A stretch of DNA of 64,000 nucleotides from the NCBI GenBank assembly GCA_036504095.1, contig DASXVS010000063.1, positions 1 to 64,000 of the forward strand, read 5' to 3'. Source of the DNA: Armatimonadota bacterium. Its GTDB lineage: Bacteria; Armatimonadota; DTGP01; JAKQQT01. The notes beneath the pieces were generated by a model. That model worked only from the letters and a program-made list of their open reading frames with translations. It did no database searches and was not told the origin of the DNA. This document shows positions 1 through 64,000 of the stretch, piece after piece; the stretch's first letter is position 1; each line of letters opens with the position of its first letter. The translations under genes were made by a program, and so were the position numbers.

Positions 1-135
1 CGTCGGGTCGTGGCTGTGGCTCTGGCTTCCTTCAGACCCCACCTCGCGGTGACGCCCTTGCCGTCGCTTAACGGTTCCGATTCCCTTTACCGTAGAGGAC
101 TTTCACCTCCGAGAACGGGCGCATGCCCGGCGTAC
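1..135 (-). mobile_element. Group II intron, 5' part (domain I), partial
   Basis: Read on the minus strand from 135 down to the window edge, the sequence begins GTACGCCGGGCATG and continues with GAGGTGAAAGTCCTCTA, GGCAAGGGCGTC and GAGGTGGGGTCTGAAGG. These are blocks I recognise from the 5' region (domain I) of bacterial group II introns, and the GTACG start resembles the usual GUGYG boundary. The intron-encoded reverse transcriptase would lie beyond the left edge. Small ORFs in this stretch are therefore not treated as genes. A terminator-like hairpin ends about 7 nt upstream of the inferred 5' splice site, which is typical of class C introns. The class and exact boundary are inferences. Confidence 0.75.
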
Positions 136-141
136 ATGAAA

Positions 142-172
142 GGGCCGAGACCGCACTCCGCGGACTCGGCCC
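142..172. terminator. Terminator-type hairpin, intron insertion target
   Basis: Arms GGGCCGAGACCGC (142-154) and GCGGACTCGGCCC (160-172) pair with a single A-A mismatch around a 5-nt loop. On the minus strand the stem is followed by CTTTCAT and then the inferred intron start. No gene ending at this stem is visible on either strand inside the window; the gene may lie to the left of the intron. Confidence 0.65.
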
Positions 173-308
173 TGCTCACATCGCCGCTATCCGCCTCCTG
201 CCCGAGACGAGACGCCCGCCCGCCTTCGCGAGGAGTGCCGGTGGGATGCCAGCGCCGAGACACGTAGACTGGCAGCCAAGGGAGATTGACGGCGACTCGC
301 TGGTGCGG

Positions 309-337
309 TAGAATAGACTAGTGTCAGACCAGTCTAT
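309..337 (+). promoter_or_regulatory. Promoter with palindromic operator of the TA module
   Basis: A TAGAAT box (309-314) overlaps an inverted repeat with arms ATAGACT (313-319) and AGTCTAT (331-337), separated by 11 nt. A GGGAGG ribosome binding site (339-344) follows, 5 nt before the antitoxin ATG. A dyad overlapping the -10 box directly before a Phd-type antitoxin suggests autorepression by the antitoxin or TA complex. No good -35 box is seen. Confidence 0.5.
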
Positions 338-349
338 CGGGAGGCCCAA

Positions 350-583
350 ATGACCGAAGTTGGAGCGTACGAGGCGAAAACGCATCTGTCCAAACTCCTT
401 GACCGCGTGGCAAAAGGCGAGACCATCGCGATCACGAAGCACGGGGTTCGGGTCGCCATGCTCATTCCAACTGATGCTCGCCCGGATCCGGCGGAGGTTT
501 TCCGGCAGATGCGGGAATTCCAGGCATATCACAGGCTAAACGGCTTGAGCATTCGCGAGATGATCGAAGAGGGCCGCAGGTAA
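350..583 (+). CDS. Phd/YefM-family antitoxin
   Basis: This 77-residue protein has the Phd/YefM signature: the N-terminal GAYEAKTHLSKLLDRVAKGE DNA-binding part, then ITKHGVRVAMLIP. The charged C-terminal region from about residue 45 (DPAEVFRQMREFQ...IREMIEEGRR) should be the toxin-binding segment. It has a good ribosome binding site, and its TAA stop overlaps the toxin ATG by one base (TAATG), so the two are translationally coupled. The family neutralises a partner toxin and represses its own promoter; the dyad at 313-337 fits that role. Length is normal for the family. Confidence 0.9.
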   Translation: MTEVGAYEAKTHLSKLLDRVAKGETIAITKHGVRVAMLIPTDARPDPAEVFRQMREFQAYHRLNGLSIREMIEEGRR

Positions 584-1017
584 TGCCATTCGTGATCGAC
601 GCCTCGGTATCGCTCGCATGGGCCTTTGTCGAGGAACGAAATGCGTACACTCGTGGCATCCAGATGCGTTTGGAAACCGACGTAGCTTACGCCCCCTCTA
701 TCTGGCCTCTTGAAGTCGCCAATGTGCTTCTGATCGCGGAACGCCGCGGCCGAATCACACAGCGCGACGCCACTCAGTTCGCCGGAATGCTGTTGGTGGC
801 GCCAATTTCCGTCATCGAGACGACCCCACGCCAGGCGCTGAATGACGTTCTTTCACTGGCACGAAGATCCGCTCTAACCGTCTACGATTCCTCCTATCTC
901 GAGTTGGCGCTGCGTCTCGCGTTGCCAATCGCAACCCTCGACGATAGACTCCGCGCGGCTGCCACTGCCCTCGGTGTACCTATCCTTCAACCCATATCAG
1001 AGACTACAGACCGATGA
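583..1017 (+). CDS. PIN-domain ribonuclease toxin (VapC-like)
   Basis: This 144-residue PIN-domain protein has the acidic residues expected of a VapC active site: D6 (FVIDAS), E44 (WPLEVAN), D102 (VYDSSYLELA) and D120 (ATLDDRL). VapC proteins are Mg2+-dependent endoribonucleases that cut tRNA or rRNA; the target here cannot be read from sequence. The gene starts inside the antitoxin stop codon, and its own stop overlaps the ATG of a YcxB-like membrane protein by 4 bp (ATGA), so the TA pair is part of at least a three-gene operon. All catalytic positions are present, so the toxin looks intact. Confidence 0.9.
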   Translation: MPFVIDASVSLAWAFVEERNAYTRGIQMRLETDVAYAPSIWPLEVANVLLIAERRGRITQRDATQFAGMLLVAPISVIETTPRQALNDVLSLARRSALTVYDSSYLELALRLALPIATLDDRLRAAATALGVPILQPISETTDR

Positions 1018-1511
1018 CCGTCAAATATGAAATGACACAGGCCGATTACTGGGCACTGAACAGATACGTCTACACACATGACCGTCGCCAGCGTCTGTTC
1101 GTCTTGGGGGCGATTCTATTGATGCCCCTCATCGCGTTCGTCAATCTGTGGTTCAGCGGACTGCCCCACTGGTTCGCCTGGCTCGCTGCGGCCGTAGCGC
1201 TGGTTGTCTGGGCGCCTGGCATGTACGGGCTTCTGCGATTCAGGGTGTGGAGTCAGCTTCGTGCGTGGCCCGCAGACATGAGGCGGATTGAGATCACGCT
1301 GGCGGAAGACGGGGTCCATCTGGCGTCGCCGAAGTCGGTAGGGCTGGTGTCGTGGGACGGTGTTGTTCGGGTTGCTCAGGACAGTCGCGCGGTGTTCCTG
1401 TTCCTGTCGCGCCAGATGTCATACGTGGTCCCGGCGCGGGCATTCGGCTCCGAGGCGGAACGGGCGGAGTTCGTCTCGTTCGCATCCAGTCACGTTGAGC
1501 AAAAGGCTTGA
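1014..1511 (+). CDS. YcxB-like membrane protein, copy 1
   Basis: This 165-residue protein opens with MTVKYEMTQADYWALNRYVYTHD. It then has two hydrophobic segments (about residues 28-46 and 50-70) and a soluble C-terminal half with WDGVVRVAQDSRAVFLFLSRQMSYVVPARAF. This layout matches the YcxB-like family (two transmembrane helices followed by a beta-rich cytoplasmic domain). The function of the family is unknown. It overlaps the toxin gene by 4 bp, which suggests coupled translation, although a role in the TA module is only a guess. Two further paralogues follow at 1610 and 2104. Confidence 0.75.
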   Translation: MTVKYEMTQADYWALNRYVYTHDRRQRLFVLGAILLMPLIAFVNLWFSGLPHWFAWLAAAVALVVWAPGMYGLLRFRVWSQLRAWPADMRRIEITLAEDGVHLASPKSVGLVSWDGVVRVAQDSRAVFLFLSRQMSYVVPARAFGSEAERAEFVSFASSHVEQKA

Positions 1512-1609
1512 GCACATCCGGTATCGGCGTGCTCCCCGGGTTCTGCGCTGCTTCGCCGTCGATGCTATCCTTCACATGAAGGACTGACTGACGAGCTGCG
1601 AGGAACTGG

Positions 1610-2107
1610 ATGACCGTCACATACACGATGACTCAATCTGACTGGTGGGGGCTCAGCCGCTACGTGTACACGCACGATTGGCAGCTGGGGGCTTTCGCCA
1701 CCGTGGCCCTGCTCATCCCTTCCGTCGTTGCGTTCACGTCCGTGCTCAGCGAGCCCCGGCCGTGGCTGATGGCGACCAGGGACGCGGTCGTCGTCCTCCT
1801 CGTCTGGGCCCCGGTTGTTTACGCGCTTCTCCGCCTCAAGACGTGGAGTGTTTTCAGGGCTCTGCCGAAAGGCCTTCGAGACGTTGAAATATCGGCGCTG
1901 CCTGTGGGGCTCAGCATCATCACACCCACAACGGAACAGACCATCAAGTGGAACGCGATCACGAAGGTCCGGCGAGACCGTCGCGCCATCTACCTGTTCC
2001 AGACGTCCCGGATGGCGCACATCGTCCCACTGCGGGCGTTCTCTTCACCCGAGGCGGCCCGCAGGTTTGTCGATTTCGCCGCCAGCCACGCCGGAGGCGC
2101 CGGTTGA
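1610..2107 (+). CDS. YcxB-like membrane protein, copy 2
   Basis: This 165-residue paralogue of the upstream protein starts MTVTYTMTQSDWWGLSRYVYTHDW. It has the same two hydrophobic segments and the same C-terminal pattern (KWNAITKVRRDRRAIYLFQTSRMAHIVPLRAF, in two parts). A 98-bp spacer separates it from copy 1, with a TATCCT box near 1566 that could give it its own promoter. A GAGG motif sits about 9 nt before the ATG. Its stop overlaps the TTG start of copy 3. Function is unknown. Confidence 0.75.
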   Translation: MTVTYTMTQSDWWGLSRYVYTHDWQLGAFATVALLIPSVVAFTSVLSEPRPWLMATRDAVVVLLVWAPVVYALLRLKTWSVFRALPKGLRDVEISALPVGLSIITPTTEQTIKWNAITKVRRDRRAIYLFQTSRMAHIVPLRAFSSPEAARRFVDFAASHAGGAG

Positions 2108-2598
2108 CCATTTCATATCGGCTGAGACCCGCCGATCACTGGGCTCTGAACCGGTACGTAATGACCCACGATCTGCGATCGGGCGGTCCCCTGCTCCTCG
2201 CAGGGCTTGTGGTCCCAGCTTATCTTCTCGTGGCGATGCTGCGCGACGGAAAACCGCTCCAGCAATCGGCGACGGCCGCGCTGACCGTTCTCCTGGTCGC
2301 GTGCGTCGCCGGATACCCGCTCTTCCGCCTGCTGGCATGGACCAAATTCCGGGCAATGCCGGCCCATCTTCAAGCCATCGAGATGTCCTTCCAGGAGTCT
2401 GGCATTCGCGTGAAGACTTCCAAGGGAAGCCAGGCGGTCGGATGGGGCGCCATCGCGAAGGTGCGGTCCGACGGACCAAATGTCTACCTGTTTCTGTCCA
2501 GGCGCTCGGCGCTCATCGTTCCGAAGCGCGCATTTACCACCCAGGCGGACGTGATATCCTTCCTCGACCTAGCGCGCCGGCAAACCGGCAGCCGATAA
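2104..2598 (+). CDS. YcxB-like membrane protein, copy 3 (TTG start)
   Basis: The homologous reading begins LTISYRLRPADHWALNRYVMTHD at a TTG (2104-2106) that overlaps the TGA of copy 2 as TTGA. The next in-frame ATG would remove the conserved N-terminus, so the TTG is the likely start, giving 164 residues. Two hydrophobic segments and the C-terminal WGAIAKVRSDGPNVYLFLSRR block match copies 1 and 2. A longer reading from 1948 would overlap copy 2 and is not supported. The three copies look like a local tandem duplication that has since diverged. Confidence 0.75.
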   Translation: MTISYRLRPADHWALNRYVMTHDLRSGGPLLLAGLVVPAYLLVAMLRDGKPLQQSATAALTVLLVACVAGYPLFRLLAWTKFRAMPAHLQAIEMSFQESGIRVKTSKGSQAVGWGAIAKVRSDGPNVYLFLSRRSALIVPKRAFTTQADVISFLDLARRQTGSR

Positions 2599-2674
2599 TC
2601 GCGCATCGGGAACGATTCACCCGGCGTCCGCTGTTTCAACAGTGTAACTCGTGCGCGGTATACCGCGCGATCGA

Positions 2675-3166
2675 ATGAAGACGTCAATGAACGAAACACC
2701 GTCACGACCGCAGGGACGGTCCACATGGCTCGTCATCGCGCTGATAGCAGGAGTCATCGCCATCCCGTTCTTCCTCCAACCAAAGCACTCTGATAACGTG
2801 CCCGGAGCCCCAGGCTCGTCTGCGCCTGCCAGCACCTCGCCAACGCTTGGCGACAAGTCTAGCACCGGTAAAGTCGTTATGCTCGATTTCTACACGGACT
2901 GGTGCGGCTACTGCACGAAAATGGACCAGGAAGTGTACCCTCAGGCCAACGTCAAGAAAGCCATGGAATCGTTCGAATTCCGCAAAATCAACGCGGAACA
3001 GGGCGACGACAACAAGGCTCTGGCCAGGAAGTACAACATCGAAGGCTTTCCTACCATCGTGTTTGTTGACTCGAAGGGTACCGAAGTGCATCGCATCGTA
3101 GGGTATGAGCCCGCGCCACAGTTCGCCAGCGAGCTGAACACACTTTCGGACAAACTCAAGAAGTAG
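2675..3166 (+). CDS. Membrane-anchored thioredoxin-fold protein
   Basis: With the ATG at 2675 this is 163 residues: a short basic N-terminus, one hydrophobic anchor (about 18-34), a Ser/Pro/Gly linker, and a thioredoxin domain from about 66. The active site reads DWCGYCTKM with C77 and C80, and the cis-proline loop reads EGFPTIVF. The domain should face the periplasm or cell exterior, where CxxC thioredoxins reduce or isomerise disulfides. An extra AEQGDDNKALARKYNIEG stretch matches DsbD-C / thioredoxin_7-like proteins. No strong ribosome binding site decides between ATGs at 2651, 2675 and 2687. Confidence 0.85.
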   Translation: MKTSMNETPSRPQGRSTWLVIALIAGVIAIPFFLQPKHSDNVPGAPGSSAPASTSPTLGDKSSTGKVVMLDFYTDWCGYCTKMDQEVYPQANVKKAMESFEFRKINAEQGDDNKALARKYNIEGFPTIVFVDSKGTEVHRIVGYEPAPQFASELNTLSDKLKK

Positions 3167-3226
3167 GCCGCCGATTGGTCCTGGCGCTGCCGCCGCAGCC
3201 ATTTCACCGTCACGCAAGCATCGAAG

Positions 3227-3235
3227 TGCTATAAT
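3227..3235 (+). promoter_or_regulatory. Extended -10 promoter for prfB
   Basis: TGCTATAAT has both the TG extension and a perfect -10 hexamer, 75 nt upstream of the prfB ATG. No convincing -35 hexamer was found, which is acceptable for an extended -10 promoter. Confidence 0.5.
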
Positions 3236-3310
3236 GCTTCGGGCCCGGGACTGCGTCGTCCTGCCCGGCCAACCGCGCAATCCGGCCGGTCGGTCTTGCT
3301 GAATGGGAGC

Positions 3311-4439
3311 ATGGACTTGTTAGTCGATACACGTCACGATATTGAACGTTTGCGGCAGGATTTTGCCGAGATCCGGAGGCATCTTTGACCTGGCACAGCG
3401 CCAGTCTCAGATAGATGAAATCGAAGCCAAAGCCGCCGCCCCGGACCTGTGGGACGATCCGGCGAGCGCCCAGGAGATGATGCAGCGCCTTTCCGCCCTC
3501 AAGGAATCGCTAGCCCCGTGGAAAGAGATCGAGCAGGGACTCGAAGACACGGACATCCTGCTGGAAATGGCTGCGGACGACGCGGACGCCGAGGCGGAAC
3601 TGGAGTCGGAGGTAAAGCGCGTTCAACGCCTTTACGCGACACTTGAAATGCAGACCCTCCTGGGCGGGGAACACGACGCCACCAACGCCATCGTCGAGAT
3701 CAATGCGGGGGCCGGCGGAACCGAGGCCAATGACTGGGCCGCCATGCTGATGCGCATGTACCTGCGCTGGGCGGAGAAACGCGGATTCAAAGTCGAACTC
3801 GTTGACCAACTGGAAGGCGAATCCGCCGGAATAAAGAATTGCACGTTTATTGTTCGCGGACCGCATGCATATGGGTATATGAAGGCAGAGCGCGGAGTGC
3901 ATCGACTCGTCCGCATATCGCCGTTTGATGCGAATAAGCGCCGGCACACATCATTTGCCAGCGTCGGCGTTTCGCCCGAAGTCAGCGACGACGCCGAGGC
4001 CGAGATCAACCCGGATGAGATTCGCGTCGACACATATCGCAGCAGCGGCGCAGGCGGCCAGCACGTCAATAAAACCGAAAGCGCTATCCGCATCACCCAC
4101 CTACCGACCGGTATCGTGGTAACGTGCCAGAATGAGCGGAGCCAACTAAAGAACCGGGGCACGGCGATGAAAGTGCTGCAAGGACGCCTTGCCGAACTCC
4201 GCGAACGTGAACGCGAAGAGGAACTGTCTACCCTGAAGGGCGAGCAGAAGAAGATCGAGTGGGGCGCTCAAATCCGTTCCTACGTTTTTCAGCCGTACAC
4301 GATGGTGAAAGACCTGCGGACCGGAGTGGAAACGGGCAATATCATTGGTGTGATGGATGGGGATCTCGATCCGTTCATGGAGGGATATCTCAGAATGAAC
4401 GCCGAGCGCTCCGCCGACACGCCTGCCGAAGCAGTCTGA
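3311..4439 (+). CDS. prfB: Peptide chain release factor 2 (programmed +1 frameshift)
   Basis: RF2 releases finished peptides at UGA and UAA codons. The gene starts at ATG 3311 (MDLLVDTRHDIERLRQ), runs 25 codons to CTT, and meets an in-frame TGA at 3386-3388. A +1 shift at CTT TGA C continues as DLAQRQSQIDEIE to the stop at 4437-4439. The joined product is 375 residues. The SPF stop-recognition tripeptide is at 203-205 and the GGQ peptidyl-transfer motif at 248-250, almost exactly as in E. coli. A gene starting at 3342 in the second frame would lack the true N-terminus. It is preceded by an extended -10 promoter. Confidence 0.95.
3375..3389 (+). promoter_or_regulatory. RF2 programmed frameshift site
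   Basis: GGAGGCATCTTTGAC contains an internal Shine-Dalgarno-like GGAGG, a 3-nt spacer, the slippery CTT codon and the TGA C stop context. This is the arrangement known from prfB in many bacteria, where low RF2 lets the ribosome shift +1 and make more RF2. Confidence 0.93.
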
Positions 4440-4486
4440 GGAACAACCGGTTTCCGCAGGCGCCTAAAGACCGGAGGGAGTTCGAA

Positions 4487-5137
4487 ATGAAACACGCTAC
4501 CACCTGCATAATCGCCGGCGCGCTTGCGCTGATGTCATCGGCAACGCGTGTCGACGCTCAGGCGCTGGGTACCTCCACCTCCGTCATCACCGGGACGGGC
4601 GCCCGCGCAGCGGAGACCAGCGCGGGCAACCTTATCGCCGACGCTTTGAAAGCGGCCGTCCGCGCCGACGCCGCGCTGGTACCGGCGGACGCCGTCGCGC
4701 CCGCAACCATCGCCAAGGGACCAATAAGCCGTGATGCGCTGAAAAGCGTATTACAGGATCCGGACGACGAGGTCGCGGTGATCAGCCTGACCGGCGCGCA
4801 ATTGCGGGTTGCCCTGGAGCGGAGCGTGAGCATGCACCCGAAGCCGTTCGACGGCCTGCTGCAGGTCTCAGGCATTTACGTCGAGTTCGATTCCGGCCGT
4901 TCACCTGGCCCCCGCCTCCTCAAAGTCACCGTCAATGGTGCGGCGCTGGATGCGAATCGAAAGTACCGCATCGCGGCTCCGTACACACTGGCGAGCGGTG
5001 GGTTGGGCTACTACCGCATGTGGCCGGACAAAGAGATCGTGCGCACCGGGAAATCGGTGCTGGATGGCCTGGCAGCCTACGTTGCGGCTCAACACACGGT
5101 AAGCCCGCGGGTTGAAGGTCGTCTGGTCGGGAAGTGA
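4487..5137 (+). CDS. Secreted stand-alone 5'-nucleotidase C-terminal domain
   Basis: The ATG at 4487 follows a GGAGGG site (4473-4478) and opens a clear signal peptide (KHATTCIIAGALALMSSATRVDAQA), giving 216 residues. The rest matches the C-terminal substrate-binding domain of UshA-type 5'-nucleotidases: GNLIADALKAAVRADAALVP, ISRDALKSVL, VAVISLTGAQLRVALE, and GGLGYYRMW near the end. The N-terminal metallophosphoesterase domain that does the chemistry is absent, so hydrolysis is not expected unless it pairs with another protein. It sits 47 bp after prfB; a longer reading would overlap prfB. Confidence 0.8.
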   Translation: MKHATTCIIAGALALMSSATRVDAQALGTSTSVITGTGARAAETSAGNLIADALKAAVRADAALVPADAVAPATIAKGPISRDALKSVLQDPDDEVAVISLTGAQLRVALERSVSMHPKPFDGLLQVSGIYVEFDSGRSPGPRLLKVTVNGAALDANRKYRIAAPYTLASGGLGYYRMWPDKEIVRTGKSVLDGLAAYVAAQHTVSPRVEGRLVGK

Positions 5138-5152
5138 CGGGCCGTCCGCGCC

Positions 5153-5158
5153 TATAAT
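5153..5158 (+). promoter_or_regulatory. -10 box 6 nt before the peptidase ATG
   Basis: A perfect TATAAT ends 6 nt before the ATG at 5165. Transcription would start at or next to the start codon, and no Shine-Dalgarno sequence is present. This suggests a leaderless mRNA. Confidence 0.45.
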
Positions 5159-5164
5159 GGGCGT

Positions 5165-6166
5165 ATGAAGACACGTCCGTCCACCTCCGCATTCATCGCG
5201 TCCGCCTGTTTCGCCGCTTTCCTGGCGGCCATCCCATCAGGTTGCGCTGGGAACGTCGAATTCGACGGCCTGCGCGCGATGGAAAGCCTCAAGAAACAGG
5301 TAGCCTTTGGGCCGCGCGTTCCAGCGACGAAGGCACACGATTCCTGCCGGGATTACCTCGTTGCCGCGCTCAAGCCGAACGTGGATTCCGTTCAGTTACA
5401 GCACTTCCAATGGACGCGCAGGATCCGTCCGGCAAGCTATCGGGAGACGTTAAAACTCCCTTCGAATCTCCCTGTGCCGGCAAGCGCCACGTACCCCATG
5501 GACAACATCGTGGCGGTCGTTAAGGGCACGGACGGCAAGGATCCCGGGCTCCTTCTCTGCGCTCACTGGGACAGCCGCCCCACCGCCGACAACGAGGCCA
5601 TTCCCGCCGACAGGCTGAAGCCAATCGACGGGGCAAACGACGGCGCTTCAGGCGCCGCGGTGCTCGTGGAACTGGCGCGGGTCTTCCACCAGAAGAGGCC
5701 ATTGAGCGGGGTTATCTTCGTCCTTTTCGACGGAGAGGACCTCGGTCCGGACGTGGCAAATATGCTGCTCGGGGCCGCCTATTACGCCAAACACCCGATC
5801 CCCAATAAACCCAGGGAGGGCATCCTCCTGGACATGATCGGCGACGCCGACCTCGCCATCTACAAAGAGGGGTACTCCGCCGACGCCGCGCGTGAATTGA
5901 ACGATACCGTGTTCAAGACCGCCATCCGCCTCGGATACACAAAGCAGTTCCGGGATGAGGTCAGACTCACCATCGATGACGACCATATTCCGCTCAACCT
6001 CCACGGCATCAAGACCATCGACCTCATCGATTTCGACTACCCCGACGCTTACAACATGAAGACCACGTACTGGCACACGCTGAAGGATACGCCGGATAAG
6101 TGCAGCGCCGCGTCGCTGGAAGCCGTCGGCCGGACACTCGCCGCCGTCGTCTACGAGCGGAAGTAG
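5165..6166 (+). CDS. Secreted M28-family peptidase / glutaminyl-cyclase-like
   Basis: This 333-residue protein has an N-terminal hydrophobic segment ending in a lipobox-like IPSGC, so it is probably a lipoprotein. Zinc-site motifs of family M28 are all visible in order: CAHWDSRP, GANDGASGAA, FDGEDLG, DMIGDADL and YWHTLKDTPDKC. The DDHIPLN motif and overall length resemble bacterial glutaminyl-peptide cyclotransferases, which share the M28 fold; an aminopeptidase is the alternative. It would act outside the cytoplasmic membrane. It is followed 6 bp later by convergent pncA. Confidence 0.88.
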   Translation: MKTRPSTSAFIASACFAAFLAAIPSGCAGNVEFDGLRAMESLKKQVAFGPRVPATKAHDSCRDYLVAALKPNVDSVQLQHFQWTRRIRPASYRETLKLPSNLPVPASATYPMDNIVAVVKGTDGKDPGLLLCAHWDSRPTADNEAIPADRLKPIDGANDGASGAAVLVELARVFHQKRPLSGVIFVLFDGEDLGPDVANMLLGAAYYAKHPIPNKPREGILLDMIGDADLAIYKEGYSADAARELNDTVFKTAIRLGYTKQFRDEVRLTIDDDHIPLNLHGIKTIDLIDFDYPDAYNMKTTYWHTLKDTPDKCSAASLEAVGRTLAAVVYERK

Positions 6167-6172
6167 CACTGG

Positions 6173-6709
6173 TTAACTGTCCTCGATTGTGACGCCCGCC
6201 GCGCGCATCTCATCCAGTGCGCGGTCGCCGTCGCCCGCGTTTACGTCCACGGAACGGCAGGCGTCCGCGTACACTGTGACGCCAAACCCCGCCGCCTTTG
6301 CATCCAACGCGGTCGCCTTTACGCAGTAATCGGTTGCCAGGCCCACCACGGCCACTTCATCCGCGCCGCGAGAACGCAATTGTTCGGCCAGATCGGTACC
6401 CTGGAAGCCGGAGTATGCGTCGGCTTCGGGCGTTGTTGCCTTCCGTACTCGTAACGCGACGGAGTCCGCACGGAGATCCGGGTGGAGTTCCGCACCGGGA
6501 GTGCCCGCCACGCAATGTGGCGGCCAGATTCCGCCCTGCTCGACGAACGAGCAATGGTTGGCAGGGTGCCAGTCCTGCGTGGCAACGATGAGCGGGAACC
6601 GGTTCATCAACCGGTTGATTGCCGGAACCACGGCGTCGCCGTTTGGGACGGCTAATGTGCCTCCCGGACAGAAATCGTTCTGCACGTCAACAACGATCAA
6701 GGCTTTCAT
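6173..6709 (-). CDS. pncA: Nicotinamidase
   Basis: Nicotinamidase converts nicotinamide to nicotinate in NAD salvage. The start MKALIVVDVQNDFCPGG at 6709 is standard for the family and gives 178 residues. The catalytic Asp (VDVQNDF), the metal-binding DWHPANH motif and the catalytic Cys in VVGLATDYCVKATALDA are all present. It lies 39 bp downstream of a nicotinate phosphoribosyltransferase gene on the same strand, so the two consecutive Preiss-Handler steps are co-transcribed. A longer reading adds 6 residues with no support. Confidence 0.95.
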   Translation of the reverse strand: MKALIVVDVQNDFCPGGTLAVPNGDAVVPAINRLMNRFPLIVATQDWHPANHCSFVEQGGIWPPHCVAGTPGAELHPDLRADSVALRVRKATTPEADAYSGFQGTDLAEQLRSRGADEVAVVGLATDYCVKATALDAKAAGFGVTVYADACRSVDVNAGDGDRALDEMRAAGVTIEDS

Positions 6710-6748
6710 CTCAATCTCCAAATCCATCCCAAACCTGGGCAGGCTGCG

Positions 6749-8110
6749 TCATATCGGGAACTGAACCCGTTGCAGGTCCGGGTTGTCTCCCGGGGCGCGG
6801 CCGGCCTTGGCCAGATCCACCCACTGCCCGCCAACCTTGACACGCACCACGTCCGCGGTGAAATCCGTGTTGGTCGCGGTGTCATTTCGAAAGCACCAGC
6901 TCCCAACGCCGTATACGTCCACCGGCACGCCCTCGGCTTCGAATTTGCGAATCTTCTCGGGTGAGAAGCCGCCCGTGGCCACGATGCCGACGTTCCGGCA
7001 GTAGGATGCCGCCTCTTCCTCCCAGCCCGGAGGAACTTCCCAGCGGCGCCACGCATCGTCCGTAGCGGCGCGCAGCGTGCGCACCAGGCGGGGGTTTACG
7101 CCGTTGTCCTGCGACGGGTCGCCCGTCGGTTGGACGCTGGCATCCCGGACCGATGCGCTTGTATCCGGACGAACACCCACCAGGCGATATCGCGACGCCT
7201 GCTCCTCATCTCCGTCCTGGCGCGCCCGGAGATACCTCGGCCACAAGGCGTCCATTATCAGCAGGGTGTCCCGCATGCAATCGTTACGAAAGTCCACGAG
7301 GGCGATTCGCGGAATCGCAGGGTCCACGATTTCCGCGAACGCAACCATCGACGCCGGCGAATCGCCGAGGAAACAGGCGATCGCCGCGTGAGCCACGGTG
7401 CCGCCGCCCTCGGCGCCCCACCAGTCCCCCTGTGCATCGGTGGAGACCTTACTTGATGTCGCGCGCTTCGGGTGATCTTCCGCATACCGCTGCACGGCGA
7501 TGTGGTAGGCGTATCCGTCCATCGCCTGAATCTCGTGGGCGTCAAACCTCGCCGGGAAGAACAATACCGATTTGCCCGCGGCGGCGGCGAGTATCTCATA
7601 GACATTGGTCGCGACGCGTGAACTGCGCGACAACGCGCCCAGCGTCGGCGTTTCGAGGTGGGCGAAATCGCGATATCTACCGCGAACCCGCATCGCCGGC
7701 GTCACGCGAGAAGGATCCCCTCCATAGCAGGCATAGTCCCCGTCGTGGACAGCTTGAACCTCCAGGTGTTGGGAAGTGTTGACCCATGTTCCGCCGGCGT
7801 CGTGGTAGCCTGTGCAGAGCGCCAGCATCGCCAGAGCTTTATCGACGCCGCAGACGAGAGTGCCCGGCTGGCGCCGCGAGAACCACTGCATCTCGACTTC
7901 GAGATCGCCGACGCGAACGGAGTGCGGATCGATGCCTGGGGGCAGCGCCATCGGGTCGGACCCGCTGTACCGTTCGTCGCGGTCTGCAAGCGTTGCGAGA
8001 ATGCGCTGAATATTGACAAAATAGCGGTCGGAATACCAGCCTCTGCGCATTCGTTCTGCGTCCAGTTTAAATACATCGGCACCTAATCGGGATTCATCAA
8101 AGCGGCTCAT
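6749..8110 (-). CDS. pncB: Nicotinate phosphoribosyltransferase
   Basis: This 453-residue enzyme uses the nicotinate made by PncA, with PRPP, to form nicotinate mononucleotide. The N-terminus (FKLDAERMRRGWYSDRYF) carries the conserved substrate-loop YSDRYF. Other family blocks are FFPARFDAHEIQAMDGYAYHIAV, STDAQGDWWGAEGGGTVAHA and the C-terminal VGIVATGGFSPEKIRKFEAEGVPVDVYGVG (quoted in parts), typical of the phosphate-binding region in type II phosphoribosyltransferases. An AAGGAAG site precedes the ATG. Together with pncA it forms a two-gene NAD-salvage operon. Confidence 0.9.
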   Translation of the reverse strand: MSRFDESRLGADVFKLDAERMRRGWYSDRYFVNIQRILATLADRDERYSGSDPMALPPGIDPHSVRVGDLEVEMQWFSRRQPGTLVCGVDKALAMLALCTGYHDAGGTWVNTSQHLEVQAVHDGDYACYGGDPSRVTPAMRVRGRYRDFAHLETPTLGALSRSSRVATNVYEILAAAAGKSVLFFPARFDAHEIQAMDGYAYHIAVQRYAEDHPKRATSSKVSTDAQGDWWGAEGGGTVAHAAIACFLGDSPASMVAFAEIVDPAIPRIALVDFRNDCMRDTLLIMDALWPRYLRARQDGDEEQASRYRLVGVRPDTSASVRDASVQPTGDPSQDNGVNPRLVRTLRAATDDAWRRWEVPPGWEEEAASYCRNVGIVATGGFSPEKIRKFEAEGVPVDVYGVGSWCFRNDTATNTDFTADVVRVKVGGQWVDLAKAGRAPGDNPDLQRVQFPI

Positions 8111-8178
8111 GGCTCTTCCTTCGTGGCTTTATTTCGACTTGCTGATTGAGCATCGGGACTGACGCTGCTGCCTTCGTC

Positions 8179-8184
8179 TACAAT
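8179..8184 (+). promoter_or_regulatory. -10 box near the HATPase gene start
   Basis: TACAAT ends 10 nt before the ATG at 8195, so the mRNA leader would be only a few nucleotides long. No Shine-Dalgarno sequence is visible. Confidence 0.35.
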
Positions 8185-8194
8185 ACCTACTGCT

Positions 8195-9196
8195 ATGTAT
8201 AGCACAGACACAACCGGACAAAGCGGTGGGCGCTCGCCACTGGGGCGCGAGCCGGGCGATGATACTCGCCGGCGAATGGCGGCCGTGCTGGATACGCACG
8301 CGCAAACGCTCTGCGAGCAGTGGACGGATGCGCTGCTATCGATTTCCGGTGGACTCTATGAGGGCTCGCCCCGCGAAGACGTCATCGTCAGCGCCACACG
8401 CCTGTTCAACGCATACCTCGATTACCTCCGGAGCGGAGACTCGACCAGTCTCGCCGAAACCATCAGGTCTTCGGCGAGGCGGCGTTTCGAAGCGGGCGCT
8501 GCGCTTGTCTCGCTGCTTGAGACCGTTGGGGCGGCGCGCATTACGCTCTTGCCTGTGCTCTCGTCGTCGCTCACGGAGCCTCCAGGGGCGCTCGCCGAGG
8601 CTGTTTCCGCCCTCATGTCCGCCGAAGAGATGTCCGCGGTCTGGATCGCGGAAGCGTATGAAAGCGTGGCGGAGGGTCAACTTCACACGGCGAATGAGAA
8701 GCGTGAACTCGCCGAGCAGGAAAAGGTGACCTTCGGGCGTGACATCACCCGTCTGGTGACTGGCGAGCGCTTGCTCCTGTGCGAGGCAGCTGAAATCCCG
8801 CCTCGGGCCGATGTACCCGTCCTGCCGGTGGTAAAGCCTCGAGATGTTCGAGAAGCGCGGGAAATAGTCCGCGCGCACGCCGAATCACTCGGATGGTCAC
8901 CCTCGCGGGCTTATGAGCTGCAACTGTGCGTGGGCGAGGCCGGCACGAACGCCATCCGGCACGCAGGCACGGCATCGTTCCAGGCGTGGACCCAAGATAA
9001 TGAGGTGACGTTCCGCTTCGCCGATAGCGGCCCCGGCATCGATTTCAATCGCATCCCCAGCGCGCTGAAATCAGGGTATTCAACGGGCTCCTCGCTCGGG
9101 ATGGGCTTCACATTGATGCTGGAGTTGGCAGACTCCATCCGGCTGGCAACCGATAGCCACGGCACGGTGCTGCAGCTTACACTCGCGCCGCGCTGA
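8195..9196 (+). CDS. RsbW-like HATPase regulator with N-terminal RsbRD-like domain
   Basis: The 333-residue protein has two parts. Residues about 28-185 are helical (LDTHAQTLCEQWTDALL...) and resemble the RsbRD/RsbT co-antagonist N-terminal domain. Residues about 210-333 form a GHKL ATPase of the anti-sigma-factor kinase type: N-box VGEAGTNAIRHAG, then FADSGPGID and SSLGMGFTLML. Such proteins phosphorylate or sequester anti-sigma antagonists in partner-switching stress circuits. No sigma factor or STAS protein is adjacent, so the partner is unknown. It is divergent from pncB. Confidence 0.75.
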   Translation: MYSTDTTGQSGGRSPLGREPGDDTRRRMAAVLDTHAQTLCEQWTDALLSISGGLYEGSPREDVIVSATRLFNAYLDYLRSGDSTSLAETIRSSARRRFEAGAALVSLLETVGAARITLLPVLSSSLTEPPGALAEAVSALMSAEEMSAVWIAEAYESVAEGQLHTANEKRELAEQEKVTFGRDITRLVTGERLLLCEAAEIPPRADVPVLPVVKPRDVREAREIVRAHAESLGWSPSRAYELQLCVGEAGTNAIRHAGTASFQAWTQDNEVTFRFADSGPGIDFNRIPSALKSGYSTGSSLGMGFTLMLELADSIRLATDSHGTVLQLTLAPR

Positions 9197-9212
9197 AGAG
9201 GCCGCGCTGTGC

Positions 9213-9800
9213 TCAGCGCCGGTGGTTCAGCACCCCGTCCAGCAGCGGGCTCTCGAATTCCGTTGAGAGGCAGTCCATATAGACCATGTCCCACAATCGG
9301 CCGCCCATGAAGAGGCATTGCCTTCGCCTGCCGAATTCCTTGAACCCCGCCTTCTCGTAGCACCGGATAGCGCCGTGATTGAACTCAAAAACCGTGAGGA
9401 TCACGTTGTGGATGCCGTGCGCCGTGAACGCGAAGTCCAGCATCAATCGGGTGGCTTCCGTTCCATACCCCTTGCCACGGCAATCCGCCTCGCCAATACA
9501 GATTCCGAAATTGCCGGTCCTGTTGCGAAAGTCGAAGTCCAAACCGGTGTCACCGATGGCTCGCCCGGTACTCTTCTCGAAAATGGTGAACATCGGGTCA
9601 CCCTCGCGCCTGGAGGCGCGCTCATACCAGTCTTCCTCTTTCTCCCACGTCATCGGGTTGGCCTGAATCGTGAGGTTGCGGGTGGTTTCGAAATCGTTCA
9701 TCCACTTCTGATACAGCGGCAGGAGGTCGCGGCGGAGCGGGCCAAGCGCCACGCGTTCACCGACCATGTTGTAGATTGGTTTGTCTAGTGATCCGTCCAT
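9213..9800 (-). CDS. GNAT-family N-acetyltransferase (RimJ/RimL type)
   Basis: The start at 9800 is chosen because GAGGAGGGG lies 4 nt upstream; the 195-residue product begins MDGSLDKPIYNMVGERVALGPL. Acetyl-CoA-binding motif A appears as IGEADCRGKGYGTEATRLML. It is preceded by IGDTGLDFDFRNRTGNFGI and followed by VFEFNHGAIRCYEKAGFKEFG, the order found in RimJ/RimL-like acetyltransferases that modify N-terminal amines or small molecules. The substrate cannot be predicted. Longer readings run into the groEL terminator and are rejected. Confidence 0.88.
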   Translation of the reverse strand: MDGSLDKPIYNMVGERVALGPLRRDLLPLYQKWMNDFETTRNLTIQANPMTWEKEEDWYERASRREGDPMFTIFEKSTGRAIGDTGLDFDFRNRTGNFGICIGEADCRGKGYGTEATRLMLDFAFTAHGIHNVILTVFEFNHGAIRCYEKAGFKEFGRRRQCLFMGGRLWDMVYMDCLSTEFESPLLDGVLNHRR

Positions 9801-9878
9801 CTGCCCCTCCTCGTTGTCCGGCATGTTTCGGACAGGATATCGTGACCCGCCGATGAGTTTCAAAGCGTAGCGGTGAAC

Positions 9879-9908
9879 AAACAGCCCCGCCCATGCGGGC
9901 GAGGCTGT
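9879..9908. terminator. Terminator hairpin downstream of groEL
   Basis: AACAGCC and GGCTGTT pair at the outside, with CCGCCC/GGGCG inside, around a CAT loop and a small mismatch. It lies 68-97 bp beyond the groEL stop, on its downstream side, and upstream of the acetyltransferase. There is no clear U-tract. Confidence 0.5.
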
Positions 9909-9914
9909 TGTGCG

Positions 9915-9967
9915 TCGGGCACGGAGGCCCAACCTACCATCCATTTCGGGTACGAAGGCCCGACCTA
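9915..9967. repeat. Direct repeat, TCGGGCACGGAGGCCCAACCTA type
   Basis: Two direct copies at 9915-9936 and 9946-9967 match at 19 of 22 positions. A third copy lies far away at 15421-15442 with one to two differences from the first. All are intergenic, next to gene 3' ends. The element is not recognised as an insertion sequence. Confidence 0.7.
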
Positions 9968-9975
9968 ACGGGTTC

Positions 9976-11734
<1,759 letters not shown>

Positions 11735-11738
<4 letters not shown>

Positions 11739-12016
11739 AGAACCGCCAATATATCGTCGTGGCGGAGAATAACATACTCCTCGCCGTCTACCTTCACTTC
11801 GGTGCCGGCGTACTTGCCGTACAGCACCTTGTCGCCCGCCTTAACCTCAACCGGCGCGACCTGGCCGTTTTCCAACGTTTTGCCGGGACCCACGGCGATG
11901 ACTTCGCCCGTAGTCGGCTTTTCCTTTGCCGTATCAGGCAGCACGATGCCACCTTTGGTGGTTTCCTCGGCGCCCGTGTTCTTCACGATGATGCGATCCG
12001 CTAGCGGTCTCAACAT
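11735..12016 (-). CDS. groS: Co-chaperonin GroES (10 kDa)
   Basis: This 93-residue heptameric lid of GroEL is full-length: [33 protein letters not shown] includes the mobile loop, and it ends [17 protein letters not shown] strong AGGAGGT ribosome binding site lies before the ATG. It is the first gene of the groES-groEL operon, with a CIRCE element 33 bp upstream of the start codon. Confidence 0.98.
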
Positions 12017-12048
12017 AACGTACCTCCTGAGAGTAATATCTTACTTCG

Positions 12049-12075
12049 TTGGCACTCGGTTTCCATGAGTGCCAA
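12049..12075. promoter_or_regulatory. CIRCE operator (HrcA site)
   Basis: TTGGCACTC (12049-12057), 9-nt spacer, GAGTGCCAA (12067-12075). The two arms are exact reverse complements, and the 9-N9-9 geometry is that of CIRCE (consensus TTAGCACTC-N9-GAGTGCTAA). A TATACT box on the minus strand sits about 13 nt further upstream, at 12088-12093. HrcA would repress groES-groEL here; hrcA is not in this window. Confidence 0.95.
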
Positions 12076-12111
12076 ATCCCATGGCCAGTATAGAGAGAAA
12101 TGACACGGCGA

Positions 12112-12180
12112 GGAAACGACGCAATGGGGAAACGGGGAAATGTATGGACCATTTCCCCGTTTCCCCATTTCAACGTTTCC
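12112..12180. repeat. GGGGAAAC-word hairpin at the birA 3' end
   Basis: A perfect 20-bp stem pairs 12123-12142 (AATGGGGAAACGGGGAAATG) with 12150-12169 around a 7-nt loop, and outer GGAAACG/CGTTTCC blocks (12112-12118, 12174-12180) extend it. It ends 1 bp from the birA stop and lies upstream of the groES promoter, so it probably also insulates the two transcription units. The AAACGGGG word recurs in the hairpin after ahcY. Confidence 0.8.
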
Positions 12181-12181
12181 T

Positions 12182-12910
12182 TCAATAGTTCCGGATCGAG
12201 ACTTCCGCGGCTCTCACGCTTCGCGCCTCACCGCCAACCACCACGCGGAGGGCGCCGTCGTCCTCAATCGTTCCGCCGACGGCTTCAAACGCCTCGCCGC
12301 CTTCCAGCACGGTAATGGCGCCCGCGGCAAGGTCCATCGCCGGCCATCTGGCGGCGAATGAGGCCCAACCCGCCTCTGACGCCACCGATTCAGAGGCGTG
12401 AACCACCGCCTGCGCGAGGCCCGGAATCAACGTCTCAATATCCCCTGCTCCACCGTGCGCGGCCAGGCTTGTGGCAGGATGGGCCGGCGGTGGGACATCG
12501 GGATGGCTCGAAACGTTGATCCCGACGCCAACCACAACCCATTCCAGCCGCCCTGCGCGCGCGGCGCCGGTCTCAACGAGGATGCCGCCCACCTTGCGGC
12601 CGTAGAGATAGAGATCGTTGGGCCACTTAGTTCTGACCGGCTGCCAGGTTTCTTTGCGAAGCGCATCCGTGAGGGCCAGGCCGCAGGCAACGCTGATCCG
12701 GCCAGCCAGCGCAACGGGGATTTCGGGCCGAGTGACAACGCTGAGGTAGACGTTTCCCGCGCCGCCCTCCCAGGTCCGGCCCATCCGCCCGCGTCCGGCG
12801 TTCTGATCGCCGGCCCAGACAACGGTGCCTGCCGGCGCGCCTTCCCGGGCGAGGCGGATTGCCTCGTCGTTCGTGGAGCCCAGCGTATCATACCGGTAAA
12901 TACAGAGCAT
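12182..12910 (-). CDS. birA: Biotin--[acetyl-CoA-carboxylase] ligase
   Basis: The 242-residue protein attaches biotin to the carboxyl carrier protein of acetyl-CoA carboxylase. The catalytic domain starts at once with YRYDTLGSTNDEAIRLA. It carries the biotinyl-AMP loop GRGRMGRTWEG, then TKWPNDLYLYGRKVGGILVE and VVGVGINV. The N-terminal DNA-binding domain of E. coli BirA is missing, so this is a group I ligase without repressor function. A C-terminal SH3-like cap is visible (AITVLEGGEAFEAVGGTIEDDG, in parts). Confidence 0.95.
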   Translation of the reverse strand: MLCIYRYDTLGSTNDEAIRLAREGAPAGTVVWAGDQNAGRGRMGRTWEGGAGNVYLSVVTRPEIPVALAGRISVACGLALTDALRKETWQPVRTKWPNDLYLYGRKVGGILVETGAARAGRLEWVVVGVGINVSSHPDVPPPAHPATSLAAHGGAGDIETLIPGLAQAVVHASESVASEAGWASFAARWPAMDLAAGAITVLEGGEAFEAVGGTIEDDGALRVVVGGEARSVRAAEVSIRNY

Positions 12911-13021
12911 ACATCCTCCGTCCAGACGGAATCCGGCGCGAACGCCCCTTCAGCGCGACGGGAATCATGGTGCGCGGCAACGGGTTCTTCACCCGTAAGC
13001 ATGCCGTAGGAGACCGGAACC

Positions 13022-13840
13022 ATGGCAAACACAATCGAGGAAGCCTTCTTCCAGAACTATATGCGGTTTTTCCGTCTTGCCGAAGAGAGACGGCGCTGGA
13101 GTATCTGGCGCGACATTCCGTGGGACCACGCAAACCCGGATACCGCGCCGCTGATCTCGGACATTGTTGAGGCTTTCAGCGCCGTCGAGATCTTTCTGCC
13201 CGACTACACGTCCAAGATTCTACACCTCATCCGCAAGAGCCGCGGCCGCGCGTGGTTCCAGGCGAACTGGGGTTACGAGGAGAGCAAGCACAGTCTCACC
13301 CTCGCCGAGTGGCTTGTCCGAAGTGGAAAGCGCACGGAGGAGGGCATGCACGCCTATGAGAATGCGCTGCTGGATAACGGCGAGTGGGACCTTCCGTTCG
13401 ACACGCCGCGCCAGATGGTCATTTACACGATGATCCAGGAGTTGGCCACGTGGCTGAACTACACCAATCTGAGGGCCCTGGTCAACAAAGATGGTCCGGA
13501 GGGCGACCCTGCCCTCTCGCGCGCGCTGCTGCTGATATCGGCCGATGAAAAGACACACTACGATTTCTTCCGGAAAGGCGTGAAGGTGTATCTGGAGCAC
13601 GAGCCGGCCGAGACCCTCGCCGATCTGAAATATGTTCTCGACAACTTCGCGATGCCCGCGCACAACCTCATCCCAGGCTGGGATGAACGCGCGAAACAGA
13701 TTCAGGCCGCGGGAATCTACGGTCCCCGACAATTCCTGCGCAGCGTCTACCGGCCAATCCTCAAGGACCTGGGAATCTCCGAAAAGGGATTCAGGGCTCA
13801 GGATTCGGGATTCAGTTCCGAACCGAATACCGAATCCTGA
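13022..13840 (+). CDS. Acyl-ACP desaturase (soluble di-iron type)
   Basis: This 272-residue protein resembles bacterial DesA / plant stearoyl-ACP desaturases, which put a double bond into ACP-bound fatty acids using a carboxylate-bridged di-iron centre. Iron-ligand motifs are visible: an N-terminal Glu in SAVEIFLPDY, WGYEESKHS (ExxH), a middle Glu in MIQELATW, and SADEKTHYDFF (ExxH). The core ends near residue 255 (KDLGISEK). The last 17 residues, GFRAQDSGFSSEPNTES, are encoded entirely by an intergenic-type repeat (13787-13844), and the stop lies inside it. The tail is probably a recent addition without function. Confidence 0.85.
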   Translation: MANTIEEAFFQNYMRFFRLAEERRRWSIWRDIPWDHANPDTAPLISDIVEAFSAVEIFLPDYTSKILHLIRKSRGRAWFQANWGYEESKHSLTLAEWLVRSGKRTEEGMHAYENALLDNGEWDLPFDTPRQMVIYTMIQELATWLNYTNLRALVNKDGPEGDPALSRALLLISADEKTHYDFFRKGVKVYLEHEPAETLADLKYVLDNFAMPAHNLIPGWDERAKQIQAAGIYGPRQFLRSVYRPILKDLGISEKGFRAQDSGFSSEPNTES

Positions 13841-13844
13841 ATCC
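13787..13844. repeat. GATTCAG-word imperfect hairpin overlapping desaturase 3' end
   Basis: GGATTCAGG, CAGGATTCGGGATTCAG and their inverse GAATACCGAATCCTGAATCC form an imperfect hairpin of the same word family as 11662-11738. It supplies the last 17 codons and the TGA stop of the desaturase, so it lies within a coding region rather than after it. Confidence 0.75.
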
Positions 13845-13962
13845 AGACTCCCGCCTACGGGAATGGCTCCAACCCCGCACGAATCGGGAGCCAATGGTCG
13901 TAGAAGGGTCTCCAACCCAGGTTGGATTTGCGTTCGCCTGCTTCATGCGAACGTTCATCCCG

Positions 13963-13971
13963 TGGTATACT
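13963..13971 (+). promoter_or_regulatory. Possible extended -10 promoter for ahcY
   Basis: TGGTATACT (TG, one base, TATACT) lies 145 nt upstream of the ahcY start. The hairpin repeat at 14030-14093 would lie in the leader. No good -35 box and no recognisable SAM or SAH riboswitch was seen in this 276-bp spacer. Confidence 0.35.
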
Positions 13972-14029
13972 GTGAAACGATGCCCGAAACGTGAGCCCGC
14001 GTTCTTCCGGCAAAGAACCGACGTAACGA

Positions 14030-15376
<1,347 letters not shown>

Positions 15377-15420
15377 TATTCCACGGTAGTTCGGGCGTCG
15401 CTGCCCGACACCTATGAGCG

Positions 15421-15496
15421 TCGGGCACAGAGGCCCAACCTTCGGAAATATCAGGAAACGGGGGAGCGACCGGAAGCGGTCGTTTCCCCGTTTCTG
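15421..15496. repeat. Repeat copy plus AAACGGGG hairpin after ahcY
   Basis: 15421-15442 is a distant copy of the TCGGGCACGGAGGCCC repeat at 9915. It is followed by a hairpin with arms at 15452-15472 and 15477-15496 (AAACGGGG...GCGACCG against CGGTCG...CCCCGTTT), with a 4-nt loop and one bulge. It lies 76-120 bp past the ahcY stop and probably acts as its terminator. Confidence 0.65.
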
Positions 15497-15615
15497 TTTG
15501 CGTGTAACAAATCGCTCCTTGGCGAGGGCTTGATTTCATAGAGCGTCTTTGGCACAACCTCGCCTTGTGACAGCACGCCGCCTACGATAGCTGCACGAAG
15601 GAAAGGTACGTTACG

Positions 15616-16713
15616 TTGAACACTCTGTTTTGCGCCACGCTGGCGCTGGGCCTGGCGATGGCTGCGTGTGCCGCGCAAGCTGCCCCCTCTGACGCGTCCA
15701 TCAGATGGCAAGATGCATCCGATCTCACCGTTGAAGGGCGGGGTTGGACCGATAATGCCAGCTTCTACAACCGCTTTCCGGCCCGCGCAAAGGCTGTCGT
15801 CAGGCCTGAGCTATGGGGCCTTTCCACGAACAGCGCGGGTATTGCGATCCGCTTCGTAACAGACGCGAGAGAGATCCACGCGCGCTGGAAGCTGATCAAC
15901 GCGGACCTCTCAATGAACCATATGGCCGCCACCGGCGTGAGCGGCCTTGATCTGTATGTCCGCCTCAAAGGCAAATGGGCATGGCTGGCCGTCGGACGGC
16001 CTGCCGGTCAGGAGAACGAGGCCACCCTCATCTCGGGCCTCCCAGACGGCAAGAGGGAATACGCGCTGTACCTGCCGTTGTACAACGGGGTCACCAGCGT
16101 CGAACTCGGTGTTCCGGACGGCGCCGTGCTGGATACCGCTCCTCCGCGAACGAGAGATGTAAAGCCTGTGGTGTTCTATGGCACTTCCATCACGCAGGGC
16201 GGGTGCGCCACCCGGCCGGGCATGGCCTACCCAGCCCTGATCGGACGCGCCCTCGACATCCCAACGGTCAACCTGGGGTTCTCCGGCAACGGTCGCGGTG
16301 AGCACGAGGTTTCCGACCTTCTTGCTGAACTGGACCCCTCCGTCTATGTGATCGACGCCATGCCGAACATGTCTCCGGAGACCGTGGATGAACGCATCCG
16401 TTACATGCTCAAAACTATCCACACCAAACACCCGAACACGCCCCTGATCATCGTGGAGCACGCCATCTTCCCCAGCGCTTTCAACATGGAGAAGGGCCGG
16501 GCGGCCAGCGACGCGTGGAACAAGATTCTGGCGAAGATCTACAAGGACAACGCTGCCGAGTGGGGCGGCCTGTTGCACTACGTGAAATGCGATAAGTTGA
16601 TGGGTTCGGACGGCGAAGCTACTGTTGACGGGGTCCATCCCACCGACGTTGGATTCATGCGTATGGCGGAGGTACTGACACCGGCCGTGAAGAAAGCGAT
16701 GGGTAAGGGCTGA
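15616..16713 (+). CDS. Secreted SGNH/GDSL-family hydrolase
   Basis: The 365-residue protein starts at a TTG behind AAGGAAAGG and has a signal peptide (about 1-23). An N-terminal beta-sandwich-like region (about 30-180) resembles the SGNH_hydro_N domain. The catalytic domain follows: YGTSITQGG with nucleophile S191, then NLGFSGNGRGE, and near the C-terminus DGVHPTDVGFMRMAE with the Asp-x-x-His pair. Such enzymes are esterases, often deacetylating carbohydrates. The stop codon is the first unit of a tandem heptanucleotide repeat. Confidence 0.88.
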   Translation: MNTLFCATLALGLAMAACAAQAAPSDASIRWQDASDLTVEGRGWTDNASFYNRFPARAKAVVRPELWGLSTNSAGIAIRFVTDAREIHARWKLINADLSMNHMAATGVSGLDLYVRLKGKWAWLAVGRPAGQENEATLISGLPDGKREYALYLPLYNGVTSVELGVPDGAVLDTAPPRTRDVKPVVFYGTSITQGGCATRPGMAYPALIGRALDIPTVNLGFSGNGRGEHEVSDLLAELDPSVYVIDAMPNMSPETVDERIRYMLKTIHTKHPNTPLIIVEHAIFPSAFNMEKGRAASDAWNKILAKIYKDNAAEWGGLLHYVKCDKLMGSDGEATVDGVHPTDVGFMRMAEVLTPAVKKAMGKG

Positions 16714-16767
16714 GGGCTGGGAGCTGAGGGCTGAGGGCTGAGGGCTGAGGGCTGAGGGCTGAGGGCT
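16711..16767. repeat. Tandem TGAGGGC heptanucleotide array
   Basis: About eight copies of the 7-bp word TGAGGGC (one variant, GGGAGCTG) begin at the stop codon of the SGNH hydrolase gene and end in GAGGGCTCAG. The array is not inverted. It directly precedes an unrelated long hairpin at 16781-16849. Confidence 0.85.
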
Positions 16768-16780
16768 CAGAGAGGTTAGC

Positions 16781-16849
16781 ACGTCATCCTGAGCGCAGCG
16801 AAGGATCTCAAGCTACCGTTGAGATCCTTCGCAGCGCTCAGGATGACGT
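16781..16849. repeat. 31-bp hairpin with TCATCCTGAGCG word
   Basis: Arms 16781-16811 and 16819-16849 pair at 30 of 31 positions around a 7-nt loop; each carries TCATCCTGAGCG and AGCGAAGGATCT-type words. It lies between the SGNH gene and the convergent tagged-protein gene ending at 16895, so it may terminate both. I recognise the words as a repeat seen in several unrelated bacteria, but cannot name a family. Confidence 0.85.
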
Positions 16850-16894
16850 TCCTGGCGGCCTGGATGCCGGATTTTGGATGCTTCTCGCAGCCCT

Positions 16895-17344
16895 CTAGGG
16901 TAGGTACTCGGGATGAAGGGCATAAAGTGCGACGCGGTAGGCGTCCAGGATATCGACGACGCTCGCGGAGGGCGCCGTGGTGACGAGGTTGTAGATCTGC
17001 GCCTCACGCGCGGTGGCGGGCTGGAGGCCCGCCGCGATACGCAGGCTGGCGATGGCATTCGGGAGGCTGAAGCCGACCCATGCTGTGACCACGCGTGACG
17101 TGGCACGGGTGGAGATCGAGTTCGCCGGAAGAAACGTCGTCACCATTCGCGACGCAGCCAGGGTGTTTGGCCGGACGTCGGACTGATAAACAACGATCAG
17201 GCGCGAGACCGCTGCAGTGTCGGTCCTCGGCCCCAGGTAGACGGTGACGAGCCGTGAGGCGGCGAGCGTCTCGGTTGCAGCAGGCGCACGGTCTGCGAAG
17301 CAGAGGCAGATCACGAAAGCCGGCAACAGGCACACGGGCTTCAT
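16895..17344 (-). CDS. Secreted protein with SRxVTxY repeats and dockerin-like tail
   Basis: The start at 17344 overlaps the stop of the upstream gene (ATGA) and opens a signal peptide (KPVCLLPAFVICLCFADRAPAA), giving 149 residues. Four short units follow at roughly 22-residue spacing: AASRLVTVYLGP, AVSRLIVVYQSD, AASRMVTTFLP and ATSRVVTAWVG. The C-terminal region (NAIASLRIAAGLQPATAREAQ... VVDILDAYRVALYAL) resembles the double-helix dockerin-like tag found on other secreted proteins here. No enzymatic motif is visible. It is translationally coupled to the glycine-rich secreted protein and probably works with it at the cell surface. Confidence 0.65.
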   Translation of the reverse strand: MKPVCLLPAFVICLCFADRAPAATETLAASRLVTVYLGPRTDTAAVSRLIVVYQSDVRPNTLAASRMVTTFLPANSISTRATSRVVTAWVGFSLPNAIASLRIAAGLQPATAREAQIYNLVTTAPSASVVDILDAYRVALYALHPEYLP

Positions 17345-18567
17345 GGCTCGATCCTCACCTGGAGCGATGTGCTGCCCGAAGTCAGGTTGACGCTGGCAGT
17401 CCACGTGGCCAAGGTGCTGGTGCCGCTCACGAACGCGCAGGGCACGGTTACAGCGTCACCAATGAGGGGAGCGACGCGGAGGTTTACCTGCGCGGTGGTG
17501 GCGACGTTCTTCGTCTCAACCACTACGGGAAAGGACGCCGGGAGGATGTCCGGCAGAACGTCCGCAGCCTGGTTGAGCTCGCCCAGGGGCTGGGCCGGTA
17601 CGGCGTTGCTGCCCACGGACACGATGCGCACGGACGGCGCCGAAGTATCGGGCCAAATCAGCGCCGGGTTGGACGGCAGCGCCGCGGAAGGCAGCGGATT
17701 GACGGTCAGCGTGCTGGCGCGGGTATTCGCCTCGATGCGAATGCGGCCGGGCGCTCCAGCGTATACCGTACCGCCCAGCGTATTGATCGTTCCGGTGCCG
17801 GCCACCGTATCGGCGACGAGACGGATCGCGCCGCCGCTGCCTGAGCCGCTCTGGTTCCCCGCGCCGCCGTAATTGCCGCCGTTTCCTCCGTTAGCGCGGA
17901 TGGAGCCGTTGATCGTGATGGTTCCCGTGGCCGCGATGAGGATCGCCCCGCCGCCGGCTCCGCCCCCGACACCATTACTCCCGCCACCGCCGGATCCGCC
18001 GATCAACGGCACAACCTGCGCGGTGCCATAGGCGACGCCCGGGAATGTGCCGGACAGGCCGGGACCGGCGTACCCCGCCCCGTTCTGCGGACCCTTAGCG
18101 CCTCCACCAAGCCCCCACCCCGGCCCCTCGCCACCCGCGTAGATGCCGGTCGTGAGCGCGGGCTTCCCGCCGGCGAAGCCGCCTGGGCCGGGTTCCGGGG
18201 CCGGAGAGACGCCACCGCTGGATGCGCCGTCCAGGCTCACGATCCCGTTGATCGTCACATCGCCGTTCACAAGCCAAACGACAGAAGCACGAGACGGGTG
18301 GTTCTTGAAAACGATGGACCCGGCCGTCATACTGACGGACGAGTAGTGGAAGACGACCGCCCCCTTGTCGCCATCATACACGCCCTTCCCGGGCGTGGGG
18401 CTAGTGGAGTCCCAAGCGCCATTGGGCGCTTGGGAGAGATCAATCGAGATATTGCTGGTGACGTTGAGGATTCCGTCGGAGCCATTGGCCCCGGGAACTG
18501 TGATTGCGGCCTCGCTTGCCGAAGCGAGGGCTAACGCCGCCAGGATGGCGGCCGTGCTTATATGCAT
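17341..18567 (-). CDS. Secreted glycine-rich beta-structure protein
   Basis: The 408-residue protein has a signal peptide (about 1-21) and a GGAGG ribosome binding site 6 nt before the ATG. The middle (about 110-260) is very rich in glycine with repeated GGxGGxG runs and parallel-beta-type segments (GTITINGSIRANGGNGG, GTINTLGGTVYAG). That composition is usual for surface or autotransporter-like beta-helix proteins. The last 110 residues look like an Ig-type domain (VRIVSVGSNAVPAQP... VNLTSGSTSLQVRIEP). No catalytic motif is recognised. It shares an operon with the SRxVTxY-repeat protein through an ATGA overlap. Confidence 0.65.
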   Translation of the reverse strand: MHISTAAILAALALASASEAAITVPGANGSDGILNVTSNISIDLSQAPNGAWDSTSPTPGKGVYDGDKGAVVFHYSSVSMTAGSIVFKNHPSRASVVWLVNGDVTINGIVSLDGASSGGVSPAPEPGPGGFAGGKPALTTGIYAGGEGPGWGLGGGAKGPQNGAGYAGPGLSGTFPGVAYGTAQVVPLIGGSGGGGSNGVGGGAGGGAILIAATGTITINGSIRANGGNGGNYGGAGNQSGSGSGGAIRLVADTVAGTGTINTLGGTVYAGAPGRIRIEANTRASTLTVNPLPSAALPSNPALIWPDTSAPSVRIVSVGSNAVPAQPLGELNQAADVLPDILPASFPVVVETKNVATTAQVNLRVAPLIGDAVTVPCAFVSGTSTLATWTASVNLTSGSTSLQVRIEP

Positions 18568-18831
18568 TCAGAACCTCCATATCTGCCCTGTTGCAACGGC
18601 CCGACGCCCGCCGTCCGAAAGTACTGGGGACAACGCTTGGCCGCATTAACGCGATAATTCCCGCTTACTAGTCTCTTCTAATCATCACGTTGTGGGGATA
18701 GCTGCTGCCTTACTCCCGCCTGGTCGGCGCGATGGCGATATTGGAAGCGGATCGCGTGTCCGTGTCCATAATGGCCCATCAGGCTCCGGCGTCCCGAATT
18801 ATGCCGGATGACGATTGAAAGAGAGTTTGCC

Positions 18832-20595
18832 ATGGTGGTATCCGTTCTCCGCATCGTTGCCCTCCTGCCGCTCATCGCCTCATTCGCCGCGGGCGCGAGC
18901 GAACCGCTTCCCGGTTTTCGGTGGGGTCCCTTCTTCGACGAACAGGTGCGGGACGAAAGAACCCCGGAAGGCGTGCGCATTTATACGGATGCGCCCGGCC
19001 CTATCGATCCCTCGAAACCGACTCTGGTCGTTTTCTATGCCACTCCCAACGGAAACTCCGTTGAACAGACACTTGGCTCGGAAATGGAGCCGGGACTCGA
19101 CTGGCATTACGATATCCAGCACATCGCGGCCCAGACCCGAAAACTCCGCGAGGTTGATACGCGTGAGAACATCGTCCTCGTTGTAGTGCAGCCTGATGAT
19201 CGAAGCTGGCCCGTCTGGCGTGAAAAGCACCCGGACAACGGCAGCCTCATCCGCCGGCTCGTGAGCACAACGGTGGCCGGTATTCCCGGAAGCCCAACCC
19301 GCATCGCTCTGACGGGACACAGTGGGGGCGGGTCGTTCATTATCGGTTACCTGAACGGCGGCAGTGCAATCCCGGACGAAATCCAGCGGATCGCGTTTCT
19401 GGATGCCAACTACTCCTACTCCGATGACGAGAAGCACGGCGACAAGCTGCTGGCATGGCTTCGCGGAGGTGTGACGCGCCACCTGATCGTACTGGCGTAC
19501 GATGACCGCAATATCACACTGGACGGTAAACCCGTCGTCGGCCCGGCCGGCGGAACTTGGCGGGCATCGCATCGAATGATAGACCGGTTCAACAGGGACG
19601 TACCGCTTTCCGAATCCCGGAATGGGGACCTCATCACATTCAAGGGCCTCAACGGACAGATAGTGCTCACGCTCGATCGCAATCCGCGGAACAGTATCCT
19701 TCACACCGTTCTGGTGGAAACCAACGGTTTCACGCACGCGATGACACTGGGGACGCCGGAGGAAGGCAAGGCGGGAGCTTATCGCGGAAAGCGGGCATAC
19801 ACGAAATTGATCCAACCGGCGCCAATATTGGCCCCGAGCGGCGTCAAGGTCGTCACCGGCATACCCGCCCGACCGTCGGGCGCCGAAGGCGGCCACGCCT
19901 TCATGAGCCGTATCGCCGCGATGGCCGGCGCAGATCGGGAGGCAGCCATCCTGGCCGAACTGAGTCAGGGCAATGTGCCGGATTTCCTGCGGAAGTTCAA
20001 GACCCTGCGGGTCCGCTGGGGAGACTCGAACCGGAAACGCCACACAGGCGTCATCAACGTCATGCCGGACTACCTGGCCGTTGGCAGCGATGCCGATTTT
20101 GTGCGCGTCCCGATGACGCCCATGACGGCTCAGAAACTGGCCGATCTGTACGGGTGCTCGCTCATCACCCGGCGAGTCTCCGACGTCGTGTTCGCCGAGT
20201 CCGAGCTCAGGCTCGATCCCAGGCCGTTGACGGTCGATCGCGAATCCGTTTCGACTTTTGTTCAGCACAACGACATGATCGAAGCGCAGCGCGCGGGCAA
20301 AGCGCTGGGGCTGCTCACCGCCGGGATCAAGAAGGACGTGGTTATCACGAACCTCCTGGCGGCCAGGCCGACCCACGTGGCGATTTACGGCTGGCACTAC
20401 ACCAATGGAACCCCTATCCAACCTCTCACGACGGTCCATATCAACACCTACGTGGACTACAGCCATGGCATTCGCCTGATGGCGCGCGCGTGCAAAGTGG
20501 ACGGCAAGGAGCGGGACGTCCGCGATGTGATGAAAGACCCGCTCCTTTGCTGCATGCTCAGTGACGAAGGCCCGATGACCGTCGTCTCCTACTGA
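18832..20595 (+). CDS. Secreted alpha/beta-hydrolase-like protein with unknown C-domain
   Basis: With the ATG at 18832 the signal peptide starts directly (VVSVLRIVALLPLIASFAAGASE), giving 587 residues; an upstream ATG adds 8. Residues about 50-330 have an alpha/beta-hydrolase look: TLVVFYATPNGNS, and a nucleophile elbow IALTGHSGGGSF. The C-terminal 200 residues form a separate conserved-looking block (FVRVPMTPMTAQKLADLYGCSLITRR, then KKDVVITNLL, AIYGWHYTNG and YVDYSHGIRLMARAC) with His, Tyr and Asp residues in motif-like settings. I do not recognise it. It is probably an extracellular hydrolase of unknown substrate. Confidence 0.6.
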   Translation: MVVSVLRIVALLPLIASFAAGASEPLPGFRWGPFFDEQVRDERTPEGVRIYTDAPGPIDPSKPTLVVFYATPNGNSVEQTLGSEMEPGLDWHYDIQHIAAQTRKLREVDTRENIVLVVVQPDDRSWPVWREKHPDNGSLIRRLVSTTVAGIPGSPTRIALTGHSGGGSFIIGYLNGGSAIPDEIQRIAFLDANYSYSDDEKHGDKLLAWLRGGVTRHLIVLAYDDRNITLDGKPVVGPAGGTWRASHRMIDRFNRDVPLSESRNGDLITFKGLNGQIVLTLDRNPRNSILHTVLVETNGFTHAMTLGTPEEGKAGAYRGKRAYTKLIQPAPILAPSGVKVVTGIPARPSGAEGGHAFMSRIAAMAGADREAAILAELSQGNVPDFLRKFKTLRVRWGDSNRKRHTGVINVMPDYLAVGSDADFVRVPMTPMTAQKLADLYGCSLITRRVSDVVFAESELRLDPRPLTVDRESVSTFVQHNDMIEAQRAGKALGLLTAGIKKDVVITNLLAARPTHVAIYGWHYTNGTPIQPLTTVHINTYVDYSHGIRLMARACKVDGKERDVRDVMKDPLLCCMLSDEGPMTVVSY

Positions 20596-20614
20596 GTGCG
20601 GCGGCGCGACGGCC

Positions 20615-20620
20615 TATAAT
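20615..20620 (+). promoter_or_regulatory. Possible -10 box upstream of the PqaA-like gene
   Basis: A perfect TATAAT lies about 110 nt before the next gene start. No -35 hexamer at the right spacing was seen. Confidence 0.3.
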
Positions 20621-20730
20621 ATGCACGTGCGCCCGATTCTGCGCGCACGATTGAGACTTCCCACTGCGCCGGGCGCGCTAGACAGCCCCCAGGCCGGTCG
20701 GGCCATACGCACAGATTGAGGATGAATCCT

Positions 20731-22014
20731 ATGAAACGAAGCCGGTTACCTGGCATCGCCGCCGCTGCGTTAGCGCTCGTCGCGCCGGCGCGCGCGGATC
20801 TGTCGTCTTACATCGCAAAGCCGGAAGCGGTTTATACGTGGGGACAACGGTCCAATCGGAACGACGCGTCCGGAAGCGTCCAGGAATTGACGATGACCTC
20901 CCAGACGTGGCAGGGCAATGTATGGAAGCACCGCATCCAGGTGTTTCGCCCGACCGGAGCTCCCCACCCCGAGATGTGCCTGCTGTACAATACCGGCGGG
21001 AACGGCGGCGTGGGTGAGGAGGCGCTTGGCCGAATGGTGGCGAACGCCACAGGCTGTACGGTCGCGATCCTGTTCAATATCCCCAACCAGCCGCTTTATG
21101 GCAAGACGGAAGATGGGCTCATCGTCTACTCGTGGCAGAAATACGTCGAGACCGGGGATGAGAAGTGGCCCCTCCAATTTCCTATGGTAAAGGCCGTGAT
21201 CAAGGCGATGGACACCGTCCAGGCGGCGGCAAAGAAAGCCGGGGACCCCGAGATCACGAAGTTCGTCGTCACCGGTGCGTCGAAGCGCGGTTGGACATCG
21301 TGGCTGACCGCCGCGACAGGCGACAAACGCATCGTCGCCATCGCGCCGATGGTCATCGACATGCTGAATATGCCGGCCCAGATTCCACACCAGCTCGCTA
21401 TGTATGGCAAGCCGAGCGAGATGATAGACGACTACTCCTCAGGCGGGATGCTTGACGCGCTGAAAACACCCAAAGGCAAACGCATCGTCGAGATGGTTGA
21501 TCCTTACTCTTATCGCGCGAAGCTCTCCCTCCCGAAGATGATTGTCTTGGGGACAAATGACCCGTACTGGTCGCAGGACGCCCTCAACTTGTACTGGGAC
21601 GATCTGACGGGCCCGAAATGGGTCCTGTACACGCCCAACAGCGGCCACGCCCTGGAAGATTGGACCCGAGTGCTGAACACCCTGGGAGCATTCGCGCGCT
21701 CCATGGCTGCCGGAAAACCCCTCCCAACGCCGAAATGGCAATGGACCGGCGACTCCTCGAAGGCGACGATCTCGATCTCCTGCGACGCCCCGATGAAGTC
21801 GGCCCGGCTGTTCCGGGCCCAGTCTGCCTCTACGGATTTCCGGAAATCAACGTGGATGTTCAGCGAGATCCCCGTCGAGGGCGGCAAGACCTCGGCCACC
21901 GCCACCAAGCCCGATACCGGCTTTGCCGCAACGTTCGTCGAGATGACCTTCGAGCAGGAAGGCAAACCTTACACGATTTCCACACAGATGCGCATCCTGG
22001 GAGCGGCTAAGTGA
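20731..22014 (+). CDS. PhoPQ-activated pathogenicity-related (PqaA-like) secreted protein
   Basis: A signal peptide (KRSRLPGIAAAALALVAPARA) starts at the ATG at 20731, with GAGG 9 nt upstream; the product is 427 residues. The body matches the PqaA family: CLLYNTGGNGG, LPMVKAV-like QFPMVKAVIKAMDTVQ, the elbow FVVTGASKRGWTSWLTA, IVLGTNDPYWSQDAL and a late TPNSGHALEDW His. The family has an alpha/beta-hydrolase fold with the catalytic Ser in GASKRG. Its substrate is unknown. Its last bases overlap the GTG start of the glycosyltransferase (GTGA). Confidence 0.85.
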   Translation: MKRSRLPGIAAAALALVAPARADLSSYIAKPEAVYTWGQRSNRNDASGSVQELTMTSQTWQGNVWKHRIQVFRPTGAPHPEMCLLYNTGGNGGVGEEALGRMVANATGCTVAILFNIPNQPLYGKTEDGLIVYSWQKYVETGDEKWPLQFPMVKAVIKAMDTVQAAAKKAGDPEITKFVVTGASKRGWTSWLTAATGDKRIVAIAPMVIDMLNMPAQIPHQLAMYGKPSEMIDDYSSGGMLDALKTPKGKRIVEMVDPYSYRAKLSLPKMIVLGTNDPYWSQDALNLYWDDLTGPKWVLYTPNSGHALEDWTRVLNTLGAFARSMAAGKPLPTPKWQWTGDSSKATISISCDAPMKSARLFRAQSASTDFRKSTWMFSEIPVEGGKTSATATKPDTGFAATFVEMTFEQEGKPYTISTQMRILGAAK

Positions 22015-22751
22015 CGAGTTCTGTTCAGCCATCGTCCGTCGAATTATTCGGGTGCCGAGTCGATCGCGTGACGATGCGCGAAGCAATCGCCAGGTGCGGG
22101 TTCTTCCTGGCCGAAGGCGGCCCTCACTACGTGGTAACCGCCGACACCTCCGGCATCGTGATCGCCCAGGGCGATGAGGAATACCGGCGAATCATCAACG
22201 AAGCCGACCTCGTGACCCCGGACAGCATCGGTGTGGTGTGGGCCTCGCGCAAGTTCGGGCAGCCTGTGCCTGAACGCGTGCCGGGCGTGGACACGATGGA
22301 GGCGCTGTGCGGCCTCGCGGCCGCCGAAGGGCTCCGTGTCTATCTGTTTGGCGCCGCCCCCGGCGTGGCGGAAACCGCGGCGGCCAACCTCCGCGCGAAA
22401 TTCCCCGGCCTGACGGTCGCTGGAACGCGTAACGGATATTTCGCGAGCACCGACGAACCCGGGATCATCGCTGATATCCGCAACGCCGGAGCCGACGTCC
22501 TGTTTGTAGCTTTCGGCATCCCGAAGCAGGAGAAGTGGATCAAACAGAACCTGCCGGCCACCGGCGCTCGCCTCGCGATGGGCGTGGGAGGCAGTTTCGA
22601 TGCCTTTGCGGGCGTGGTCAAGCGCGCGCCGGCAACCATTCGCAAGGTCCATCTCGAATGGCTCTGGCGGACACTCAGCAATCCAAGGAAGATCCGAAAG
22701 GCGGCAACACTGCCAAGGTTCGCATGGATGGTCTACAGAGCGAAACGTTGA
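22011..22751 (+). CDS. WecG/TagA/CpsF-family glycosyltransferase
   Basis: The 246-residue protein starts at a GTG overlapping the previous stop (GTGA). It has the family pattern: VELFGCRVDRVTMREAI, VVTADTSGIVIAQ, ADLVTPDSIGVVWASR, RVYLFGAAPGVAE, GYF and FVAFGIPKQEKWI, then MGVGGSFDAFAGVVKRAP. These enzymes add N-acetylmannosamine-type sugars to lipid-linked intermediates of cell-wall polymers. Coupling to a secreted PqaA-like protein is unusual and may reflect only gene packing. Confidence 0.92.
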   Translation: MTSSVQPSSVELFGCRVDRVTMREAIARCGFFLAEGGPHYVVTADTSGIVIAQGDEEYRRIINEADLVTPDSIGVVWASRKFGQPVPERVPGVDTMEALCGLAAAEGLRVYLFGAAPGVAETAAANLRAKFPGLTVAGTRNGYFASTDEPGIIADIRNAGADVLFVAFGIPKQEKWIKQNLPATGARLAMGVGGSFDAFAGVVKRAPATIRKVHLEWLWRTLSNPRKIRKAATLPRFAWMVYRAKR

Positions 22752-22755
22752 TTTG

Positions 22756-22791
22756 CACCACGGAGCCACGGAGAACACGGAGGAACTCTGA
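22756..22791 (+). repeat. Left inverted repeat (CACGGAG words)
   Basis: It is built from CACCACGGAG, CCACGGAGAA and CACGGAGG words and ends in AACTCTGA. Its last base abuts the ATG of the GxxExxY gene, so any ribosome binding signal (GGAGGAA, 22778-22784) is inside the repeat. Confidence 0.85.
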
Positions 22792-23166
22792 ATGCTGGCG
22801 GACGGGGATGTGACGGAGCAAGTCATTGGTGCGGCGATCGAGGTTCACAAGCATCTCGGCCCCGGCTTGCTTGAAAGCACTTACGAGGCGTGTCTTTGCC
22901 ATGAATTGGCTCTTCGCGGGGTTCAATTCGAACGCCAAATGAGCATACCGTTATCATACAAGGGAGTTCAATTGGCCTGTGGGCATCGAATTGACCTCGT
23001 CGTAGAGCGACGAGTTATCGTCGAACTCAAGTCGGTTGACGCTCTGATCCCACTACACGAGGCCCAGCTTCTTACTTACTTAAGGACTACCGGATTGCAT
23101 ACGGGTCTGATCATCAACTTCAATGTCAGATTCCTGCGCGACGGTATCGTCAGGAGAGTTCTCTGA
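22792..23166 (+). CDS. GxxExxY protein
   Basis: The 124-residue protein contains the defining motif in HLGPGLLESTYEACL. It also has LVVERRVIVELKSVDAL, a candidate PD-(D/E)XK-like core (D in GHRIDLVV, then ExK in VELKS), followed by EAQLLTYLRTTGLHTGLIINF. The family is widespread and uncharacterised, and distantly resembles restriction-type nucleases. It lies in a spacer between a WecG-type gene and a PfkB kinase, and its ORF is exactly enclosed by inverted CACGGAG repeats. A role in DNA transactions on these repeats is a guess based on that arrangement. Confidence 0.9.
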   Translation: MLADGDVTEQVIGAAIEVHKHLGPGLLESTYEACLCHELALRGVQFERQMSIPLSYKGVQLACGHRIDLVVERRVIVELKSVDALIPLHEAQLLTYLRTTGLHTGLIINFNVRFLRDGIVRRVL

Positions 23167-23197
23167 GTTTCTCAGTGCTCTCCGTGCCTCCGTGGTG
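23162..23197 (-). repeat. Right inverted repeat (CTCCGTG words)
   Basis: The reverse complement reads CACCACGGAGGCACGG then AGAGCACTGAG and AAACTCAGA. It matches the left repeat at about 30 of 36 positions. The TGA stop of the GxxExxY gene (23164-23166) lies inside it. Confidence 0.85.
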
Positions 23198-23226
23198 AGT
23201 GCCTCGCTCCCATCGAAAGGAAACAT

Positions 23227-24171
23227 ATGACAGACACTATTACGCCCGATGTGGTCACCGTGGGGTCCATGGCGATTGACAGCATCCGCACTCCGGCGGG
23301 CGACGCTCCCAACTGCCTTGGCGGCGCCGCCGTGCACGGCTCAATGTCCGCCAGCTTCTTCGCTCGCGTCGGCCTGGTGGGCGTGGTGGGGCACGATTAC
23401 CCGCCTCACGCCATCGCCATGCTCGAAGAGCGCAGTATCGACCTTTGCGGAGTTCAGCACGCGGACGGGAAAACCTTCTTCTGGCAGGGCTATTACGAGG
23501 GGGACATGGGCGACGCATTCACGGAGGTCACCGACCTCAATGTGTTCGCCGATTTCCAGCCGGAACTGCCGGCTTCGCATCGAAAGGCGCCGTTCCTCTT
23601 CCTGGCAAACATCCACCCGGCGCTTCAGCTATACGTGCTGGAGCAGATGGAAAGCCCGCTTCTCACGATGGCCGACACGATGAACTTCTGGATCACCGGC
23701 GAAAAGGATGCCCTTACCAAAGTCATCCAGAAGGTCAATGTCATGTTTATGAACGACGCGGAGTTGCGCCAGTACACGGGAATCCCGAACGTGGTAAAGG
23801 CCGCGCGCGCCGTCCTCGACCTTGGTCCGGACGCCATCATCGTGAAAAAGGGTGGTAACGGCGCGGTGATGTTCTCGAAGGCCGGTGACCCGGAAGGCCC
23901 GCTCGGCATGTCGTATTTCAGCGCTCCGGCCTACCCCATTCCCAGCCTCACCGATCCCACCGGCGCGGGCGATTCGTTCGCCGGCGGCTTCATCGGCTAC
24001 CTGGCCAAGGTCCACGATACCTCCGAGGCCGCGATGCGGCGCGGGATCATCTACGGCAGCGTGATGGCCTCATTCAACGTCGAGGACTTCAGCATGAATC
24101 GCGTCCGGCGGCTGACCTGGCCGGAAATCGAGACGCGTTTCGCGCGTTTCGAGAAGATCGTGGCGTTCTAA
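23227..24171 (+). CDS. PfkB-family sugar/nucleoside kinase
   Basis: The 314-residue protein begins after AAAGGAAA with DVVTVGSMAIDSI and GGAAVHGSMSASFFARVGLVGVVG (in parts), the first PfkB signature. The second signature, DPTGAGDSFAGGFIGYLAK, holds the anion-hole GAGD with catalytic Asp. The acceptor sugar is not predictable; the MNDAELRQYTG and IVKKGGNGAV blocks resemble the ribokinase/adenosine-kinase branch. No sugar transporter or isomerase is adjacent. Confidence 0.9.
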   Translation: MTDTITPDVVTVGSMAIDSIRTPAGDAPNCLGGAAVHGSMSASFFARVGLVGVVGHDYPPHAIAMLEERSIDLCGVQHADGKTFFWQGYYEGDMGDAFTEVTDLNVFADFQPELPASHRKAPFLFLANIHPALQLYVLEQMESPLLTMADTMNFWITGEKDALTKVIQKVNVMFMNDAELRQYTGIPNVVKAARAVLDLGPDAIIVKKGGNGAVMFSKAGDPEGPLGMSYFSAPAYPIPSLTDPTGAGDSFAGGFIGYLAKVHDTSEAAMRRGIIYGSVMASFNVEDFSMNRVRRLTWPEIETRFARFEKIVAF

Positions 24172-24382
24172 GTCCGGCTTTCGATTCCCTTCCTGCACCG
24201 TCGCCCCGGTCCTGTTGCCGGCAATAGCCCGTAAGTGTACCGGGGTGATATTATCCACATCGAGATAACACAGATGCATTGACCAGTGAATAGCCATATT
24301 GGTAAATCTATACAGTACCTCTATGGCGACGCAGATCCTCATCCGCCGGCGACACTCGGTATGACACGTGAAGGAGGTCGCG

Positions 24383-25837
24383 ATGGTATTCCGTCGTTGC
24401 AGGAATCCAATCGTTCTGCCCTGTATTCTCCTGGCCGCCCTATCGGCAGCCATGCCCTCTCATTCCCAGGCGGTCTACCGCGCCTCCATCGCCACCGGTG
24501 GCGCAGAGGCGGACTGGGATAGCAGACACCCATCCATCAGCGCCGACGGACGCTACATTGCATTCACTTCCGGCGCATTCAACCTGATTCCGGGAGGCAC
24601 GCCGGACACGACCGACGTTTATGTTCGCGACCGTGTCACTCTGCAGACCACCTGCGTCTCGGTGTCCTCCTCCGGCGCCCGCGGGAACAACAACAGCGAT
24701 TCACCCTCGATCAGTTCGGACGGGCGCTACGTCGCATTCCGGTCGTACGCTTCCAACCTCGTGCCGAATGACACAAACGGCGTGGAGGACATATTCCTCC
24801 ACGATACGGTTCTCGGCACCACGGTGCTCGTATCCGCGGCGGCGGGAGGGGCGCCGGCGAACGGATGGAGTGACTCCCCGGCGATCAGCGGAAACGGCAA
24901 TATCGTTGCCTACTCCTCCAAGACAAGCAACATTGTAGACGGCACCGCCATCACTGTCCGCAACATCCTGGCGTGGAATCGCCTCTCCGGTGTGACCACA
25001 CGTTTGAGCAAAGCTTTTGACGGCTCGCCGGCAAACGGTGACTCGTTCTTCCCAGCGATCTCTGAGGACGGCAGGTACATCGCGTTCGAGTCTTTCGCCT
25101 CCAATATCCTGCTCGGGGACACCAATAACGCGTCGGATGTATTTGTTGCCGATCGGCTGACCGGAGCGACCCAGCGCGTCTCTGTCGCCTCCGGCGGCCT
25201 TCAGTCCGCAACGGACAGTGATGAGGCAGCCATCAGCGCAGACGGCCGATGGGTAGCCTTCCGCTCATACTCAACAAACCTGGTCACGACCCTCGACCAG
25301 AACGACGCTCCTGATGTCTTCCTTCACGATCGGGCCACCGGCGCGACGTCTCTGGTGTCCGTCGGCATAGACGGCGCGGCAGCGCTCGGCGAAAGTGGAT
25401 CGGCCTCGTTGAGCTCCGATGGGCGCTACGTGGCGTTCTGGTCGCGGGCGGCAAACGTTGTCTCGGGCGATACGAACGGCTGGGATGATGTGTTCGTTCG
25501 CGATACCGTGAAACAGACCACGACACGGATCTCGGCCGGAGACTACTGGAGCCTGTCTCCCACCATAACGCAGAACGGGGTGTACGTATCCTTCGAATCC
25601 TACGCGGACAATCTAGTTTCCGCCGACACAAACCAGATGAGCGACGTCTTCGCCGCCGGTCCGCTCGCGGCCGCCTACTCGGTGTCTGAAGCCGGGAAGG
25701 CATTGCGCATCTGGGGCGGATTGCTCGTCGCCGACCCGATGGACTTGCCTCGACTCAACGTTGAGGCAGCCAATGCCCACATCGATTTGTCTGATGCCAC
25801 ACGTATCGCACGGAAGGCAATGGGCCTGGAACCGTAA
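24383..25837 (+). CDS. Secreted TolB-like beta-propeller with dockerin-like tag
   Basis: AAGGAGGT lies 4 nt before the ATG at 24383; a signal peptide follows (to about SHSQA), giving 484 residues. The body is a run of blades with the pattern HPSISADGRYIAFTS ... DVYVRDRVT and PSISSDGRYVAFRS ... DIFLHD, typical of WD40-like/TolB propellers. The C-terminal 50 residues (GKALRIWGGLL ... HIDLSDATRIARKAMGLEP) are the dockerin-like tag seen on other secreted proteins here. A paralogue lies at 52536-54014. A seven-haem cytochrome starts 10 bp downstream, so the two are likely co-expressed. Ligand unknown. Confidence 0.8.
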   Translation: MVFRRCRNPIVLPCILLAALSAAMPSHSQAVYRASIATGGAEADWDSRHPSISADGRYIAFTSGAFNLIPGGTPDTTDVYVRDRVTLQTTCVSVSSSGARGNNNSDSPSISSDGRYVAFRSYASNLVPNDTNGVEDIFLHDTVLGTTVLVSAAAGGAPANGWSDSPAISGNGNIVAYSSKTSNIVDGTAITVRNILAWNRLSGVTTRLSKAFDGSPANGDSFFPAISEDGRYIAFESFASNILLGDTNNASDVFVADRLTGATQRVSVASGGLQSATDSDEAAISADGRWVAFRSYSTNLVTTLDQNDAPDVFLHDRATGATSLVSVGIDGAAALGESGSASLSSDGRYVAFWSRAANVVSGDTNGWDDVFVRDTVKQTTTRISAGDYWSLSPTITQNGVYVSFESYADNLVSADTNQMSDVFAAGPLAAAYSVSEAGKALRIWGGLLVADPMDLPRLNVEAANAHIDLSDATRIARKAMGLEP

Positions 25838-25847
25838 GGAGCAAACC

Positions 25848-27071
25848 ATGAAGATCACACGAATGCCGGTATTGCCTCGAAGGTTGCGCCGGGCGATCCC
25901 GTGGCTAGCAGCTATTGCCTTGGGCACGTGGCCACTGATGGAGGACATTCTGCCCGCCCGAGGAGCCCCAACCCAGAACAATGCAGCCACCAGACTCCCA
26001 TTGGTGGTCCTCGGCTACAACGAACTGGGAATGCACTGCATGAATCAGGACTTCTCCGAGCTTTGCATACTGCCCCCATTCAACACGATGCACGCCCAGG
26101 TCATCGACAGGACAGCAGAGCATCCGCAGATCGTGTCCAGCGGCATCACTCTGAATTACTCCATTCCGGGCAACACGCGAAGTTACGACAAGACCAATTT
26201 CTGGACATACGCCCAGGCGCTGTTCGGCACTGCATTCCCGAAAGACTACGGCCTGGCTGGTACGACCCTTACCGGGACAATGACCGTGGACGCAACAGGG
26301 CAGTGGGGCGCCACAGGCATACCGTTGACCCCTATGACAGACGCCGGTAAGCTGGATCCGTACCAATTAGCAAGGTTGGTCGCTACACAGAACGGCGTCG
26401 TCGTTGGTCGGACTCAGCCCGTCATTCCGGTGTCGTGGGAGATCTCGTGCAACATCTGCCACAAGACGCCCGGCATTTCCGCCGCGACGGACATTCTGAG
26501 GGCTCACGACCGGCGCCATGGCACCACGCTGGAGAGTGAGAAGCCAGTGCTTTGCGCGAGATGCCACGCCGACCCGGCGCTCGGCGCGGCCGGTACGACT
26601 GGAGTGTCGACACTGTCTCACGCGATGCACTCTGCACACGCTTCCCGGATGACGGCGGCGAATCTAAAGGTCGACTGCTACGCCTGCCACCCAGGAATCC
26701 GAACACAGTGCCAGCGCGATATCCATCTGGCGAAGGGAATGGACTGCCATAACTGCCACGGCGATATGGTTCAGGTCGGAGACGTCAACCGGACACCATG
26801 GGTCAGCGAACCTCATTGTTCAGATTGCCATAACGTAGCTGGCCATGCATACGAAGAGCCTAGACTGCTGTTCAAACAGTCCAGGGGGCACAACGGTGTG
26901 CACTGTCCCGCCTGCCACGGAGCTCCGCACGCCATCACTCCCACAACGACCTCGGCAGACAACGTTCAAGCAATGGCGATCCAGGGACATACGGGGACAA
27001 TTAACACCTGCACCGTCTGCCACAGCACACAGCCGGGAGATCCATTCAACCACACGTTGGGCGACGGCTAG
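25848..27071 (+). CDS. Secreted seven-haem c-type cytochrome
   Basis: The ATG at 25848 follows AAGGAGC and gives 407 residues with an N-terminal basic/hydrophobic export signal. Seven CxxCH haem-binding motifs appear in the second half: CNICH, CARCH, CYACH, CHNCH, CSDCH, CPACH and CTVCH. The first 200 residues have no haem motif but contain YNELGMHCMNQDFSELCILPPFN, suggesting a separate Cys/His-containing module. The protein would carry electrons outside the cytoplasmic membrane. It sits 10 bp after a beta-propeller gene; no quinol oxidoreductase or maturation genes are nearby. Confidence 0.85.
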   Translation: MKITRMPVLPRRLRRAIPWLAAIALGTWPLMEDILPARGAPTQNNAATRLPLVVLGYNELGMHCMNQDFSELCILPPFNTMHAQVIDRTAEHPQIVSSGITLNYSIPGNTRSYDKTNFWTYAQALFGTAFPKDYGLAGTTLTGTMTVDATGQWGATGIPLTPMTDAGKLDPYQLARLVATQNGVVVGRTQPVIPVSWEISCNICHKTPGISAATDILRAHDRRHGTTLESEKPVLCARCHADPALGAAGTTGVSTLSHAMHSAHASRMTAANLKVDCYACHPGIRTQCQRDIHLAKGMDCHNCHGDMVQVGDVNRTPWVSEPHCSDCHNVAGHAYEEPRLLFKQSRGHNGVHCPACHGAPHAITPTTTSADNVQAMAIQGHTGTINTCTVCHSTQPGDPFNHTLGDG

Positions 27072-27082
27072 TTCATCGACCA

Positions 27083-27123
27083 GAATGCGAAGGCCGGCAC
27101 GTTATCCACCGGCCTTCGCATTC
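27083..27123. terminator. Bidirectional terminator between cytochrome and sirtuin genes
   Basis: A perfect 15-bp stem pairs GAATGCGAAGGCCGG (27083-27097) with 27109-27123 around an 11-nt loop. It lies 11 bp after the cytochrome stop and includes the last codons and stop of the convergent sirtuin gene. Confidence 0.75.
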
Positions 27124-27860
27124 AGCCGTTCAACGACCAACGGGAGCAGTTCCCCTGCCTTCGAACACGACCGCCAGCAGGCGCCACGGTCCATTTGAGT
27201 CGGTCCCACATTCAGGACCGCCACACGGCGGGCGTACTGCGGCAGCGTATTGGCCGGCGAAACCTCGAGGCTCGAACCGACGACCAGCATCAGATCGGCG
27301 CTGAACGATTCCTGGACTGCCTTCTCGAAATCGTCTGTGAGCATATCCTCAAACAGGACGACGTCCGGCCGGAGCACTCCGCCGCAATCGCAGTGAGGCG
27401 GGCAGTCTCCGGCCTCAACTTGCGCCGCGAGAGTCTCAAATGGAAACCTCCGCGAGCACTTCTGGCAGCGCCCGGTCCTCATGTGTCCGTGTACTTCGAG
27501 AACGTGCCTGCTTCCCGCCCGATGATGCAGTGAATCGATATTCTGGGTGATCACGCACTGGATGGCTCCCATATTCTCCAGGTCCGCGAGAGCCTTGTGC
27601 GCGGCGTTAGGCTCGGCGGCCAGGAACGAGCGCCAAAGCGTAATCTTGAAATCGTAGAAGCGCTTCGGATCCTTGCGCATAGCCGTCACGGAGAGAATCT
27701 CGATTGGGTTCACGCGAGTCCATAGCCCGGAACCGGGCGTCCGAAAGTCCGGGATGCCGCTCTCGGTGGAGATGCCGGCGCCCGTCAGGACCACGGTGCG
27801 GTTGCTGCCTCGCAGTATATCGGCCAGTTCCAGGGATTCGAGATCGAGTTGGGATTGCAT
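27102..27860 (-). CDS. Sir2-family NAD-dependent protein deacylase
   Basis: The start at 27860 (MQSQLDLESLELADILRGS) gives 252 residues; longer readings run antisense through the next gene. Sirtuin motifs are complete: VVLTGAGISTESGIPDFR, TQNIDSLHHRAG, the catalytic His in VLEVHGHM, a CQKC ... CPPHCDCGG zinc site, VVLFEDML, and VVGSSLEVSPAN. It removes acyl groups from lysines using NAD, giving nicotinamide, which PncA and PncB (6-8 kb) could recycle. It is divergent from the dioxygenase gene, with 46 bp between start codons. Confidence 0.93.
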   Translation of the reverse strand: MQSQLDLESLELADILRGSNRTVVLTGAGISTESGIPDFRTPGSGLWTRVNPIEILSVTAMRKDPKRFYDFKITLWRSFLAAEPNAAHKALADLENMGAIQCVITQNIDSLHHRAGSRHVLEVHGHMRTGRCQKCSRRFPFETLAAQVEAGDCPPHCDCGGVLRPDVVLFEDMLTDDFEKAVQESFSADLMLVVGSSLEVSPANTLPQYARRVAVLNVGPTQMDRGACWRSCSKAGELLPLVVERLNAKAGG

Positions 27861-27906
27861 CGTAAAGCCTCCATACCCATGATGTCGCCGCCGTGCCAGA
27901 ATAGAG

Positions 27907-28773
27907 ATGGAGGATAGCTCATTGGTATCATTTGCCTGTCTCGCTCCGCACGGCTGGCTTGCCGTGCCCTTGCTCTGCGGGCCCGAAGACATCCCTGCCC
28001 ACGCTACTCGCGAAGGGCTTGAGACCCTGGGGAAAGGACTTGCAGAAGCAGCCCCGGAAACAATCGTTCTGATGTCTCCCCACGGACTGATGGTCGAAGG
28101 GGCTATCTCGATTCTGGACTCGTCCGTCGTCGAGGGTTCCACCGAGGGAATGCCCTGGGCTGCGAACAGCCGTCACAGTCTGCGGCTCGCATTCGAGGTG
28201 GACACCGAGTTGAATGCCGGCATCGCCGCCCATAGCCACGAGGCCGGGATACCCGTGCTCAGAGTCGCCAACAATGCCGCCTGGGAGCCGCTCCTGCTCG
28301 ATTTCGGAGCGCTGATCCCGCTCTGGTACGCCGGCGCCACGCTTCAGCCGAGGCCAAAGGTTGTGATACTATCTCCCGATCGAAGGCTCAGTCCCATCGA
28401 TCTGCGGTCCTGCATCGCCCTCGGGCGCGCCGTGCGGGAGACGGCTGCTACTACCGGCCGCCGTATAGCCTTTGTCGCCAGCGGCGACCTCGCCCATTCC
28501 CACGATGCAGATCACGCGTACGGATATGACCCCGCCGCAGCGGAATGGGACGCCGCGGTGGTGGACGCCGTCCGTTCGGGTGATCTCGCCAGCCTGTTAT
28601 CGTTCGATAACGATGCATTGCGACGCGCAAAGACCGACGCGTTCGGCCCCCTGATGTGCCTGTATGGCCTTCTTGAAGGCTCAAACCTGCGCGGCGAACT
28701 CTTGTCCTACGAGGCGCCCACCTATTTCGGGATGGCTTGCGCCGCGTGGACACAGCGGGAGGCCCGCGGGTAA
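27907..28773 (+). CDS. Class III extradiol dioxygenase-like (LigB family)
   Basis: The 288-residue protein has the LigB pattern of metal-ligand histidines: ACLAPHGW near the start, IVLMSPHGLMVEGAI, and VASGDLAHSHDADHAYG, with a late YEAPTYFGMACAAW. The family opens aromatic rings with non-haem iron or is related to MEMO/AmmeMemoRadiSam proteins. No AMMECR1 or radical SAM gene is adjacent, so an aromatic-ring function or an unknown one are both possible. A TG-C-CAGAAT box (27894-27902) ends 4 nt before the ATG and no ribosome binding site is seen, suggesting a leaderless mRNA. Its stop overlaps the comF-like ATG. Confidence 0.8.
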   Translation: MEDSSLVSFACLAPHGWLAVPLLCGPEDIPAHATREGLETLGKGLAEAAPETIVLMSPHGLMVEGAISILDSSVVEGSTEGMPWAANSRHSLRLAFEVDTELNAGIAAHSHEAGIPVLRVANNAAWEPLLLDFGALIPLWYAGATLQPRPKVVILSPDRRLSPIDLRSCIALGRAVRETAATTGRRIAFVASGDLAHSHDADHAYGYDPAAAEWDAAVVDAVRSGDLASLLSFDNDALRRAKTDAFGPLMCLYGLLEGSNLRGELLSYEAPTYFGMACAAWTQREARG

Positions 28774-29465
28774 TGTCGGCCTTGATCGAAGCCGGGAACG
28801 CGCTCCTGGACCTTCTCTACCCGCCCAAATGTTACTTATGCGGTCAGGTTGGAGAGTTCGTCTGCGAGGATTGCGTCGCGGCCTGGCCGCGGCCCGAGGA
28901 ACCGCGCTGCCCGCGCTGTGGCGAACCGTTGCCGATTGGCTCGTGCGGCTGGTGTCGGGACGGGATAGCCCCCCTGGCCGCCGCGGCATTCCCATATGCG
29001 TACGCGGAAGGTGTGCGCGAGGTCGTCCACTTGCTCAAGTACAGAGGTAAGCGCCGAGTAGCGGCGCCGATGTCCGCGGCGATGGTCCGTACTGCCTGGG
29101 ACACCCCGGCATTCCGGGGGGTTGACGCCATCGTCCCCGTCGGCCTGCACCCTCGGCGCATACGGCAGCGCGGGTTCAATCAGAGCGAATGGCTCGCGGA
29201 GGAGATGAGCGTTCTGATGAACGTGCCCTTGGGAATGTGGTCGATTCGCACCCGTCACACTCGCCCGCAGGTAGGGCTGTCCGCGTTGGAACGCAAGGAG
29301 AATATGCGCGGCGCCTTCGCGGCCACCCCGGAGGCCGCAGGGCGGCGGATATTGCTTGTGGACGATGTCAGCACGACCGGTGCGACAGCCCGTGAGGCAG
29401 CACGCGAACTGCGCGACGCCGGCGCGCACTGGGTTGGCCTCATCACTTTTGCGAGGGACCTGTAA
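28773..29465 (+). CDS. ComF-family phosphoribosyltransferase-like protein
   Basis: The ATG at 28773 overlaps the previous stop as TAATG and gives 230 residues. An N-terminal zinc finger (CYLCGQ, CEDC, CPRCGEP, CGWC) is followed by a type I PRTase fold: LKYRGKRRVAAPM, VPVGLHPRRIRQRGFNQSEWLA, and the PRPP loop ILLVDDVSTTGAT. ComF proteins act in DNA uptake during transformation, but many family members are found without other competence genes, as here. Length is normal. Confidence 0.92.
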   Translation: MSALIEAGNALLDLLYPPKCYLCGQVGEFVCEDCVAAWPRPEEPRCPRCGEPLPIGSCGWCRDGIAPLAAAAFPYAYAEGVREVVHLLKYRGKRRVAAPMSAAMVRTAWDTPAFRGVDAIVPVGLHPRRIRQRGFNQSEWLAEEMSVLMNVPLGMWSIRTRHTRPQVGLSALERKENMRGAFAATPEAAGRRILLVDDVSTTGATAREAARELRDAGAHWVGLITFARDL

Positions 29466-29551
29466 CATCGTGGCCAGGGTTGTATGAGCGATGCTTGTAT
29501 GTTAACATTGAAACCGGATACTGGAAGCGGCTTCACCGTGGGCTTCCGTTC

Positions 29552-31762
29552 ATGAAAGGCACACCTTTGACGATCAACACTTTCGCGCTGAGAGTGATAT
29601 CAGCCGCCGCCCTGATTATCGCCCCGATGACCGCGGCGCACTCGACCCCCATAGAGCGTTCCGAACCCATCCCGTGGATCGGAGAGCAGGCGATCACGGA
29701 AACCGTGGCGCAGATTATGGAGCATCAGGCCGGATTCGTGCGGTCAACTCCCCGTCCCATACGGCCCCGCCTTTCGGCCAATCGCATGGGCCTTCGGCCC
29801 ATGATGGATTCAACGGACGAAACCCCGTCGATTTCCTCGGCGCCGACCGATCCGCGAACGACCCTCAAGGGGCGGAAGGACGCGCCGCAGACCACCGGCG
29901 TCTCCTTCAACGGGCCGACAGTTTCGGACACGCTCGGGTACACCCCGCCTGACGCCATGGGCGCCGCCGGCCCGACGCAGTTTCTCGCGACGGTCAACGG
30001 GCGATTCCGTACGTACAACAAGGCGACGGGCATCGCGGATGGAGCGCTCAATGCCGATCCGGATGTGTTCTTCCAGTCGGTATTGACGCCCGGAGTCTAC
30101 GCCAATGGCACCACGGATCCCCGCGTTCGTTTCGACCGCCTCACAGGCCGCTGGTTCATCGTTATGATCGACATCCCGACTGACTCGAGCAACGTCTCGG
30201 TCAACAACCGCGTGCTCATTGCGGTCAGCAGCAGCGCAGTCATCACCGGCCAGACGAGTTTCAAGTTCTTTTATTTCCAGCAGAACACTGTGAGCCCCGC
30301 CGGTGACACAAATATGTTCGCCGATTATCCCACGCTGGGCCTGGATGTCAACGCGCTGTACATTGGCGCCAATATGTTCACCGGCGCCGGCGGGTTTCAC
30401 TCCACAACGGGATGGGTCGTCCAGAAATCTTCGATCCTGGGCGCCGGCCCCATCGCGGTCACAGCGTTCCGTAATCTCGCGACCATGACAGGAATCACCC
30501 CAAACCCGGGTGTATACACGCCTCAAGGCGTGGACAATGACGACCCGACCGCAATGGAAGGTTACTTCATCGGGCCCGAAAACAACGACTACGGCATCCT
30601 CGTGATGCGACGCGTCTCGACCCCGGGCGGCACCCCAACCATCTCCGGCGACCTGAATATCCCCGTACCGCCGACAAGTTACCCGGTGAGCGTCACAACC
30701 CTGGGCAGCACATGTCCGCTTGACGCATCCGGGGACGATCGCCTGTACTCGGCTCAAATTCAGAGGAATCCTGTCAACGGCGAGCAGACGCTGTGGACGG
30801 CACACAGCATCGGCGTGGACAGCAACGGAATCGCCAGTTCCAGCCCGGTGATGGATGCCTCCCGTTGGTACGAACTCAGGAACCTCACGACGACGCCTGC
30901 CCTGAAACAGAGCGGGACACTGTACGATTCCACCGGCGCGCATCGGAGTTACATATACCCTGCGATCGCGATGTCCGGGCAAGGGCATGTGGCCCTGTCG
31001 AGCAGCACTATGGGGCCAAGCGCCTACACCGGAGTGGCGCTCACAGGCCGCCTGAATGGAGACGCCGCGGGCACTCTGCAGCCCGTCACTATGGTCCCGC
31101 TGACTTCATTCGCCTACAACTACGAGAATTGCACGGGATCGCAGCCGTACCAGCGCTGGGGCGACTACGGCTACACCTGCGTGGACCCCAACGACGATAT
31201 GACGATGTGGACCGTGCAGGAATACGCCTCCGCCACGAACAAATGGGGGGTGCGCATCGTCCAGCTCAAAGCCCCGCCGCCGGCCCTGCCGATCGCGTGT
31301 AGTCCCAACACGCTGGCGCCGGGCGCCGCCGGCGCCATCCTCGTCGTCACGGGCGCCTCAACTGGCGGCTCCGGGTTTTTCGACCCCGGGGCCGGCTTCG
31401 CCAACCGCCTCACGGCCGGCGTTTCCGGCTCAGGAGTCACCGTCAACAGCGTCACGTACAACAGTCCGACGCAGGTTACGCTGAACGTCACCGTTGCATC
31501 CGGCACGCCTAACGGCCAGCGCTCGATCACCATCACCAACCCGGATGGGCAGACGCTCACCAGTGCGGTCGGCGTGCTCAGCATCGCCGGCGTTCCTTAC
31601 GTGGCCGGCGATGTCGTGAACGCGCTGAAGATCGCCGGAGGCCTTCTCAGTTCGAGCAGCGCGGACATCTCCCGATACGGAATCGTGACAGGCAACGCCG
31701 TGAACATAGCAGACGCAACACAGATCCTCCGCAAGGTAACCGGCCTTGTGCCCAATCCCTGA
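29552..31762 (+). CDS. Large secreted protein with IPT-like domain and dockerin-like tag
   Basis: The ATG at 29552 opens a signal peptide (KGTPLTINTFALRVISAAAL...), giving 736 residues; an upstream TTG start is unsupported. The central region (about 105-560) has DAMGAAGPTQFLATVNGRF, DPRVRFDRLTGRWFIVMID and DYPTLGLDVNALYIGANM. I associate that pattern with conserved secreted proteins of unknown function, probably a propeller-like fold. Residues about 590-680 resemble an IPT/TIG beta-sandwich (NTLAPGAAGAILVVTGAS ... SITITNPDGQTL). The C-terminal 50 residues form the dockerin-like tag (VNALKIAGGLL ... NIADATQILRKVTGLVP). No catalytic motif was found. Confidence 0.7.
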   Translation: MKGTPLTINTFALRVISAAALIIAPMTAAHSTPIERSEPIPWIGEQAITETVAQIMEHQAGFVRSTPRPIRPRLSANRMGLRPMMDSTDETPSISSAPTDPRTTLKGRKDAPQTTGVSFNGPTVSDTLGYTPPDAMGAAGPTQFLATVNGRFRTYNKATGIADGALNADPDVFFQSVLTPGVYANGTTDPRVRFDRLTGRWFIVMIDIPTDSSNVSVNNRVLIAVSSSAVITGQTSFKFFYFQQNTVSPAGDTNMFADYPTLGLDVNALYIGANMFTGAGGFHSTTGWVVQKSSILGAGPIAVTAFRNLATMTGITPNPGVYTPQGVDNDDPTAMEGYFIGPENNDYGILVMRRVSTPGGTPTISGDLNIPVPPTSYPVSVTTLGSTCPLDASGDDRLYSAQIQRNPVNGEQTLWTAHSIGVDSNGIASSSPVMDASRWYELRNLTTTPALKQSGTLYDSTGAHRSYIYPAIAMSGQGHVALSSSTMGPSAYTGVALTGRLNGDAAGTLQPVTMVPLTSFAYNYENCTGSQPYQRWGDYGYTCVDPNDDMTMWTVQEYASATNKWGVRIVQLKAPPPALPIACSPNTLAPGAAGAILVVTGASTGGSGFFDPGAGFANRLTAGVSGSGVTVNSVTYNSPTQVTLNVTVASGTPNGQRSITITNPDGQTLTSAVGVLSIAGVPYVAGDVVNALKIAGGLLSSSSADISRYGIVTGNAVNIADATQILRKVTGLVPNP

Positions 31763-31808
31763 CGTCCCCGGGCCGGAACGCGCGTTGCAGTGCGTTCCGG
31801 CCCCGGCC

Positions 31809-31817
31809 TATCATACT
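31809..31817 (+). promoter_or_regulatory. -10 box 5-8 nt before the phosphoesterase ATG
   Basis: TATCATACT contains two overlapping -10-like hexamers (TATCAT and CATACT) ending 8 and 5 nt before the ATG at 31823. No Shine-Dalgarno sequence is present, suggesting a leaderless mRNA. Confidence 0.35.
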
Positions 31818-31822
31818 GCCAT

Positions 31823-32695
31823 ATGGAACCGATGACAGTGCTGGCGGGGATCGCGGCGGGCCTCGGCGCGGAAGCATGCCGACGCAGTGAAACGGAGCGT
31901 ATCGTGGTTACGGAACACGTCATCGCCCTGCCGATGTGGCCTTCGGCGCTCGACGGTTTCCGCGTGATCGTGGCCTCCGATATGCACGTTCACCCGAACG
32001 CCAAGGCGCCCGGTCGCCGGGAGACGCGCCTCGGCCGGATCCTTGGCTCACTCGACGGCGACATCCTTGTCGTTCCCGGCGATGCCGCCAACACGCGAGA
32101 CGCCGCGCGGATTGCCGCCGGAATCATAGAGATGGCACGCCCTCGATACGGCACATTCATCACATTCGGGAATGGCGAGCACAAACGGGGGGATGAGACT
32201 TCACCCATCGCCCGCGAATTGAGTCGGGCGGGCCGGGTGCTCGTCAACGAAAGCGTTGTCCTCCCCGTCGGCGGCGAGGGCATGGCAATCCTCGGTGTCG
32301 ATGATCCGAGCGAAGACCGGGACCGCCTGGACCTTGCTGGCCGAGGCCTGTCCGGCGACTTGCCCACAATTCTGCTCGCCCACTCCCCGGAAATCGTGAC
32401 ACGACTGCATCGCCGGCCCGTTGACCTCGTCATCTGTGGACACACGCACGGCGGCCAGGTTTGCCCGCCGAACGGCCAGGCACTCTGGACGCAGACACAG
32501 ACGTTGGAGCGCTCTTCACTGGGCTATGGAACGTTTGGCCCGCGCGATTTCGCGCGATTCACCTCGCGCGACCTCCAGCGCACCAGGATGTTTGTGAGCC
32601 GCGGCGTGGGGACCGCCAAGATGGCGGTCCGCGTTTTCTGCCCACCCGAAGTCGCAGTGCTCACGCTCCGCCGCGAAGCCGGCGCCGGCACTTAA
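31823..32695 (+). CDS. Metallophosphoesterase (YkuE-like)
   Basis: The 290-residue protein has the calcineurin-like motif series: VIVASDMHVHP, ILVVPGDAAN, TFGNGEHKRGDE, LLAHSPE and VICGHTHGGQ. The third motif is GNGEH rather than the usual GNHE/D, so the expected GN-H core is altered by one inserted residue. The N-terminus has a weak hydrophobic stretch, as in YkuE-type enzymes that are exported or membrane-bound. The substrate is unknown; known relatives act on UDP-diacylglucosamine or other phosphodiesters. It stands alone between two secreted or metabolic genes. Confidence 0.88.
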   Translation: MEPMTVLAGIAAGLGAEACRRSETERIVVTEHVIALPMWPSALDGFRVIVASDMHVHPNAKAPGRRETRLGRILGSLDGDILVVPGDAANTRDAARIAAGIIEMARPRYGTFITFGNGEHKRGDETSPIARELSRAGRVLVNESVVLPVGGEGMAILGVDDPSEDRDRLDLAGRGLSGDLPTILLAHSPEIVTRLHRRPVDLVICGHTHGGQVCPPNGQALWTQTQTLERSSLGYGTFGPRDFARFTSRDLQRTRMFVSRGVGTAKMAVRVFCPPEVAVLTLRREAGAGT

Positions 32696-32819
32696 CGCAT
32701 CCCCGCTTGGCTCATTTCTTGCTTCACAACATGTAGCCGTATTGTCAACAAGTGCTATCATCCTAAGAGGGTGACGCCTCGACCCGCTCCATGCGCGTCG
32801 GCTGGGATGGCGGACAACC

Positions 32820-34004
32820 TTGCATCTCACGATTCCAACCAGGAAACCGAAAACGAACACTGCCGCGCCATCCGCTGAACTTGTCGCTATCGCACGACTC
32901 GCCGTAGCAGGCCGCGCCGACGCCGTGACGGACGCTCTGGCATCGTCGCCGGACCCAATGGCGCTGGCGGACGCGGCCCAACACCACGGTCTCGCCCCGA
33001 TTTTTCACGTCTTCTCACGCGCCCGGGCCAACGAACTCCCTCCGGAGCTTTCCGGCCGCTTGGCGGCAGCTTATCGCCAGAACAAAGCCCGCGCGATCAT
33101 CCTCCTCAGCGAGGCCGCCCGCATCGCGCCTCAGTTTGAATCGCGGGGCGTACCGTGCATCCCGTTGAAGGGCGCCGCTCTCGCCGAAGACCTTTATGGT
33201 GATCCGGCGATGAGGCCGATGCACGACGTCGATCTGATCGTGCCGCAAAGCGCGCTGGCCATCGCGCGGGAAATCATGCTCGCAGCAGGCTATCACGAAG
33301 AATCGGGCGATCTGCGCGCCGGCTTTGAAGAGGAATTCCGTTCGGAACTCTCGTTCTACCGCAGTTCGCCGCACCCGTGCCGTGTGGAAATCCACTGGGG
33401 CCTGCTCAATTTCGGCGGCCACGAGGAATGGACGAAAGAGGCGTTCAAACGCAGCGTGGTGACCCCGCGCGGCCGCCGCCTGACCGACGAGGAAACACTG
33501 CTCTACCTCGCCGCGCACTCTGCATACCACCACCAGAACGACCGCCTGATTTGGGAGTTCGACGTTGCCCTGCTTCTACAGAGCAAGGGCGCATTGCTCG
33601 ATGACTCGGTCGTCGGCGAGTTGGCCCAGACGCACCGACTCCTGATGCCGCTCCGCTGGGCGCTGGAAACCGGCGAACGGCTCGGGGTGCCGGCGCCCCC
33701 GCACCTGGCTGCGGTATTGCAGCATCGACGGGTTGGACGGGTCGAGCGTTGGGGCTTGCGGTTTGCGCGCGATCCCCAGCTCGCCTCGGCCGTGCGCACC
33801 CTTCTCACTCTGCGCAGCACCCCAGGGTGGCGACGGCGGTTGAGGCTGATCGGCGCGAAACTATTCCCGGACAAGGAACACCTCGTGGCGCGGCACCATG
33901 CGCACGGGTTCTGGCCGTGGATATATACAAAGCGCATCCTCTCACTGGGCGCCAGGCTTGCGTTGGCCCTTCTCCACATCGGAAAGCCCCGTTCAGGCGA
34001 CTAA
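32820..34004 (+). CDS. Nucleotidyltransferase-family protein (NTP_transf_5 type)
   Basis: The 394-residue reading begins at a TTG (32820); the start is uncertain because no ribosome binding site is clear. The core reads IPLKGAALAEDLYGDPAMRPMHDVDLIV (in two parts), with the LKG...Y.D...R...D.D pattern of the uncharacterised NTP_transf_5 family, followed by CRVEIHWGLL and TDEETLLYLAAHSAYHHQ. The two Asp of HDVDLIV are the likely metal ligands. Such proteins are often found in polysaccharide clusters; here the envelope operon begins a few genes downstream. The substrate is unknown. Confidence 0.8.
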   Translation: MHLTIPTRKPKTNTAAPSAELVAIARLAVAGRADAVTDALASSPDPMALADAAQHHGLAPIFHVFSRARANELPPELSGRLAAAYRQNKARAIILLSEAARIAPQFESRGVPCIPLKGAALAEDLYGDPAMRPMHDVDLIVPQSALAIAREIMLAAGYHEESGDLRAGFEEEFRSELSFYRSSPHPCRVEIHWGLLNFGGHEEWTKEAFKRSVVTPRGRRLTDEETLLYLAAHSAYHHQNDRLIWEFDVALLLQSKGALLDDSVVGELAQTHRLLMPLRWALETGERLGVPAPPHLAAVLQHRRVGRVERWGLRFARDPQLASAVRTLLTLRSTPGWRRRLRLIGAKLFPDKEHLVARHHAHGFWPWIYTKRILSLGARLALALLHIGKPRSGD

Positions 34005-34063
34005 CCGGGTCGCGAGAGTCGGGTGCGCCGCCTTCCTGTTCGCCACCGGTCCTTCGCCGTGGC

Positions 34064-34069
34064 TATCAT
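34064..34069 (+). promoter_or_regulatory. -10 box 9 nt before the AI-2E-type permease ATG
   Basis: TATCAT ends 9 nt before the ATG at 34079. No ribosome binding site is present between them. Confidence 0.3.
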
Positions 34070-34078
34070 CACCTTGAC

Positions 34079-35299
34079 ATGGAACCTAACAACCACGACC
34101 ACCCGGGCGACACGCTCAGCCCGCCACCAGCATCCGATCCCAGCTTCAGCAGCGCTCTGGTCGAGCAGGACTGGGTAACGCTTCGCACTCGCGTGGGCAT
34201 CCGCATCACCGTTTTCGCCGTTTCGTTCATCGCGTTCATCGTCTTCCTCGCGTTCGCCCTCAGCCGCCTCGCCCACGTCCTCGAACTCTTCACGATTGGC
34301 CTGTTGCTGGCGATGGCCATCAACCCGGCGGTCGCATGGTTTGAGAAGCGCCACACCCAACGCTGGGTTTCCGTCACGGCCCTCGTGCTGCTCCTCGCGG
34401 GTGTTGTCATCGGCGGACTCGCCTCGCTCGCCCCAACCCTGGTCGACCAATCGACCAGGTTCATCAACGATGCACCCCAGATCGGCAACAGCCTGCAGCA
34501 ACACCTCAAGTGGCTGGACCATCGGTTCCCTGCCGCGCACGTTGCGGAACTCGCCAACCGCCTGCAGAGCGAAGCCTCCCAAAGCCTATCCGGTATCCAG
34601 TCCACCGCCACAACCGTCTTCACCGCCAGCGTGACCACCGTGGTGGAAGCGGTGCTCGTCGTCTTCCTCGTAGTCTTCGTCCTCTCCGATCCCCACCCCC
34701 TGGTGCGCGGTCTGCGCGGCGTCATGCCTCCGCAGTGGCAACCGGAGGTCACGCGCATCGGCGAGTTGGTTGTCGCGAAGGTCCAGGCGTGGATCCAGGG
34801 GTCGTTGATCCTGATGCTGTTCATCGCCGTGCTGGATACGATCGGTCTTCTGGTTCTGGGCGTCCCGTATGCGCTCCTTTGGGGCGTCCTAAGCGGGCTT
34901 CTGGAGATCATCCCGACCCTCGGGCCGATCATCGCCGCCGTTCCACCCGCCATCGTCGGCCTCACGATGCCCCACCCAGTCACCGCGCTCTACATCCTGG
35001 GCCTCTACGTCGTCATCCAACAGATCGAAAGCAACGTGCTGGTACCCGTAGTCATGAGCAACAAGGTGCGACTCCACCCGGTCACGCTGCTCTGTTTCCT
35101 CCTGGTGATGGCGGAGTTCCTGGGCGTCTTCGGAGCGCTGATTGCCACGCCGCTGGCAGCCACTCTGAAGGTCCTCTACATGGAGTTGTACTACCGGCGA
35201 TTGCACGGCGCGCTACCGCCCGAGGAAGCGAACGATCCCACTCGCCTGAAGCTCAAACGAAGGCGCGCCCGAAAAGCAACGGAGGATGCCGCGCCTTGA
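34079..35299 (+). CDS. AI-2E family transporter (PerM/TqsA-like)
   Basis: The 406-residue integral membrane protein has about eight hydrophobic segments and the family's central soluble helix region (about 130-190, LVDQSTRFINDAPQIGNSLQQHLKW, in parts). Conserved pieces include GVLSGLLEIIPTLGPIIAAVPP and VVIQQIESNVLVPVVMSNKVRLHPV. The family exports small molecules, one member being the autoinducer-2 exporter, but most members have no known substrate. The ATG at 34079 is chosen because upstream codons run into the previous gene's end. The basic C-terminus (KLKRRRARKATED) is cytoplasmic. Confidence 0.92.
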   Translation: MEPNNHDHPGDTLSPPPASDPSFSSALVEQDWVTLRTRVGIRITVFAVSFIAFIVFLAFALSRLAHVLELFTIGLLLAMAINPAVAWFEKRHTQRWVSVTALVLLLAGVVIGGLASLAPTLVDQSTRFINDAPQIGNSLQQHLKWLDHRFPAAHVAELANRLQSEASQSLSGIQSTATTVFTASVTTVVEAVLVVFLVVFVLSDPHPLVRGLRGVMPPQWQPEVTRIGELVVAKVQAWIQGSLILMLFIAVLDTIGLLVLGVPYALLWGVLSGLLEIIPTLGPIIAAVPPAIVGLTMPHPVTALYILGLYVVIQQIESNVLVPVVMSNKVRLHPVTLLCFLLVMAEFLGVFGALIATPLAATLKVLYMELYYRRLHGALPPEEANDPTRLKLKRRRARKATEDAAP

Positions 35300-35321
35300 G
35301 CCGGTATCCGTTCCCCGCGCG

Positions 35322-37151
35322 CTACTGATGTGTTTCCGGGCCTTCCGGAATCCGAGGCGCGTCAGGACGGGTCGCGCGTTTCTTCCACAGAAACTGAAAC
35401 AGGCTCTGGGAGGAGTTGGCGCGTACGATCGCGAGAACCACTCGGGGAAGGTGCTGCCCTCCGGGGTAAGCCAGGTACCGCGGCTCCCATTCCGGGCCGA
35501 ACTTCTCCTTGAATGCATGCAGCCCCGTGAAGCGATAGAAGTGGTTGAAGTGGTGGTACAGGACGTTGATGGCCGCATCCAGGGGAGCCCGTGATTCCGG
35601 TTTCGGCGCCAGTCCCTCGGTTTCGTTCTCCGGGCACTCCGAATCCGGCACCTGCAAGCCGGTGCTGAGGGGGCTGAGGCCCAGGCCGTACGCTTTCCAG
35701 CCCTCTTCCTTCAGCGCCAGGGCCTCCCTTGCGAAGAGGTATTCCATCACGCCGTTTGGCGCATCGGGACGGCGCCGCATGAGATCGGTGGCCCACCCGT
35801 CGGCACGGTACATAGGGACGAGTGTCTCGAACGCCAGGACGCGGTTCTGATCGTCCAGGGCAACCATCATCGGCTGCTGCGCGGCCACGGACGGATCCCA
35901 GTACCCCAGGCTGAACGTCTTCTCGCTGCCCTTCTGCTCTCCCAGCCACAGATCGCTGACCTCCTGAATGTGCGGAAGCAGGTTCAGCGGGTCCCTGGCG
36001 AGATCGTAACGGACGGCGCGCACACCTCGGCGCTCAATCGCCGCTACTGCGTTCCGCACTTTCTTCATCCGGCTTCCCTCCAGCGAGAATGAATCCAGGC
36101 GAACGACAGCATCTTCGCCGATCTTCAGGGTCCGAAGATCCGCCGCGTGATATGCCGGAAGATAGTCGGGCACGACCTGGTAAAACGCCGGCAGCCAGTC
36201 GTTGCGCGCGCACAGGTTGCAGAACTGAAGCACCAGTGCCGGCACCGCTTCGGGAGGCGCAATCGGGTCTCCCAGCGCCAGTGCGACGCCAGCGACGACC
36301 TTGTACGCGATAACGCCGGACCGATCCGCGTTGAAGCAATAGGCTTTATCCGGAAGCAGTGCGAAGTGGGCGATGGTGGTGCGCCCGTGCCGGATCAGCA
36401 ACCCTCGCACGACTTCGCGGTCGGCAACGGATGGCTTTCCGCGGACCAGCAGTGGTCGCAAGAGCATCATCAGGCCATACGACAGCGAACCGACGCTCAC
36501 CGCGTAGATGCTGTTAATGAACCACCACGCGCGAATCATCTGCCACGTGAGATGCCGTGAATACATCGCGTGAATGGGGTGGACCTTCACGTCCCCATAT
36601 TGGAAGAACAAGGCCAGAGTTGCTTGCAGCGCTTGCACCGGCGTGTGGATTCCCACAAACCGCGTGCGGAAGAACCAGAACCCATAAGTGCCATACACAG
36701 CGGTGAAAAGCACCGCCGCGATCACCGTCGCAACACCGTACCATACGGACGGCGGATCGCTTTCGGCATGGAAGAACGGCCTCAACAGGACGAGGCCCAG
36801 CATGAGCGAGAGGATAACGAGCGATTCCTCGTAGTCCAACCCTTTGATCAGATGGAGGCCGAACGAGACGCCAAGGGTGGCGAATGAAAGCGTCCACGCG
36901 ACACGCTTATGCCGCCAGAGCCCGCGGGCCAGCATGATGAGATAGAACCCCGCGACAACCGTCAGGATGCGGCTTCCGTGAACCACTTCCATGCCGAATA
37001 TCGCGTGGACGATTCGCGAACGCTCCGCGGTATGGGCGGCGATGACGCTGGCCACGTTGACGAATCCCATCAGCGCCACGAGAACGGCGATCAGCCGAAC
37101 CTCCAGGCGGCGCTTCAAGGGCATTTGGCTGGCGAAAATTGCGGTGTCCAT
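35322..37151 (-). CDS. MprF-type phosphatidylglycerol aminoacyltransferase (DUF2156)
   Basis: The 609-residue protein has six or more N-terminal membrane segments (to about residue 240) and a C-terminal DUF2156 domain (about 260-590). Conserved parts include KAYCFNADRSGVIAYKVVAGVALALGDPIAPP (in parts), RMKKVRNAVAAIERRGVRAVRYD, APNGVMEYLFAREALALKEEGW, LGLSPLS and LHAFKEKFGPEWEPRYLAYPGG. This is the catalytic unit that transfers an amino acid from aminoacyl-tRNA to phosphatidylglycerol. The flippase domain normally fused to it is absent; a separate flippase-like gene lies two genes upstream. It is the last gene of a five-gene operon. Confidence 0.88.
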   Translation of the reverse strand: MDTAIFASQMPLKRRLEVRLIAVLVALMGFVNVASVIAAHTAERSRIVHAIFGMEVVHGSRILTVVAGFYLIMLARGLWRHKRVAWTLSFATLGVSFGLHLIKGLDYEESLVILSLMLGLVLLRPFFHAESDPPSVWYGVATVIAAVLFTAVYGTYGFWFFRTRFVGIHTPVQALQATLALFFQYGDVKVHPIHAMYSRHLTWQMIRAWWFINSIYAVSVGSLSYGLMMLLRPLLVRGKPSVADREVVRGLLIRHGRTTIAHFALLPDKAYCFNADRSGVIAYKVVAGVALALGDPIAPPEAVPALVLQFCNLCARNDWLPAFYQVVPDYLPAYHAADLRTLKIGEDAVVRLDSFSLEGSRMKKVRNAVAAIERRGVRAVRYDLARDPLNLLPHIQEVSDLWLGEQKGSEKTFSLGYWDPSVAAQQPMMVALDDQNRVLAFETLVPMYRADGWATDLMRRRPDAPNGVMEYLFAREALALKEEGWKAYGLGLSPLSTGLQVPDSECPENETEGLAPKPESRAPLDAAINVLYHHFNHFYRFTGLHAFKEKFGPEWEPRYLAYPGGQHLPRVVLAIVRANSSQSLFQFLWKKRATRPDAPRIPEGPETHQ

Positions 37152-37161
37152 AGCGGAGGGC

Positions 37162-38094
37162 TCAGGGATGGGCGCGGAATCGCCGGTCAGCGAACAGCAG
37201 GCAGTCTCTCAGCCGCCGGCTCCAGAAGGCGAATCCGTGCGCGCCGGTGGAGATTCTGAGATCGGAGTCCGCGCCCAGTTCCTGGAGACGCGCCGCGAAT
37301 GCGCGGTTTTGGCGCACGTACTGGTCGTGCGCACCGCAGATCAGAAGTACATGCAGCGAGGCCGGATCGTGAACTGTCACGATGGTGTCCTGCGGAGAAT
37401 TCGCCCGCCACAGATCCATCCGCCCGCCAAGTACATGCCGGGCGATCGGGGTGAAATCCGCCGCCCGGAAATAGCCCGACATTGCACAGGCAACCGAGAA
37501 CACCTCCGGATGGCGGACGGCCAGGTTGGCGGCAGCGAAGCCCCCCATCGACACACCCGCGACCGCGCGGTGTCCGGCATCCGCTTTCGTCCGATAGTTC
37601 GCATCCACTCGGTTCACGACTTCATCCAGTAGATACCGTTCCACACTCCACGATCCGTCCGGACGATCCATCGCGCCATTGCAGTCGAACTGCCCGCGCG
37701 GACCCTGAAGGTCGGGGCAGACCAGTATCATCGGCGCGACGGAATCCGCCAGGATCATCTTTTCCAGCGTAACGTTCGCGCTGCCCTTGACAACCCAGTC
37801 CCGCGCTTGGCCGGGGCAGCCGTGCAGCAGATAGACAGCCGGGTACCTTACCTCCGCATTCTCCGGGTCATCGTACCCGGGAGGCAGGTAGACGAGCATA
37901 TCTTTGTTTGCTTTGAGAATCCGGCTGCGGAAAGCCACCCGCCGCAGGGATCCGGACATGCGCGCATGCAGGTCCTGCTCCTCCTGCCGGTCACTCAGCA
38001 GATCGTTGACCAGGACACCGACCGGAATCGCGACAATGACGAACGCCGCCGCGGCCAACGCGTAGCCCAATCGTGTTTTGCGGTTCATTTTCAT
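37162..38094 (-). CDS. Membrane-anchored esterase (esterase D family)
   Basis: The 310-residue protein has one N-terminal hydrophobic anchor (about 8-28) and an esterase-D-type domain: DMLVYLPPGYDDP, YPAVYLLHGCPGQ, and the nucleophile elbow AVAGVSMGGFAAANLA. Later come LLICGAHDQYV with the likely Asp and STGAHGFAFW with the catalytic His. Homologues include trehalose mycolyltransferases and feruloyl esterases. It lies in the same operon as the lipid aminoacyltransferase (10 bp before it), so an envelope substrate is likely. Confidence 0.85.
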   Translation of the reverse strand: MKMNRKTRLGYALAAAAFVIVAIPVGVLVNDLLSDRQEEQDLHARMSGSLRRVAFRSRILKANKDMLVYLPPGYDDPENAEVRYPAVYLLHGCPGQARDWVVKGSANVTLEKMILADSVAPMILVCPDLQGPRGQFDCNGAMDRPDGSWSVERYLLDEVVNRVDANYRTKADAGHRAVAGVSMGGFAAANLAVRHPEVFSVACAMSGYFRAADFTPIARHVLGGRMDLWRANSPQDTIVTVHDPASLHVLLICGAHDQYVRQNRAFAARLQELGADSDLRISTGAHGFAFWSRRLRDCLLFADRRFRAHP

Positions 38095-38109
38095 CGTCGT
38101 GGCGGCAGG

Positions 38110-39162
38110 TCAGGCGCCCTTCGTTCCGTGTAAAGCGTGCTTCGCCAGCACCACACCGATCGGTATCGGAAGCCAGTATTGAATCAGCCGGTACGTTCCG
38201 GTTACCAGCATGGCCACCGTGAGGTTGACGCCGAAAAGAGTGTGAAACGCACCGGCCATGCCGACCTCAAAAGCCCCCAACTGGCCGGGTATGAATGAGA
38301 TGAAGCCCAGCAGCATCGCGATCACGAAACCGGCGGCGACGAACCCGATCGGCTGCGGGTGCCCGAACGCCTGGAAAACGCACCACACGTTGAAGACATC
38401 CAGCACATTGTAGCCCAGCGCGGGAGCAACCGGCCTCAACAGGCCTTTCGGGTTTGCCGTGACATCACGACGCAGGGTACCCATACGCTCGACCATCGCC
38501 GATGCGGAAGCCTCTGGAGTTTCCGAATGCTCGCGCGAGGGGCGCAGCCTTCGCAGCCTTCGGACGATCCCCGCAAGTGTTCTCTCAAGAGCCTCCTGTT
38601 TGCCCAATCCCCACCAGAGGAACCCGATCACGCCACCAATCACCGCCACCAGAAGCGCCGCCGCGAGCACTGCCCTTCCCGGTAAATGCCCGATTACGGC
38701 CAGGTACACAAACGTGGCGGCAACGACAAGCAAGTACGTCAGGTAGTCATAGATGTAGGTGAGACCGATGGCGAAGAGGGCGCGGTCCGGCGGTACGCCT
38801 TCCGACTGCAAGGTCGCCACCATCAACGCCGAACCGCTCGCCCCACCGGTGGGCACGATGCGATTCACCGCGTTGAAGGCTGTGACCTTGGCAATCATCT
38901 CGCCCCAACCGAAGCGGTAACCGGCGAGTCCCAGGGCCGTCTGAAACAGCTTGCCGTTGCTGACGCTTCGCAGACACTCCACGATGCAGGCGAGCACCAG
39001 CCAGCCCGGCCGGGCGCCGCGGAGGAGGAATGCCATGTGGCGGAGGTCGCCGAGTTTGAGCAGCACGAACGCGCCGCAAATGACGAAAATCGCCGGCAAG
39101 ACGATAGCTCGCCACCCAAGGGAGGTCCCCGCAGCGCTTGCGTTGCTCCGACGTTTGTCCAT
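38110..39162 (-). CDS. LPG_synthase_TM / UPF0104-type flippase-like membrane protein
   Basis: The ATG at 39162 (MDKRRSNASAAGTSLG) gives 350 residues; longer readings overlap the deacetylase gene. It has about eight hydrophobic segments and the family's conserved pieces: VTAFNAVNRIVPTGGASGSALM, LTYIYDYLTYLLV, GFISFIPGQLGAFEVGMAG and TYRLIQYWLPIPIGVV. This is the domain that, in MprF, moves lysyl-phosphatidylglycerol across the membrane; stand-alone members include AglD-like proteins. With the DUF2156 enzyme two genes downstream it could form a split MprF. Confidence 0.9.
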   Translation of the reverse strand: MDKRRSNASAAGTSLGWRAIVLPAIFVICGAFVLLKLGDLRHMAFLLRGARPGWLVLACIVECLRSVSNGKLFQTALGLAGYRFGWGEMIAKVTAFNAVNRIVPTGGASGSALMVATLQSEGVPPDRALFAIGLTYIYDYLTYLLVVAATFVYLAVIGHLPGRAVLAAALLVAVIGGVIGFLWWGLGKQEALERTLAGIVRRLRRLRPSREHSETPEASASAMVERMGTLRRDVTANPKGLLRPVAPALGYNVLDVFNVWCVFQAFGHPQPIGFVAAGFVIAMLLGFISFIPGQLGAFEVGMAGAFHTLFGVNLTVAMLVTGTYRLIQYWLPIPIGVVLAKHALHGTKGA

Positions 39163-39169
39163 GGCTCGT

Positions 39170-39895
39170 TCAGATCGAAAGCGGTTTGCCGGGCTTCTGG
39201 AGGTGGAGTTTCCACCACAGCCCCACCAGACTGGTGCCATAACTAACGGCGTGGCGGGGAATCAGAAGCGGATCGGTCCCTCTGCCGGCGCGATTTCGCT
39301 CGCACGTGAGCGCAAGGCGATAGCCCGCCGCGCGGACCGCTTCCACGGCAGCACGGTCGAGATCGCCGTAAGGGTAGCAAAAATCGACTACTGGACGGTT
39401 GAGGGCTTCTTCCAGCGCCTCGCGGCTCCCGACAATTTCGCGCTGCAGATCGATCGGATCGAGGCCGGACAACCGCCGGTGGGAGGCCGTGTGACATCCG
39501 ACCCGGGCGCCCTCCGAGTCCACTCTGCGCAGCGCATCCGCCGACATCAGACGCGCGCTGCGGAGGCCTTCGGACGGCAGCCAGGCCGCTTCAGAATCCA
39601 TCAGCCCGGAAACCATGTAGACGCTCGAAGGAAAGCCGCGGCGCCGAATCGCCGGGTGGGCTATGGCGGCGAAATCCGCGTAGCCGTCATCGAACGAGAG
39701 GTGAACCGCGCGCGAAGGGATCTCCTTGGCGCCAGTCACGCAGGCATAGACTTCATCGAGTGACAGCACGTTGTACCGGCCAGCCTTGAGGAACGCCATC
39801 TGGCGGCGGAACGCGCCGGCATCGCAGTAGACTGCGCGATGCGCGTCCACCCGGCCGAACGTTCCCACCTGGTGATACATGAGGATGGTAATCAT
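39170..39895 (-). CDS. Polysaccharide deacetylase (NodB domain)
   Basis: The 241-residue protein begins ILMYHQV and has the NodB motifs VHLSFDDGYADF (two metal-pocket Asp), GARVGCHTASHRRLSG (the HxxxH-type metal ligands), FCYPYGDLD and LALTCERN. No signal peptide is visible. Family members deacetylate peptidoglycan, chitin-like or exopolysaccharide chains. It follows the GT4 gene by 26 bp and precedes the flippase-like gene by 7 bp, so all belong to one operon. Confidence 0.92.
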   Translation of the reverse strand: MITILMYHQVGTFGRVDAHRAVYCDAGAFRRQMAFLKAGRYNVLSLDEVYACVTGAKEIPSRAVHLSFDDGYADFAAIAHPAIRRRGFPSSVYMVSGLMDSEAAWLPSEGLRSARLMSADALRRVDSEGARVGCHTASHRRLSGLDPIDLQREIVGSREALEEALNRPVVDFCYPYGDLDRAAVEAVRAAGYRLALTCERNRAGRGTDPLLIPRHAVSYGTSLVGLWWKLHLQKPGKPLSI

Positions 39896-39921
39896 GGGCG
39901 ACGCGTGTGACGGGCAAGGCC

Positions 39922-40992
39922 TCAGCCCTTCAAGAGTTCGCGATACTGGGTTTCGATATCGTCGACCATCCGTTTCACGGTGAAACGTTCGCGAACCATC
40001 TTGTCGGCGGCCTCGACATAGCGGCAGACCTCGGGACCATCCAGAGCACTGGCAAGGCCGGCGCCAAGGGATTCGGGGCTGTCTGGTTCCACCAGAATTC
40101 CGGTTTCGCCGTGCGTCACCATTTCCGGCGTTCCGCCAACCCGCGAGGCAACGACGGGCGTGCGCGCGGCCATCGCCTCCAAAAGGGTCAGCGAAAACGA
40201 CTCCCTCCGGGAGGGCGCGGCGAGGACATCGTATGCGCCGAGCACTTCGTACGCGTTCGGCACGGTGCCGAGGAATTTCACCGAGCCGTCAAGGTTATGC
40301 CGCTCCACGAACGAGCGGAGCTTGAGTTCCGTGTCGTCGTCTCCACTGCCGGCGAGGACGAACGTTACATTCGGACGCTCCAACTTCCATTTGGCGGCAA
40401 CCTGGAGAAGGATATCGATCCCCTTATCCGGGATCAGGCGCGCAAGCATACCGACGACCTTGCCGCCCGGCACGACGCCCCACTCCGCGCGAAGCGCGGC
40501 GACCCTTCCCTCCGGCGTGCCGCACGCGGGGATTTCAATGCCGTTGTGCACGGTGCGAAGCAAGCCATCCGGCACACCGTGGCGGAGAAGGTTCTGGCGC
40601 GCGGCATCGGACACGCAGATGACGCGGTCCGCGCCCGCGTAGTATTTGTAGGTGTGCGTAGCGTGACACGAAGCGATAACCGGAATACCGAGGCGGTGGC
40701 CGGCCTTGACGGCGTAGAACGTGCCGCGCGTCATATGAGAGTGAATGATGTCTGCGTGCGTCATCCGGGCGAGTCGGCCCAGCCGTCCTACGGAAGTAAC
40801 GTCGAGGAGTCCGTCCATCGCCAGGTGAAACGGCTTCACGCGCGTTCCCTGTACGGCGTCCCACATCCAGCCGCGGTTGGGGCAGGCGAGGTAAACCTGG
40901 TGTCCACGGTCCATCAGGGCTTCGCCAAGCGAAACTACATGGCGCTCAACGCCCCCGATGGTATGGCTGTGCATGACCTGGATGATTGTCAT
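39922..40992 (-). CDS. GT4-family glycosyltransferase
   Basis: The 356-residue protein has the GT-B pattern of family 4: HTIGGVERHVVSLGEALMDRGH at the N-terminus, GVVPGGKVVGMLARLIPDKGIDILL in the linker (in parts), FVLAGSGDDDTELK, VKFLGTVPNAYEVLGAYDVLAAPSRRESFSLTLLEAMA (in parts; E-x7-E nucleotide-sugar site) and VVASRVGGTPEMV. It transfers a sugar from a nucleotide donor, probably to a lipid or surface glycan. It is the first gene of the envelope operon, 60 bp after metX, and may have its own promoter. Confidence 0.93.
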   Translation of the reverse strand: MTIIQVMHSHTIGGVERHVVSLGEALMDRGHQVYLACPNRGWMWDAVQGTRVKPFHLAMDGLLDVTSVGRLGRLARMTHADIIHSHMTRGTFYAVKAGHRLGIPVIASCHATHTYKYYAGADRVICVSDAARQNLLRHGVPDGLLRTVHNGIEIPACGTPEGRVAALRAEWGVVPGGKVVGMLARLIPDKGIDILLQVAAKWKLERPNVTFVLAGSGDDDTELKLRSFVERHNLDGSVKFLGTVPNAYEVLGAYDVLAAPSRRESFSLTLLEAMAARTPVVASRVGGTPEMVTHGETGILVEPDSPESLGAGLASALDGPEVCRYVEAADKMVRERFTVKRMVDDIETQYRELLKG

Positions 40993-41052
40993 AGGCTGGT
41001 AGATCGCGCAATGGACCCGGACAGGGCCGTCGGATGCGCGGCTGCTCTCACA

Positions 41053-42216
41053 TTATGGGCGCGGGACATCACCGCGAAGGAAATCTTTGATGAGTGCGCC
41101 GACCCGGTCGATCTCGAGGAGACATGCGTCGTGACCGTCTTCGCTGTCGATCTCCTCGTATCTCGCGTCGACGCCGGCGTATTTTGCGGCGGCGACCGCG
41201 CCTCGGAGTTCGGCCGGAGGAAACAACAGGTCGGAGGCGACGCCGACGACCATCAGGCGTGCCCTGATCGCCTGGAATGCCTCCTCACGGCTGCCGAATG
41301 GGCGGGCGATGTCCATCGTTTCGAGTGAACGCAACGCTGTGAGGTAGCAGTTGGCGTCGAACCGCGCCACGAGTTTGGCGCCTTCGTTATCCAGGTATTC
41401 CTCGACGGCGAACTTGCTCGGCAGGTTTTCCCCATCGTGCCCATCTGCGTTTGAATTGCCAAACCACCCGCCGAGGTAAGGCGAGGAGTAATAGGTGATC
41501 GTTGAAATCTTACGCGCAAGGCTGAGGCCCGCGAGCGGCAGGCGCCCCGTGCCATAGTAATCGCCGCCCTGGTAGTCCGGATCTGTCAGGAATGCCTGCC
41601 GTGCCACGTAGTTCCAGGCGATCAGCATCGCGGACGCCACCGGAGCGGACGCCACCGGGATGCAGTGCCGGACCATATCCGGGTAGGCCACCGCGAACTC
41701 CCAACTCTGCGACCCGCCCATGCTAGGCCCTGAAACCGCCTCCAACTGGCGGACTCCAAGGTGACGCAAGAGATGCCAGTGCGCCGTTACGATGTCGCGG
41801 ATCGTGACGTCGGGAAATGCGCTGCCGTAAGGCCGCCCGGTCTTGGGGTTAATACTCGCGGCGCACGTGGAGCCGCCCCAGCCGCCGAGCACGCCGGCGC
41901 AGACGACGAAGTGTTTATCCGTGTCAAACGCGCGCCCGGGGCCAATGAGCGGGTCCCACCACCCGACGTAATCCCGGCCCTCCATACGTCCCGCCGCGTG
42001 CATGTCGCCCGTCAGGCTGTGGCACACCAAAACGCCATTGTCGGCGTTTTCGTTGAGTGTACCGTATGTCTGGTAGGCCACGGTGATCGGCCCGAGGCGA
42101 TCGCCGCAGACGAGGGGCATTTCGTCCGGTGATTCCGCGAAGGTGAAAGTTTCCGTCTTCGCGCTAAGTCCGCTCTCGGCGAACGGGCGCGGTTTTCCAA
42201 AGAGTGATTCTGCCAT
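41053..42216 (-). CDS. metX: Homoserine O-acetyltransferase
   Basis: The 387-residue enzyme acetylates homoserine for methionine synthesis. The family blocks are complete: ITVAYQTYGTLNENADNGVLVCH, GVLGGWGGSTCAASINPKTG, GPSMGGSQSWEFAVAYP with the catalytic Ser, MVVGVASDLLFPP with the Asp, and SEDGHDACLLE with the His. Specificity for acetyl- rather than succinyl-CoA is assumed from the family. It follows metY after 79 bp of spacer filled by a GTGTCAG-word hairpin, so the product and the next enzyme of one pathway are encoded together. Confidence 0.95.
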   Translation of the reverse strand: MAESLFGKPRPFAESGLSAKTETFTFAESPDEMPLVCGDRLGPITVAYQTYGTLNENADNGVLVCHSLTGDMHAAGRMEGRDYVGWWDPLIGPGRAFDTDKHFVVCAGVLGGWGGSTCAASINPKTGRPYGSAFPDVTIRDIVTAHWHLLRHLGVRQLEAVSGPSMGGSQSWEFAVAYPDMVRHCIPVASAPVASAMLIAWNYVARQAFLTDPDYQGGDYYGTGRLPLAGLSLARKISTITYYSSPYLGGWFGNSNADGHDGENLPSKFAVEEYLDNEGAKLVARFDANCYLTALRSLETMDIARPFGSREEAFQAIRARLMVVGVASDLLFPPAELRGAVAAAKYAGVDARYEEIDSEDGHDACLLEIDRVGALIKDFLRGDVPRP

Positions 42217-42221
42217 GTTCT

Positions 42222-43636
<1,415 letters not shown>

Positions 43637-43638
43637 TC

Positions 43639-43665
43639 AGGAGCCCGCACGCGCAAACGGGCTTC
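43639..43665. terminator. Weak hairpin in the metY/secreted-protein spacer
   Basis: GGAGCCCG (43639-43646) and CGGGCTTCC (43657-43665) pair with one bulge around a 10-nt loop. On the minus strand it lies 31 bp past the end of the tagged-protein gene and is followed by TGAAAAG. It is a plausible terminator for that gene. Confidence 0.4.
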
Positions 43666-43696
43666 CCATCGAAGCCGAGGAGACAGGGGCAGGGTG

Positions 43697-45091
43697 CTAA
43701 GGCGCCGCGGTTACCGTGTAGGTTCCGTCGGGCAGGTACAGCGTGTAGGCGCCGGTGAAGGAAGAAGTGGCCGTCGCAGTATACGAAAACGCCCCACCGG
43801 CGGGAATCGTTGCCAGGTTTGAACTCGCCGTGATCGCGACGTTTGCGGCCGCGCTCCCGTTCACCTGGGTGACCTTGCCTTGGATGGTGCGAAACGCCGG
43901 AAGGGGTGGCACCGCAATGTTCTTGATCGCGTTGTGCGCCAGCATGGTGTATGGGAGCATGAAATAGACCAACGTGTTCGCGTTGGGGCTGGTGATGCCG
44001 ATTGAGAAGATATGCTGGCCCGGCTGAATGCCCACAAGGTAGTCATTAGCGGAACCCAAGAGCGTATACGACGCCGTGGTATCCGCCGTGCCGGTGGGCT
44101 GCAACCTTGAATAGAAGTCGATCGGCGGGTTGGCCGTCGGAGACGTAACGGCGCCCCCCAGTTCGTACAGTTGGGGAAAATTGAGCGTGGTGGACGTTGC
44201 GCCTGTCACGGTCAGCGGATTGTAATACATCACGTAGTAGAACGGGCTTGCGCCGCTGCTGACTCCGAATTCCGTGGCAACCTCCACGTAGTACTTGCCG
44301 GCGGGTACGTTGATGCTTGCGGGAGGCAGGGTCACATCGCGCGAGACATCGTTGAGCCGGTATGTCGATGCCGTCCCGCCCGTGTCGGTCAGATAGACCT
44401 TTGAGGTGGCGAACTGGGGAGCGCTGACCCCGGTAAAATTCAAGGTGAGAACGGGGGGCGTCGGCAGTGCCGCCCTCTTCAGAGTCAGGTTTGAAACAGG
44501 TCCGAAAACGGTCAGCGGGGTACCAACCGCCATCGCCGTATCCGTTTTCTCGACCTCGCCGCTGCCGTTGGTTGTCTCCTTGTGTGTGACGGCTACCGGC
44601 TGGTATACCCCTGCGGGAAGGGGCACAGAGAACGCGCCGGTTGTCGTGTCCAGCGAGGCAGGACCGAACACCGTCCCCGTTGTCGTGTTCGCGAACGCGA
44701 TGGCGCCTGTGAACACTGTATTCGACAGGTCCGTGAGCTTTCCCGCCACCGGGTAGGCGCCGGGCAGCAGGATGTTTTGCGTGGCGTTACCGGAGACTGT
44801 GAGGGTCAGTGTCGTTGAGACCGCGGCGGTGGCGATCGGCGGGTCGAGGCCCAGCGACATTCGAGCGATCTTCACCGCGTCGGCAATGCGAACGGCGCCG
44901 TCAAGACCGTCGGGCGCCACGTCCGCGGCGGCCTGTTGGGCCGTCGTCGGTTTCACGAGCCCACCGACGATTTTGAGCGCCAGTCTGGTATCGGCCGACG
45001 AGATGACTCCATCTCCCGTGATATCCCCCGTGCCGGCAATGCCGGCCGAGGCGCCGCAGAGCAGAGCCAACACCGTGAGTACGCGTGTCAT
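43697..45091 (-). CDS. Secreted protein with N-terminal dockerin domain and Ig-like repeats
   Basis: GGAGGG lies 6 nt before the ATG at 45091, which opens a signal peptide (TRVLTVLALLCGASAGIAG), giving 464 residues. Residues about 20-90 are a true-looking type I dockerin: GDITGDGVISSADTRLALKIVGG, then VRIADAVKIARMSLGLDPP. The first calcium loop (DITGDGVISSAD) keeps the acidic ligands. The rest shows several carboxypeptidase-regulatory/Ig-like units (VSGNATQNILLPGAYPVAGKL ... AFSVPLPAGVYQPVAVTH ... SFTGAYTLYLPDGTYTVTA). It is the only protein here with the tag at the N-terminus. The binding partner is unknown. Confidence 0.75.
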   Translation of the reverse strand: MTRVLTVLALLCGASAGIAGTGDITGDGVISSADTRLALKIVGGLVKPTTAQQAAADVAPDGLDGAVRIADAVKIARMSLGLDPPIATAAVSTTLTLTVSGNATQNILLPGAYPVAGKLTDLSNTVFTGAIAFANTTTGTVFGPASLDTTTGAFSVPLPAGVYQPVAVTHKETTNGSGEVEKTDTAMAVGTPLTVFGPVSNLTLKRAALPTPPVLTLNFTGVSAPQFATSKVYLTDTGGTASTYRLNDVSRDVTLPPASINVPAGKYYVEVATEFGVSSGASPFYYVMYYNPLTVTGATSTTLNFPQLYELGGAVTSPTANPPIDFYSRLQPTGTADTTASYTLLGSANDYLVGIQPGQHIFSIGITSPNANTLVYFMLPYTMLAHNAIKNIAVPPLPAFRTIQGKVTQVNGSAAANVAITASSNLATIPAGGAFSYTATATSSFTGAYTLYLPDGTYTVTAAP

Positions 45092-45150
45092 GAAATACCC
45101 TCCGGGATTCATGCTAGCACGCGAACGTCAGAAGCGGCCCTTGTGCGTCC

Positions 45151-45411
45151 TCACACCCTCATGGTGTGCCGGTGCGGGACACTCACCCACGGCAGGAGGC
45201 ACACGTAAACGTGCTCCCACTCAATCGCGGGCGCGTCCAGAGGAACCGGGTAGCCATCGGCGTCCATCACCTCGGCCTTACTGAACTCGATCGCTTTGAG
45301 GAAAGCCCGATCGTAGATCCGGATGGCGTCGCGGACAGTGGACCGCTCACGCACATCTACTCTAAAGTCGTTAACAAACACCGTCAGAACCCGCTTGCGA
45401 GTCACAATCAT
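45151..45411 (-). CDS. Small hypothetical protein, possible beta-grasp fold
   Basis: The 86-residue reading has strand-like TVFVNDFRVDVRERSTVRDAIRIYDRAFLKAI, then EVMDADGYPVPLDAPAIEWEHVYVCLLP. The V-N-x-x-x-V-x-V ... TVRDAI ... D-x-x-G-x-P-V pattern resembles ubiquitin-like/ThiS-MoaD beta-grasp proteins, but there is no C-terminal Gly-Gly, so sulfur-carrier activity is not expected. A GGAG lies 11 nt before the ATG, which is a long spacing. It is a probable but unproven gene, 59 bp from the secreted dockerin-protein gene. Confidence 0.5.
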   Translation of the reverse strand: MIVTRKRVLTVFVNDFRVDVRERSTVRDAIRIYDRAFLKAIEFSKAEVMDADGYPVPLDAPAIEWEHVYVCLLPWVSVPHRHTMRV

Positions 45412-45542
45412 GTCAACAGCGCTCCTTTGTTTGAACTGTTGTTATTGTCCCCGGCGGTACTGAAACCGGCATTAACGCGAGGTGAAATGGAGGATAAGGC
45501 GTATCTCTACGCGGCGATCGGCACGACTTGGGAACGCTGCTT

Positions 45543-45551
45543 TGCTAGAAT
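45543..45551 (+). promoter_or_regulatory. Possible extended -10 promoter for aspA
   Basis: TGCTAGAAT (TG, one base, TAGAAT) at 45543-45551 lies 66 nt upstream of the aspA start. A TTGGGA is only 12 nt before the hexamer, too close for a normal -35. Confidence 0.35.
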
Positions 45552-45617
45552 GAACGCAGATAACAGGGATTCACCCGCTACGCTTCGCGCGTGCTGGAAG
45601 GCAAAGGATTACCACTC

Positions 45618-47000
45618 ATGGAAATGCGAACGGAAAAAGACTCACTGGGCGAGAAGCAGGTACCGGCGGACGCCTACTACGGCATCCAGACCCAGCGGGC
45701 GGTGGAAAACTTCCCCATCACCGGTTTGAAGCCCTTCCCGCAGCTGGTCGAAGCCACTGTGCTCATCAAGAAGGCCGCCGCCGAAGCGAATCGCGACCTC
45801 GGGCGCCTGAAACCTGAAGTGGCGGAGAAGATCATCGCCGCCGCCGATGAAATCCTCGGCGGGGCCCTGCGCGACCAGTTCGTTGTCGATCCGATCCAGG
45901 CAGGCGCCGGCACCAGCCACAATATGAACACGAACGAGGTCCTCGCCAACCGCGCCAGCGAGATGCTGGGCGAACCGCGCGGCGCTTACACGACGGTCCA
46001 TCCGAACGACCACGTTAACATGGCGCAGAGTACGAACGATGTATTTCCGACGGCAATGCGCATCGCGTCACTCCTCGCGTTGAAAGACCTTTACCCTGCC
46101 CTCAACGCGATGATCGCGGCGCTCGACGCCAAAGCAGTGGAGTTCGACGGCATCGTGAAGTCCGGGCGCACCCACCTCCAGGACGCCGTGCCCATCCGAC
46201 TGGGCCAGGAGTTCGCGGCATATGCAAACGCCGTGGCCAAGGCGAAGGACGGGATCGAGGAGGCGGCGGTTCGAGTGAAGGTCCTGGGCATCGGCGGGAC
46301 GGCCGTCGGCACCGGTCTGAACGCCGGGCCACTGTACCCGTTTAAAGTCGTGGAATATCTCAACGGATACACCGACCTCGAACTCAGCAGCAACGCGGAC
46401 CTGATCCACGCCATGCAGGATCAGACCCCCGTGCTGGACCTGTCCGCGGCCATGCGCACACTCGCCGTCACCTGCATCCGTATCGCCAACGATTTCCGGC
46501 TTCTTTCCTCCGGCCCGATGACCGGACTCGATGAAATCCGCATGCCTCCGGTGCAGCCGGGCTCCTCCATCATGCCGGGCAAGATCAACCCGAGCATGGC
46601 GGAAATGTTGAATCAGGCGTGCTTCCAGGTGATCGGCAACGATACCGCCGTGATGATGGGCGCCCAGGCCGGTCAGATCGATCTGAACGTGATGATGCCC
46701 GGCATGGCCTTCGCCATCCTGTTCAGCATCCGCATCATGACCAATGCGCTGGACGTGTTCACCCGCTTTTGCATCGAGGGCGTGACGGCGAACGCCGAAC
46801 GCTGCCTCATGTACGCGCACAAATCCGCCACGGTCGCCACCGCCCTGAATCCGTACATCGGATACGCCAAGGCCGCGGAACTGGTAAAGGAAGCGCTCAA
46901 GACCGGCAAGACAATCATCGAGCTTGCCGAGGAGAAGGGCTACATGACCCGCGAGGAACTTGAGAAGGTTCTGGACCTCCGGAAGCTGACGGAGGCGTAG
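45618..47000 (+). CDS. aspA: Aspartate ammonia-lyase (class II fumarase superfamily)
   Basis: The start at 45618 (MEMRTEKDSLGEKQVPADAYYGIQT) gives 460 residues. Aspartase converts aspartate to fumarate and ammonia. Motifs are complete: AGAGTSHNMNTNEVLANRA, VHPNDHVNMAQSTNDVFPTAMR, GRTHLQDAVPIRLGQEF, and the signature GSSIMPGKINPSMAEM holding the catalytic Ser loop. Asn in NMNTNEV together with the VHPNDHVN block fits aspartase better than fumarase, but the two are hard to separate by eye. A GTG start 27 bp upstream is possible. Confidence 0.88.
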   Translation: MEMRTEKDSLGEKQVPADAYYGIQTQRAVENFPITGLKPFPQLVEATVLIKKAAAEANRDLGRLKPEVAEKIIAAADEILGGALRDQFVVDPIQAGAGTSHNMNTNEVLANRASEMLGEPRGAYTTVHPNDHVNMAQSTNDVFPTAMRIASLLALKDLYPALNAMIAALDAKAVEFDGIVKSGRTHLQDAVPIRLGQEFAAYANAVAKAKDGIEEAAVRVKVLGIGGTAVGTGLNAGPLYPFKVVEYLNGYTDLELSSNADLIHAMQDQTPVLDLSAAMRTLAVTCIRIANDFRLLSSGPMTGLDEIRMPPVQPGSSIMPGKINPSMAEMLNQACFQVIGNDTAVMMGAQAGQIDLNVMMPGMAFAILFSIRIMTNALDVFTRFCIEGVTANAERCLMYAHKSATVATALNPYIGYAKAAELVKEALKTGKTIIELAEEKGYMTREELEKVLDLRKLTEA

Positions 47001-47065
47001 CGGCGATTGAGCGCGGAAGCCGATAGCTTTGCGGTGGGCGGACCAGAACGCGGCCACCTGTACAA

Positions 47066-47344
47066 ATGAGCGTTGAGTACGAATGGGATGAACGTAAGGC
47101 AAGCGCCAACCGCGTCAAACATGGTGTAGATTTTCCTGACGCCGTCGCAGTGTTCACTGATCCGCACGCGATAACGATCGAAGACGAGAGCTACGCGGAA
47201 GCCCAGTAGGCCACTATTGGTCAGGACTCGCTGGGTCGCATCCTCGTGGTGGTTTAAACTTGGCGCCTTGCAGAGATAATCCGCGTGATTTCCGCACCTC
47301 GAGCGACGCGCCGGGAGCGCATCCGGTATGCGGAAGAGTCATGA
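47066..47344 (+). pseudogene. brnT: Decayed BrnT toxin gene with two in-frame stops
   Basis: One continuous frame reads MSVEYEWDERKASANRVKHG and VDFPDAVAVFTDPHAITIED, then ESYAEAQ-stop-ATIGQDSLGRILVVV-stop-TWRLAEIIRVISAPRATRRER and IRYAEES. Both halves match BrnT RelE-like toxins, including the N-terminal KxxxNxxKHG and the C-terminal RIISAR-ATRRER motif. The interruptions are TAG at 47207-47209 (expected Trp) and TAA at 47255-47257 (expected aromatic or His), with no indels. The toxin is therefore inactive unless the stops are read through. The final TGA overlaps the brnA ATG. Confidence 0.9.
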
Positions 47345-47601
47345 GGGAAAAGACGGAGTACAATTTCAGCGGGGGTCGCAGAGGGGCAGTAACTGAACTT
47401 GACGCCGGCAAGACCCGGCTCACAATTGTCATTGACGAGGACGTGCTGGATCGGCTCCGGCAACAGGTCCACGCCAACGGTGGCGGAGATTATTCGGCAT
47501 TGATCAACGCCGCGCTCCGCGAGCATACAGCAAACCGAGGGGAACCGCTTGAGCAGTTGCTTCGGCGCGTGCTTCGGGACGAACTGGTCCCCGCCGCATA
47601 G
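47341..47601 (+). CDS. brnA: BrnA-family antitoxin
   Basis: The ATG at 47341 overlaps the terminal TGA of the brnT frame (ATGA), as expected for brnTA, and gives 86 residues. The family pattern is complete: EYNFSGGRRGAV, GKTRLTIVIDEDVLDRLRQQVHANGGGDYSALINAALREH (in parts), and EPLEQLLRRVLRDEL. It is a ribbon-helix-helix DNA-binding protein that normally neutralises BrnT and represses the operon. Here the toxin is broken by two nonsense codons, leaving a solitary antitoxin that could still repress its own promoter or protect against related toxins. Confidence 0.93.
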   Translation: MREKTEYNFSGGRRGAVTELDAGKTRLTIVIDEDVLDRLRQQVHANGGGDYSALINAALREHTANRGEPLEQLLRRVLRDELVPAA

Positions 47602-47679
47602 GATCGAGCGTCCACACCCTTATCGATCTGGCGCGACGGAGAATACTTGACTAGTGAGCGACCAGCTTGGTCGGCGTCG

Positions 47680-48600
47680 TCATGCTTTGAGGTCGTCGAT
47701 GCGGGCGAAATTCAAATACCTCTCCCTAAACTCCAGCGGCCACCGGTCCGCTGTGTGCCGTTCGATGGCGGACACAACATCCTCGATATTCCACGCAGTG
47801 AAGGTGCGTGAATCGCACAAGCACTCGCGATACGCCGTCACGGCTTTTCCACATGCCGTATTGCCTCGAGGAGCGACGACCGCGAAGAGTGCTTCCGTGA
47901 ATCCGTCGGCAAGCGCCAGGCTGCCGGCGAGAAGATGGTCCCTCCACAACTGCTGGAGCGGCTGTTGGTGAAGGGCTACCAGTGACTCCTTCCGGAAGCA
48001 GCCCATCGCATCCGCCACCTCATCATACCGGGGCCGGTGCCTCGCTGCCTGGCCCGCCATGTTCTCGTGATACTTCACCTCTATCCCCACGCAGCCTCTT
48101 TGCCCCTTGCCGTTGAGGTATTCGAAGTACGCATCGAACGCTGAGTTGTCCGCGCTGTACCGGGCGTCCCCCCGTCCGGGAGAGTGCTCGAATTCGAAGC
48201 GAATGACCTCTTTGACGCGGCCATCGGACAAGTCTCGAAACACCGCCGTCGCTAGCGCCGGATCCGCCTGCAACGGGGCGAACAGGTTGATGCAGAGCGG
48301 TTGGCTGGACAGGAGGTCGTTGAAGATTCGCGGATACCCGAAGAGCTTGCCCTCGCGGCGGGCATTGTATAACTCACGGCTCACAGCCGCCTGTGCTGCG
48401 GGCGTCAGGTAGTTGACCAGCGTTTCCTCCGCGAACGGCATCGCCAACCGTGAGCCCAAGGGCTTACCTCTGTGCAAACCGATAGGGTAATCTCTCGCCT
48501 CACGCCAGATAGCCTGCAGGATACGGGCACGGCGTTGGAAGGGGCTGTCTGTCGACACAAAAGCATCGTGAATGCCGGCAATATCTGCGAGGCTCTGCAT
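47680..48600 (-). CDS. PGN_0703-type putative restriction endonuclease (PD-(D/E)XK)
   Basis: The 306-residue protein has RRARILQAIWREARDYPIGLH, KPLGSRLAMPFA, VNYLTPAAQAAV, NLLSSQPLCINLFAPL-like DLLSSQPLCINLFAPL, VIRFEFEHSPGRGDARYSADNSAFDAYFEY (in parts) and GCVGIEVKYHENMAG. These are the features of the PGN_0703/PDDEXK_13 family; the FEHSPGR Glu, SAFD Asp and GIEVKYHE Glu-x-Lys fit a PD-(D/E)XK active site. GGAG lies 7 nt before the ATG. No methyltransferase or other restriction gene is nearby, so it may be an orphan defence nuclease. Confidence 0.82.
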   Translation of the reverse strand: MQSLADIAGIHDAFVSTDSPFQRRARILQAIWREARDYPIGLHRGKPLGSRLAMPFAEETLVNYLTPAAQAAVSRELYNARREGKLFGYPRIFNDLLSSQPLCINLFAPLQADPALATAVFRDLSDGRVKEVIRFEFEHSPGRGDARYSADNSAFDAYFEYLNGKGQRGCVGIEVKYHENMAGQAARHRPRYDEVADAMGCFRKESLVALHQQPLQQLWRDHLLAGSLALADGFTEALFAVVAPRGNTACGKAVTAYRECLCDSRTFTAWNIEDVVSAIERHTADRWPLEFRERYLNFARIDDLKA

Positions 48601-48744
48601 AGTGGATCTCCGTTTGGCGCTGGATCATAGCAAGTTGGCATGGCATCGTGGTTTGCTCACACAATAGCACGTAATACGTGATATCACATGACATGCCGCG
48701 AAGTGGCGTTGTCAGTCGATTCTGCAACGCCCCGGAGAACGACG

Positions 48745-49293
48745 ATGAACCAGACGTGTTGGGACCCCGCTACCAATCCGGAGATCAGTAACCTCCGGCA
48801 CGTACGTCGCCTCGCGGCCTGGAACCGCGTGATCGCGCTGACAGAGATCATTGGAGGCGCCTTAGGCCTGGTGTTGGTCGCGCTCAGCCGCATCGAGACT
48901 GTCGGCATATTTATTATGCTGATGACGCTGGTATTCGGGTCCGCGGTCTACGGCGGGTGCCTTCTCTGGATGGGATCGCGTCGTGGAATTGCCCTCTCCT
49001 TCGTGGTGCAGGGCTTGCAAGTCTTCCAGTTCGGCGCTCCTCTCCTGGCATACCACATCCTTATCGGGCCTTTTGCCAGGATTATCGCGTCTATGACAGG
49101 CGCCAATTTGCGACTCGGCGTAGCCGGAGGCTTCCGAAGCGACTTCTTTATCTGGATTGGCGATCGCGTAGCTGAGCAAACCCCACCCTTCTTCGGCCCG
49201 GCGGGCGCTACGTTGATTGGGATTAATCTCCTCGCGCTCGGTGCGAGCGCGATACTGTTGTGGCAACTCGCCGGGCCGCCAACGCGGGCCTGA
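48745..49293 (+). CDS. Integral membrane protein of unknown function
   Basis: GGAG lies 7 nt before the ATG at 48745, giving 182 residues; an upstream start is less likely. There are four to five hydrophobic segments (VIALTEIIGGALGLVLVAL, VGIFIMLMTLVFGSAVYGG and others). No motif is recognised. It is divergent from the nuclease gene with a 144-bp spacer and upstream of a secreted protein gene. It could be an orphan membrane protein; nothing links it to the nuclease other than position. Confidence 0.6.
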   Translation: MNQTCWDPATNPEISNLRHVRRLAAWNRVIALTEIIGGALGLVLVALSRIETVGIFIMLMTLVFGSAVYGGCLLWMGSRRGIALSFVVQGLQVFQFGAPLLAYHILIGPFARIIASMTGANLRLGVAGGFRSDFFIWIGDRVAEQTPPFFGPAGATLIGINLLALGASAILLWQLAGPPTRA

Positions 49294-49425
49294 GGCGGGA
49301 TCTGCGCCGTAAACATGGCCGTTTCCTGTTTCCTTTGGCGGACGCATTGACAGTACCCTGTTGGTGGAGGGACGCCGCGCGGCCGTGCCGCGACTATACG
49401 CGCCGTCCCAAAGAGGAGCCACCGC

Positions 49426-50424
49426 ATGCGAACCGTTGCGATCGGAGCCGCCGCGCTGTTGTGCAGCGCATTCTCCGCAGCTCACGCTGCGCCAAAGCCC
49501 ATTACCGTTAAGGTCATGGCGCTGAATTTCGACCCTCGAATCCCTGCCGAGGGCAACAAACCCCTGCACATTGTCTGCGGGTGGAACGACCCGCGGAAGC
49601 TGGCCGACGGATACATCTCGGACATCAGGAAATCCAGCCACGGCCTCGTGAACTACAAAATCGTCACGTGGAAAGAGATAAACGACTTTCACACCAAGAT
49701 CGACGGCTTCAAGTACACGCCTGAGTCCTATATGGCTTGCCGCAAGGCCAAGGGAGGCTGGCACGACCCGGACACCGCCGACTACCCGAAAACCTTCCAG
49801 GATTTCGGCATCCTGCCGTTAATCGACAGCGGAAAGATCGACGAGGTCTGGTTCTTCGGTGCACCCTACTTCGGCTACAATGAGTCCGCCATGGCCGGGC
49901 CCGGGTCGTTCTACATCAACGGTGAAGTCTACGACAAGGTGCCATCCAAGCGCGCCTTCGCGATCATGGGCTTCAACTATGAGCGTGGCGTGGCCGAAAT
50001 GGTCCACGACCTCTGTCACCGCACGGAAAGCACGATGGCTCGAGTGTACGGCGGTTGGAAGGTGGATGAACTGACGAACAACTGGGCACGGTTTGCCGCG
50101 AACGACAAACAGAGCAACGGCGTCGCCGCCGTTGGCACATGCCACTGGCCGCCCAACGCTGAGCACGACTACGATTACGGCAACCCGCGCACCGTTCAAA
50201 GCGACGCTGACGATTGGCTGAACTACCCCAACCTCACCGGCGCGAAGAAGCCCGTCAACCGCGACACCTGGGGCGGCCCCGACTGGCAGCGCAACTACCT
50301 CAACTGGTGGTTCACCCGCGTGCCGCACGTAGCCGGAGTCAACGCCGACGGACGCCTCAACAACTGGTGGGAGTACATCTTCAACTTCAACAAATACGAC
50401 GAAACGGGAAAGCCGAAGCGATAA
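49426..50424 (+). CDS. Secreted protein of a conserved unknown family
   Basis: GAGGAG lies 7 nt before the ATG; a signal peptide (RTVAIGAAALLCSAFSAAHAA) follows, 332 residues in all. The body contains IVCGWNDPRKLADGYISDIRK, a WFFGAPYFGYNESAMAGPGSFYINGE stretch (in parts), FAIMGFNYERGVAEMVHDLCHRTEST and YDYGNPRTVQSDADDWLNYP. The MVHDLCHRTES block looks like a metal- or catalysis-related site. I recall related secreted proteins in other bacteria and fungi, without known function. It precedes a GH-like enzyme by 43 bp, and the two may act together on an extracellular polymer. Confidence 0.7.
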   Translation: MRTVAIGAAALLCSAFSAAHAAPKPITVKVMALNFDPRIPAEGNKPLHIVCGWNDPRKLADGYISDIRKSSHGLVNYKIVTWKEINDFHTKIDGFKYTPESYMACRKAKGGWHDPDTADYPKTFQDFGILPLIDSGKIDEVWFFGAPYFGYNESAMAGPGSFYINGEVYDKVPSKRAFAIMGFNYERGVAEMVHDLCHRTESTMARVYGGWKVDELTNNWARFAANDKQSNGVAAVGTCHWPPNAEHDYDYGNPRTVQSDADDWLNYPNLTGAKKPVNRDTWGGPDWQRNYLNWWFTRVPHVAGVNADGRLNNWWEYIFNFNKYDETGKPKR

Positions 50425-50467
50425 CCGACGGTGACCGCGACAGGGAAAGGGTTTCCGAAGTCACACT

Positions 50468-52441
50468 ATGATATCGAACAGAACCATCCGGCTGGGCAAG
50501 GGTCTCCGGCATGTGGCGTTAGCTCTGGAAGAGGGCCGGCTCCGGCTCTCGGTGATCGGCACGTACATCGGGCCACCAGACACTGAGTGCCCGCTGTGGA
50601 CCCTCTCCCTGCGCACCCCGGAAGGCGCCACACTCGACGTATCTGCGGACGCCGCCGGTCTGGGCGACGTTCAACGCGATACCGGGAGCGCCGCCTTCAC
50701 GTGGATGCTATCCCTTGGCGGTAGCGAAGCTGCCGTCCGCGTTCAGGTGGACACAGACACCCCAGGCACGCCGAGCCTGTCGCTGTCCGCCACGCTGCCC
50801 GATGGGTGGAGCGTCGCCGAGGCCGTCTTCCCCTTGGTTCGGCTGTCCCGCACGGACGATATGCGCCTGGCGACGCCCACTGGCTGGGGAATCGAACGCG
50901 AGGTCACTCCCGGCATGGAGCTGGAACTGGTCTACCCGTCATGGCAGTCCACGATGCAGTTCCTGGCCCTCTGCGGCGCCGCTGGGGGAGTCTACATCGG
51001 TACGCACGATCCCGCGGCAAACCACAAGGCGTTCCGCGCCCGCGCCGACGGGGACTCCCTCACGCTGGAGGTTGCCCACTTCCCGGCTATCGGCGGGTCG
51101 GAATACACACTCGGCTACGCGATATCGCTGGGCGCCTTCGAGGGTGGATATGTTGACGCTGCCAATCTGTACCGCCCCTTCGCCCTGACGGCACCCTGGG
51201 CTCAAGCAGGCCCGGTTTCGAGACGTCCCCTGCCACAATGGCTTATAGACACCGAGCTCTGGCTAAAACCCGGCGAAACGCCGTGGACCGACGATGATGC
51301 GGAATGCATCGCGGCCACCAGGGCCAACGTGGAGTGGTGCCGAAAAGCAGCCGCCTTCTTCGACGTGCCGATCTCGCTGCACTGGTACCGATGGCACCAG
51401 ATTCCCTACGACACACTGTACCCGGAATACTTCCCGGCCAAAGCCGGATTCGCGGACGGTGTGAAGGAGGCGCAGGCCGACGGCTTCCACGTGATGCCGT
51501 ACATCAACGGCAGGCTGTGCGATCCCGAATCGAAGACGTGGAAATCCGGCGGGCAGGACTGGGCGGCACGGGACGAACAAGGCAATCCCTACACGGAAGT
51601 GTATGCCTCGGAGGTGCCTCTAAACGTGATGTGCCCCAGCACGGACGGCTGGCGCGGCACCGTCAGCGGACTCGTCAAACGTCTCGTGGATGAGATCGGC
51701 GTAGATGGCGTCTACGTGGACCAGATCGCGGCCGCCAAGGCGGAGCGTTGCTTCGCAATGGGGCATCCCCACGCGCCCGGCGGAGGCCATTTCTGGGTGG
51801 ATGCATACCGCCGCCTGATCGCGGAGGCGCACGCCAACCTCCCTTCGAACGGCATCCTCACCACCGAGGAGAATATGGAATGCTGGATCGACCAGTTCGA
51901 TGCCCTCCTCGTTGTGAACACGCCGACCAACGAGGGCAGGCTCATCCCCCTGTTCCCCGTCATCTACGCGGGGCACGCGGTGACCTTCGGATTTCAGTAC
52001 ATTCCCAAGACGGAGGCCGTCGAATCCGTCAGCTTCCGCGCGAAGATGGCCCGGGCGTTCCTTTGGGGCGCACAACTGGGCTGGGTGGACGCTGAGAAGG
52101 TGATGGCGCCGGACGCCGCCTTGAGTGCAGAGTTCCTGCGCGCGCTGTGCCACGCGCGGCGGGACGCGCACGATTTCCTGTTGTACGGCCAGTTCCTCGC
52201 GCCGGTGGAGGTATATGGTGACAACCCGCCCGTGAACGTGGAGGCGCCCGGCTCGTTCGGCGGAACCTACAACCTGGAAATACAGGCCGTCATGGCCACT
52301 CTGTGGCGCGCGGAGGACGGCCGGACCGCCGTGGCGATCTGCAACCTCGATGATGCCGTGCACACGGTGCAAGTCTCCGCTTTGGAGGGCGCCGGGCCGA
52401 TCACACTGGAAGCCCGCGAAGCCCGAGTCATCGCAGTATAG
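50468..52441 (+). CDS. Glycoside-hydrolase-like protein (DUF6259 type)
   Basis: The 657-residue protein has no signal peptide. An N-terminal beta-rich domain (about 1-250) is followed by a TIM-barrel-like domain: PISLHWYRWHQIPYDTLYPEYFP, GFHVMPYINGRLCDPESKTWK, VDEIGVDGVYVDQIAAA with a likely catalytic Asp, GILTTEENMECWIDQFDALL, and a C-terminal beta domain. The arrangement matches DUF6259-like enzymes related to alpha-galactosidase/alpha-amylase clans, inferred to cut glycans. No ribosome binding site is clear at the ATG. It ends in a strong terminator and is co-oriented with the secreted protein upstream. Confidence 0.72.
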   Translation: MISNRTIRLGKGLRHVALALEEGRLRLSVIGTYIGPPDTECPLWTLSLRTPEGATLDVSADAAGLGDVQRDTGSAAFTWMLSLGGSEAAVRVQVDTDTPGTPSLSLSATLPDGWSVAEAVFPLVRLSRTDDMRLATPTGWGIEREVTPGMELELVYPSWQSTMQFLALCGAAGGVYIGTHDPAANHKAFRARADGDSLTLEVAHFPAIGGSEYTLGYAISLGAFEGGYVDAANLYRPFALTAPWAQAGPVSRRPLPQWLIDTELWLKPGETPWTDDDAECIAATRANVEWCRKAAAFFDVPISLHWYRWHQIPYDTLYPEYFPAKAGFADGVKEAQADGFHVMPYINGRLCDPESKTWKSGGQDWAARDEQGNPYTEVYASEVPLNVMCPSTDGWRGTVSGLVKRLVDEIGVDGVYVDQIAAAKAERCFAMGHPHAPGGGHFWVDAYRRLIAEAHANLPSNGILTTEENMECWIDQFDALLVVNTPTNEGRLIPLFPVIYAGHAVTFGFQYIPKTEAVESVSFRAKMARAFLWGAQLGWVDAEKVMAPDAALSAEFLRALCHARRDAHDFLLYGQFLAPVEVYGDNPPVNVEAPGSFGGTYNLEIQAVMATLWRAEDGRTAVAICNLDDAVHTVQVSALEGAGPITLEAREARVIAV

Positions 52442-52465
52442 CTTCCGAGGCCCAAGAGAGCTGAA

Positions 52466-52507
52466 TGATGCCGGGCAGCCCTTTGCGTTAAGGGCTGCCC
52501 GGCATCA
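52466..52507. terminator. Bidirectional terminator hairpin
   Basis: An 18-bp perfect stem pairs TGATGCCGGGCAGCCCTT (52466-52483) with 52490-52507 around a TGCGTT loop. It sits between the GH-like gene and the convergent beta-propeller gene. There is no U-tract. Confidence 0.75.
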
Positions 52508-52535
52508 CGTTGCACACTCGATCCAGGCGGAAGCG

Positions 52536-54014
52536 TTAGGGCATCGAGTCCAGGCCGGCCGCAATCCGCGCGATGCGGACGGCGTCAGATATGTCGAGTT
52601 TATTTGCCCCGGCGCCGGTCTTCACCACGTTGTAAGCTGCCATCTCCTGCGCGGTGGCAATCTTCTTGCCTCCGACGATGGCCGCCGCGGCCGCTACATC
52701 CCGGGCCTGGAACCCTGAAGCGAACAACGGTCCGGTGATGAATATGTCGGGTTTTTCATTGAAATCCATCGGCACAAGGTCCTCGGACGCGCTTACGAAT
52801 GCGACGTACCGTCCATCGGATGAGGGATACCCGTACCCGCTGGATCTGTTTCCCTGCAGTCCATCCACGCCAACGCTGAGCCTTGTCGTGACGTTAGTCT
52901 GCAGGTCTCGCATGAAGACGTCCGCCTCATCGTTTGTGTCATTGGCCACGAGGTTTCGCGCTTTGGAAGTGTAAGTAACATACCGGCCGCTGTCGTTAAT
53001 CCAGGCGACGATGCTATCCCTGTTGCCGAGGGTCACCCCATCGGGCGCGACGCTGACCGCCTTGTCCGTGCCCGCCGTCATGTCGTGAACGTACACCTGC
53101 CCCCAGGGCGAAACGGTACCGGGCAAGGTTGTGTAGACGACGTAATGGCCGTCATAGGAAGTAGAACCGAGCACCCCCGTGGCGACGAGCGACGTCGTGT
53201 TCTGTGTGGGGTCGGTGTCGCGAACGTAGACGCGGGGGATCTGTCCGGTGAGGCCGGGCACAAGGTTGTCCGAGAATGAGAAGTACGTGATGTACCGTCC
53301 GTTCGATGTGATGTTGGGCTCCTCAGACCCGCTGTTGCTCTGAATGCCCGCGGTGGACTTGCTGACAAGGTAGGTACGCCGCGCCTGAAGGTCGCGCACG
53401 AAGATGTCCTTATCCTGATTTGTATCAGGAGCGGCGGTCATATTGGTGGCCCGCGAAAGAAACGTTACGTAGCGTCCGTCCGCGCTGATACATCGTGCCG
53501 TGCTCCAACTGTCGTCGTTGGCCTCTCCGCCGCTGTCCGGCACGCTCACGCGGGCCGTTGTGCCCAACCATATGTCTCGAACGAAAACGTCTTGCGACCC
53601 ATTTGTATCGCCGGCGACTAAATTACTGGCCCACGAAGCGAACGCCACGTAGTGTCCGTCCGCGGACACGGAAACGCTGTCGATCCCTCCGTTCAAGGGC
53701 TGCCCATCCGAGGTTGGCGTCACGAGTGTATTCTGGCCGGTCTGCATATCGTGCAGCACTGCCACCGTTCCCGGGCTGTTCGAATGGATGTGCAGATTCT
53801 CGGCGTCGGTGACGAACGCCACGTAACGGCCATCCGCGCTGACGGAAATGGGCGCAAACGAGCCGCCCATGACGTCTCCGCTGGCGAAGTTCCACCCACC
53901 CATGCCACTGTCCTGGCTGACGCGCGAAAGGCCGCCGAGAGAACGCGAGGCGAGGGTGCACAGAGTGACGGCGACGATGGCCGTCGTTGAGTAAAATCGA
54001 TGCGATGGTGCCAT
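52536..54014 (-). CDS. Secreted TolB-like beta-propeller with dockerin-like tag (second copy)
   Basis: AGGAGGGAG lies 6 nt before the ATG at 54014, giving 492 residues with a signal peptide (to about SRSLGG). Blades follow the SVSADGRYVAFVT ... VLHDMQ, SVSADGHYVAFAS ... DVFVRDI and CISADGRYVTFLS patterns. The C-terminal 60 residues are the dockerin-like tag (ARDVAAAAAIVGGKK ... NKLDISDAVRIARIAAGLDSMP). Architecture and length match the protein at 24383-25837, so the two are paralogues. This copy has no cytochrome next to it. Confidence 0.8.
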   Translation of the reverse strand: MAPSHRFYSTTAIVAVTLCTLASRSLGGLSRVSQDSGMGGWNFASGDVMGGSFAPISVSADGRYVAFVTDAENLHIHSNSPGTVAVLHDMQTGQNTLVTPTSDGQPLNGGIDSVSVSADGHYVAFASWASNLVAGDTNGSQDVFVRDIWLGTTARVSVPDSGGEANDDSWSTARCISADGRYVTFLSRATNMTAAPDTNQDKDIFVRDLQARRTYLVSKSTAGIQSNSGSEEPNITSNGRYITYFSFSDNLVPGLTGQIPRVYVRDTDPTQNTTSLVATGVLGSTSYDGHYVVYTTLPGTVSPWGQVYVHDMTAGTDKAVSVAPDGVTLGNRDSIVAWINDSGRYVTYTSKARNLVANDTNDEADVFMRDLQTNVTTRLSVGVDGLQGNRSSGYGYPSSDGRYVAFVSASEDLVPMDFNEKPDIFITGPLFASGFQARDVAAAAAIVGGKKIATAQEMAAYNVVKTGAGANKLDISDAVRIARIAAGLDSMP

Positions 54015-54115
54015 AGATTGCTCCCTCCTGGAAGCAGAGTGCCGCGCATGACAAGTGGCGCGCGGGCCAATGGCATCATTCCACATCCATCCATCAACCT
54101 CCAGCATCAAAAAGC

Positions 54116-54143
54116 GGGCGGTCTCTCTCTTAAGAGGCCGCCC
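54116..54143. terminator. Hairpin between the propeller and clpC genes
   Basis: GGGCGGTCTC (54116-54125) and GAGGCCGCCC (54134-54143) pair with one mismatch around an 8-nt loop. It lies beyond the second clpC-side hairpin and upstream of the propeller gene. Confidence 0.45.
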
Positions 54144-54160
54144 GGCAACGTGGGAGAACG

Positions 54161-54199
54161 AAGATGGAGGTTGGACGCTATTTGTCCAACCTCCATCTT
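54161..54199. repeat. TGGAGGTTGG-word hairpin after clpC
   Basis: A perfect 16-bp stem pairs AAGATGGAGGTTGGAC (54161-54176) with 54184-54199 around a 7-nt loop. It lies 32 bp past the clpC stop and is its likely terminator. The inverse word CCAACCTCCA recurs at 63458-63468 beside the DUF4395 gene. Confidence 0.75.
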
Positions 54200-54230
54200 G
54201 TTCAACTAACCAACGATGGAACCCTGCGCC

Positions 54231-56777
54231 TTACAGCGCTGTCGGTTCCTCGGGCGGCTCCGGCGCCGGCTCAGGCTCCACGGGCGGCTCAACGACCGCG
54301 ACTGAGGAGGCTGCAGCCACCGCAACCGGCTCCTTGGCCTCCTCGCCCCCGCGGGCGAAGTGGACGTGGTTGTCATCGTCCAGTTCCGCCACGATGGTAT
54401 CGCCCTCGCCGAATCGGCCGAGCAGGACCTCTTCGCTCAACGGATCCTCGATGAGGCGCTGGACCGCCCGGCGGATCGGTCTTGCGCCGTAATGCGGATC
54501 GTAACCCTCGTTGGCGATCAGTTCGCGGACAGCGTCGGTCATCGTGATCGTCATGCCGTGGCCGGCCAACTGCTTCGTGACGCGCCCAACATGCAGGTCC
54601 ACGATCTGGTGGATCTCTTCCCGTGTCAACTGGTGGAAAACAATCACCTCGTCCACGCGGTTCAGGAACTCAGGGCGGAACGTGCGCTTCAGCTCGTCCA
54701 TTACCCGGTTCTTCATGCTTTCGTAGCGCTTGGGCTCCTGAGCCTCGGCCGGACGGCCGCCGCGGAAGCCCATGGACTTGTTGTCCATGATCTCCTGTGC
54801 GCCCACGTTGCTGGTCATAATCAGGACCACGTTCTTGAAGTCCACGCTGCGGCCCTGGCTGTCCGTGAGCCGTCCATCTTCCATGATCTGGAGGAGGATG
54901 TTGAAGACATCCGGGTGCGCTTTCTCGATTTCGTCCAGCAGGACGACACAGTACGGGTTCCTACGGACTGCTTCCGTTAATTGGCCGCCCTCGTCATAGC
55001 CCACGTAGCCCGGAGGCGCGCCGACAAGCCGGCTGACAGCGAACCGCTCCATGTATTCGCTCATATCGATCCGGATGAGTTTATCCTCCGAATCGAAGAG
55101 GAACTGGGCGACGGCGCGCGCGAGTTCGGTCTTGCCGACACCGGTTGGCCCCAGGAAGATGAACGAGCCGATGGGGCGCTTCGGGTCCTTGAGTCCGCTG
55201 CGGCTGCGGCGGACGGCCTTGGAAACCGCCACAATGGCTTCGTGCTGGCCGATGACTCGCTCGTGCAGCACTTCCTCCATGCGGAGCAGTTTCGCCATCT
55301 CGGTTTCAACCAGACGCGTCACCGGGATACCGGTCCAACTCTGGACGATGTGCGCAATCTCGTCTTCGCCGACCACCGTGGGCGCGTTCTGGCGGCGCTC
55401 CCGCCATTCCTCGTCCAGCTGGTCCACCTTATCCTGCAGTTCCGATTCCTTGCGGCGGAGTTCGGGATCCCGATCGTACGCGGCGTGTGACGGCAGGCCG
55501 GCGCGTTCCTTTCGGACCGCCTCCAGAGCCTGTTTTGCTGCGCGGAGGTCGGCCGGCGGCAGGGTCACCTGAAGCCGCACGCGGCTTGAGGCCTCGTCGA
55601 TCAGGTCGATGGCCTTGTCCGGGAGGAAGCGATCGCTGATATAGCGGTCGGCGAGTTTCGCGGCGGCGATGAGGGCGTCCTCGCGGATTTCCACCTTGTG
55701 ATGCTGTTCGTAACGGTCCTTGATGCCGCGCAGGATATCGATGGTATCCTCAACGCTCGGTTCCTTGACTTGAACCGGCTGGAAGCGGCGCTCAAGGGCG
55801 GCGTCCTTTTCGATGTACTTGCGATATTCGTCCATCGTGGTGGCGCCGATGCACTGCATTTCGCCCCGCGCCAGCGACGGCTTCATGATATTGGATGCGT
55901 CTATCGCGCCTTCGGCCGCGCCCGCCCCGACGAGCGTGTGGAGTTCGTCGATAAACAAGATCACCTCGCCGGCAGCCCGACGAACTTCCTCCATTACGCG
56001 CTTCATCCGCTCTTCAAACTCACCGCGATACTTGGTGCCGGCAACCAGGCCCGCCAGGTCGAGGCTGACGATACGGCGGTCCTTCAAGGGCTCGGGGATA
56101 TCGCCGGTGACGATGCGCTGCGCCAGCCCTTCCGCCACGGCCGTCTTGCCGACCCCCGGTTCACCGATGAGGACGGGATTGTTCTTCGTGCGTCGGCTCA
56201 GAATCTGGATGACGCGCTCGATCTCCTGGGTTCGCCCTACCACCGGGTCAAGCTTATCGTTGCGCGCGAGGTCCGTAAGATCCCGCCCAAACTCGTCGAG
56301 CGTGGGAGTGCGGCTTCTGGTCTTGGCCTGAGCGACCACGTTTTCATTGTCCTGCAGTGAAAGGACTTCGCGCCGGGTGCGATCCAGGTCGACACCGAGG
56401 CGCGCGAGAACACGCCCGGCGATGCCGTCGGACTCGCGGACAAGGCCGAGCAGCAGGTGCTCCGTTCCGATGTAATTGTTGTTGAGCTGGCGCGCTTCCT
56501 CGTACGCAAGGTCGATGACGCGCTTTGCGCGCGGCGTCAACTGCATCTCTTGGCCCAGGCGGCCGTCGCCCCTGGCAACCTGGCGCTCTATCTCCTGCCG
56601 AACCCGGCCGAGATTGACGCCCAACCGCTCCAGAATCCGGGCGGCCACACTGTCATTCTCGCGGACGAGACCGAGCAACAGATGCTCTGTGCCCACATAG
56701 TTTTCGCCAAGCCGGGCCGCCTCCTCCTGTGCGAAGAAAATGACCCGCCGTGTCCGTTCTGTAAATCGTTGCCACAT
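54231..56777 (-). CDS. clpC: ATP-dependent protease ATPase ClpC
   Basis: The 848-residue Hsp100 unfolds proteins for ClpP. Two Clp_N repeats (about 1-145) hold the [12 protein letters not shown] motif twice. The first AAA+ module has Walker [14 protein letters not shown] and Walker [16 protein letters not shown] short middle domain (about 410-470) is followed by the second AAA+ module with [28 protein letters not shown] and the ClpP-side C-domain ([22 protein letters not shown]). A long acidic/proline-rich tail ([17 protein letters not shown]) is unusual. It is downstream of mcsB, as in Gram-positive stress operons. Confidence 0.97.
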
Positions 56778-56895
56778 GCTGCAGAATATCCCTTCAACCT
56801 GGCCTGGCGCGACGAACGCATTTTGCGTTTCGAGCCATCCCCCACATGTATATTATACCCGGCGCCGCCCGCTTGCGCATGGCCGTCACCGGGAA

Positions 56896-57960
56896 CTACT
56901 TGCCGCTCGTCAAAGCCTCTCGCACAAGGTCCGCGCGAGCCCGATCCCGCTGCTCGGGCCGCAGTGCCATCCCGGAAATCGCCTGCAACGACGCCGGACG
57001 GACTAGCACGAACAACTGTTGGACGACCGCTCGCCTGACAATGTTCACGAGTTTCAGGTCGAGCCCCAGTTTCAACCGGGACAGCAACTGAAACGCTTCG
57101 GCGGTGCTGATGCGCCTTGCGTACTTCAAAACTCCGTAGGCGCGGGAAGCCGCATCCGCAATTCCCTCTCCATCTACATTCAACAGTTGATTACGTGCTT
57201 CGCGTTCCGCCGCAACGAGGAATTTCACCGTTGAGTCCACTCTGCTGACGATCTCATCCTCTGACGGACCGAGCGCAAAACGGTTACTAACCTGAAAAAC
57301 GTCCCCGGCGCTTTCCGACCCTTCGCCGTAGAGTCCGCGGACCGCCACGCCCATGTTGGCGGCCCCGCGCAGCGTCTCGTCGCGCTTGCCAATGAGTTGA
57401 AGGCCGGGCAGATGAAGCATCGCGGATGCGCGCAGACCGGTGCCGACGTTCGCGAGATGCGTCGTCAGATAGCCGTAACGCGGCGAGTAGCACCACGGGA
57501 GATGGCCGGCCAGCCAATCGTCCAGTGCGTCCAGGATGCGCCACGCTTCACGCACATCGCGCCCGGGCAGAAAACACTGCATCCGTACGTGGTCTTCCTC
57601 GTTGATCATCACGCTGAGCGTCCCGGTGGGGCTGATGATGCCCAGTCGGTGCTCCGGGTACTCCGCCATTCCGGTGCTCACGAGGTGGCGCTCAACCAAC
57701 GTGCGCCTGGCAACCTCATTCAGCGAGGCTACGTGGGCGATCCGGAAATCCGCGAAATCCTGGGAAGCCTCAAATGGAGCGCTGCATGTTTCGGCGACTG
57801 CCGCCAGCTCCTGAAGTGTTGCCCGGCCGGGAAAGGGAGCCGTCGCGACATTGCGCGCCAGGCGCATACGCGTGGTGAAAACGACATCGCCCTCTGGCCC
57901 GCGCGTCGAAACCCACGCAGGCATCAGACTGACGGCGGCCTCATCGGTCAGGCGTATCAA
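56896..57960 (-). CDS. mcsB: Protein-arginine kinase McsB (signature Cys replaced)
   Basis: McsB phosphorylates arginines to mark proteins for ClpCP. The 354-residue protein starts at a TTG that overlaps the mcsA stop (TTGA). Phosphagen-kinase motifs include TTRMRLARNV, LSVMINEEDHVRMQ and NVGTGLRASAMLHLPGL. The usual CPTNVGTG signature reads H168-L-A-N-V-G-T-G, so the conserved Cys (C167 in B. subtilis, needed for activity there) is His. The rest of the ATP-binding region, including RAYGVLKYARRIS near the C-terminus, looks normal. Confidence 0.92.
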   Translation of the reverse strand: MIRLTDEAAVSLMPAWVSTRGPEGDVVFTTRMRLARNVATAPFPGRATLQELAAVAETCSAPFEASQDFADFRIAHVASLNEVARRTLVERHLVSTGMAEYPEHRLGIISPTGTLSVMINEEDHVRMQCFLPGRDVREAWRILDALDDWLAGHLPWCYSPRYGYLTTHLANVGTGLRASAMLHLPGLQLIGKRDETLRGAANMGVAVRGLYGEGSESAGDVFQVSNRFALGPSEDEIVSRVDSTVKFLVAAEREARNQLLNVDGEGIADAASRAYGVLKYARRISTAEAFQLLSRLKLGLDLKLVNIVRRAVVQQLFVLVRPASLQAISGMALRPEQRDRARADLVREALTSGK

Positions 57961-58367
57961 AGATCGGTCCTCGGGGGCGCGGGGGCAATTCCTCCCGGAC
58001 GCCCGTTGCGCCAGGCCCGAGGACGCTTTCCGCCGTGAGTGGGATTCGGCATCGCCTTGGAGAGCAGCTCGCTGATCACGGGCTCAAACGCGCCATAGCA
58101 CTCCGGGCAGCCAACCCGGCCGCGGCGTACCACATCCTCGATGTCGAACCCGCAGCGCGGGCACGAGAGCGATTCCCGTTCGCCCGGCTTGGATAGCCGG
58201 GCCAGCAGATCGCCCGCGCCTGACGCCCAGGTATGCCCCGAGGACTCCCACTCGGCGGCGCATTCGGCGCAAAGGCGTGCGGGCCTCGCGCTGTCCGCAG
58301 AAGACACTTCGGCCACGGCCGCCCGCTGCCCGCAGTTCTCGCACCAAGTTGTGCCGTATGAGTCCAT
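57957..58367 (-). CDS. mcsA: McsA-like zinc-finger protein lacking the UVR tail
   Basis: McsA activates McsB. The 136-residue protein has four CxxC pairs (CENC, CAEC, CPRC, CPEC), as expected for the two McsA zinc fingers, and CGFDIEDVVRRGRVGCPECY GAFEPVISELL in the second. The usual C-terminal UvrB/UvrC (UVR) motif is missing; the protein ends after a basic Pro/Arg-rich tail (TLHGGKRPRAWRNGRPGG-like). The stop overlaps the mcsB start by 4 bp. No ctsR is present; the gene upstream is ilvE. Confidence 0.85.
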   Translation of the reverse strand: MDSYGTTWCENCGQRAAVAEVSSADSARPARLCAECAAEWESSGHTWASGAGDLLARLSKPGERESLSCPRCGFDIEDVVRRGRVGCPECYGAFEPVISELLSKAMPNPTHGGKRPRAWRNGRPGGIAPAPPRTDL

Positions 58368-58453
58368 AGGAGTCTGTCAGCCTGCGGCCAGGGACGCGCT
58401 TTCCACGGCCGGCGCCATTCCGCGCCCGGGTCCCGACTCCCGGCCTCCACCGT

Positions 58454-59389
58454 TCAGTCCTCGATCGGTACGCCTTCGCTCTTAGTACGCGCCCGGAACT
58501 TGGCGATCAACTTCTTAGTGATCGGGCCCGGCTTACCGTTACCGATCAGGCGGCCATCCAGCTTGCACATCGAGATCATTTCCGCCCCTGTGCCCGTGAG
58601 GAACGCCTCATCGGCGGTGTAGACGTCAAACAGGCTCAGGTTCATCTCCTCCACACGGTACCCCGAGGTGTTCGCGATTTCGATAGCCGTCGCGCGGGTG
58701 ATGCCTTCCAGTATGCCGGCGCTGGCCGGCGGAGTCATGATCCTGCCGCCGCGGATGATGAAGATGTTGTCGCCCGTGGCTTCGGCCACATAGCCCTCAC
58801 CGTTCAGCAGCAAGCCCTCGCCGGCCCCCTGGCGGTTCGCTTCGAGCTTCGCCTGGATATTCGCCACATACTTGCCCGTGCTCTTCACGCGCACCTCCAG
58901 GCTGTCCGGCCGGGGGACGCGTGACGATACCGTGACCACCTCCAACCCGTGCTCGTACATCTCGACAGGATAGAGTGACAGCTTGCTGGTCATGATCGCC
59001 ACGGTCGGGTTCGCGATGTTCTTCGGGTCCAGGCCCAGTCCGATACCACGAGTAACGGTGACGCGGATATACGCATCCGACAGCCCGTTCGCCCGAAGCG
59101 TCTGCCGGATGGCGTCGCGCATCTGCCTCTTGGTGATGGGGAGGTCAATCATCAGCACGTGGGCGCCATTGTAGAGGCGATCGAGGTGCTCGTCCAGTTT
59201 CCAGACCTTCCCTCCGTACGCGCGAATACCCTCAAAAAGGCCGTCGCCGTAGAGGAAGCCGTGGTCCAGGACACTCAGTCTAGCCTCGGCCACCGGGACC
59301 ATTTTGCCGTCCAGGTACATAACTGGGGTCGCTTCGGTGTCCTGTTGTTTGTCGGAACCGTTGGTTTTCTGCTCGTTTGATTTCGCCAT
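58454..59389 (-). CDS. ilvE: Branched-chain amino acid aminotransferase
   Basis: The start at 59389 (MAKSNEQKTNGSDK) follows AAGGAG and gives 311 residues, with an N-terminal low-complexity leader before the enzyme starts near VMYLDGKMVPVAEARLSVLDHGFLYGDG (in parts). Class IV PLP motifs follow: RLYNGAHVLMIDLPIT, STGKYVANIQAKLEANRQGAGEGLLLN (in parts; the PLP-lysine is in TGKYVANI), GYVAEATGDNIFII, EGITRATAIEIA and AFLTGTGAEM. It makes or degrades Leu, Ile and Val. It lies 86 bp upstream of mcsA on the same strand. Confidence 0.92.
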   Translation of the reverse strand: MAKSNEQKTNGSDKQQDTEATPVMYLDGKMVPVAEARLSVLDHGFLYGDGLFEGIRAYGGKVWKLDEHLDRLYNGAHVLMIDLPITKRQMRDAIRQTLRANGLSDAYIRVTVTRGIGLGLDPKNIANPTVAIMTSKLSLYPVEMYEHGLEVVTVSSRVPRPDSLEVRVKSTGKYVANIQAKLEANRQGAGEGLLLNGEGYVAEATGDNIFIIRGGRIMTPPASAGILEGITRATAIEIANTSGYRVEEMNLSLFDVYTADEAFLTGTGAEMISMCKLDGRLIGNGKPGPITKKLIAKFRARTKSEGVPIED

Positions 59390-59668
59390 TCGATGATTCT
59401 CCTTACTACTCAAAACTCGTTCATCGCTGTAACTGAGTATAGCATCCGCCCGTGGCGTGTCCCGGTCCTCCCCGTTGGGCCCGGGCGCAAAACAGTGACT
59501 TTGGTACTACACCATCGCGCGAACAAAGAGCGCATCCTGAATCCGATAATAGCTGATCAGTTCGAAGCGGTCGCGGAGTGGTTATCATCGGCAGCAGGGT
59601 TTCGAAAAGTGGGCGGCCGCTCGCTAGATGGCACATCATACATGCGGGATCGGAAACGGAGCGCAACT

Positions 59669-61045
59669 ATGGCACGGCACCGGAACGAGGACGTATTCGA
59701 CAGCGTGACAACCAGCCTGTGTTCGGTGTGCGCGGAGACAGTCCCCGCCCGGATTGTCCGCCGCGGAACTTCCGTGCACCTTCTAAAGCGCTGCCCCGCC
59801 CACGGGCCCCACGAGGAACTGCTGGAAGAGGACGCGAAGTTCTATATGCGCCGCGACGATTACCGCGCCCCTCCAACGCCGTCGAGCGTTGACACCGAGA
59901 TCAGGCTCGGGTGCCCGCATGACTGCGGGCTCTGCCCCGACCACGCCCAGCACACGTGCATCGGCCTCATTGAGGTGACAAACGCCTGCGACGCCGCTTG
60001 CCCCATCTGCTACGCCCGTGCGGGCGGCAACACGGTCCTCGATCTGGCGACCATCGGCAAAATGCTCGATGCATATCTCGAAGCCGAAAGCGGCAATGCG
60101 GAGATACTCCAGATCAGCGGCGGTGAACCAACGACCCACCCGCAGATTGTGGATATCATCCGACTTGCGCGAAACAAAGGCATCCGGTATGTGATGCTCA
60201 ATACGAACGGGATCCGGCTTGCGGAAGAACCGGGTTTTGCCGAATCACTGGCCGAATTCCACGGAGGGTTTGAGATATACCTCCAGTTCGACGGTTTCGA
60301 TCCGAAGGCATCGCGCGCGTTCAGAGGGACGGACCGCACCGGCACCCACCAGCGGGCGCTCGATCGCCTGGCCGCGACCGGAGTGCCGGCAACACTCGTC
60401 AACACCGTCGAGGCCGGGGTGAATGATGACCAGCTTGGACGTATTATCGAATTCGGACTCTCCTCTCCGGCGGTGAGGGGCATCAACTTCCAGCCTCTGG
60501 CCTATTTCGGAAACGCGGACCAAAGGCCCTCGGGCGGCCGGGTCACACTGACGGGCGTGATCAAGAGGATTAAGGAGCAGACGAACGGAATGCTTCGCCC
60601 GGATGATTTCATTCCGCTGCCGTGCGATCCGAACCGGGTCGCGTTCTCTTATCTGTACCGGCAAGGCGGGCGGTTCGTGCCGATGGCACGGCGTTCCGAT
60701 CTGCGCCAGTACCTTACCGAGACCGGCAACACCTTGGCGTTCTTCCCGAAAGATGCGCTGGCCCGGATATCCGAATCGTTTTGTTGCGGACAGACGTGTT
60801 CGTGCATCGCCGCCGTCAAGGACCTCATCCCGTTGATTCCGCTTGCACGACGAGCCGCCAGGGCAAAGGACAAGGTCGCATTCACCACCGAAAACTTCTT
60901 CCGCGTAACGGTCACTTCGTTCCTCGATCGCTACAACTTTGACCTCCAGTCGATGCAGATGGAATGCGTTCACGTGCTGACGCCGGACGGGCGGCGCATC
61001 CCATTTTCGGCGTACAACCTGTTTCACCGGGGGAAATGCCGATGA
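59669..61045 (+). CDS. Radical SAM enzyme, tetraether-lipid-synthase-like
   Basis: The ATG at 59669 (GGAG 7 nt upstream) gives 458 residues. The N-terminus has zinc-ribbon-like cysteines (SLCSVCAETVPARIV, KRCPAHGPHEELLEE) and a further Cys cluster (GCPHDCGLCPDHAQHTC). The radical SAM motif reads ACDAACPICYA (C107, C111, C114), with the GGEP motif in ISGGEPTTHP. The C-terminal part has CCGQTCSC. This combination is the pattern I know from Tes/MJ0619-type enzymes, which join lipid acyl/isoprenoid chains end to end. The bacterial role is unproven. Three genes overlap in series with methyltransferase and Lgt-like genes. Confidence 0.8.
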   Translation: MARHRNEDVFDSVTTSLCSVCAETVPARIVRRGTSVHLLKRCPAHGPHEELLEEDAKFYMRRDDYRAPPTPSSVDTEIRLGCPHDCGLCPDHAQHTCIGLIEVTNACDAACPICYARAGGNTVLDLATIGKMLDAYLEAESGNAEILQISGGEPTTHPQIVDIIRLARNKGIRYVMLNTNGIRLAEEPGFAESLAEFHGGFEIYLQFDGFDPKASRAFRGTDRTGTHQRALDRLAATGVPATLVNTVEAGVNDDQLGRIIEFGLSSPAVRGINFQPLAYFGNADQRPSGGRVTLTGVIKRIKEQTNGMLRPDDFIPLPCDPNRVAFSYLYRQGGRFVPMARRSDLRQYLTETGNTLAFFPKDALARISESFCCGQTCSCIAAVKDLIPLIPLARRAARAKDKVAFTTENFFRVTVTSFLDRYNFDLQSMQMECVHVLTPDGRRIPFSAYNLFHRGKCR

Positions 61046-61647
61046 GCGCTGAAACCGTCATATTCGTTTCGCGCCTGATCGTGCCGCTCTGCGCTTCCCT
61101 GGTGCTGACTGCCGTGGCGCTGAATTTCGCGCTGGCGGCTGACAGCGGCGCCGTCAAGGTGCGGACCCGCAGTCCCGTGGCAACCGCGTCGATGCTGGCC
61201 TTCCTGCTCGCCGTTTACGTCCTGATTCACCGGCACATTGGCGACTTTCGCGTGTTCTCGAACGCTATTTCGGCGGGCATTGCCGCAGCGGGGGCGGCGC
61301 TCGTTGCCGCGGGCGGCATCGTGAACGTTCTCGGTCGAATCAGGCTTGGAGGCAACTGGGCGAACCAGGTGACCGTGTACGAAGACCAAACGCTGGTGAG
61401 CACAGGCGTGTTCGGCCTTGTGCGCCACCCACTTTATGCTTCCCTGATCTGGATGTTCGTTGGCGCCTCGCTCGTGTACCAGAATGGCGCAGCACTCGCG
61501 GCGACGATGCTGATCTTCGTTCCCGCGATGCAGTATCGCGCATCTCTGGAGGAACAGCTGTTGGCGCGGCAATTCCCGGAATACGCCAGCTATCAGACGC
61601 GCGTGGGGCGGTTATTCCCCCGCATCTGGCGAAAGGTACGGCCATGA
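61042..61647 (+). CDS. ICMT-type integral membrane methyltransferase
   Basis: The ATG at 61042 overlaps the radical SAM stop (ATGA), giving 201 residues. There are four to five hydrophobic segments, and the conserved C-terminal block of isoprenylcysteine carboxyl methyltransferase and phospholipid methyltransferases: VYEDQTLVSTGVFGLVRHPLYASLIWM (in parts), then YRASLEEQLLARQFPEYASYQTRVGRLFP (in parts). These enzymes use SAM at the membrane. A lipid or a prenyl-type substrate is plausible. Its stop overlaps the next gene by 4 bp. Confidence 0.87.
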   Translation: MSAETVIFVSRLIVPLCASLVLTAVALNFALAADSGAVKVRTRSPVATASMLAFLLAVYVLIHRHIGDFRVFSNAISAGIAAAGAALVAAGGIVNVLGRIRLGGNWANQVTVYEDQTLVSTGVFGLVRHPLYASLIWMFVGASLVYQNGAALAATMLIFVPAMQYRASLEEQLLARQFPEYASYQTRVGRLFPRIWRKVRP

Positions 61648-62435
61648 ACCCAGACGCGCTTCCGTCAAACTGGGGACTTCGGGCCGTCCTGTTTCACGCG
61701 GGCGGCTTAGCCGTGCCGTCGTACGAAACGTTCGTCCTGCTGGCCATCGTCGCCGGTTTCATCGCTTACTGGCTGGCAGCGAGAAAGCAACCTGAGTTGG
61801 GGGACCGTTCAGCCTACCTGATCATGGCGGCGCTGGTCGGAGGGGTGTTCGGCGCGAAGGCGCCGGTGTGGGTGATGCATTACTGTGAAGTAGCGGCGGC
61901 GCACTCCCCACTGGCGTGGCTCTCCGGCAGAACAATCGTCGGCGGGCTCATCGGCGGAACGGCGGCAGTGGCTCTGACGCGTCCCTGGCTGGGAATGCGC
62001 GAGAGGTCCGGCAACCTGTTCGCGGTCGGAATGGCCCTCGCTCTAGCTGTCGGCCGCATCGGGTGTCTGCTGCGCGGATGCTGTTACGGGGTCCCAACCT
62101 CGCTGCCGTGGGGCCTGGACCTGGGCGACGGCATCCGCCGGCACCCCACCCAGCTCTACGAATCACTGTTTGCGTTCGGTCTCTTCGCGTGGCTCGTACG
62201 CGCTTCGCGTCGGCATCCGTCACCGGGAGCTATGTTCCGCACGTTCATGCTCGCGTACTTCTCGTTCCGGTTTGCCGTGGAGTTTCTGCGGTTCGAGCCG
62301 CGAACCGTGGCGGGCCTGACACTCGCGCAAATTGTCTCAATCGGCGTGGTGGGCTACTACTTGACGATCGGACGCATCGCCAATCATCCACCACTTCATG
62401 AGGTAGCACCATATGAAACCGTCCAAAGCAGCTGA
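61644..62435 (+). CDS. Lgt-like prolipoprotein diacylglyceryl transferase homologue
   Basis: The 263-residue membrane protein has about seven hydrophobic segments. The Lgt signature position reads ALAVGRIGCLLRGCCYG (residues 134-149), and the conserved HPTQLYES follows (167-174). In canonical Lgt the signature is GRIGNFxNGE; here the Asn residues are replaced by Cys-Leu-Leu-Arg-Gly-Cys-Cys, so this is a divergent paralogue that may not modify prolipoproteins. SGRTIVGGLIGG matches the Lgt SG-x-GG region. It is coupled by ATGA overlap to the methyltransferase. Confidence 0.85.
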   Translation: MNPDALPSNWGLRAVLFHAGGLAVPSYETFVLLAIVAGFIAYWLAARKQPELGDRSAYLIMAALVGGVFGAKAPVWVMHYCEVAAAHSPLAWLSGRTIVGGLIGGTAAVALTRPWLGMRERSGNLFAVGMALALAVGRIGCLLRGCCYGVPTSLPWGLDLGDGIRRHPTQLYESLFAFGLFAWLVRASRRHPSPGAMFRTFMLAYFSFRFAVEFLRFEPRTVAGLTLAQIVSIGVVGYYLTIGRIANHPPLHEVAPYETVQSS

Positions 62436-62673
62436 CTTCTTCATTGGCCTGGTCGGGATCTATCTGACAGGGGCATTGATGGCAATCCTGATGCCTGCGG
62501 TAGGGTTTGGTGATGAGGTATTACCGGTCGGCATCGTCGTCGCGATTGGACTGTGTATTTGGGCGGTCGCCCGGCAGCGTCCGTACATTGTCCTAGGGAT
62601 GGTAATGTCCATCGTGTTTCCCGCGCTCGCCTTTGGAGCCTGCACGCTATTACTCAGCGGGGTACAGTGGTGA
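62413..62673 (+). CDS. Small membrane protein, paralogue 1
   Basis: The 86-residue protein has three hydrophobic segments (FFIGLVGIYLTGALMAIL, VGIVVAIGLCIWAVA, LGMVMSIVFPALAFGACTLLL). It overlaps the Lgt-like gene by 23 bp. The N-terminus (KPSKAADFFIGLVGI) and the C-terminal FPALAFGACTL match the next gene, so the two are tandem paralogues. Function is unknown. Confidence 0.65.
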   Translation: MKPSKAADFFIGLVGIYLTGALMAILMPAVGFGDEVLPVGIVVAIGLCIWAVARQRPYIVLGMVMSIVFPALAFGACTLLLSGVQW

Positions 62674-62924
62674 ACCGGACTAAGCTTGGCGATTTCTTCA
62701 TCGGATTTCTGGGAATCACGGCGGTGGAGGCCTGTATCTATCTGATACTGAGGGAAAGCACCGCGTGGGGACTGATGGCCGTCATCGCCGGTGCTGTGTC
62801 GCTCTTGGCGGCCTTTCAAGCGAAGAGACCCTTTATAACGCTTGGAATCGTCGCCACCGCGGTCTTTCCGCTCATTGCGTTCGGCGCTTGTGTTGTCGAC
62901 GTCTTTCGGCATGGCTTTGACTGA
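62670..62924 (+). CDS. Small membrane protein, paralogue 2 (GTG start)
   Basis: The homologous reading starts VNRTKLGDFFIGFLGI at a GTG (62670) that overlaps the TGA of paralogue 1 (GTGA), giving 84 residues. It has the same three hydrophobic segments and the matching FPLIAFGACVVDV end. A longer reading from 62553 is inconsistent with the paralogue. It ends 10 bp before the next gene. Function unknown. Confidence 0.65.
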   Translation: MNRTKLGDFFIGFLGITAVEACIYLILRESTAWGLMAVIAGAVSLLAAFQAKRPFITLGIVATAVFPLIAFGACVVDVFRHGFD

Positions 62925-62934
62925 GGAGACGGAA

Positions 62935-63399
62935 ATGATAGGTTATGAACCTGTATCGGTTTCACGGAACGGCTTCCGATTCTGCCGGTGGTCGGTAACC
63001 GTGATGGTATGGATCGGGGTCATCTGGCGGGTTGAGGCCTTCATCTTGGCAGCAGCGCTCATCATGGCGGCCAGCGCGATCCTCACAATACGCAACGCCC
63101 CCATGATCTGGCTGTGGACGCAGACCGTCGACCGGGCGATCCCCTCACCCAGCGAAATGCTGGATGTTGGCGGGATGCGTTTGGCTCAATCCGTGGCAAC
63201 GTTCGCGCTGGGGGTTCCATGGCTTGTTCTCAACTACGGCCCTGCCTCCGCTTCGGAATCCATGTGGCGCATCCTGGTCTTTGTGGCTGGATTCAAGACC
63301 TTGGGTGCTCTGGGCTATTGCCCGGTATCGCGGATGTTCACATGCCTCATCAGCGGCGGAAACTGCTGCACGTGGCTGAAGGGGCGCAAGGCGGCGTGA
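62935..63399 (+). CDS. DUF4395-like membrane protein
   Basis: The ATG at 62935 follows GAGGAG and gives 154 residues with four hydrophobic segments. FRFCRWSVTVMVWIGVIW, DVGGMRLAQSVATFALGVPWL and the C-terminal LGYCPVSRMFTC resemble DUF4395 proteins, whose conserved Cys pair may be redox-active. It is the last gene of the radical SAM operon, in the same direction with a 10-bp gap. The role is unknown. Confidence 0.6.
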   Translation: MIGYEPVSVSRNGFRFCRWSVTVMVWIGVIWRVEAFILAAALIMAASAILTIRNAPMIWLWTQTVDRAIPSPSEMLDVGGMRLAQSVATFALGVPWLVLNYGPASASESMWRILVFVAGFKTLGALGYCPVSRMFTCLISGGNCCTWLKGRKAA

Positions 63400-63405
63400 A
63401 ACGAT

Positions 63406-63431
63406 GGGGCCGGCTCACGCGAGCCGGCCCC
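63406..63431. terminator. Terminator hairpin after the DUF4395-like gene
   Basis: GGGGCCGGCTC (63406-63416) pairs perfectly with GAGCCGGCCCC (63421-63431) around an ACGC loop. It lies 7 bp past the stop of the operon and also serves the convergent isomerase gene. It is followed by word-like repeats TCCAACATCCAAC (63438-63450) and CCAACCTCCA (63458-63467). Confidence 0.75.
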
Positions 63432-63469
63432 TCCCATCCAACATCCAACTTCTATCTACCAACCTCCAG

Positions 63470-64000
63470 TTATGCCCACCACATCTCGCCGGGGGTCTCC
63501 TGGAACACGACCGTTTTCAGCAGCTCCACCGCACGCTCGAAGCCTTCGTTGACGCTCATGATGCTGTCTTCGTGCTCGATGGAGATCACCCAGTCGTAGC
63601 CGACCATTCGCAGGTTGCTGATGATGTCCTTCCACGTGCCGAAATCGTGGCCGTAGCCGACCGTGCGGAAGACCCAGCTGCGATGGATTTCGTCGCTGTA
63701 TGGCTTGGTGTCCAGCACGCCGTTGGTCTTCGTATTCGCCTCATCTACCTTCACGTCCTTGGCGTGGAAGTGGTAGATGCAATCTCCCAGGGAGCGGATG
63801 GCATAGACGGGATCGATCCCCTGCCACCAGAAATGGCTAGGATCGAAGTTGGCGCCTACGTTTTTGCCGGCGGCTTTGTGAAGTTTGAGCATGGTTTCGG
63901 GGTTGTAGACCACGAAACCGGGGTGCATTTCCAGGCAGGCCTTCACGTTGTTCTCTTCGAGGAACGCGTTCTGAGCCTTCCAGTAAGGGATGACCTTTTC
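63470..64000 (-). CDS. Sugar phosphate isomerase/epimerase (TIM barrel), partial
   Basis: The gene runs off the right edge, so the N-terminal part is missing; 176 codons remain. The visible C-terminal part has EENNVKACLEMHPGF, KNVGANFDPSHFWWQGIDP with the metal-ligand Asp and His, CIYHFHAKDVKVDEANT, and VISIEHEDSIMS. These are typical of xylose-isomerase-like TIM-barrel enzymes (IolE/IolH-type). The substrate is unknown. The internal GTG at 63946 is not the start; the reading continues upstream to 64000. Confidence 0.85.
   Translation of the reverse strand, partial: EKVIPYWKAQNAFLEENNVKACLEMHPGFVVYNPETMLKLHKAAGKNVGANFDPSHFWWQGIDPVYAIRSLGDCIYHFHAKDVKVDEANTKTNGVLDTKPYSDEIHRSWVFRTVGYGHDFGTWKDIISNLRMVGYDWVISIEHEDSIMSVNEGFERAVELLKTVVFQETPGEMWWA

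Follow-up and report, generated by a model that had tools for sequence, protein, structure and literature searches.

A probable natural split of MprF, with an esterase gene between its halves, in an Armatimonadota bacterium

In this work we analysed five minus-strand genes in the window, a stretch of 64,000 nucleotides from the genome of an Armatimonadota bacterium, and conclude that MprF is probably divided there by nature into two proteins, whose genes flank an esterase gene. MprF lowers the negative charge of bacterial surfaces and protects against cationic peptides and acid. The cut separates membrane subdomain 1 from subdomain 2 plus the catalytic domain, and does not separate flippase from synthase. 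For the locus as a whole we lean, somewhat beyond an even chance, towards a split MprF that has a hydrolase of its own and has been joined to a separate GT4–deacetylase cassette. Gene identities, the half of MprF that each protein represents, the predicted folds of the flippase and the esterase, and the conservation of the module were all computed here.

Results

Five closely spaced minus-strand genes of the families named in the earlier note are indeed present, as borne out by profile searches, gaps of 7–26 bp, conservation in a close relative (L045) and dN/dS. From the GT4 gene to the synthase gene the gaps are 26, 7, 15 and 10 bp, when the ATG at 39162 is taken as the flippase start. A mechanical start of this open reading frame at 39240 would give a 71-bp overlap with the deacetylase gene, and the start used here agrees with L045, whose flippase begins at the same point (350 aa), also 7 bp from the deacetylase gene. 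The five-gene order is retained in L045 with 75–90% protein identity and is therefore not a chance reading of frames. Comparison with L045 indicates purifying selection on all five genes (dN/dS 0.079–0.143, the synthase value covering the first 248 codons, all that L045 offers), the esterase being the least conserved.

The synthase half of MprF (35322..37151, minus strand, 609 aa) carries the aminoacyl-lipid synthase catalytic domain PF09924 (258.4 bits, cut-off 27.5). Judged by its sequence, this DUF2156 protein is not a bare synthase and retains the second half of the MprF membrane domain: about six membrane segments are present at its N-terminus, and it matches positions 319–838 of the 841 in NF033480, the bifunctional MprF model (377.7 bits), and residues 332–848 of the RtMprF structure 6lvf (E 1.2e-50). 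The flippase half (38110..39162, minus strand, 350 aa; PF03706/UPF0104, 107.5 bits for PF03706) corresponds to membrane subdomain 1. Its sequence and profile gave no matches among solved structures, and MprF was found by fold comparison alone: the AF2 model (pLDDT 77.6), whose underlying alignment contains fused MprF rows that may bias it toward an MprF-like model, matched six MprF structures over residues 26–357 (Z 19.1–21.4, next best 5.6). The two proteins thus jointly cover MprF, and neither reaches the NF033480 cut-off of 600 bits, the flippase scoring 59.1. In the MprF structure, subdomain 1 spans residues 24–325 and subdomain 2 residues 334–530 (PMC8131360, in excerpt). The natural cut lies at the same boundary as in the working two-protein MprF of S. 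aureus, which functions as two co-expressed proteins when severed after membrane segment 8 (PMC2774229, in excerpt). The split proposed in the earlier note is upheld by profile coverage, flippase fold and co-location, and its placing of the cut between flippase and synthase has to be given up, since the synthase protein keeps subdomain 2.

Against this assignment, the flippase scores higher with the generic TIGR00374 (71.5 bits) than with the MprF model, and the tree places it apart from the domains of fused MprF, with long-branched flippases of the stand-alone and split kinds; a recent fission of a fused MprF is unsupported for a flippase that branches in this way. The synthase belongs to a clade of Armatimonadota proteins most of which are unfused; the one exception, L035, is fused at least in part, its open reading frame running off the contig end. 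Tyr303 and Arg304 of RtMprF map to Tyr324 and Arg325 of the window flippase (via L060), the Tyr307 position is Gln328, and acidic residue 255 is matched to Asp234 by spacing only. An acid at 255 together with Tyr/Phe-Arg at 324–325 occurs in 13/16 fused, 3/3 split, 2/2 divergent and 1/17 stand-alone flippases (L144 having been dropped beforehand). This combination is not a defining mark, because none of the 6 cyanobacterial flippases hold it, though these are the clearest MprF halves.

Unfused flippase and synthase genes are co-located at 5/6 Armatimonadota and 23/49 cyanobacterial loci examined, the named set of PF09924 loci being the best 80 of one scan. The cyanobacterial flippases match MprF positions 4–300 (227.8 bits, L065) and the synthases positions 316–840 (508.3 bits). 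A PF00756 esterase is encoded no more than 3 kb from the synthase gene at 39 of the 49 cyanobacterial loci, whose synthases are unfused, and beside a split or fused MprF at 8 of the 18 Armatimonadota loci examined (L045 excluded); against this, no esterase was found near the synthase at the 23 Chloroflexota loci examined. Because PF00756 recurs in this way, flippase, esterase and synthase look, from gene neighbourhoods, like a true module, to which the recurrent linkage also assigns the esterase. Among the 15 best Armatimonadota relatives of the esterase (E <= 2e-30, window excluded), 11 adjoin a synthase, and two of the other four lie beside an ABC-2 type protein, as assigned by eye.

The esterase gene (37162..38094, minus strand) encodes a CE1/EstA-type serine esterase of 310 aa (PF00756, 89.9 bits; no match to PF06057, VirJ, at E <= 0.01), predicted to be membrane-anchored by an N-terminal hydrophobic helix. 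The nucleophile Ser182 and His286 are invariant in 18/18 aligned esterases, and the best PDB match of the AF2 model (pLDDT 83.5) is the feruloyl esterase 5vol (E 2.6e-23). The VirJ profile matched none of 20 genomes, the control being likewise silent everywhere. By analogy with the unrelated AcvB, the likeliest job of the esterase would be removal of the exported amino acid from the lipid, to which we give an even chance; we know of no report of CE1-type esterases acting on aminoacyl or amino-sugar lipids. The PF00756 family also includes mycolyltransferases, and the Protein PS1 chain (6sx4), a corynebacterial mycolyltransferase, likewise matched by sequence (E 2.5e-7). The enzyme could instead be a transferase that passes the aminoacyl group of the exported lipid on to a different acceptor in the envelope, much as mycolyltransferases move mycolates. 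We regard this as quite improbable, since its nearest solved relatives, in sequence as well as in fold, are feruloyl esterases and EstA-like hydrolases.

The remaining two genes encode a cytoplasmic GT4 glycosyltransferase (39922..40992, minus strand, 356 aa; PF00534 126 bits, PF13439 96.5 bits) and a NodB-type N-deacetylase (39170..39895, minus strand, 241 aa; PF01522, 76.3 bits). The deacetylase has neither signal peptide nor hydrophobic segment, and it contains DDG and HTASH motifs, presumably metal-binding. Every best NCBIfam model of the GT4 remained below its cut-off, and the GpgS equivalog NF053787 gave 61 bits for a cut-off of 480. That the two enzymes make an amino-sugar lipid is our tentative suggestion, held at somewhat less than an even chance. 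BshA (101.6 bits) and MshA (88.6 bits), both below cut-off, were among the GT4 matches, and metY-metX synteny is common to the window and to G001, a genome of the same family; these observations would fit the synthesis of a bacillithiol-like low-molecular-weight thiol, as would the proximity of metX and metY. This is very improbable, as BshC was found in neither of two genomes (G000 and G001) by a search that was positive in three control genomes, and as the deacetylase, a PF01522 protein, is not of the BshB family.

The relation of this pair to the other three genes is best seen in G001. At the syntenic site the GT4–deacetylase pair lies between metX and an AI-2E gene, the stop codons of the deacetylase and AI-2E genes are 6 bp apart, as read from the L034 coordinates, and the flippase–esterase–synthase block (35300..39169 of the window, minus strand) is absent; moreover, flippase (PF03706), esterase and synthase were all undetected in the G001 genome. 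The block was either gained here or lost in G001, in either direction. Its composition gives no support to a recent foreign origin (G+C 0.617–0.630, neighbours 0.612–0.646). The GT4–deacetylase pair stands alone in 13 of the 15 loci sampled. These properties leave the five genes unsupported as one pathway, and the pair is better seen as a separate cassette joined to a split MprF and its hydrolase. The genome survey suggested in the earlier note found all five genes together only in the window genome and L045, and a five-gene operon as an old unit was rejected. The same note had proposed that the other genes build or trim one new lipid, and that unlinking in close relatives would tell against the grouping: the esterase, recurrently linked to MprF, fits this proposal, the GT4–deacetylase pair, unlinked from the rest in G001, does not, and no such unlinking was found among flippase, esterase and synthase.

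Two further readings bear on this conclusion. In the first, the flippase belongs with the GT4 and deacetylase, as a GpgSDF/HexSDF-like set, and the synthase simply happens to be encoded downstream, needing no flippase half to function. The GT4–deacetylase–flippase order is indeed that of gpgS-gpgD-gpgF and hexS-hexD-hexF (PMC12713373 and PMC10128005, in excerpt), and the flippase is nearer to stand-alone UPF0104 proteins by tree and TIGR00374. Nevertheless, this reading is unlikely given that G001 has the pair with no PF03706 protein detected, that a flippase occurs at 0/15 sampled Armatimonadota deacetylase loci and a deacetylase at 0/20 loci carrying a stand-alone PF03706 protein, and that unfused flippase and synthase genes are co-located at 5/6 Armatimonadota and 23/49 cyanobacterial loci. 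In the second, all five genes make one lipid: GT4 and deacetylase produce an amino-sugar lipid, which the synthase aminoacylates, the flippase exports and the esterase trims. The tight five-gene order in L045 and the aminoacylation of glycolipids by known MprF enzymes (PMC11630815, in excerpt) would agree with it, but the pair occurs without the rest in G001, and L045 is the only one of the 94 synthase loci examined with a deacetylase, which makes this reading distinctly improbable. We therefore retain a split MprF with its own hydrolase and a separable cassette.

Discussion

We infer the activities, substrates, amino acid identity and regulatory roles as follows. The 609-aa protein would use aminoacyl-tRNA to charge the head group of an inner-leaflet lipid with an amino acid, the acceptor most likely being phosphatidylglycerol. 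The 350-aa protein would dock on the membrane part of the synthase protein, complete the MprF translocation path and carry the aminoacyl lipid to the outer leaflet, where the anchored periplasmic esterase may cut the aminoacyl ester and give the lipid back, allowing a tunable surface charge, as AcvB does with another enzyme family. In the cytoplasm, GT4 and deacetylase could yield an amino-sugar lipid such as glucosaminyl-PG, which the flippase may also serve. A bolder version, to which we attach a low probability, is that the freed flippase half is a shared exporter for two cationic lipids, a gpgSDF-like amino-sugar lipid and an aminoacyl lipid, or that both head-group steps act on one molecule and yield an aminoacylated amino-sugar lipid. 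Outside, the CE1-type esterase would then remove the amino acid or pass it on, and esterase-based control of this kind would operate in cyanobacteria as well.

Several known systems resemble parts of this locus. Bifunctional MprF/LpiA shares the catalytic domain, the second membrane half fused to it and, by fold, the first membrane half; in contrast, the window has two proteins with an esterase gene between them and does not reach the NF033480 cut-off. Aminoacyl-lipid synthases are likewise encoded with an envelope serine hydrolase in acvB-lpiA of Agrobacterium and in PA0919 and MprF of Pseudomonas, PA0919 being presumably linked to MprF there. However, the hydrolase of AcvB/VirJ is PF06057, and that of the window is CE1-type PF00756. 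That an MprF homologue can share its operon with a periplasmic hydrolase is already known from acvB-lpiA (PMC13197417, in excerpt). The gpgSDF genes of Pseudomonas aeruginosa have the same GT4, deacetylase, UPF0104 flippase order, with GT4 and deacetylase devoid of membrane segments, but the window GT4 is far below the GpgS cut-off, and esterase and synthase follow the window flippase. GpgD is reported as COG3233, and the window deacetylase matched PF01522 among Pfam profiles. In hexSDF of Clostridioides difficile a polysaccharide-deacetylase-type enzyme and an MprF-like flippase similarly adjoin a glycosyltransferase; HexS is annotated as MGDG-synthase type, whereas the window enzyme has GT4 domains only, and hexSDF lacks esterase and synthase. 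The cyanobacterial clusters combine the same three components, unfused MprF halves and PF00756 esterases, but have one or two esterases, a flippase that, where present, is divergent or directly upstream, and no GT4–deacetylase pair.

Among open-licence PMC papers, we found no natural split MprF with an esterase, no functional study of the cyanobacterial split-MprF/esterase clusters and no report of aminoacyl-PG in cyanobacteria or Armatimonadota. The recurrence of this arrangement in cyanobacteria suggests an overlooked route by which bacteria produce charged membrane lipids, export them and strip them, and aminoacyl lipids are predicted in Armatimonadota and many cyanobacteria. A natural cut at the boundary engineered in S. 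aureus, together with a secreted esterase that is conserved, suggests that the removal of aminoacyl lipids from the surface has been solved independently here. Two questions become testable: can flippase and synthase be exchanged as modules, and can two head-group pathways share one flippase?

As to transcription, terminators show no excess (10 found, 7.1 +/- 2.8 in shuffles) and a promoter scan gave nothing beyond chance level. The transcript may extend beyond the five genes, as they are preceded on their own strand by metX and metY, with gaps of 60 and 79 bp.

Organization and conservation of the locus

The five genes, all encoded on the minus strand, follow the order GT4 glycosyltransferase (39922-40992), NodB deacetylase (39170-39895), PF03706 flippase (38110-39162), PF00756 esterase (37162-38094) and PF09924 synthase (35322-37151). 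The run is preceded by metX and ends at an AI-2E family gene of convergent orientation. The successive gaps are 26, 7, 15 and 10 bp, the second of them measured with the ATG at 39162 as flippase start. Locus L045, from a close relative (MAG GL140_5_metabat_74_sub), carries all five genes in unchanged order, with the identical flippase start and 7-bp gap. Protein identities between the window and L045 are 88% (GT4), 85% (deacetylase), 84% (flippase), 75% (esterase) and 90% (synthase, over 248 residues only), and the dN/dS values, in the same order 0.079, 0.096, 0.112, 0.143 and 0.085, indicate that all five are proteins under selection, the esterase being the least constrained. Their G+C content is 0.617-0.643, compared with 0.618 for the whole window. 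metX and metY (41053-43591) are directly upstream on the same strand, with gaps of 60 and 79 bp; given this close spacing and their synteny with GT4-deacetylase in a second genus of the family (G001, see below), the five-gene transcript may begin at metY.

A probable MprF split at the subdomain boundary

The synthase protein matches positions 319-838 of the 841 of the bifunctional MprF model (377.7 bits, cut-off 600) and residues 332-848 of the Rhizobium MprF structure, so that membrane subdomain 2 forms part of it. The flippase protein belongs to PF03706 (107.5 bits), and its AlphaFold2 model (pLDDT 77.6) superimposes on residues 26-357 of six MprF structures (Z 19.1-21.4, 265-273 residues), the best match beyond these reaching Z 5.6; Foldseek retrieves the same six (E 1.9e-5 to 2.4e-3, next 0.10). 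As the published limits are Leu24-Arg325 for subdomain 1 and Ser334-Arg530 for subdomain 2 (PMC8131360), the natural cut falls at the subdomain boundary. In Staphylococcus aureus, MprF deprived of its first eight membrane segments is described as still making Lys-PG, and MprF expressed as two separate proteins as restoring peptide resistance and Lys-PG translocation (PMC2774229). Each component individually, and the separability of MprF, are already known; our searches of open-licence PMC papers brought up no natural, conserved split at this boundary with a CE1-type esterase partner.

The window flippase scores higher with the generic UPF0104 model TIGR00374 (71.5 bits) than with MprF (59.1 bits), and in a tree of 41 flippase domains it groups, on long branches, with split, divergent and stand-alone proteins, apart from the fused-MprF domains. 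Of the Rhizobium MprF residues, Tyr303 and Arg304 are retained (Tyr324, Arg325), and Tyr307 is replaced by Gln328. Our reading is that the protein is a flippase of the MprF type that separated long ago or else was recruited.

The synthase occurs in 19 of the 291 genomes of the phylum. We surveyed 94 synthase loci with esterase and flippase profiles: 18 from Armatimonadota and 76 named ones (the best 80 of one scan, minus four duplicates); many cyanobacterial loci are closely related, and counts are not independent events. A PF03706 gene lies within 3 kb of the unfused synthase in 5/6 Armatimonadota loci (L045 and the window excluded) and, among the best-80 named loci, in 23/49 cyanobacterial and 0/8 Chloroflexota ones. 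A PF00756 esterase is within 3 kb at 39 of those 49 cyanobacterial loci (37/44 where at least 1.5 kb is present on each side), and at 0/23 Chloroflexota and 0/1 Actinomycetota loci of the same set; two further cyanobacterial loci, of which one is broken and one lies at a contig edge, have none. In Armatimonadota, leaving L045 aside, 8/18 loci have it, five with a fused and three with an unfused synthase. All seven cyanobacterial flippases profiled are PF03706 proteins; two of them cover MprF positions 4-300 (228 bits) and 7-303 (220 bits) on NCBIfam, and one cyanobacterial synthase covers 316-840 (508 bits). At L065, L059, L074 and similar Nostocales loci a tandem esterase pair, seemingly of two distinct types that recur together, precedes the synthase, and the flippase is divergent. 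Two short PF09924 proteins of 428-441 aa (L024 8501-9826 and L042 7740-9026, in G051 and G077) align to the window synthase from the catalytic part on, and may therefore lack subdomain 2.

The esterase

The esterase model (pLDDT 83.5) has an N-terminal helix (residues 5-45) that includes a strongly hydrophobic stretch, and a CE1 fold whose nearest matches are feruloyl esterases, among them 5vol (E 2.6e-23). Ser182 and His286 are invariant in 18 aligned esterases from synthase loci. Besides the window's own, the phylum holds 15 relatives at E <= 2e-30, 11 of which adjoin a synthase. Four do not, in G044 (contig 1), G037, G253 and G079 (contig 98); in G079 the lack of linkage may simply reflect short contigs. 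The acvB-lpiA operon is described as combining a periplasmic hydrolase with an MprF homologue (PMC13197417), but the window esterase belongs to another family, with no match to VirJ/AcvB in a profile search. From its linkage and this precedent, we infer that the esterase would strip the amino acid from the exported lipid.

The close relatives without a synthase in G037 and G253, two genomes of one genus (L139 8342-9139, L142 4791-5591), adjoin a gene that by eye encodes an ABC-2-type membrane protein. In G044 (L023 10018-11532), a 504-aa esterase directly downstream of a split flippase-synthase pair has about 228 additional N-terminal residues with several hydrophobic stretches by eye and no Pfam match.

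The GT4-deacetylase cassette and a possibly shared flippase

GT4 and deacetylase form a cassette of their own. G001 (92% complete) has the order metY-metX-GT4-deacetylase-AI-2E-NTP_transf_5, with flippase, esterase and synthase absent from the syntenic site and none detected genome-wide. Deacetylase relatives occur in 134/291 genomes; of 15 loci inspected (14 from the best matches, one lower in the ranking), all lack flippase, esterase and synthase, and at 13 the deacetylase has a GT4 neighbour. Conversely, where PF03706 proteins stand alone, the deacetylase was absent from all 20 loci examined. Since neither signal peptide nor membrane segment is predicted, the deacetylase would be expected to work in the cytoplasm, as has been suggested for GpgD. 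GlcNAc-PG and GlcN-PG are the reported products of GpgS and GpgD, gpgF being a predicted flippase (PMC12713373), and HexSDF is reported to make an aminohexosyl glycolipid (PMC10128005). Both sets share the window's order GT4-deacetylase-flippase, but at 61 bits the window GT4 stays far short of the 480 required by the GpgS model. Our best guess for the product is an amino-sugar lipid.

The flippase gene forms the joint between two units, each resembling a known three-part set: GT4-deacetylase-flippase resembles gpgSDF, and flippase-esterase-synthase a split MprF with a hydrolase. The simplest reading is that, in the window's genus, two lipid modifications are carried on one transcript. Pseudomonas MprF is described as translocating many lipids with no need for an energy source (PMC11980842), so one flippase could possibly serve both units; and as MprF can reportedly aminoacylate glycolipids (PMC11630815), a single joint product is conceivable.

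The window's own genome (an Armatimonadota genome of 4.68 Mb, 98.6% complete) holds further relatives. A second PF03706 protein (L025, contig C46, 9643-10665) has the acid and Tyr-Arg residues of MprF-type flippases and no synthase close by; its gene is flanked by a BBP2 porin gene on one side and by genes of unknown function on the other. A second GT4-deacetylase pair (L043, C48, 3137-7734) is flanked by genes for a PHP-domain protein and an acyltransferase-3 family protein. Just beyond the window (L026, C63, 60000-78000), a glycosyltransferase-like run with another deacetylase relative looks like an exopolysaccharide cluster.

Follow-up and report, generated by a model that had tools for sequence, protein, structure and literature searches.

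The association of genes described here points to a previously undescribed lipid-modification system in bacteria. Its core would consist of a radical SAM protein of the tetraether lipid synthase (Tes) family, a phosphatidylglycerol transferase resembling Lgt, and small membrane proteins carrying a lipobox-like cysteine. The open-access literature was searched for the association of the radical SAM and Lgt-like genes, and no description was found.

Operon structure

The window (the whole stretch of DNA analyzed, 64,000 nucleotides) belongs to an Armatimonadota genome and carries the operon at positions 59669-63399, where six open reading frames were confirmed, all on the + strand:

59669..61045, +, radical SAM protein, Tes superfamily, 458 aa
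61042..61647, +, ICMT/phospholipid-methyltransferase-type membrane enzyme, 201 aa
61644..62435, +, Lgt-like paralogue, 263 aa
62413..62673, +, small membrane protein mp4, 86 aa, C-terminus ...VFPALAFGAC77TLLLSGVQW
62641..62643, +, mp4 codon for the conserved lipobox-like Cys77
62670..62924, +, small membrane protein mp5, 84 aa, GTG start, C-terminus ...VFPLIAFGAC74VVDVFRHGFD
62889..62891, +, mp5 codon for the conserved lipobox-like Cys74
62935..63399, +, DUF4395 membrane protein, 154 aa, Cys-rich tail GYCPVSRMFTCLISGGNCC

The initial annotation had described six genes packed with ATGA or GTGA overlaps or gaps of at most 10 bp. This was borne out for the radical SAM/ICMT and ICMT/Lgt-like junctions (both ATGA), the mp4/mp5 junction (GTGA) and the 10-bp gap between mp5 and the DUF4395 gene, but the Lgt-like and mp4 genes overlap by 23 bp. 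The flanking genes, one divergent and one convergent, encode an aminotransferase and an isomerase, respectively. A search of the operon region for a sigma-70 promoter or a terminator gave no convincing candidate. The family matches were well above chance, with E values of 3e-19 for radical SAM, 8e-14 for the HMPTM zinc ribbon, 8e-11 and 1e-9 for PEMT and ICMT, respectively, 6e-34 for LGT and 2e-7 for DUF4395. The ICMT-type protein passed the Pfam gathering scores of PF04191 (42.7 versus 25 bits) and PF04140 (38.9 versus 24 bits) and fell below the isoprenylcysteine methyltransferase equivalog (68.8 versus 160 bits). Its reading frame contains further in-frame ATG codons at 61036 and upstream.

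Radical SAM protein

Sequence, tree and predicted fold all place the radical SAM protein in the Tes superfamily; it is not Tes itself. It matched PF23545, consistent with the Tes/TrsS superfamily (HMPTM zinc ribbon plus radical SAM), and the Tes structure 7TOL (E 6e-69). In the tree it joined Tes on a branch with 99/99 support, apart from five further radical SAM proteins that the genome encodes, including a MoaA-like one. The Foldseek comparison of its predicted fold gave 7TOM as the best match (E 5e-42, TM 0.83), followed by a match at E 4e-11. The tree and the fold rule out a MoaA or peptide-maturase identity, and the superfamily placement made in the initial annotation was thus upheld.

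With the metal-site ligands assigned in Tes (PMC9433317) as reference, the protein keeps the rubredoxin-type site (C18/C21/C42/H45), the N-terminal [4Fe-4S] cluster site (C82/C86/C89/H92) and the radical SAM cluster site (C107/C111/C114), and these ligands are invariant in 80 homologues. C97, C319, the CxC at 377/379 and C433 are conserved across the bacterial family.

The further reading of this protein as Tes-like in function was not supported. Against the Tes equivalog NF045702 it scored 283 bits, below the curated cut-off of 450, and its Lgt-linked relatives that were tested also stayed below (281-299 bits). Tes residues Met439 and Tyr459 are replaced by T416 and V436, and the C-terminal auxiliary-cluster cysteines are rearranged. 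Among the 80 relatives, the Met439 position is Met in 46, and Tyr is not among the commonest residues at the Tyr459 position. Met439 (labile) and Tyr459 are fully conserved in archaeal Tes, and neither is required for Tes activity in vitro (PMC9433317).

Lgt-like protein

The third gene product is an Lgt paralogue. Its signature GRIGCLLRGCCYG (GRIGC..GCCYG) had been taken as the sign of an abnormal Lgt; this signature is no such mark, because it also occurs in the genome's canonical Lgt (GRIGCFLNGCCYG). The protein is nevertheless unusual in the loss of His103, in a shorter head loop (median of 17 residues in the family versus 23 in canonical Lgt of Armatimonadota) and in its separate clade. 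The Lgt-like proteins formed one group apart from canonical Lgt (support 100/99; 100% of bootstrap trees). The window's protein scored below both curated NCBIfam Lgt cut-offs (109.6 versus 334 and 64.6 versus 118.9 bits), and its predicted fold matched E. coli Lgt 5AZB with E 1e-7 and TM 0.67.

The equivalents of E. coli Arg143, Gly154 and Arg239 are kept as R138, G149 and R209. Arg143 and Arg239 have been implicated in phosphatidylglycerol binding and catalysis (PMC4728403). The His103 equivalent is V99, neither the His nor the Y/W/F that the catalytic-residue criterion for Lgt admits, and V, L or I occupies this position in 84 of 92 family members. Since His103 of E. coli Lgt has been proposed to act as the base activating the acceptor cysteine (PMC13251419), its replacement in the Lgt-like family suggests that thiol transfer may be lost or may need another base.

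Small membrane proteins

The small membrane proteins, of which the initial annotation had counted three without giving a reading of them, are probably the most informative part of the cassette. The count is correct, but the three are heterogeneous: mp4 and mp5 are paralogues, about 38% identical, and the third is the longer DUF4395 protein. No Pfam or NCBIfam family matched mp4, and eight small proteins searched against Pfam matched no family above the cut-off. Most radical SAM/Lgt-like loci carry one to several membrane proteins of 60–150 residues. Tandem paralogues are common, with two in the window, two to three in G062/G064, four in L076 and at least five in L078.

Apart from the start Met, no residue of these proteins is better conserved than a cysteine (95% of 20 sequences in one family and 89% of 19 in a Bacteroidota family). 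This cysteine is predicted to lie where a transmembrane helix reaches the outer face, in lipobox-like surroundings (FGAC in mp4 and mp5), about 15-20 residues past a basic stretch and 3-14 residues ahead of the C-terminus. A loose permutation test, in which a cysteine could lie at the end of any helix, showed no significant excess (24 of 45 proteins versus 21.2 +/- 3.1 in shuffles). A strict position rule, adopted with column conservation after that result, was satisfied by 22 of 54 small proteins, compared with 8.9 +/- 2.5 in shuffles and a maximum of 20 among 2000. Some of the neighboring small proteins, a minority, have no such cysteine or have it at a first helix instead, and some Lgt-linked loci have no recognizable small protein.

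Association across bacteria

The co-occurrence of the radical SAM and Lgt-like genes in other genomes was confirmed. An Lgt-like gene is located nearby on the same strand for 70 of the 80 best radical SAM homologues in named genomes, spanning about a dozen phyla, and within 300 bp in 51 of those 70. Seven of the 10 exceptions sit near contig ends. Among 291 Armatimonadota genomes, two Lgt-family genes were found in 36 of the 47 with the radical SAM gene and in 19 of the 244 without it (odds ratio 39, P = 1e-22, kinship ignored). The ICMT-type gene adjoins the radical SAM gene in several Armatimonadota genomes, one Elusimicrobiota genome and one Actinomycetota MAG, and the DUF4395 gene is conserved in related cassettes. 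Culturable genera that carry the system are Paenibacillus, Brevibacillus, Chitinophaga, Lewinella, Oleiagrimonas and Reyranella.

Proposed mechanism and alternatives

Our preferred reading, held tentatively, is that the cysteine of the small proteins receives a glycerolipid from the Lgt-like enzyme and that the radical SAM enzyme modifies the lipid chain. At the outer face of the cytoplasmic membrane, a topology that we infer, the Lgt-like enzyme would hold phosphatidylglycerol through its conserved arginines and transfer the diacylglyceryl group to Cys77 of mp4 and Cys74 of mp5, and the lipid-modified proteins would remain in the membrane uncleaved. The radical SAM enzyme, working from the cytoplasmic side, would use the 5'-deoxyadenosyl radical to alter unactivated acyl-chain carbons of the lipid, either before or after transfer to the cysteine. 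In the window's subclade, the ICMT-type methyltransferase and the DUF4395 protein may contribute one more step. In favor of this reading are the linkage of the radical SAM and Lgt-like genes across phyla, the Lgt fold with its retained phosphatidylglycerol residues, the often tandem small proteins with their conserved cysteine, and the full Tes fold predicted for the radical SAM protein, Tes being an enzyme that acts on lipid chains (PMC9433317). The loss of His103 argues against the acceptor role of the cysteine, and the predicted location of the radical SAM enzyme and the conserved cysteine on opposite membrane faces counts against the mechanism, as do the small proteins lacking the cysteine or carrying it elsewhere, the nonsignificant loose permutation test and the Lgt-linked loci with no recognizable small protein.

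In a broader form, the proposal would be a second lipidation route in about a dozen phyla, in which a Tes-family radical SAM enzyme alters a glycerolipid and a His103-less Lgt paralogue joins it to a C-terminal transmembrane cysteine of small membrane proteins, many of them present in several copies, with no cleavage by signal peptidase II. We regard this form as rather unlikely.

A possible but somewhat unlikely alternative is that free membrane lipids are modified. The radical SAM enzyme would then act on the acyl chains of phosphatidylglycerol, by coupling them or through methyl-branch or sulfur chemistry. The diacylglyceryl unit would pass from the Lgt-like enzyme to a lipid or a small molecule as acceptor, with the small cysteine proteins serving as scaffold or redox subunits. 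This amounts to the operon's role as first annotated, minus the tetraethers. It is consistent with a Tes fold whose N-terminal metal sites are all intact, since Tes acts on lipid chains and, when made in E. coli, binds bacterial phospholipids (PMC9433317). It also fits an Lgt fold that retains the phosphatidylglycerol arginines without the thiol-activating histidine, as well as an ICMT/PEMT-type methyltransferase gene within the operon. It leaves unexplained, however, why diverged tandem small proteins have a cysteine as their best-conserved residue, and we know of no unusual lipid common to the hosts of the cassette.

It is improbable that the radical SAM enzyme acts directly on the small membrane proteins as RiPP-like precursors, with the Lgt-like enzyme lipidating or processing them. 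Diverged tandem copies with a conserved cysteine do adjoin the radical SAM gene, but the enzyme lacks a SPASM or precursor-recognition domain, RiPP maturases trail Tes by a wide margin in the fold comparison (E 4e-11 versus 5e-42), and the cysteine is predicted on the membrane face opposite the cytosolic enzyme.

Least probable is a bacterial Tes or Mss making membrane-spanning lipids of the iso-diabolic or brGDGT type: a role in brGDGT synthesis has been proposed for Tes homologues of bacteria (PMC8941075, PMC10087280) and the protein belongs to the superfamily by tree and fold, but it and its tested Lgt-linked relatives score far under the Tes cut-off, archaeal Tes lies outside the Lgt-linked clade, Tyr459 is not conserved, the C-terminal cluster ligands differ, and the family is common in bacteria without known membrane-spanning lipids. 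Because many ordinary bacteria, Paenibacillus and Chitinophaga among them, carry members of the radical SAM family, membrane-spanning lipids are just one possibility.

Implications

A large share of the bacterial Tes homologues form a separate Lgt-linked subfamily. Such homologues have so far counted as candidate enzymes for the synthesis of brGDGTs, the basis of palaeotemperature proxies, and of other membrane-spanning lipids; for the Lgt-linked subfamily, a lipid-coupling role should not be assumed unless it is proven. Lipidation of the small cysteine-tailed proteins, if it occurs, would give bacteria a new way to make lipid-modified membrane proteins. The second lipidation route, if true, would yield a second kind of bacterial lipoprotein beside that of the classical Lgt/Lsp/Lnt route. 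The culturable hosts render the system testable now.

Comparison with known systems

The window's radical SAM protein has the whole-length fold of Tes (GDGT-MAS, MJ0619; 7TOL/7TOM) in common (TM 0.83/0.76, 29% identity), with the rubredoxin-type C/C/C/H, the N-terminal CxxxCxxC...H and the radical SAM CxxxCxxC in register. Archaeal Tes has C-terminal CC and FC cysteines, whereas the bacterial family has PLPC, CC or CxC, and xCVH instead. Unlike archaeal Tes, the protein is bacterial and its gene has an Lgt-like neighbor. Archaeal Tes grouped in the tree with a TrsS-like protein and Chloroflexota proteins rather than with the Lgt-linked clade (87/96, long branches), and some of these Chloroflexota proteins have no adjacent Lgt-like gene.

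The best profile match of the window's protein was the TrsS (seleno)protein NF045646, and the two have the PLPC / C-C(U) / CVH cysteine pattern in common. Its score of 333 bits, below the cut-off of 490, and the absence of an in-frame TGA rule out a true TrsS. In the TrsS-like Armatimonadota gene, an in-frame TGA falls within the CC motif. At the single TrsS-like locus observed, neither Lgt-like nor small cysteine proteins are encoded nearby, and an extra CC/FC pair is retained. For bacterial Mss, the Tes catalytic architecture has been reported by superposition (PMC13274423).

The Lgt-like family has the fold, R143, G154, R239 and the HPxQLYE motif in common with Lgt (PF01790; 5AZB). It differs from canonical Lgt in near-invariant, family-specific Lys and Gly residues, and its gene is a second copy in a genome that also encodes a true Lgt. 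The small proteins resemble a type II lipobox in the basic stretch, the about 15-20 hydrophobic residues, the small residues and the invariant cysteine. Unlike in lipoprotein signal peptides, this cysteine is mostly in the C-terminal transmembrane helix of a protein with two to three such helices, and little or nothing follows it.

Operon organization and genomic context

The six-gene operon described in the initial annotation was present at 59669-63399 and comprised the following genes:

radical SAM protein, 458 aa, + strand
ICMT/PEMT-type methyltransferase, 201 aa, + strand
Lgt-family (Lgt-like) protein, 263 aa, + strand
mp4 and mp5, small paralogous membrane proteins, 86 and 84 aa, + strand, ~38% identity
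DUF4395 protein, 154 aa, + strand

The tight packing claimed for it, by ATGA/GTGA overlaps or gaps of at most 10 bp, was found (with one 10-bp gap) except between the Lgt-like and mp4 genes, which overlap by 23 bp. The flanking divergent aminotransferase and convergent isomerase genes lie outside the operon. The window belongs to a 4.68-Mb assembly of 80 contigs. Its clade has named relatives, among them an Armatimonadetes MAG and a Chthonomonas sp. that is uncultured, which place the host in Armatimonadota. At window positions 1-53 on the - strand, a group II intron domain match (Rfam RF02001, 36.2 bits), cut off on its 3' side, lies right at the window's edge.

Family and metal sites of the radical SAM protein

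The radical SAM protein scored 333 bits with the TrsS profile and 283 bits with that of tetraether lipid synthase (Tes), and all other profiles were far behind. Its proposed kinship with Tes held at the level of the superfamily. Its family was united with archaeal Tes at 99/99 in a tree that also included five further radical SAM proteins encoded by this genome, one of them MoaA-like, and the closest solved structure was archaeal Tes 7TOL (E 6e-69). The AlphaFold model (pLDDT 85.7, pTM 0.89) matched 7TOM (TM 0.83, E 5e-42); the second-best match of the predicted structure was a RiPP maturase (E 4e-11). The protein shares a superfamily with Tes, and its chemistry on a hydrophobic chain probably resembles that of Tes. 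Membership in the Tes equivalog was rejected, as the score lies below the cut-off of 450 bits and the C-terminal part differs. The Lgt-linked relatives tested scored 281-337 bits, none above the cut-off of Tes or of TrsS (490 bits), so by profile score these proteins represent a third subfamily, as yet without a name.

All metal ligands defined for Tes (PMC9433317) in the rubredoxin-type site, the N-terminal cluster and the radical SAM cluster were present and were invariant in 80 homologues. The C-terminal part departs from archaeal Tes: Tyr459 is not conserved in the bacterial family, Thr takes the place of Met439 in the window protein (46 of 80 relatives retain Met), and the RCC and FC cysteines give way to a different set. 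The set conserved in the bacterial family comprises PLPC, xCVH and a CC motif, which is CxC in the window clade; model confidence was low at 370-384, the region containing CxC. A TrsS-like radical SAM gene of an Armatimonadota genome (G021; L012:3013-4392) contains an APC-TGA motif whose TGA is in frame. This motif aligns with the CC of the Lgt-linked proteins, suggesting that the TrsS selenocysteine probably stands in for one of the conserved C-terminal cysteines.

Association with Lgt-like genes

Among the 80 top-ranking homologues from the named-genome collection, 70 had an Lgt-like gene nearby on the same strand (median gap, 102 bp; at most 300 bp in 51 loci). The homologues came from Bacillota, Bacteroidota, Pseudomonadota, Acidobacteriota, Planctomycetota, Cyanobacteriota, Elusimicrobiota, Spirochaetota, Verrucomicrobiota (Methylacidiphilales), Melainabacteria, Actinomycetota, Armatimonadota and Chloroflexota; co-occurrence of the radical SAM and Lgt-like genes extends to about a dozen phyla. 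Seven of the 10 loci lacking an Lgt-like gene were close to a contig end, and only L084, L085 and L119 were flanked by 3 kb or more on each side. Three Chloroflexota radical SAM proteins (L082, L084 and L100) group nearest to archaeal Tes and TrsS in the tree; their loci have no adjacent Lgt-like gene but carry a conserved SAM-dependent methyltransferase gene just downstream.

The radical SAM protein was present in 47 of 291 Armatimonadota genomes. Two Lgt-family genes were found in 36 of these 47, compared with 19 of the 244 others (Fisher p 1e-22, no kinship correction); these 19, which have two Lgt-family genes but no radical SAM homologue, include G024 and G271-G273. The ICMT and DUF4395 cassette recurred in several Armatimonadota, one Elusimicrobiota and one Actinomycetota MAG, and in two genomes (G016 and G222) the window's cassette adjoins a distant radical SAM clade in rearranged order. 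Two further, more distant Tes-like clades of Armatimonadota (L013/L015/L038 and L014/L016-L018) lack the full GCPxDCGLCPxH block and keep the linkage to Lgt-like genes.

Small cysteine proteins

Most radical SAM/Lgt-like loci are adjoined by small proteins with 2-3 transmembrane segments and no Pfam family, often in tandem (two in the window and L044, two or three in G062/G064, four in L076). The largest array seen, in a Holophagae MAG (L078:7946-10768), has at least five, with cysteines of the GGC/GSC/GTC type, adjoining the radical SAM and Lgt-like genes. Profile searches seeded with the window's small proteins retrieved those of Bacillota, cyanobacteria and acidobacteria. A cysteine was conserved in 19 of 20 members of this family and in 17 of 19 members of a separately aligned Bacteroidota family. 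Apart from the start Met, no column is better conserved in either alignment; in the first, two glycines equal it. N-terminal to the cysteine lie a basic stretch and then some 15-20 hydrophobic residues; small residues usually stand directly before it (FGAC, LGAC, LNAAC, GFSVC), and 3-14 residues come after it. In some lineages, Rhizobiales and G105-type Armatimonadota among them, it instead ends the first helix (VFCGGC, LIGGC). Of 54 adjacent small proteins, 22 satisfied a strict cysteine rule, whereas shuffles that preserved composition gave 8.9 +/- 2.5 (at most 20 in any of 2000); a looser rule, accepting any helix end, was not significant. The positive-inside rule would place the cysteine outside the cytoplasm, where the active site of Lgt also opens (PMC4728403).

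The Lgt-like protein

The Lgt-like protein had been considered probably abnormal for its changed signature. This argument fails because the genome's canonical Lgt (219.8 bits, versus 117.7 for the Lgt-like protein), encoded elsewhere next to a signal-peptidase-II-like gene, likewise carries GRIGCFLNGCCYG, and distant Lgts are known to include N146C/E151C variants (PMC13251419). Lgt-like and canonical proteins split in 200/200 bootstrap trees (100/99). Arg143, Gly154 and Arg239 are common to both, whereas in 92 Lgt-like sequences the His103 position is V (54), L (25) or I (5), near-invariant family-specific residues occur, and the head-region loop is shorter (median 17 versus 23 residues). The predicted structure (pLDDT 88.8) matched E. 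coli Lgt.

Proposed function and comparison with known systems

Since an Lgt paralogue adjoins proteins that occur in several copies and conserve a lipobox-like cysteine above all other residues, the simplest reading is that the Lgt-like protein would use this cysteine as acceptor. The substrate of the radical SAM protein would be either the donor lipid or the product, as its fold and metal sites match an enzyme that takes lipid chains. We propose this tentatively, as somewhat short of probable. The short head loop is consistent with small proteins that have almost nothing after the cysteine, protein-substrate specificity of Lgt reportedly being set by the head domain (PMC13251419). What speaks most against the acceptor reading is that His103 has been lost. 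Nearly as likely, though on balance improbable, is that free membrane lipids are modified and the small proteins act as subunits.

Bacterial Tes homologues were noted earlier without a function (PMC8941075, PMC9433317, PMC11868695). Their link to an Lgt paralogue or small cysteine proteins was not found in the open-access literature. That the cysteine-acceptor system is a second bacterial lipoprotein pathway, categorically new, is doubtful. Undescribed in the open-access literature is the combination of Tes-family and Lgt-family enzymes, each of which is known.
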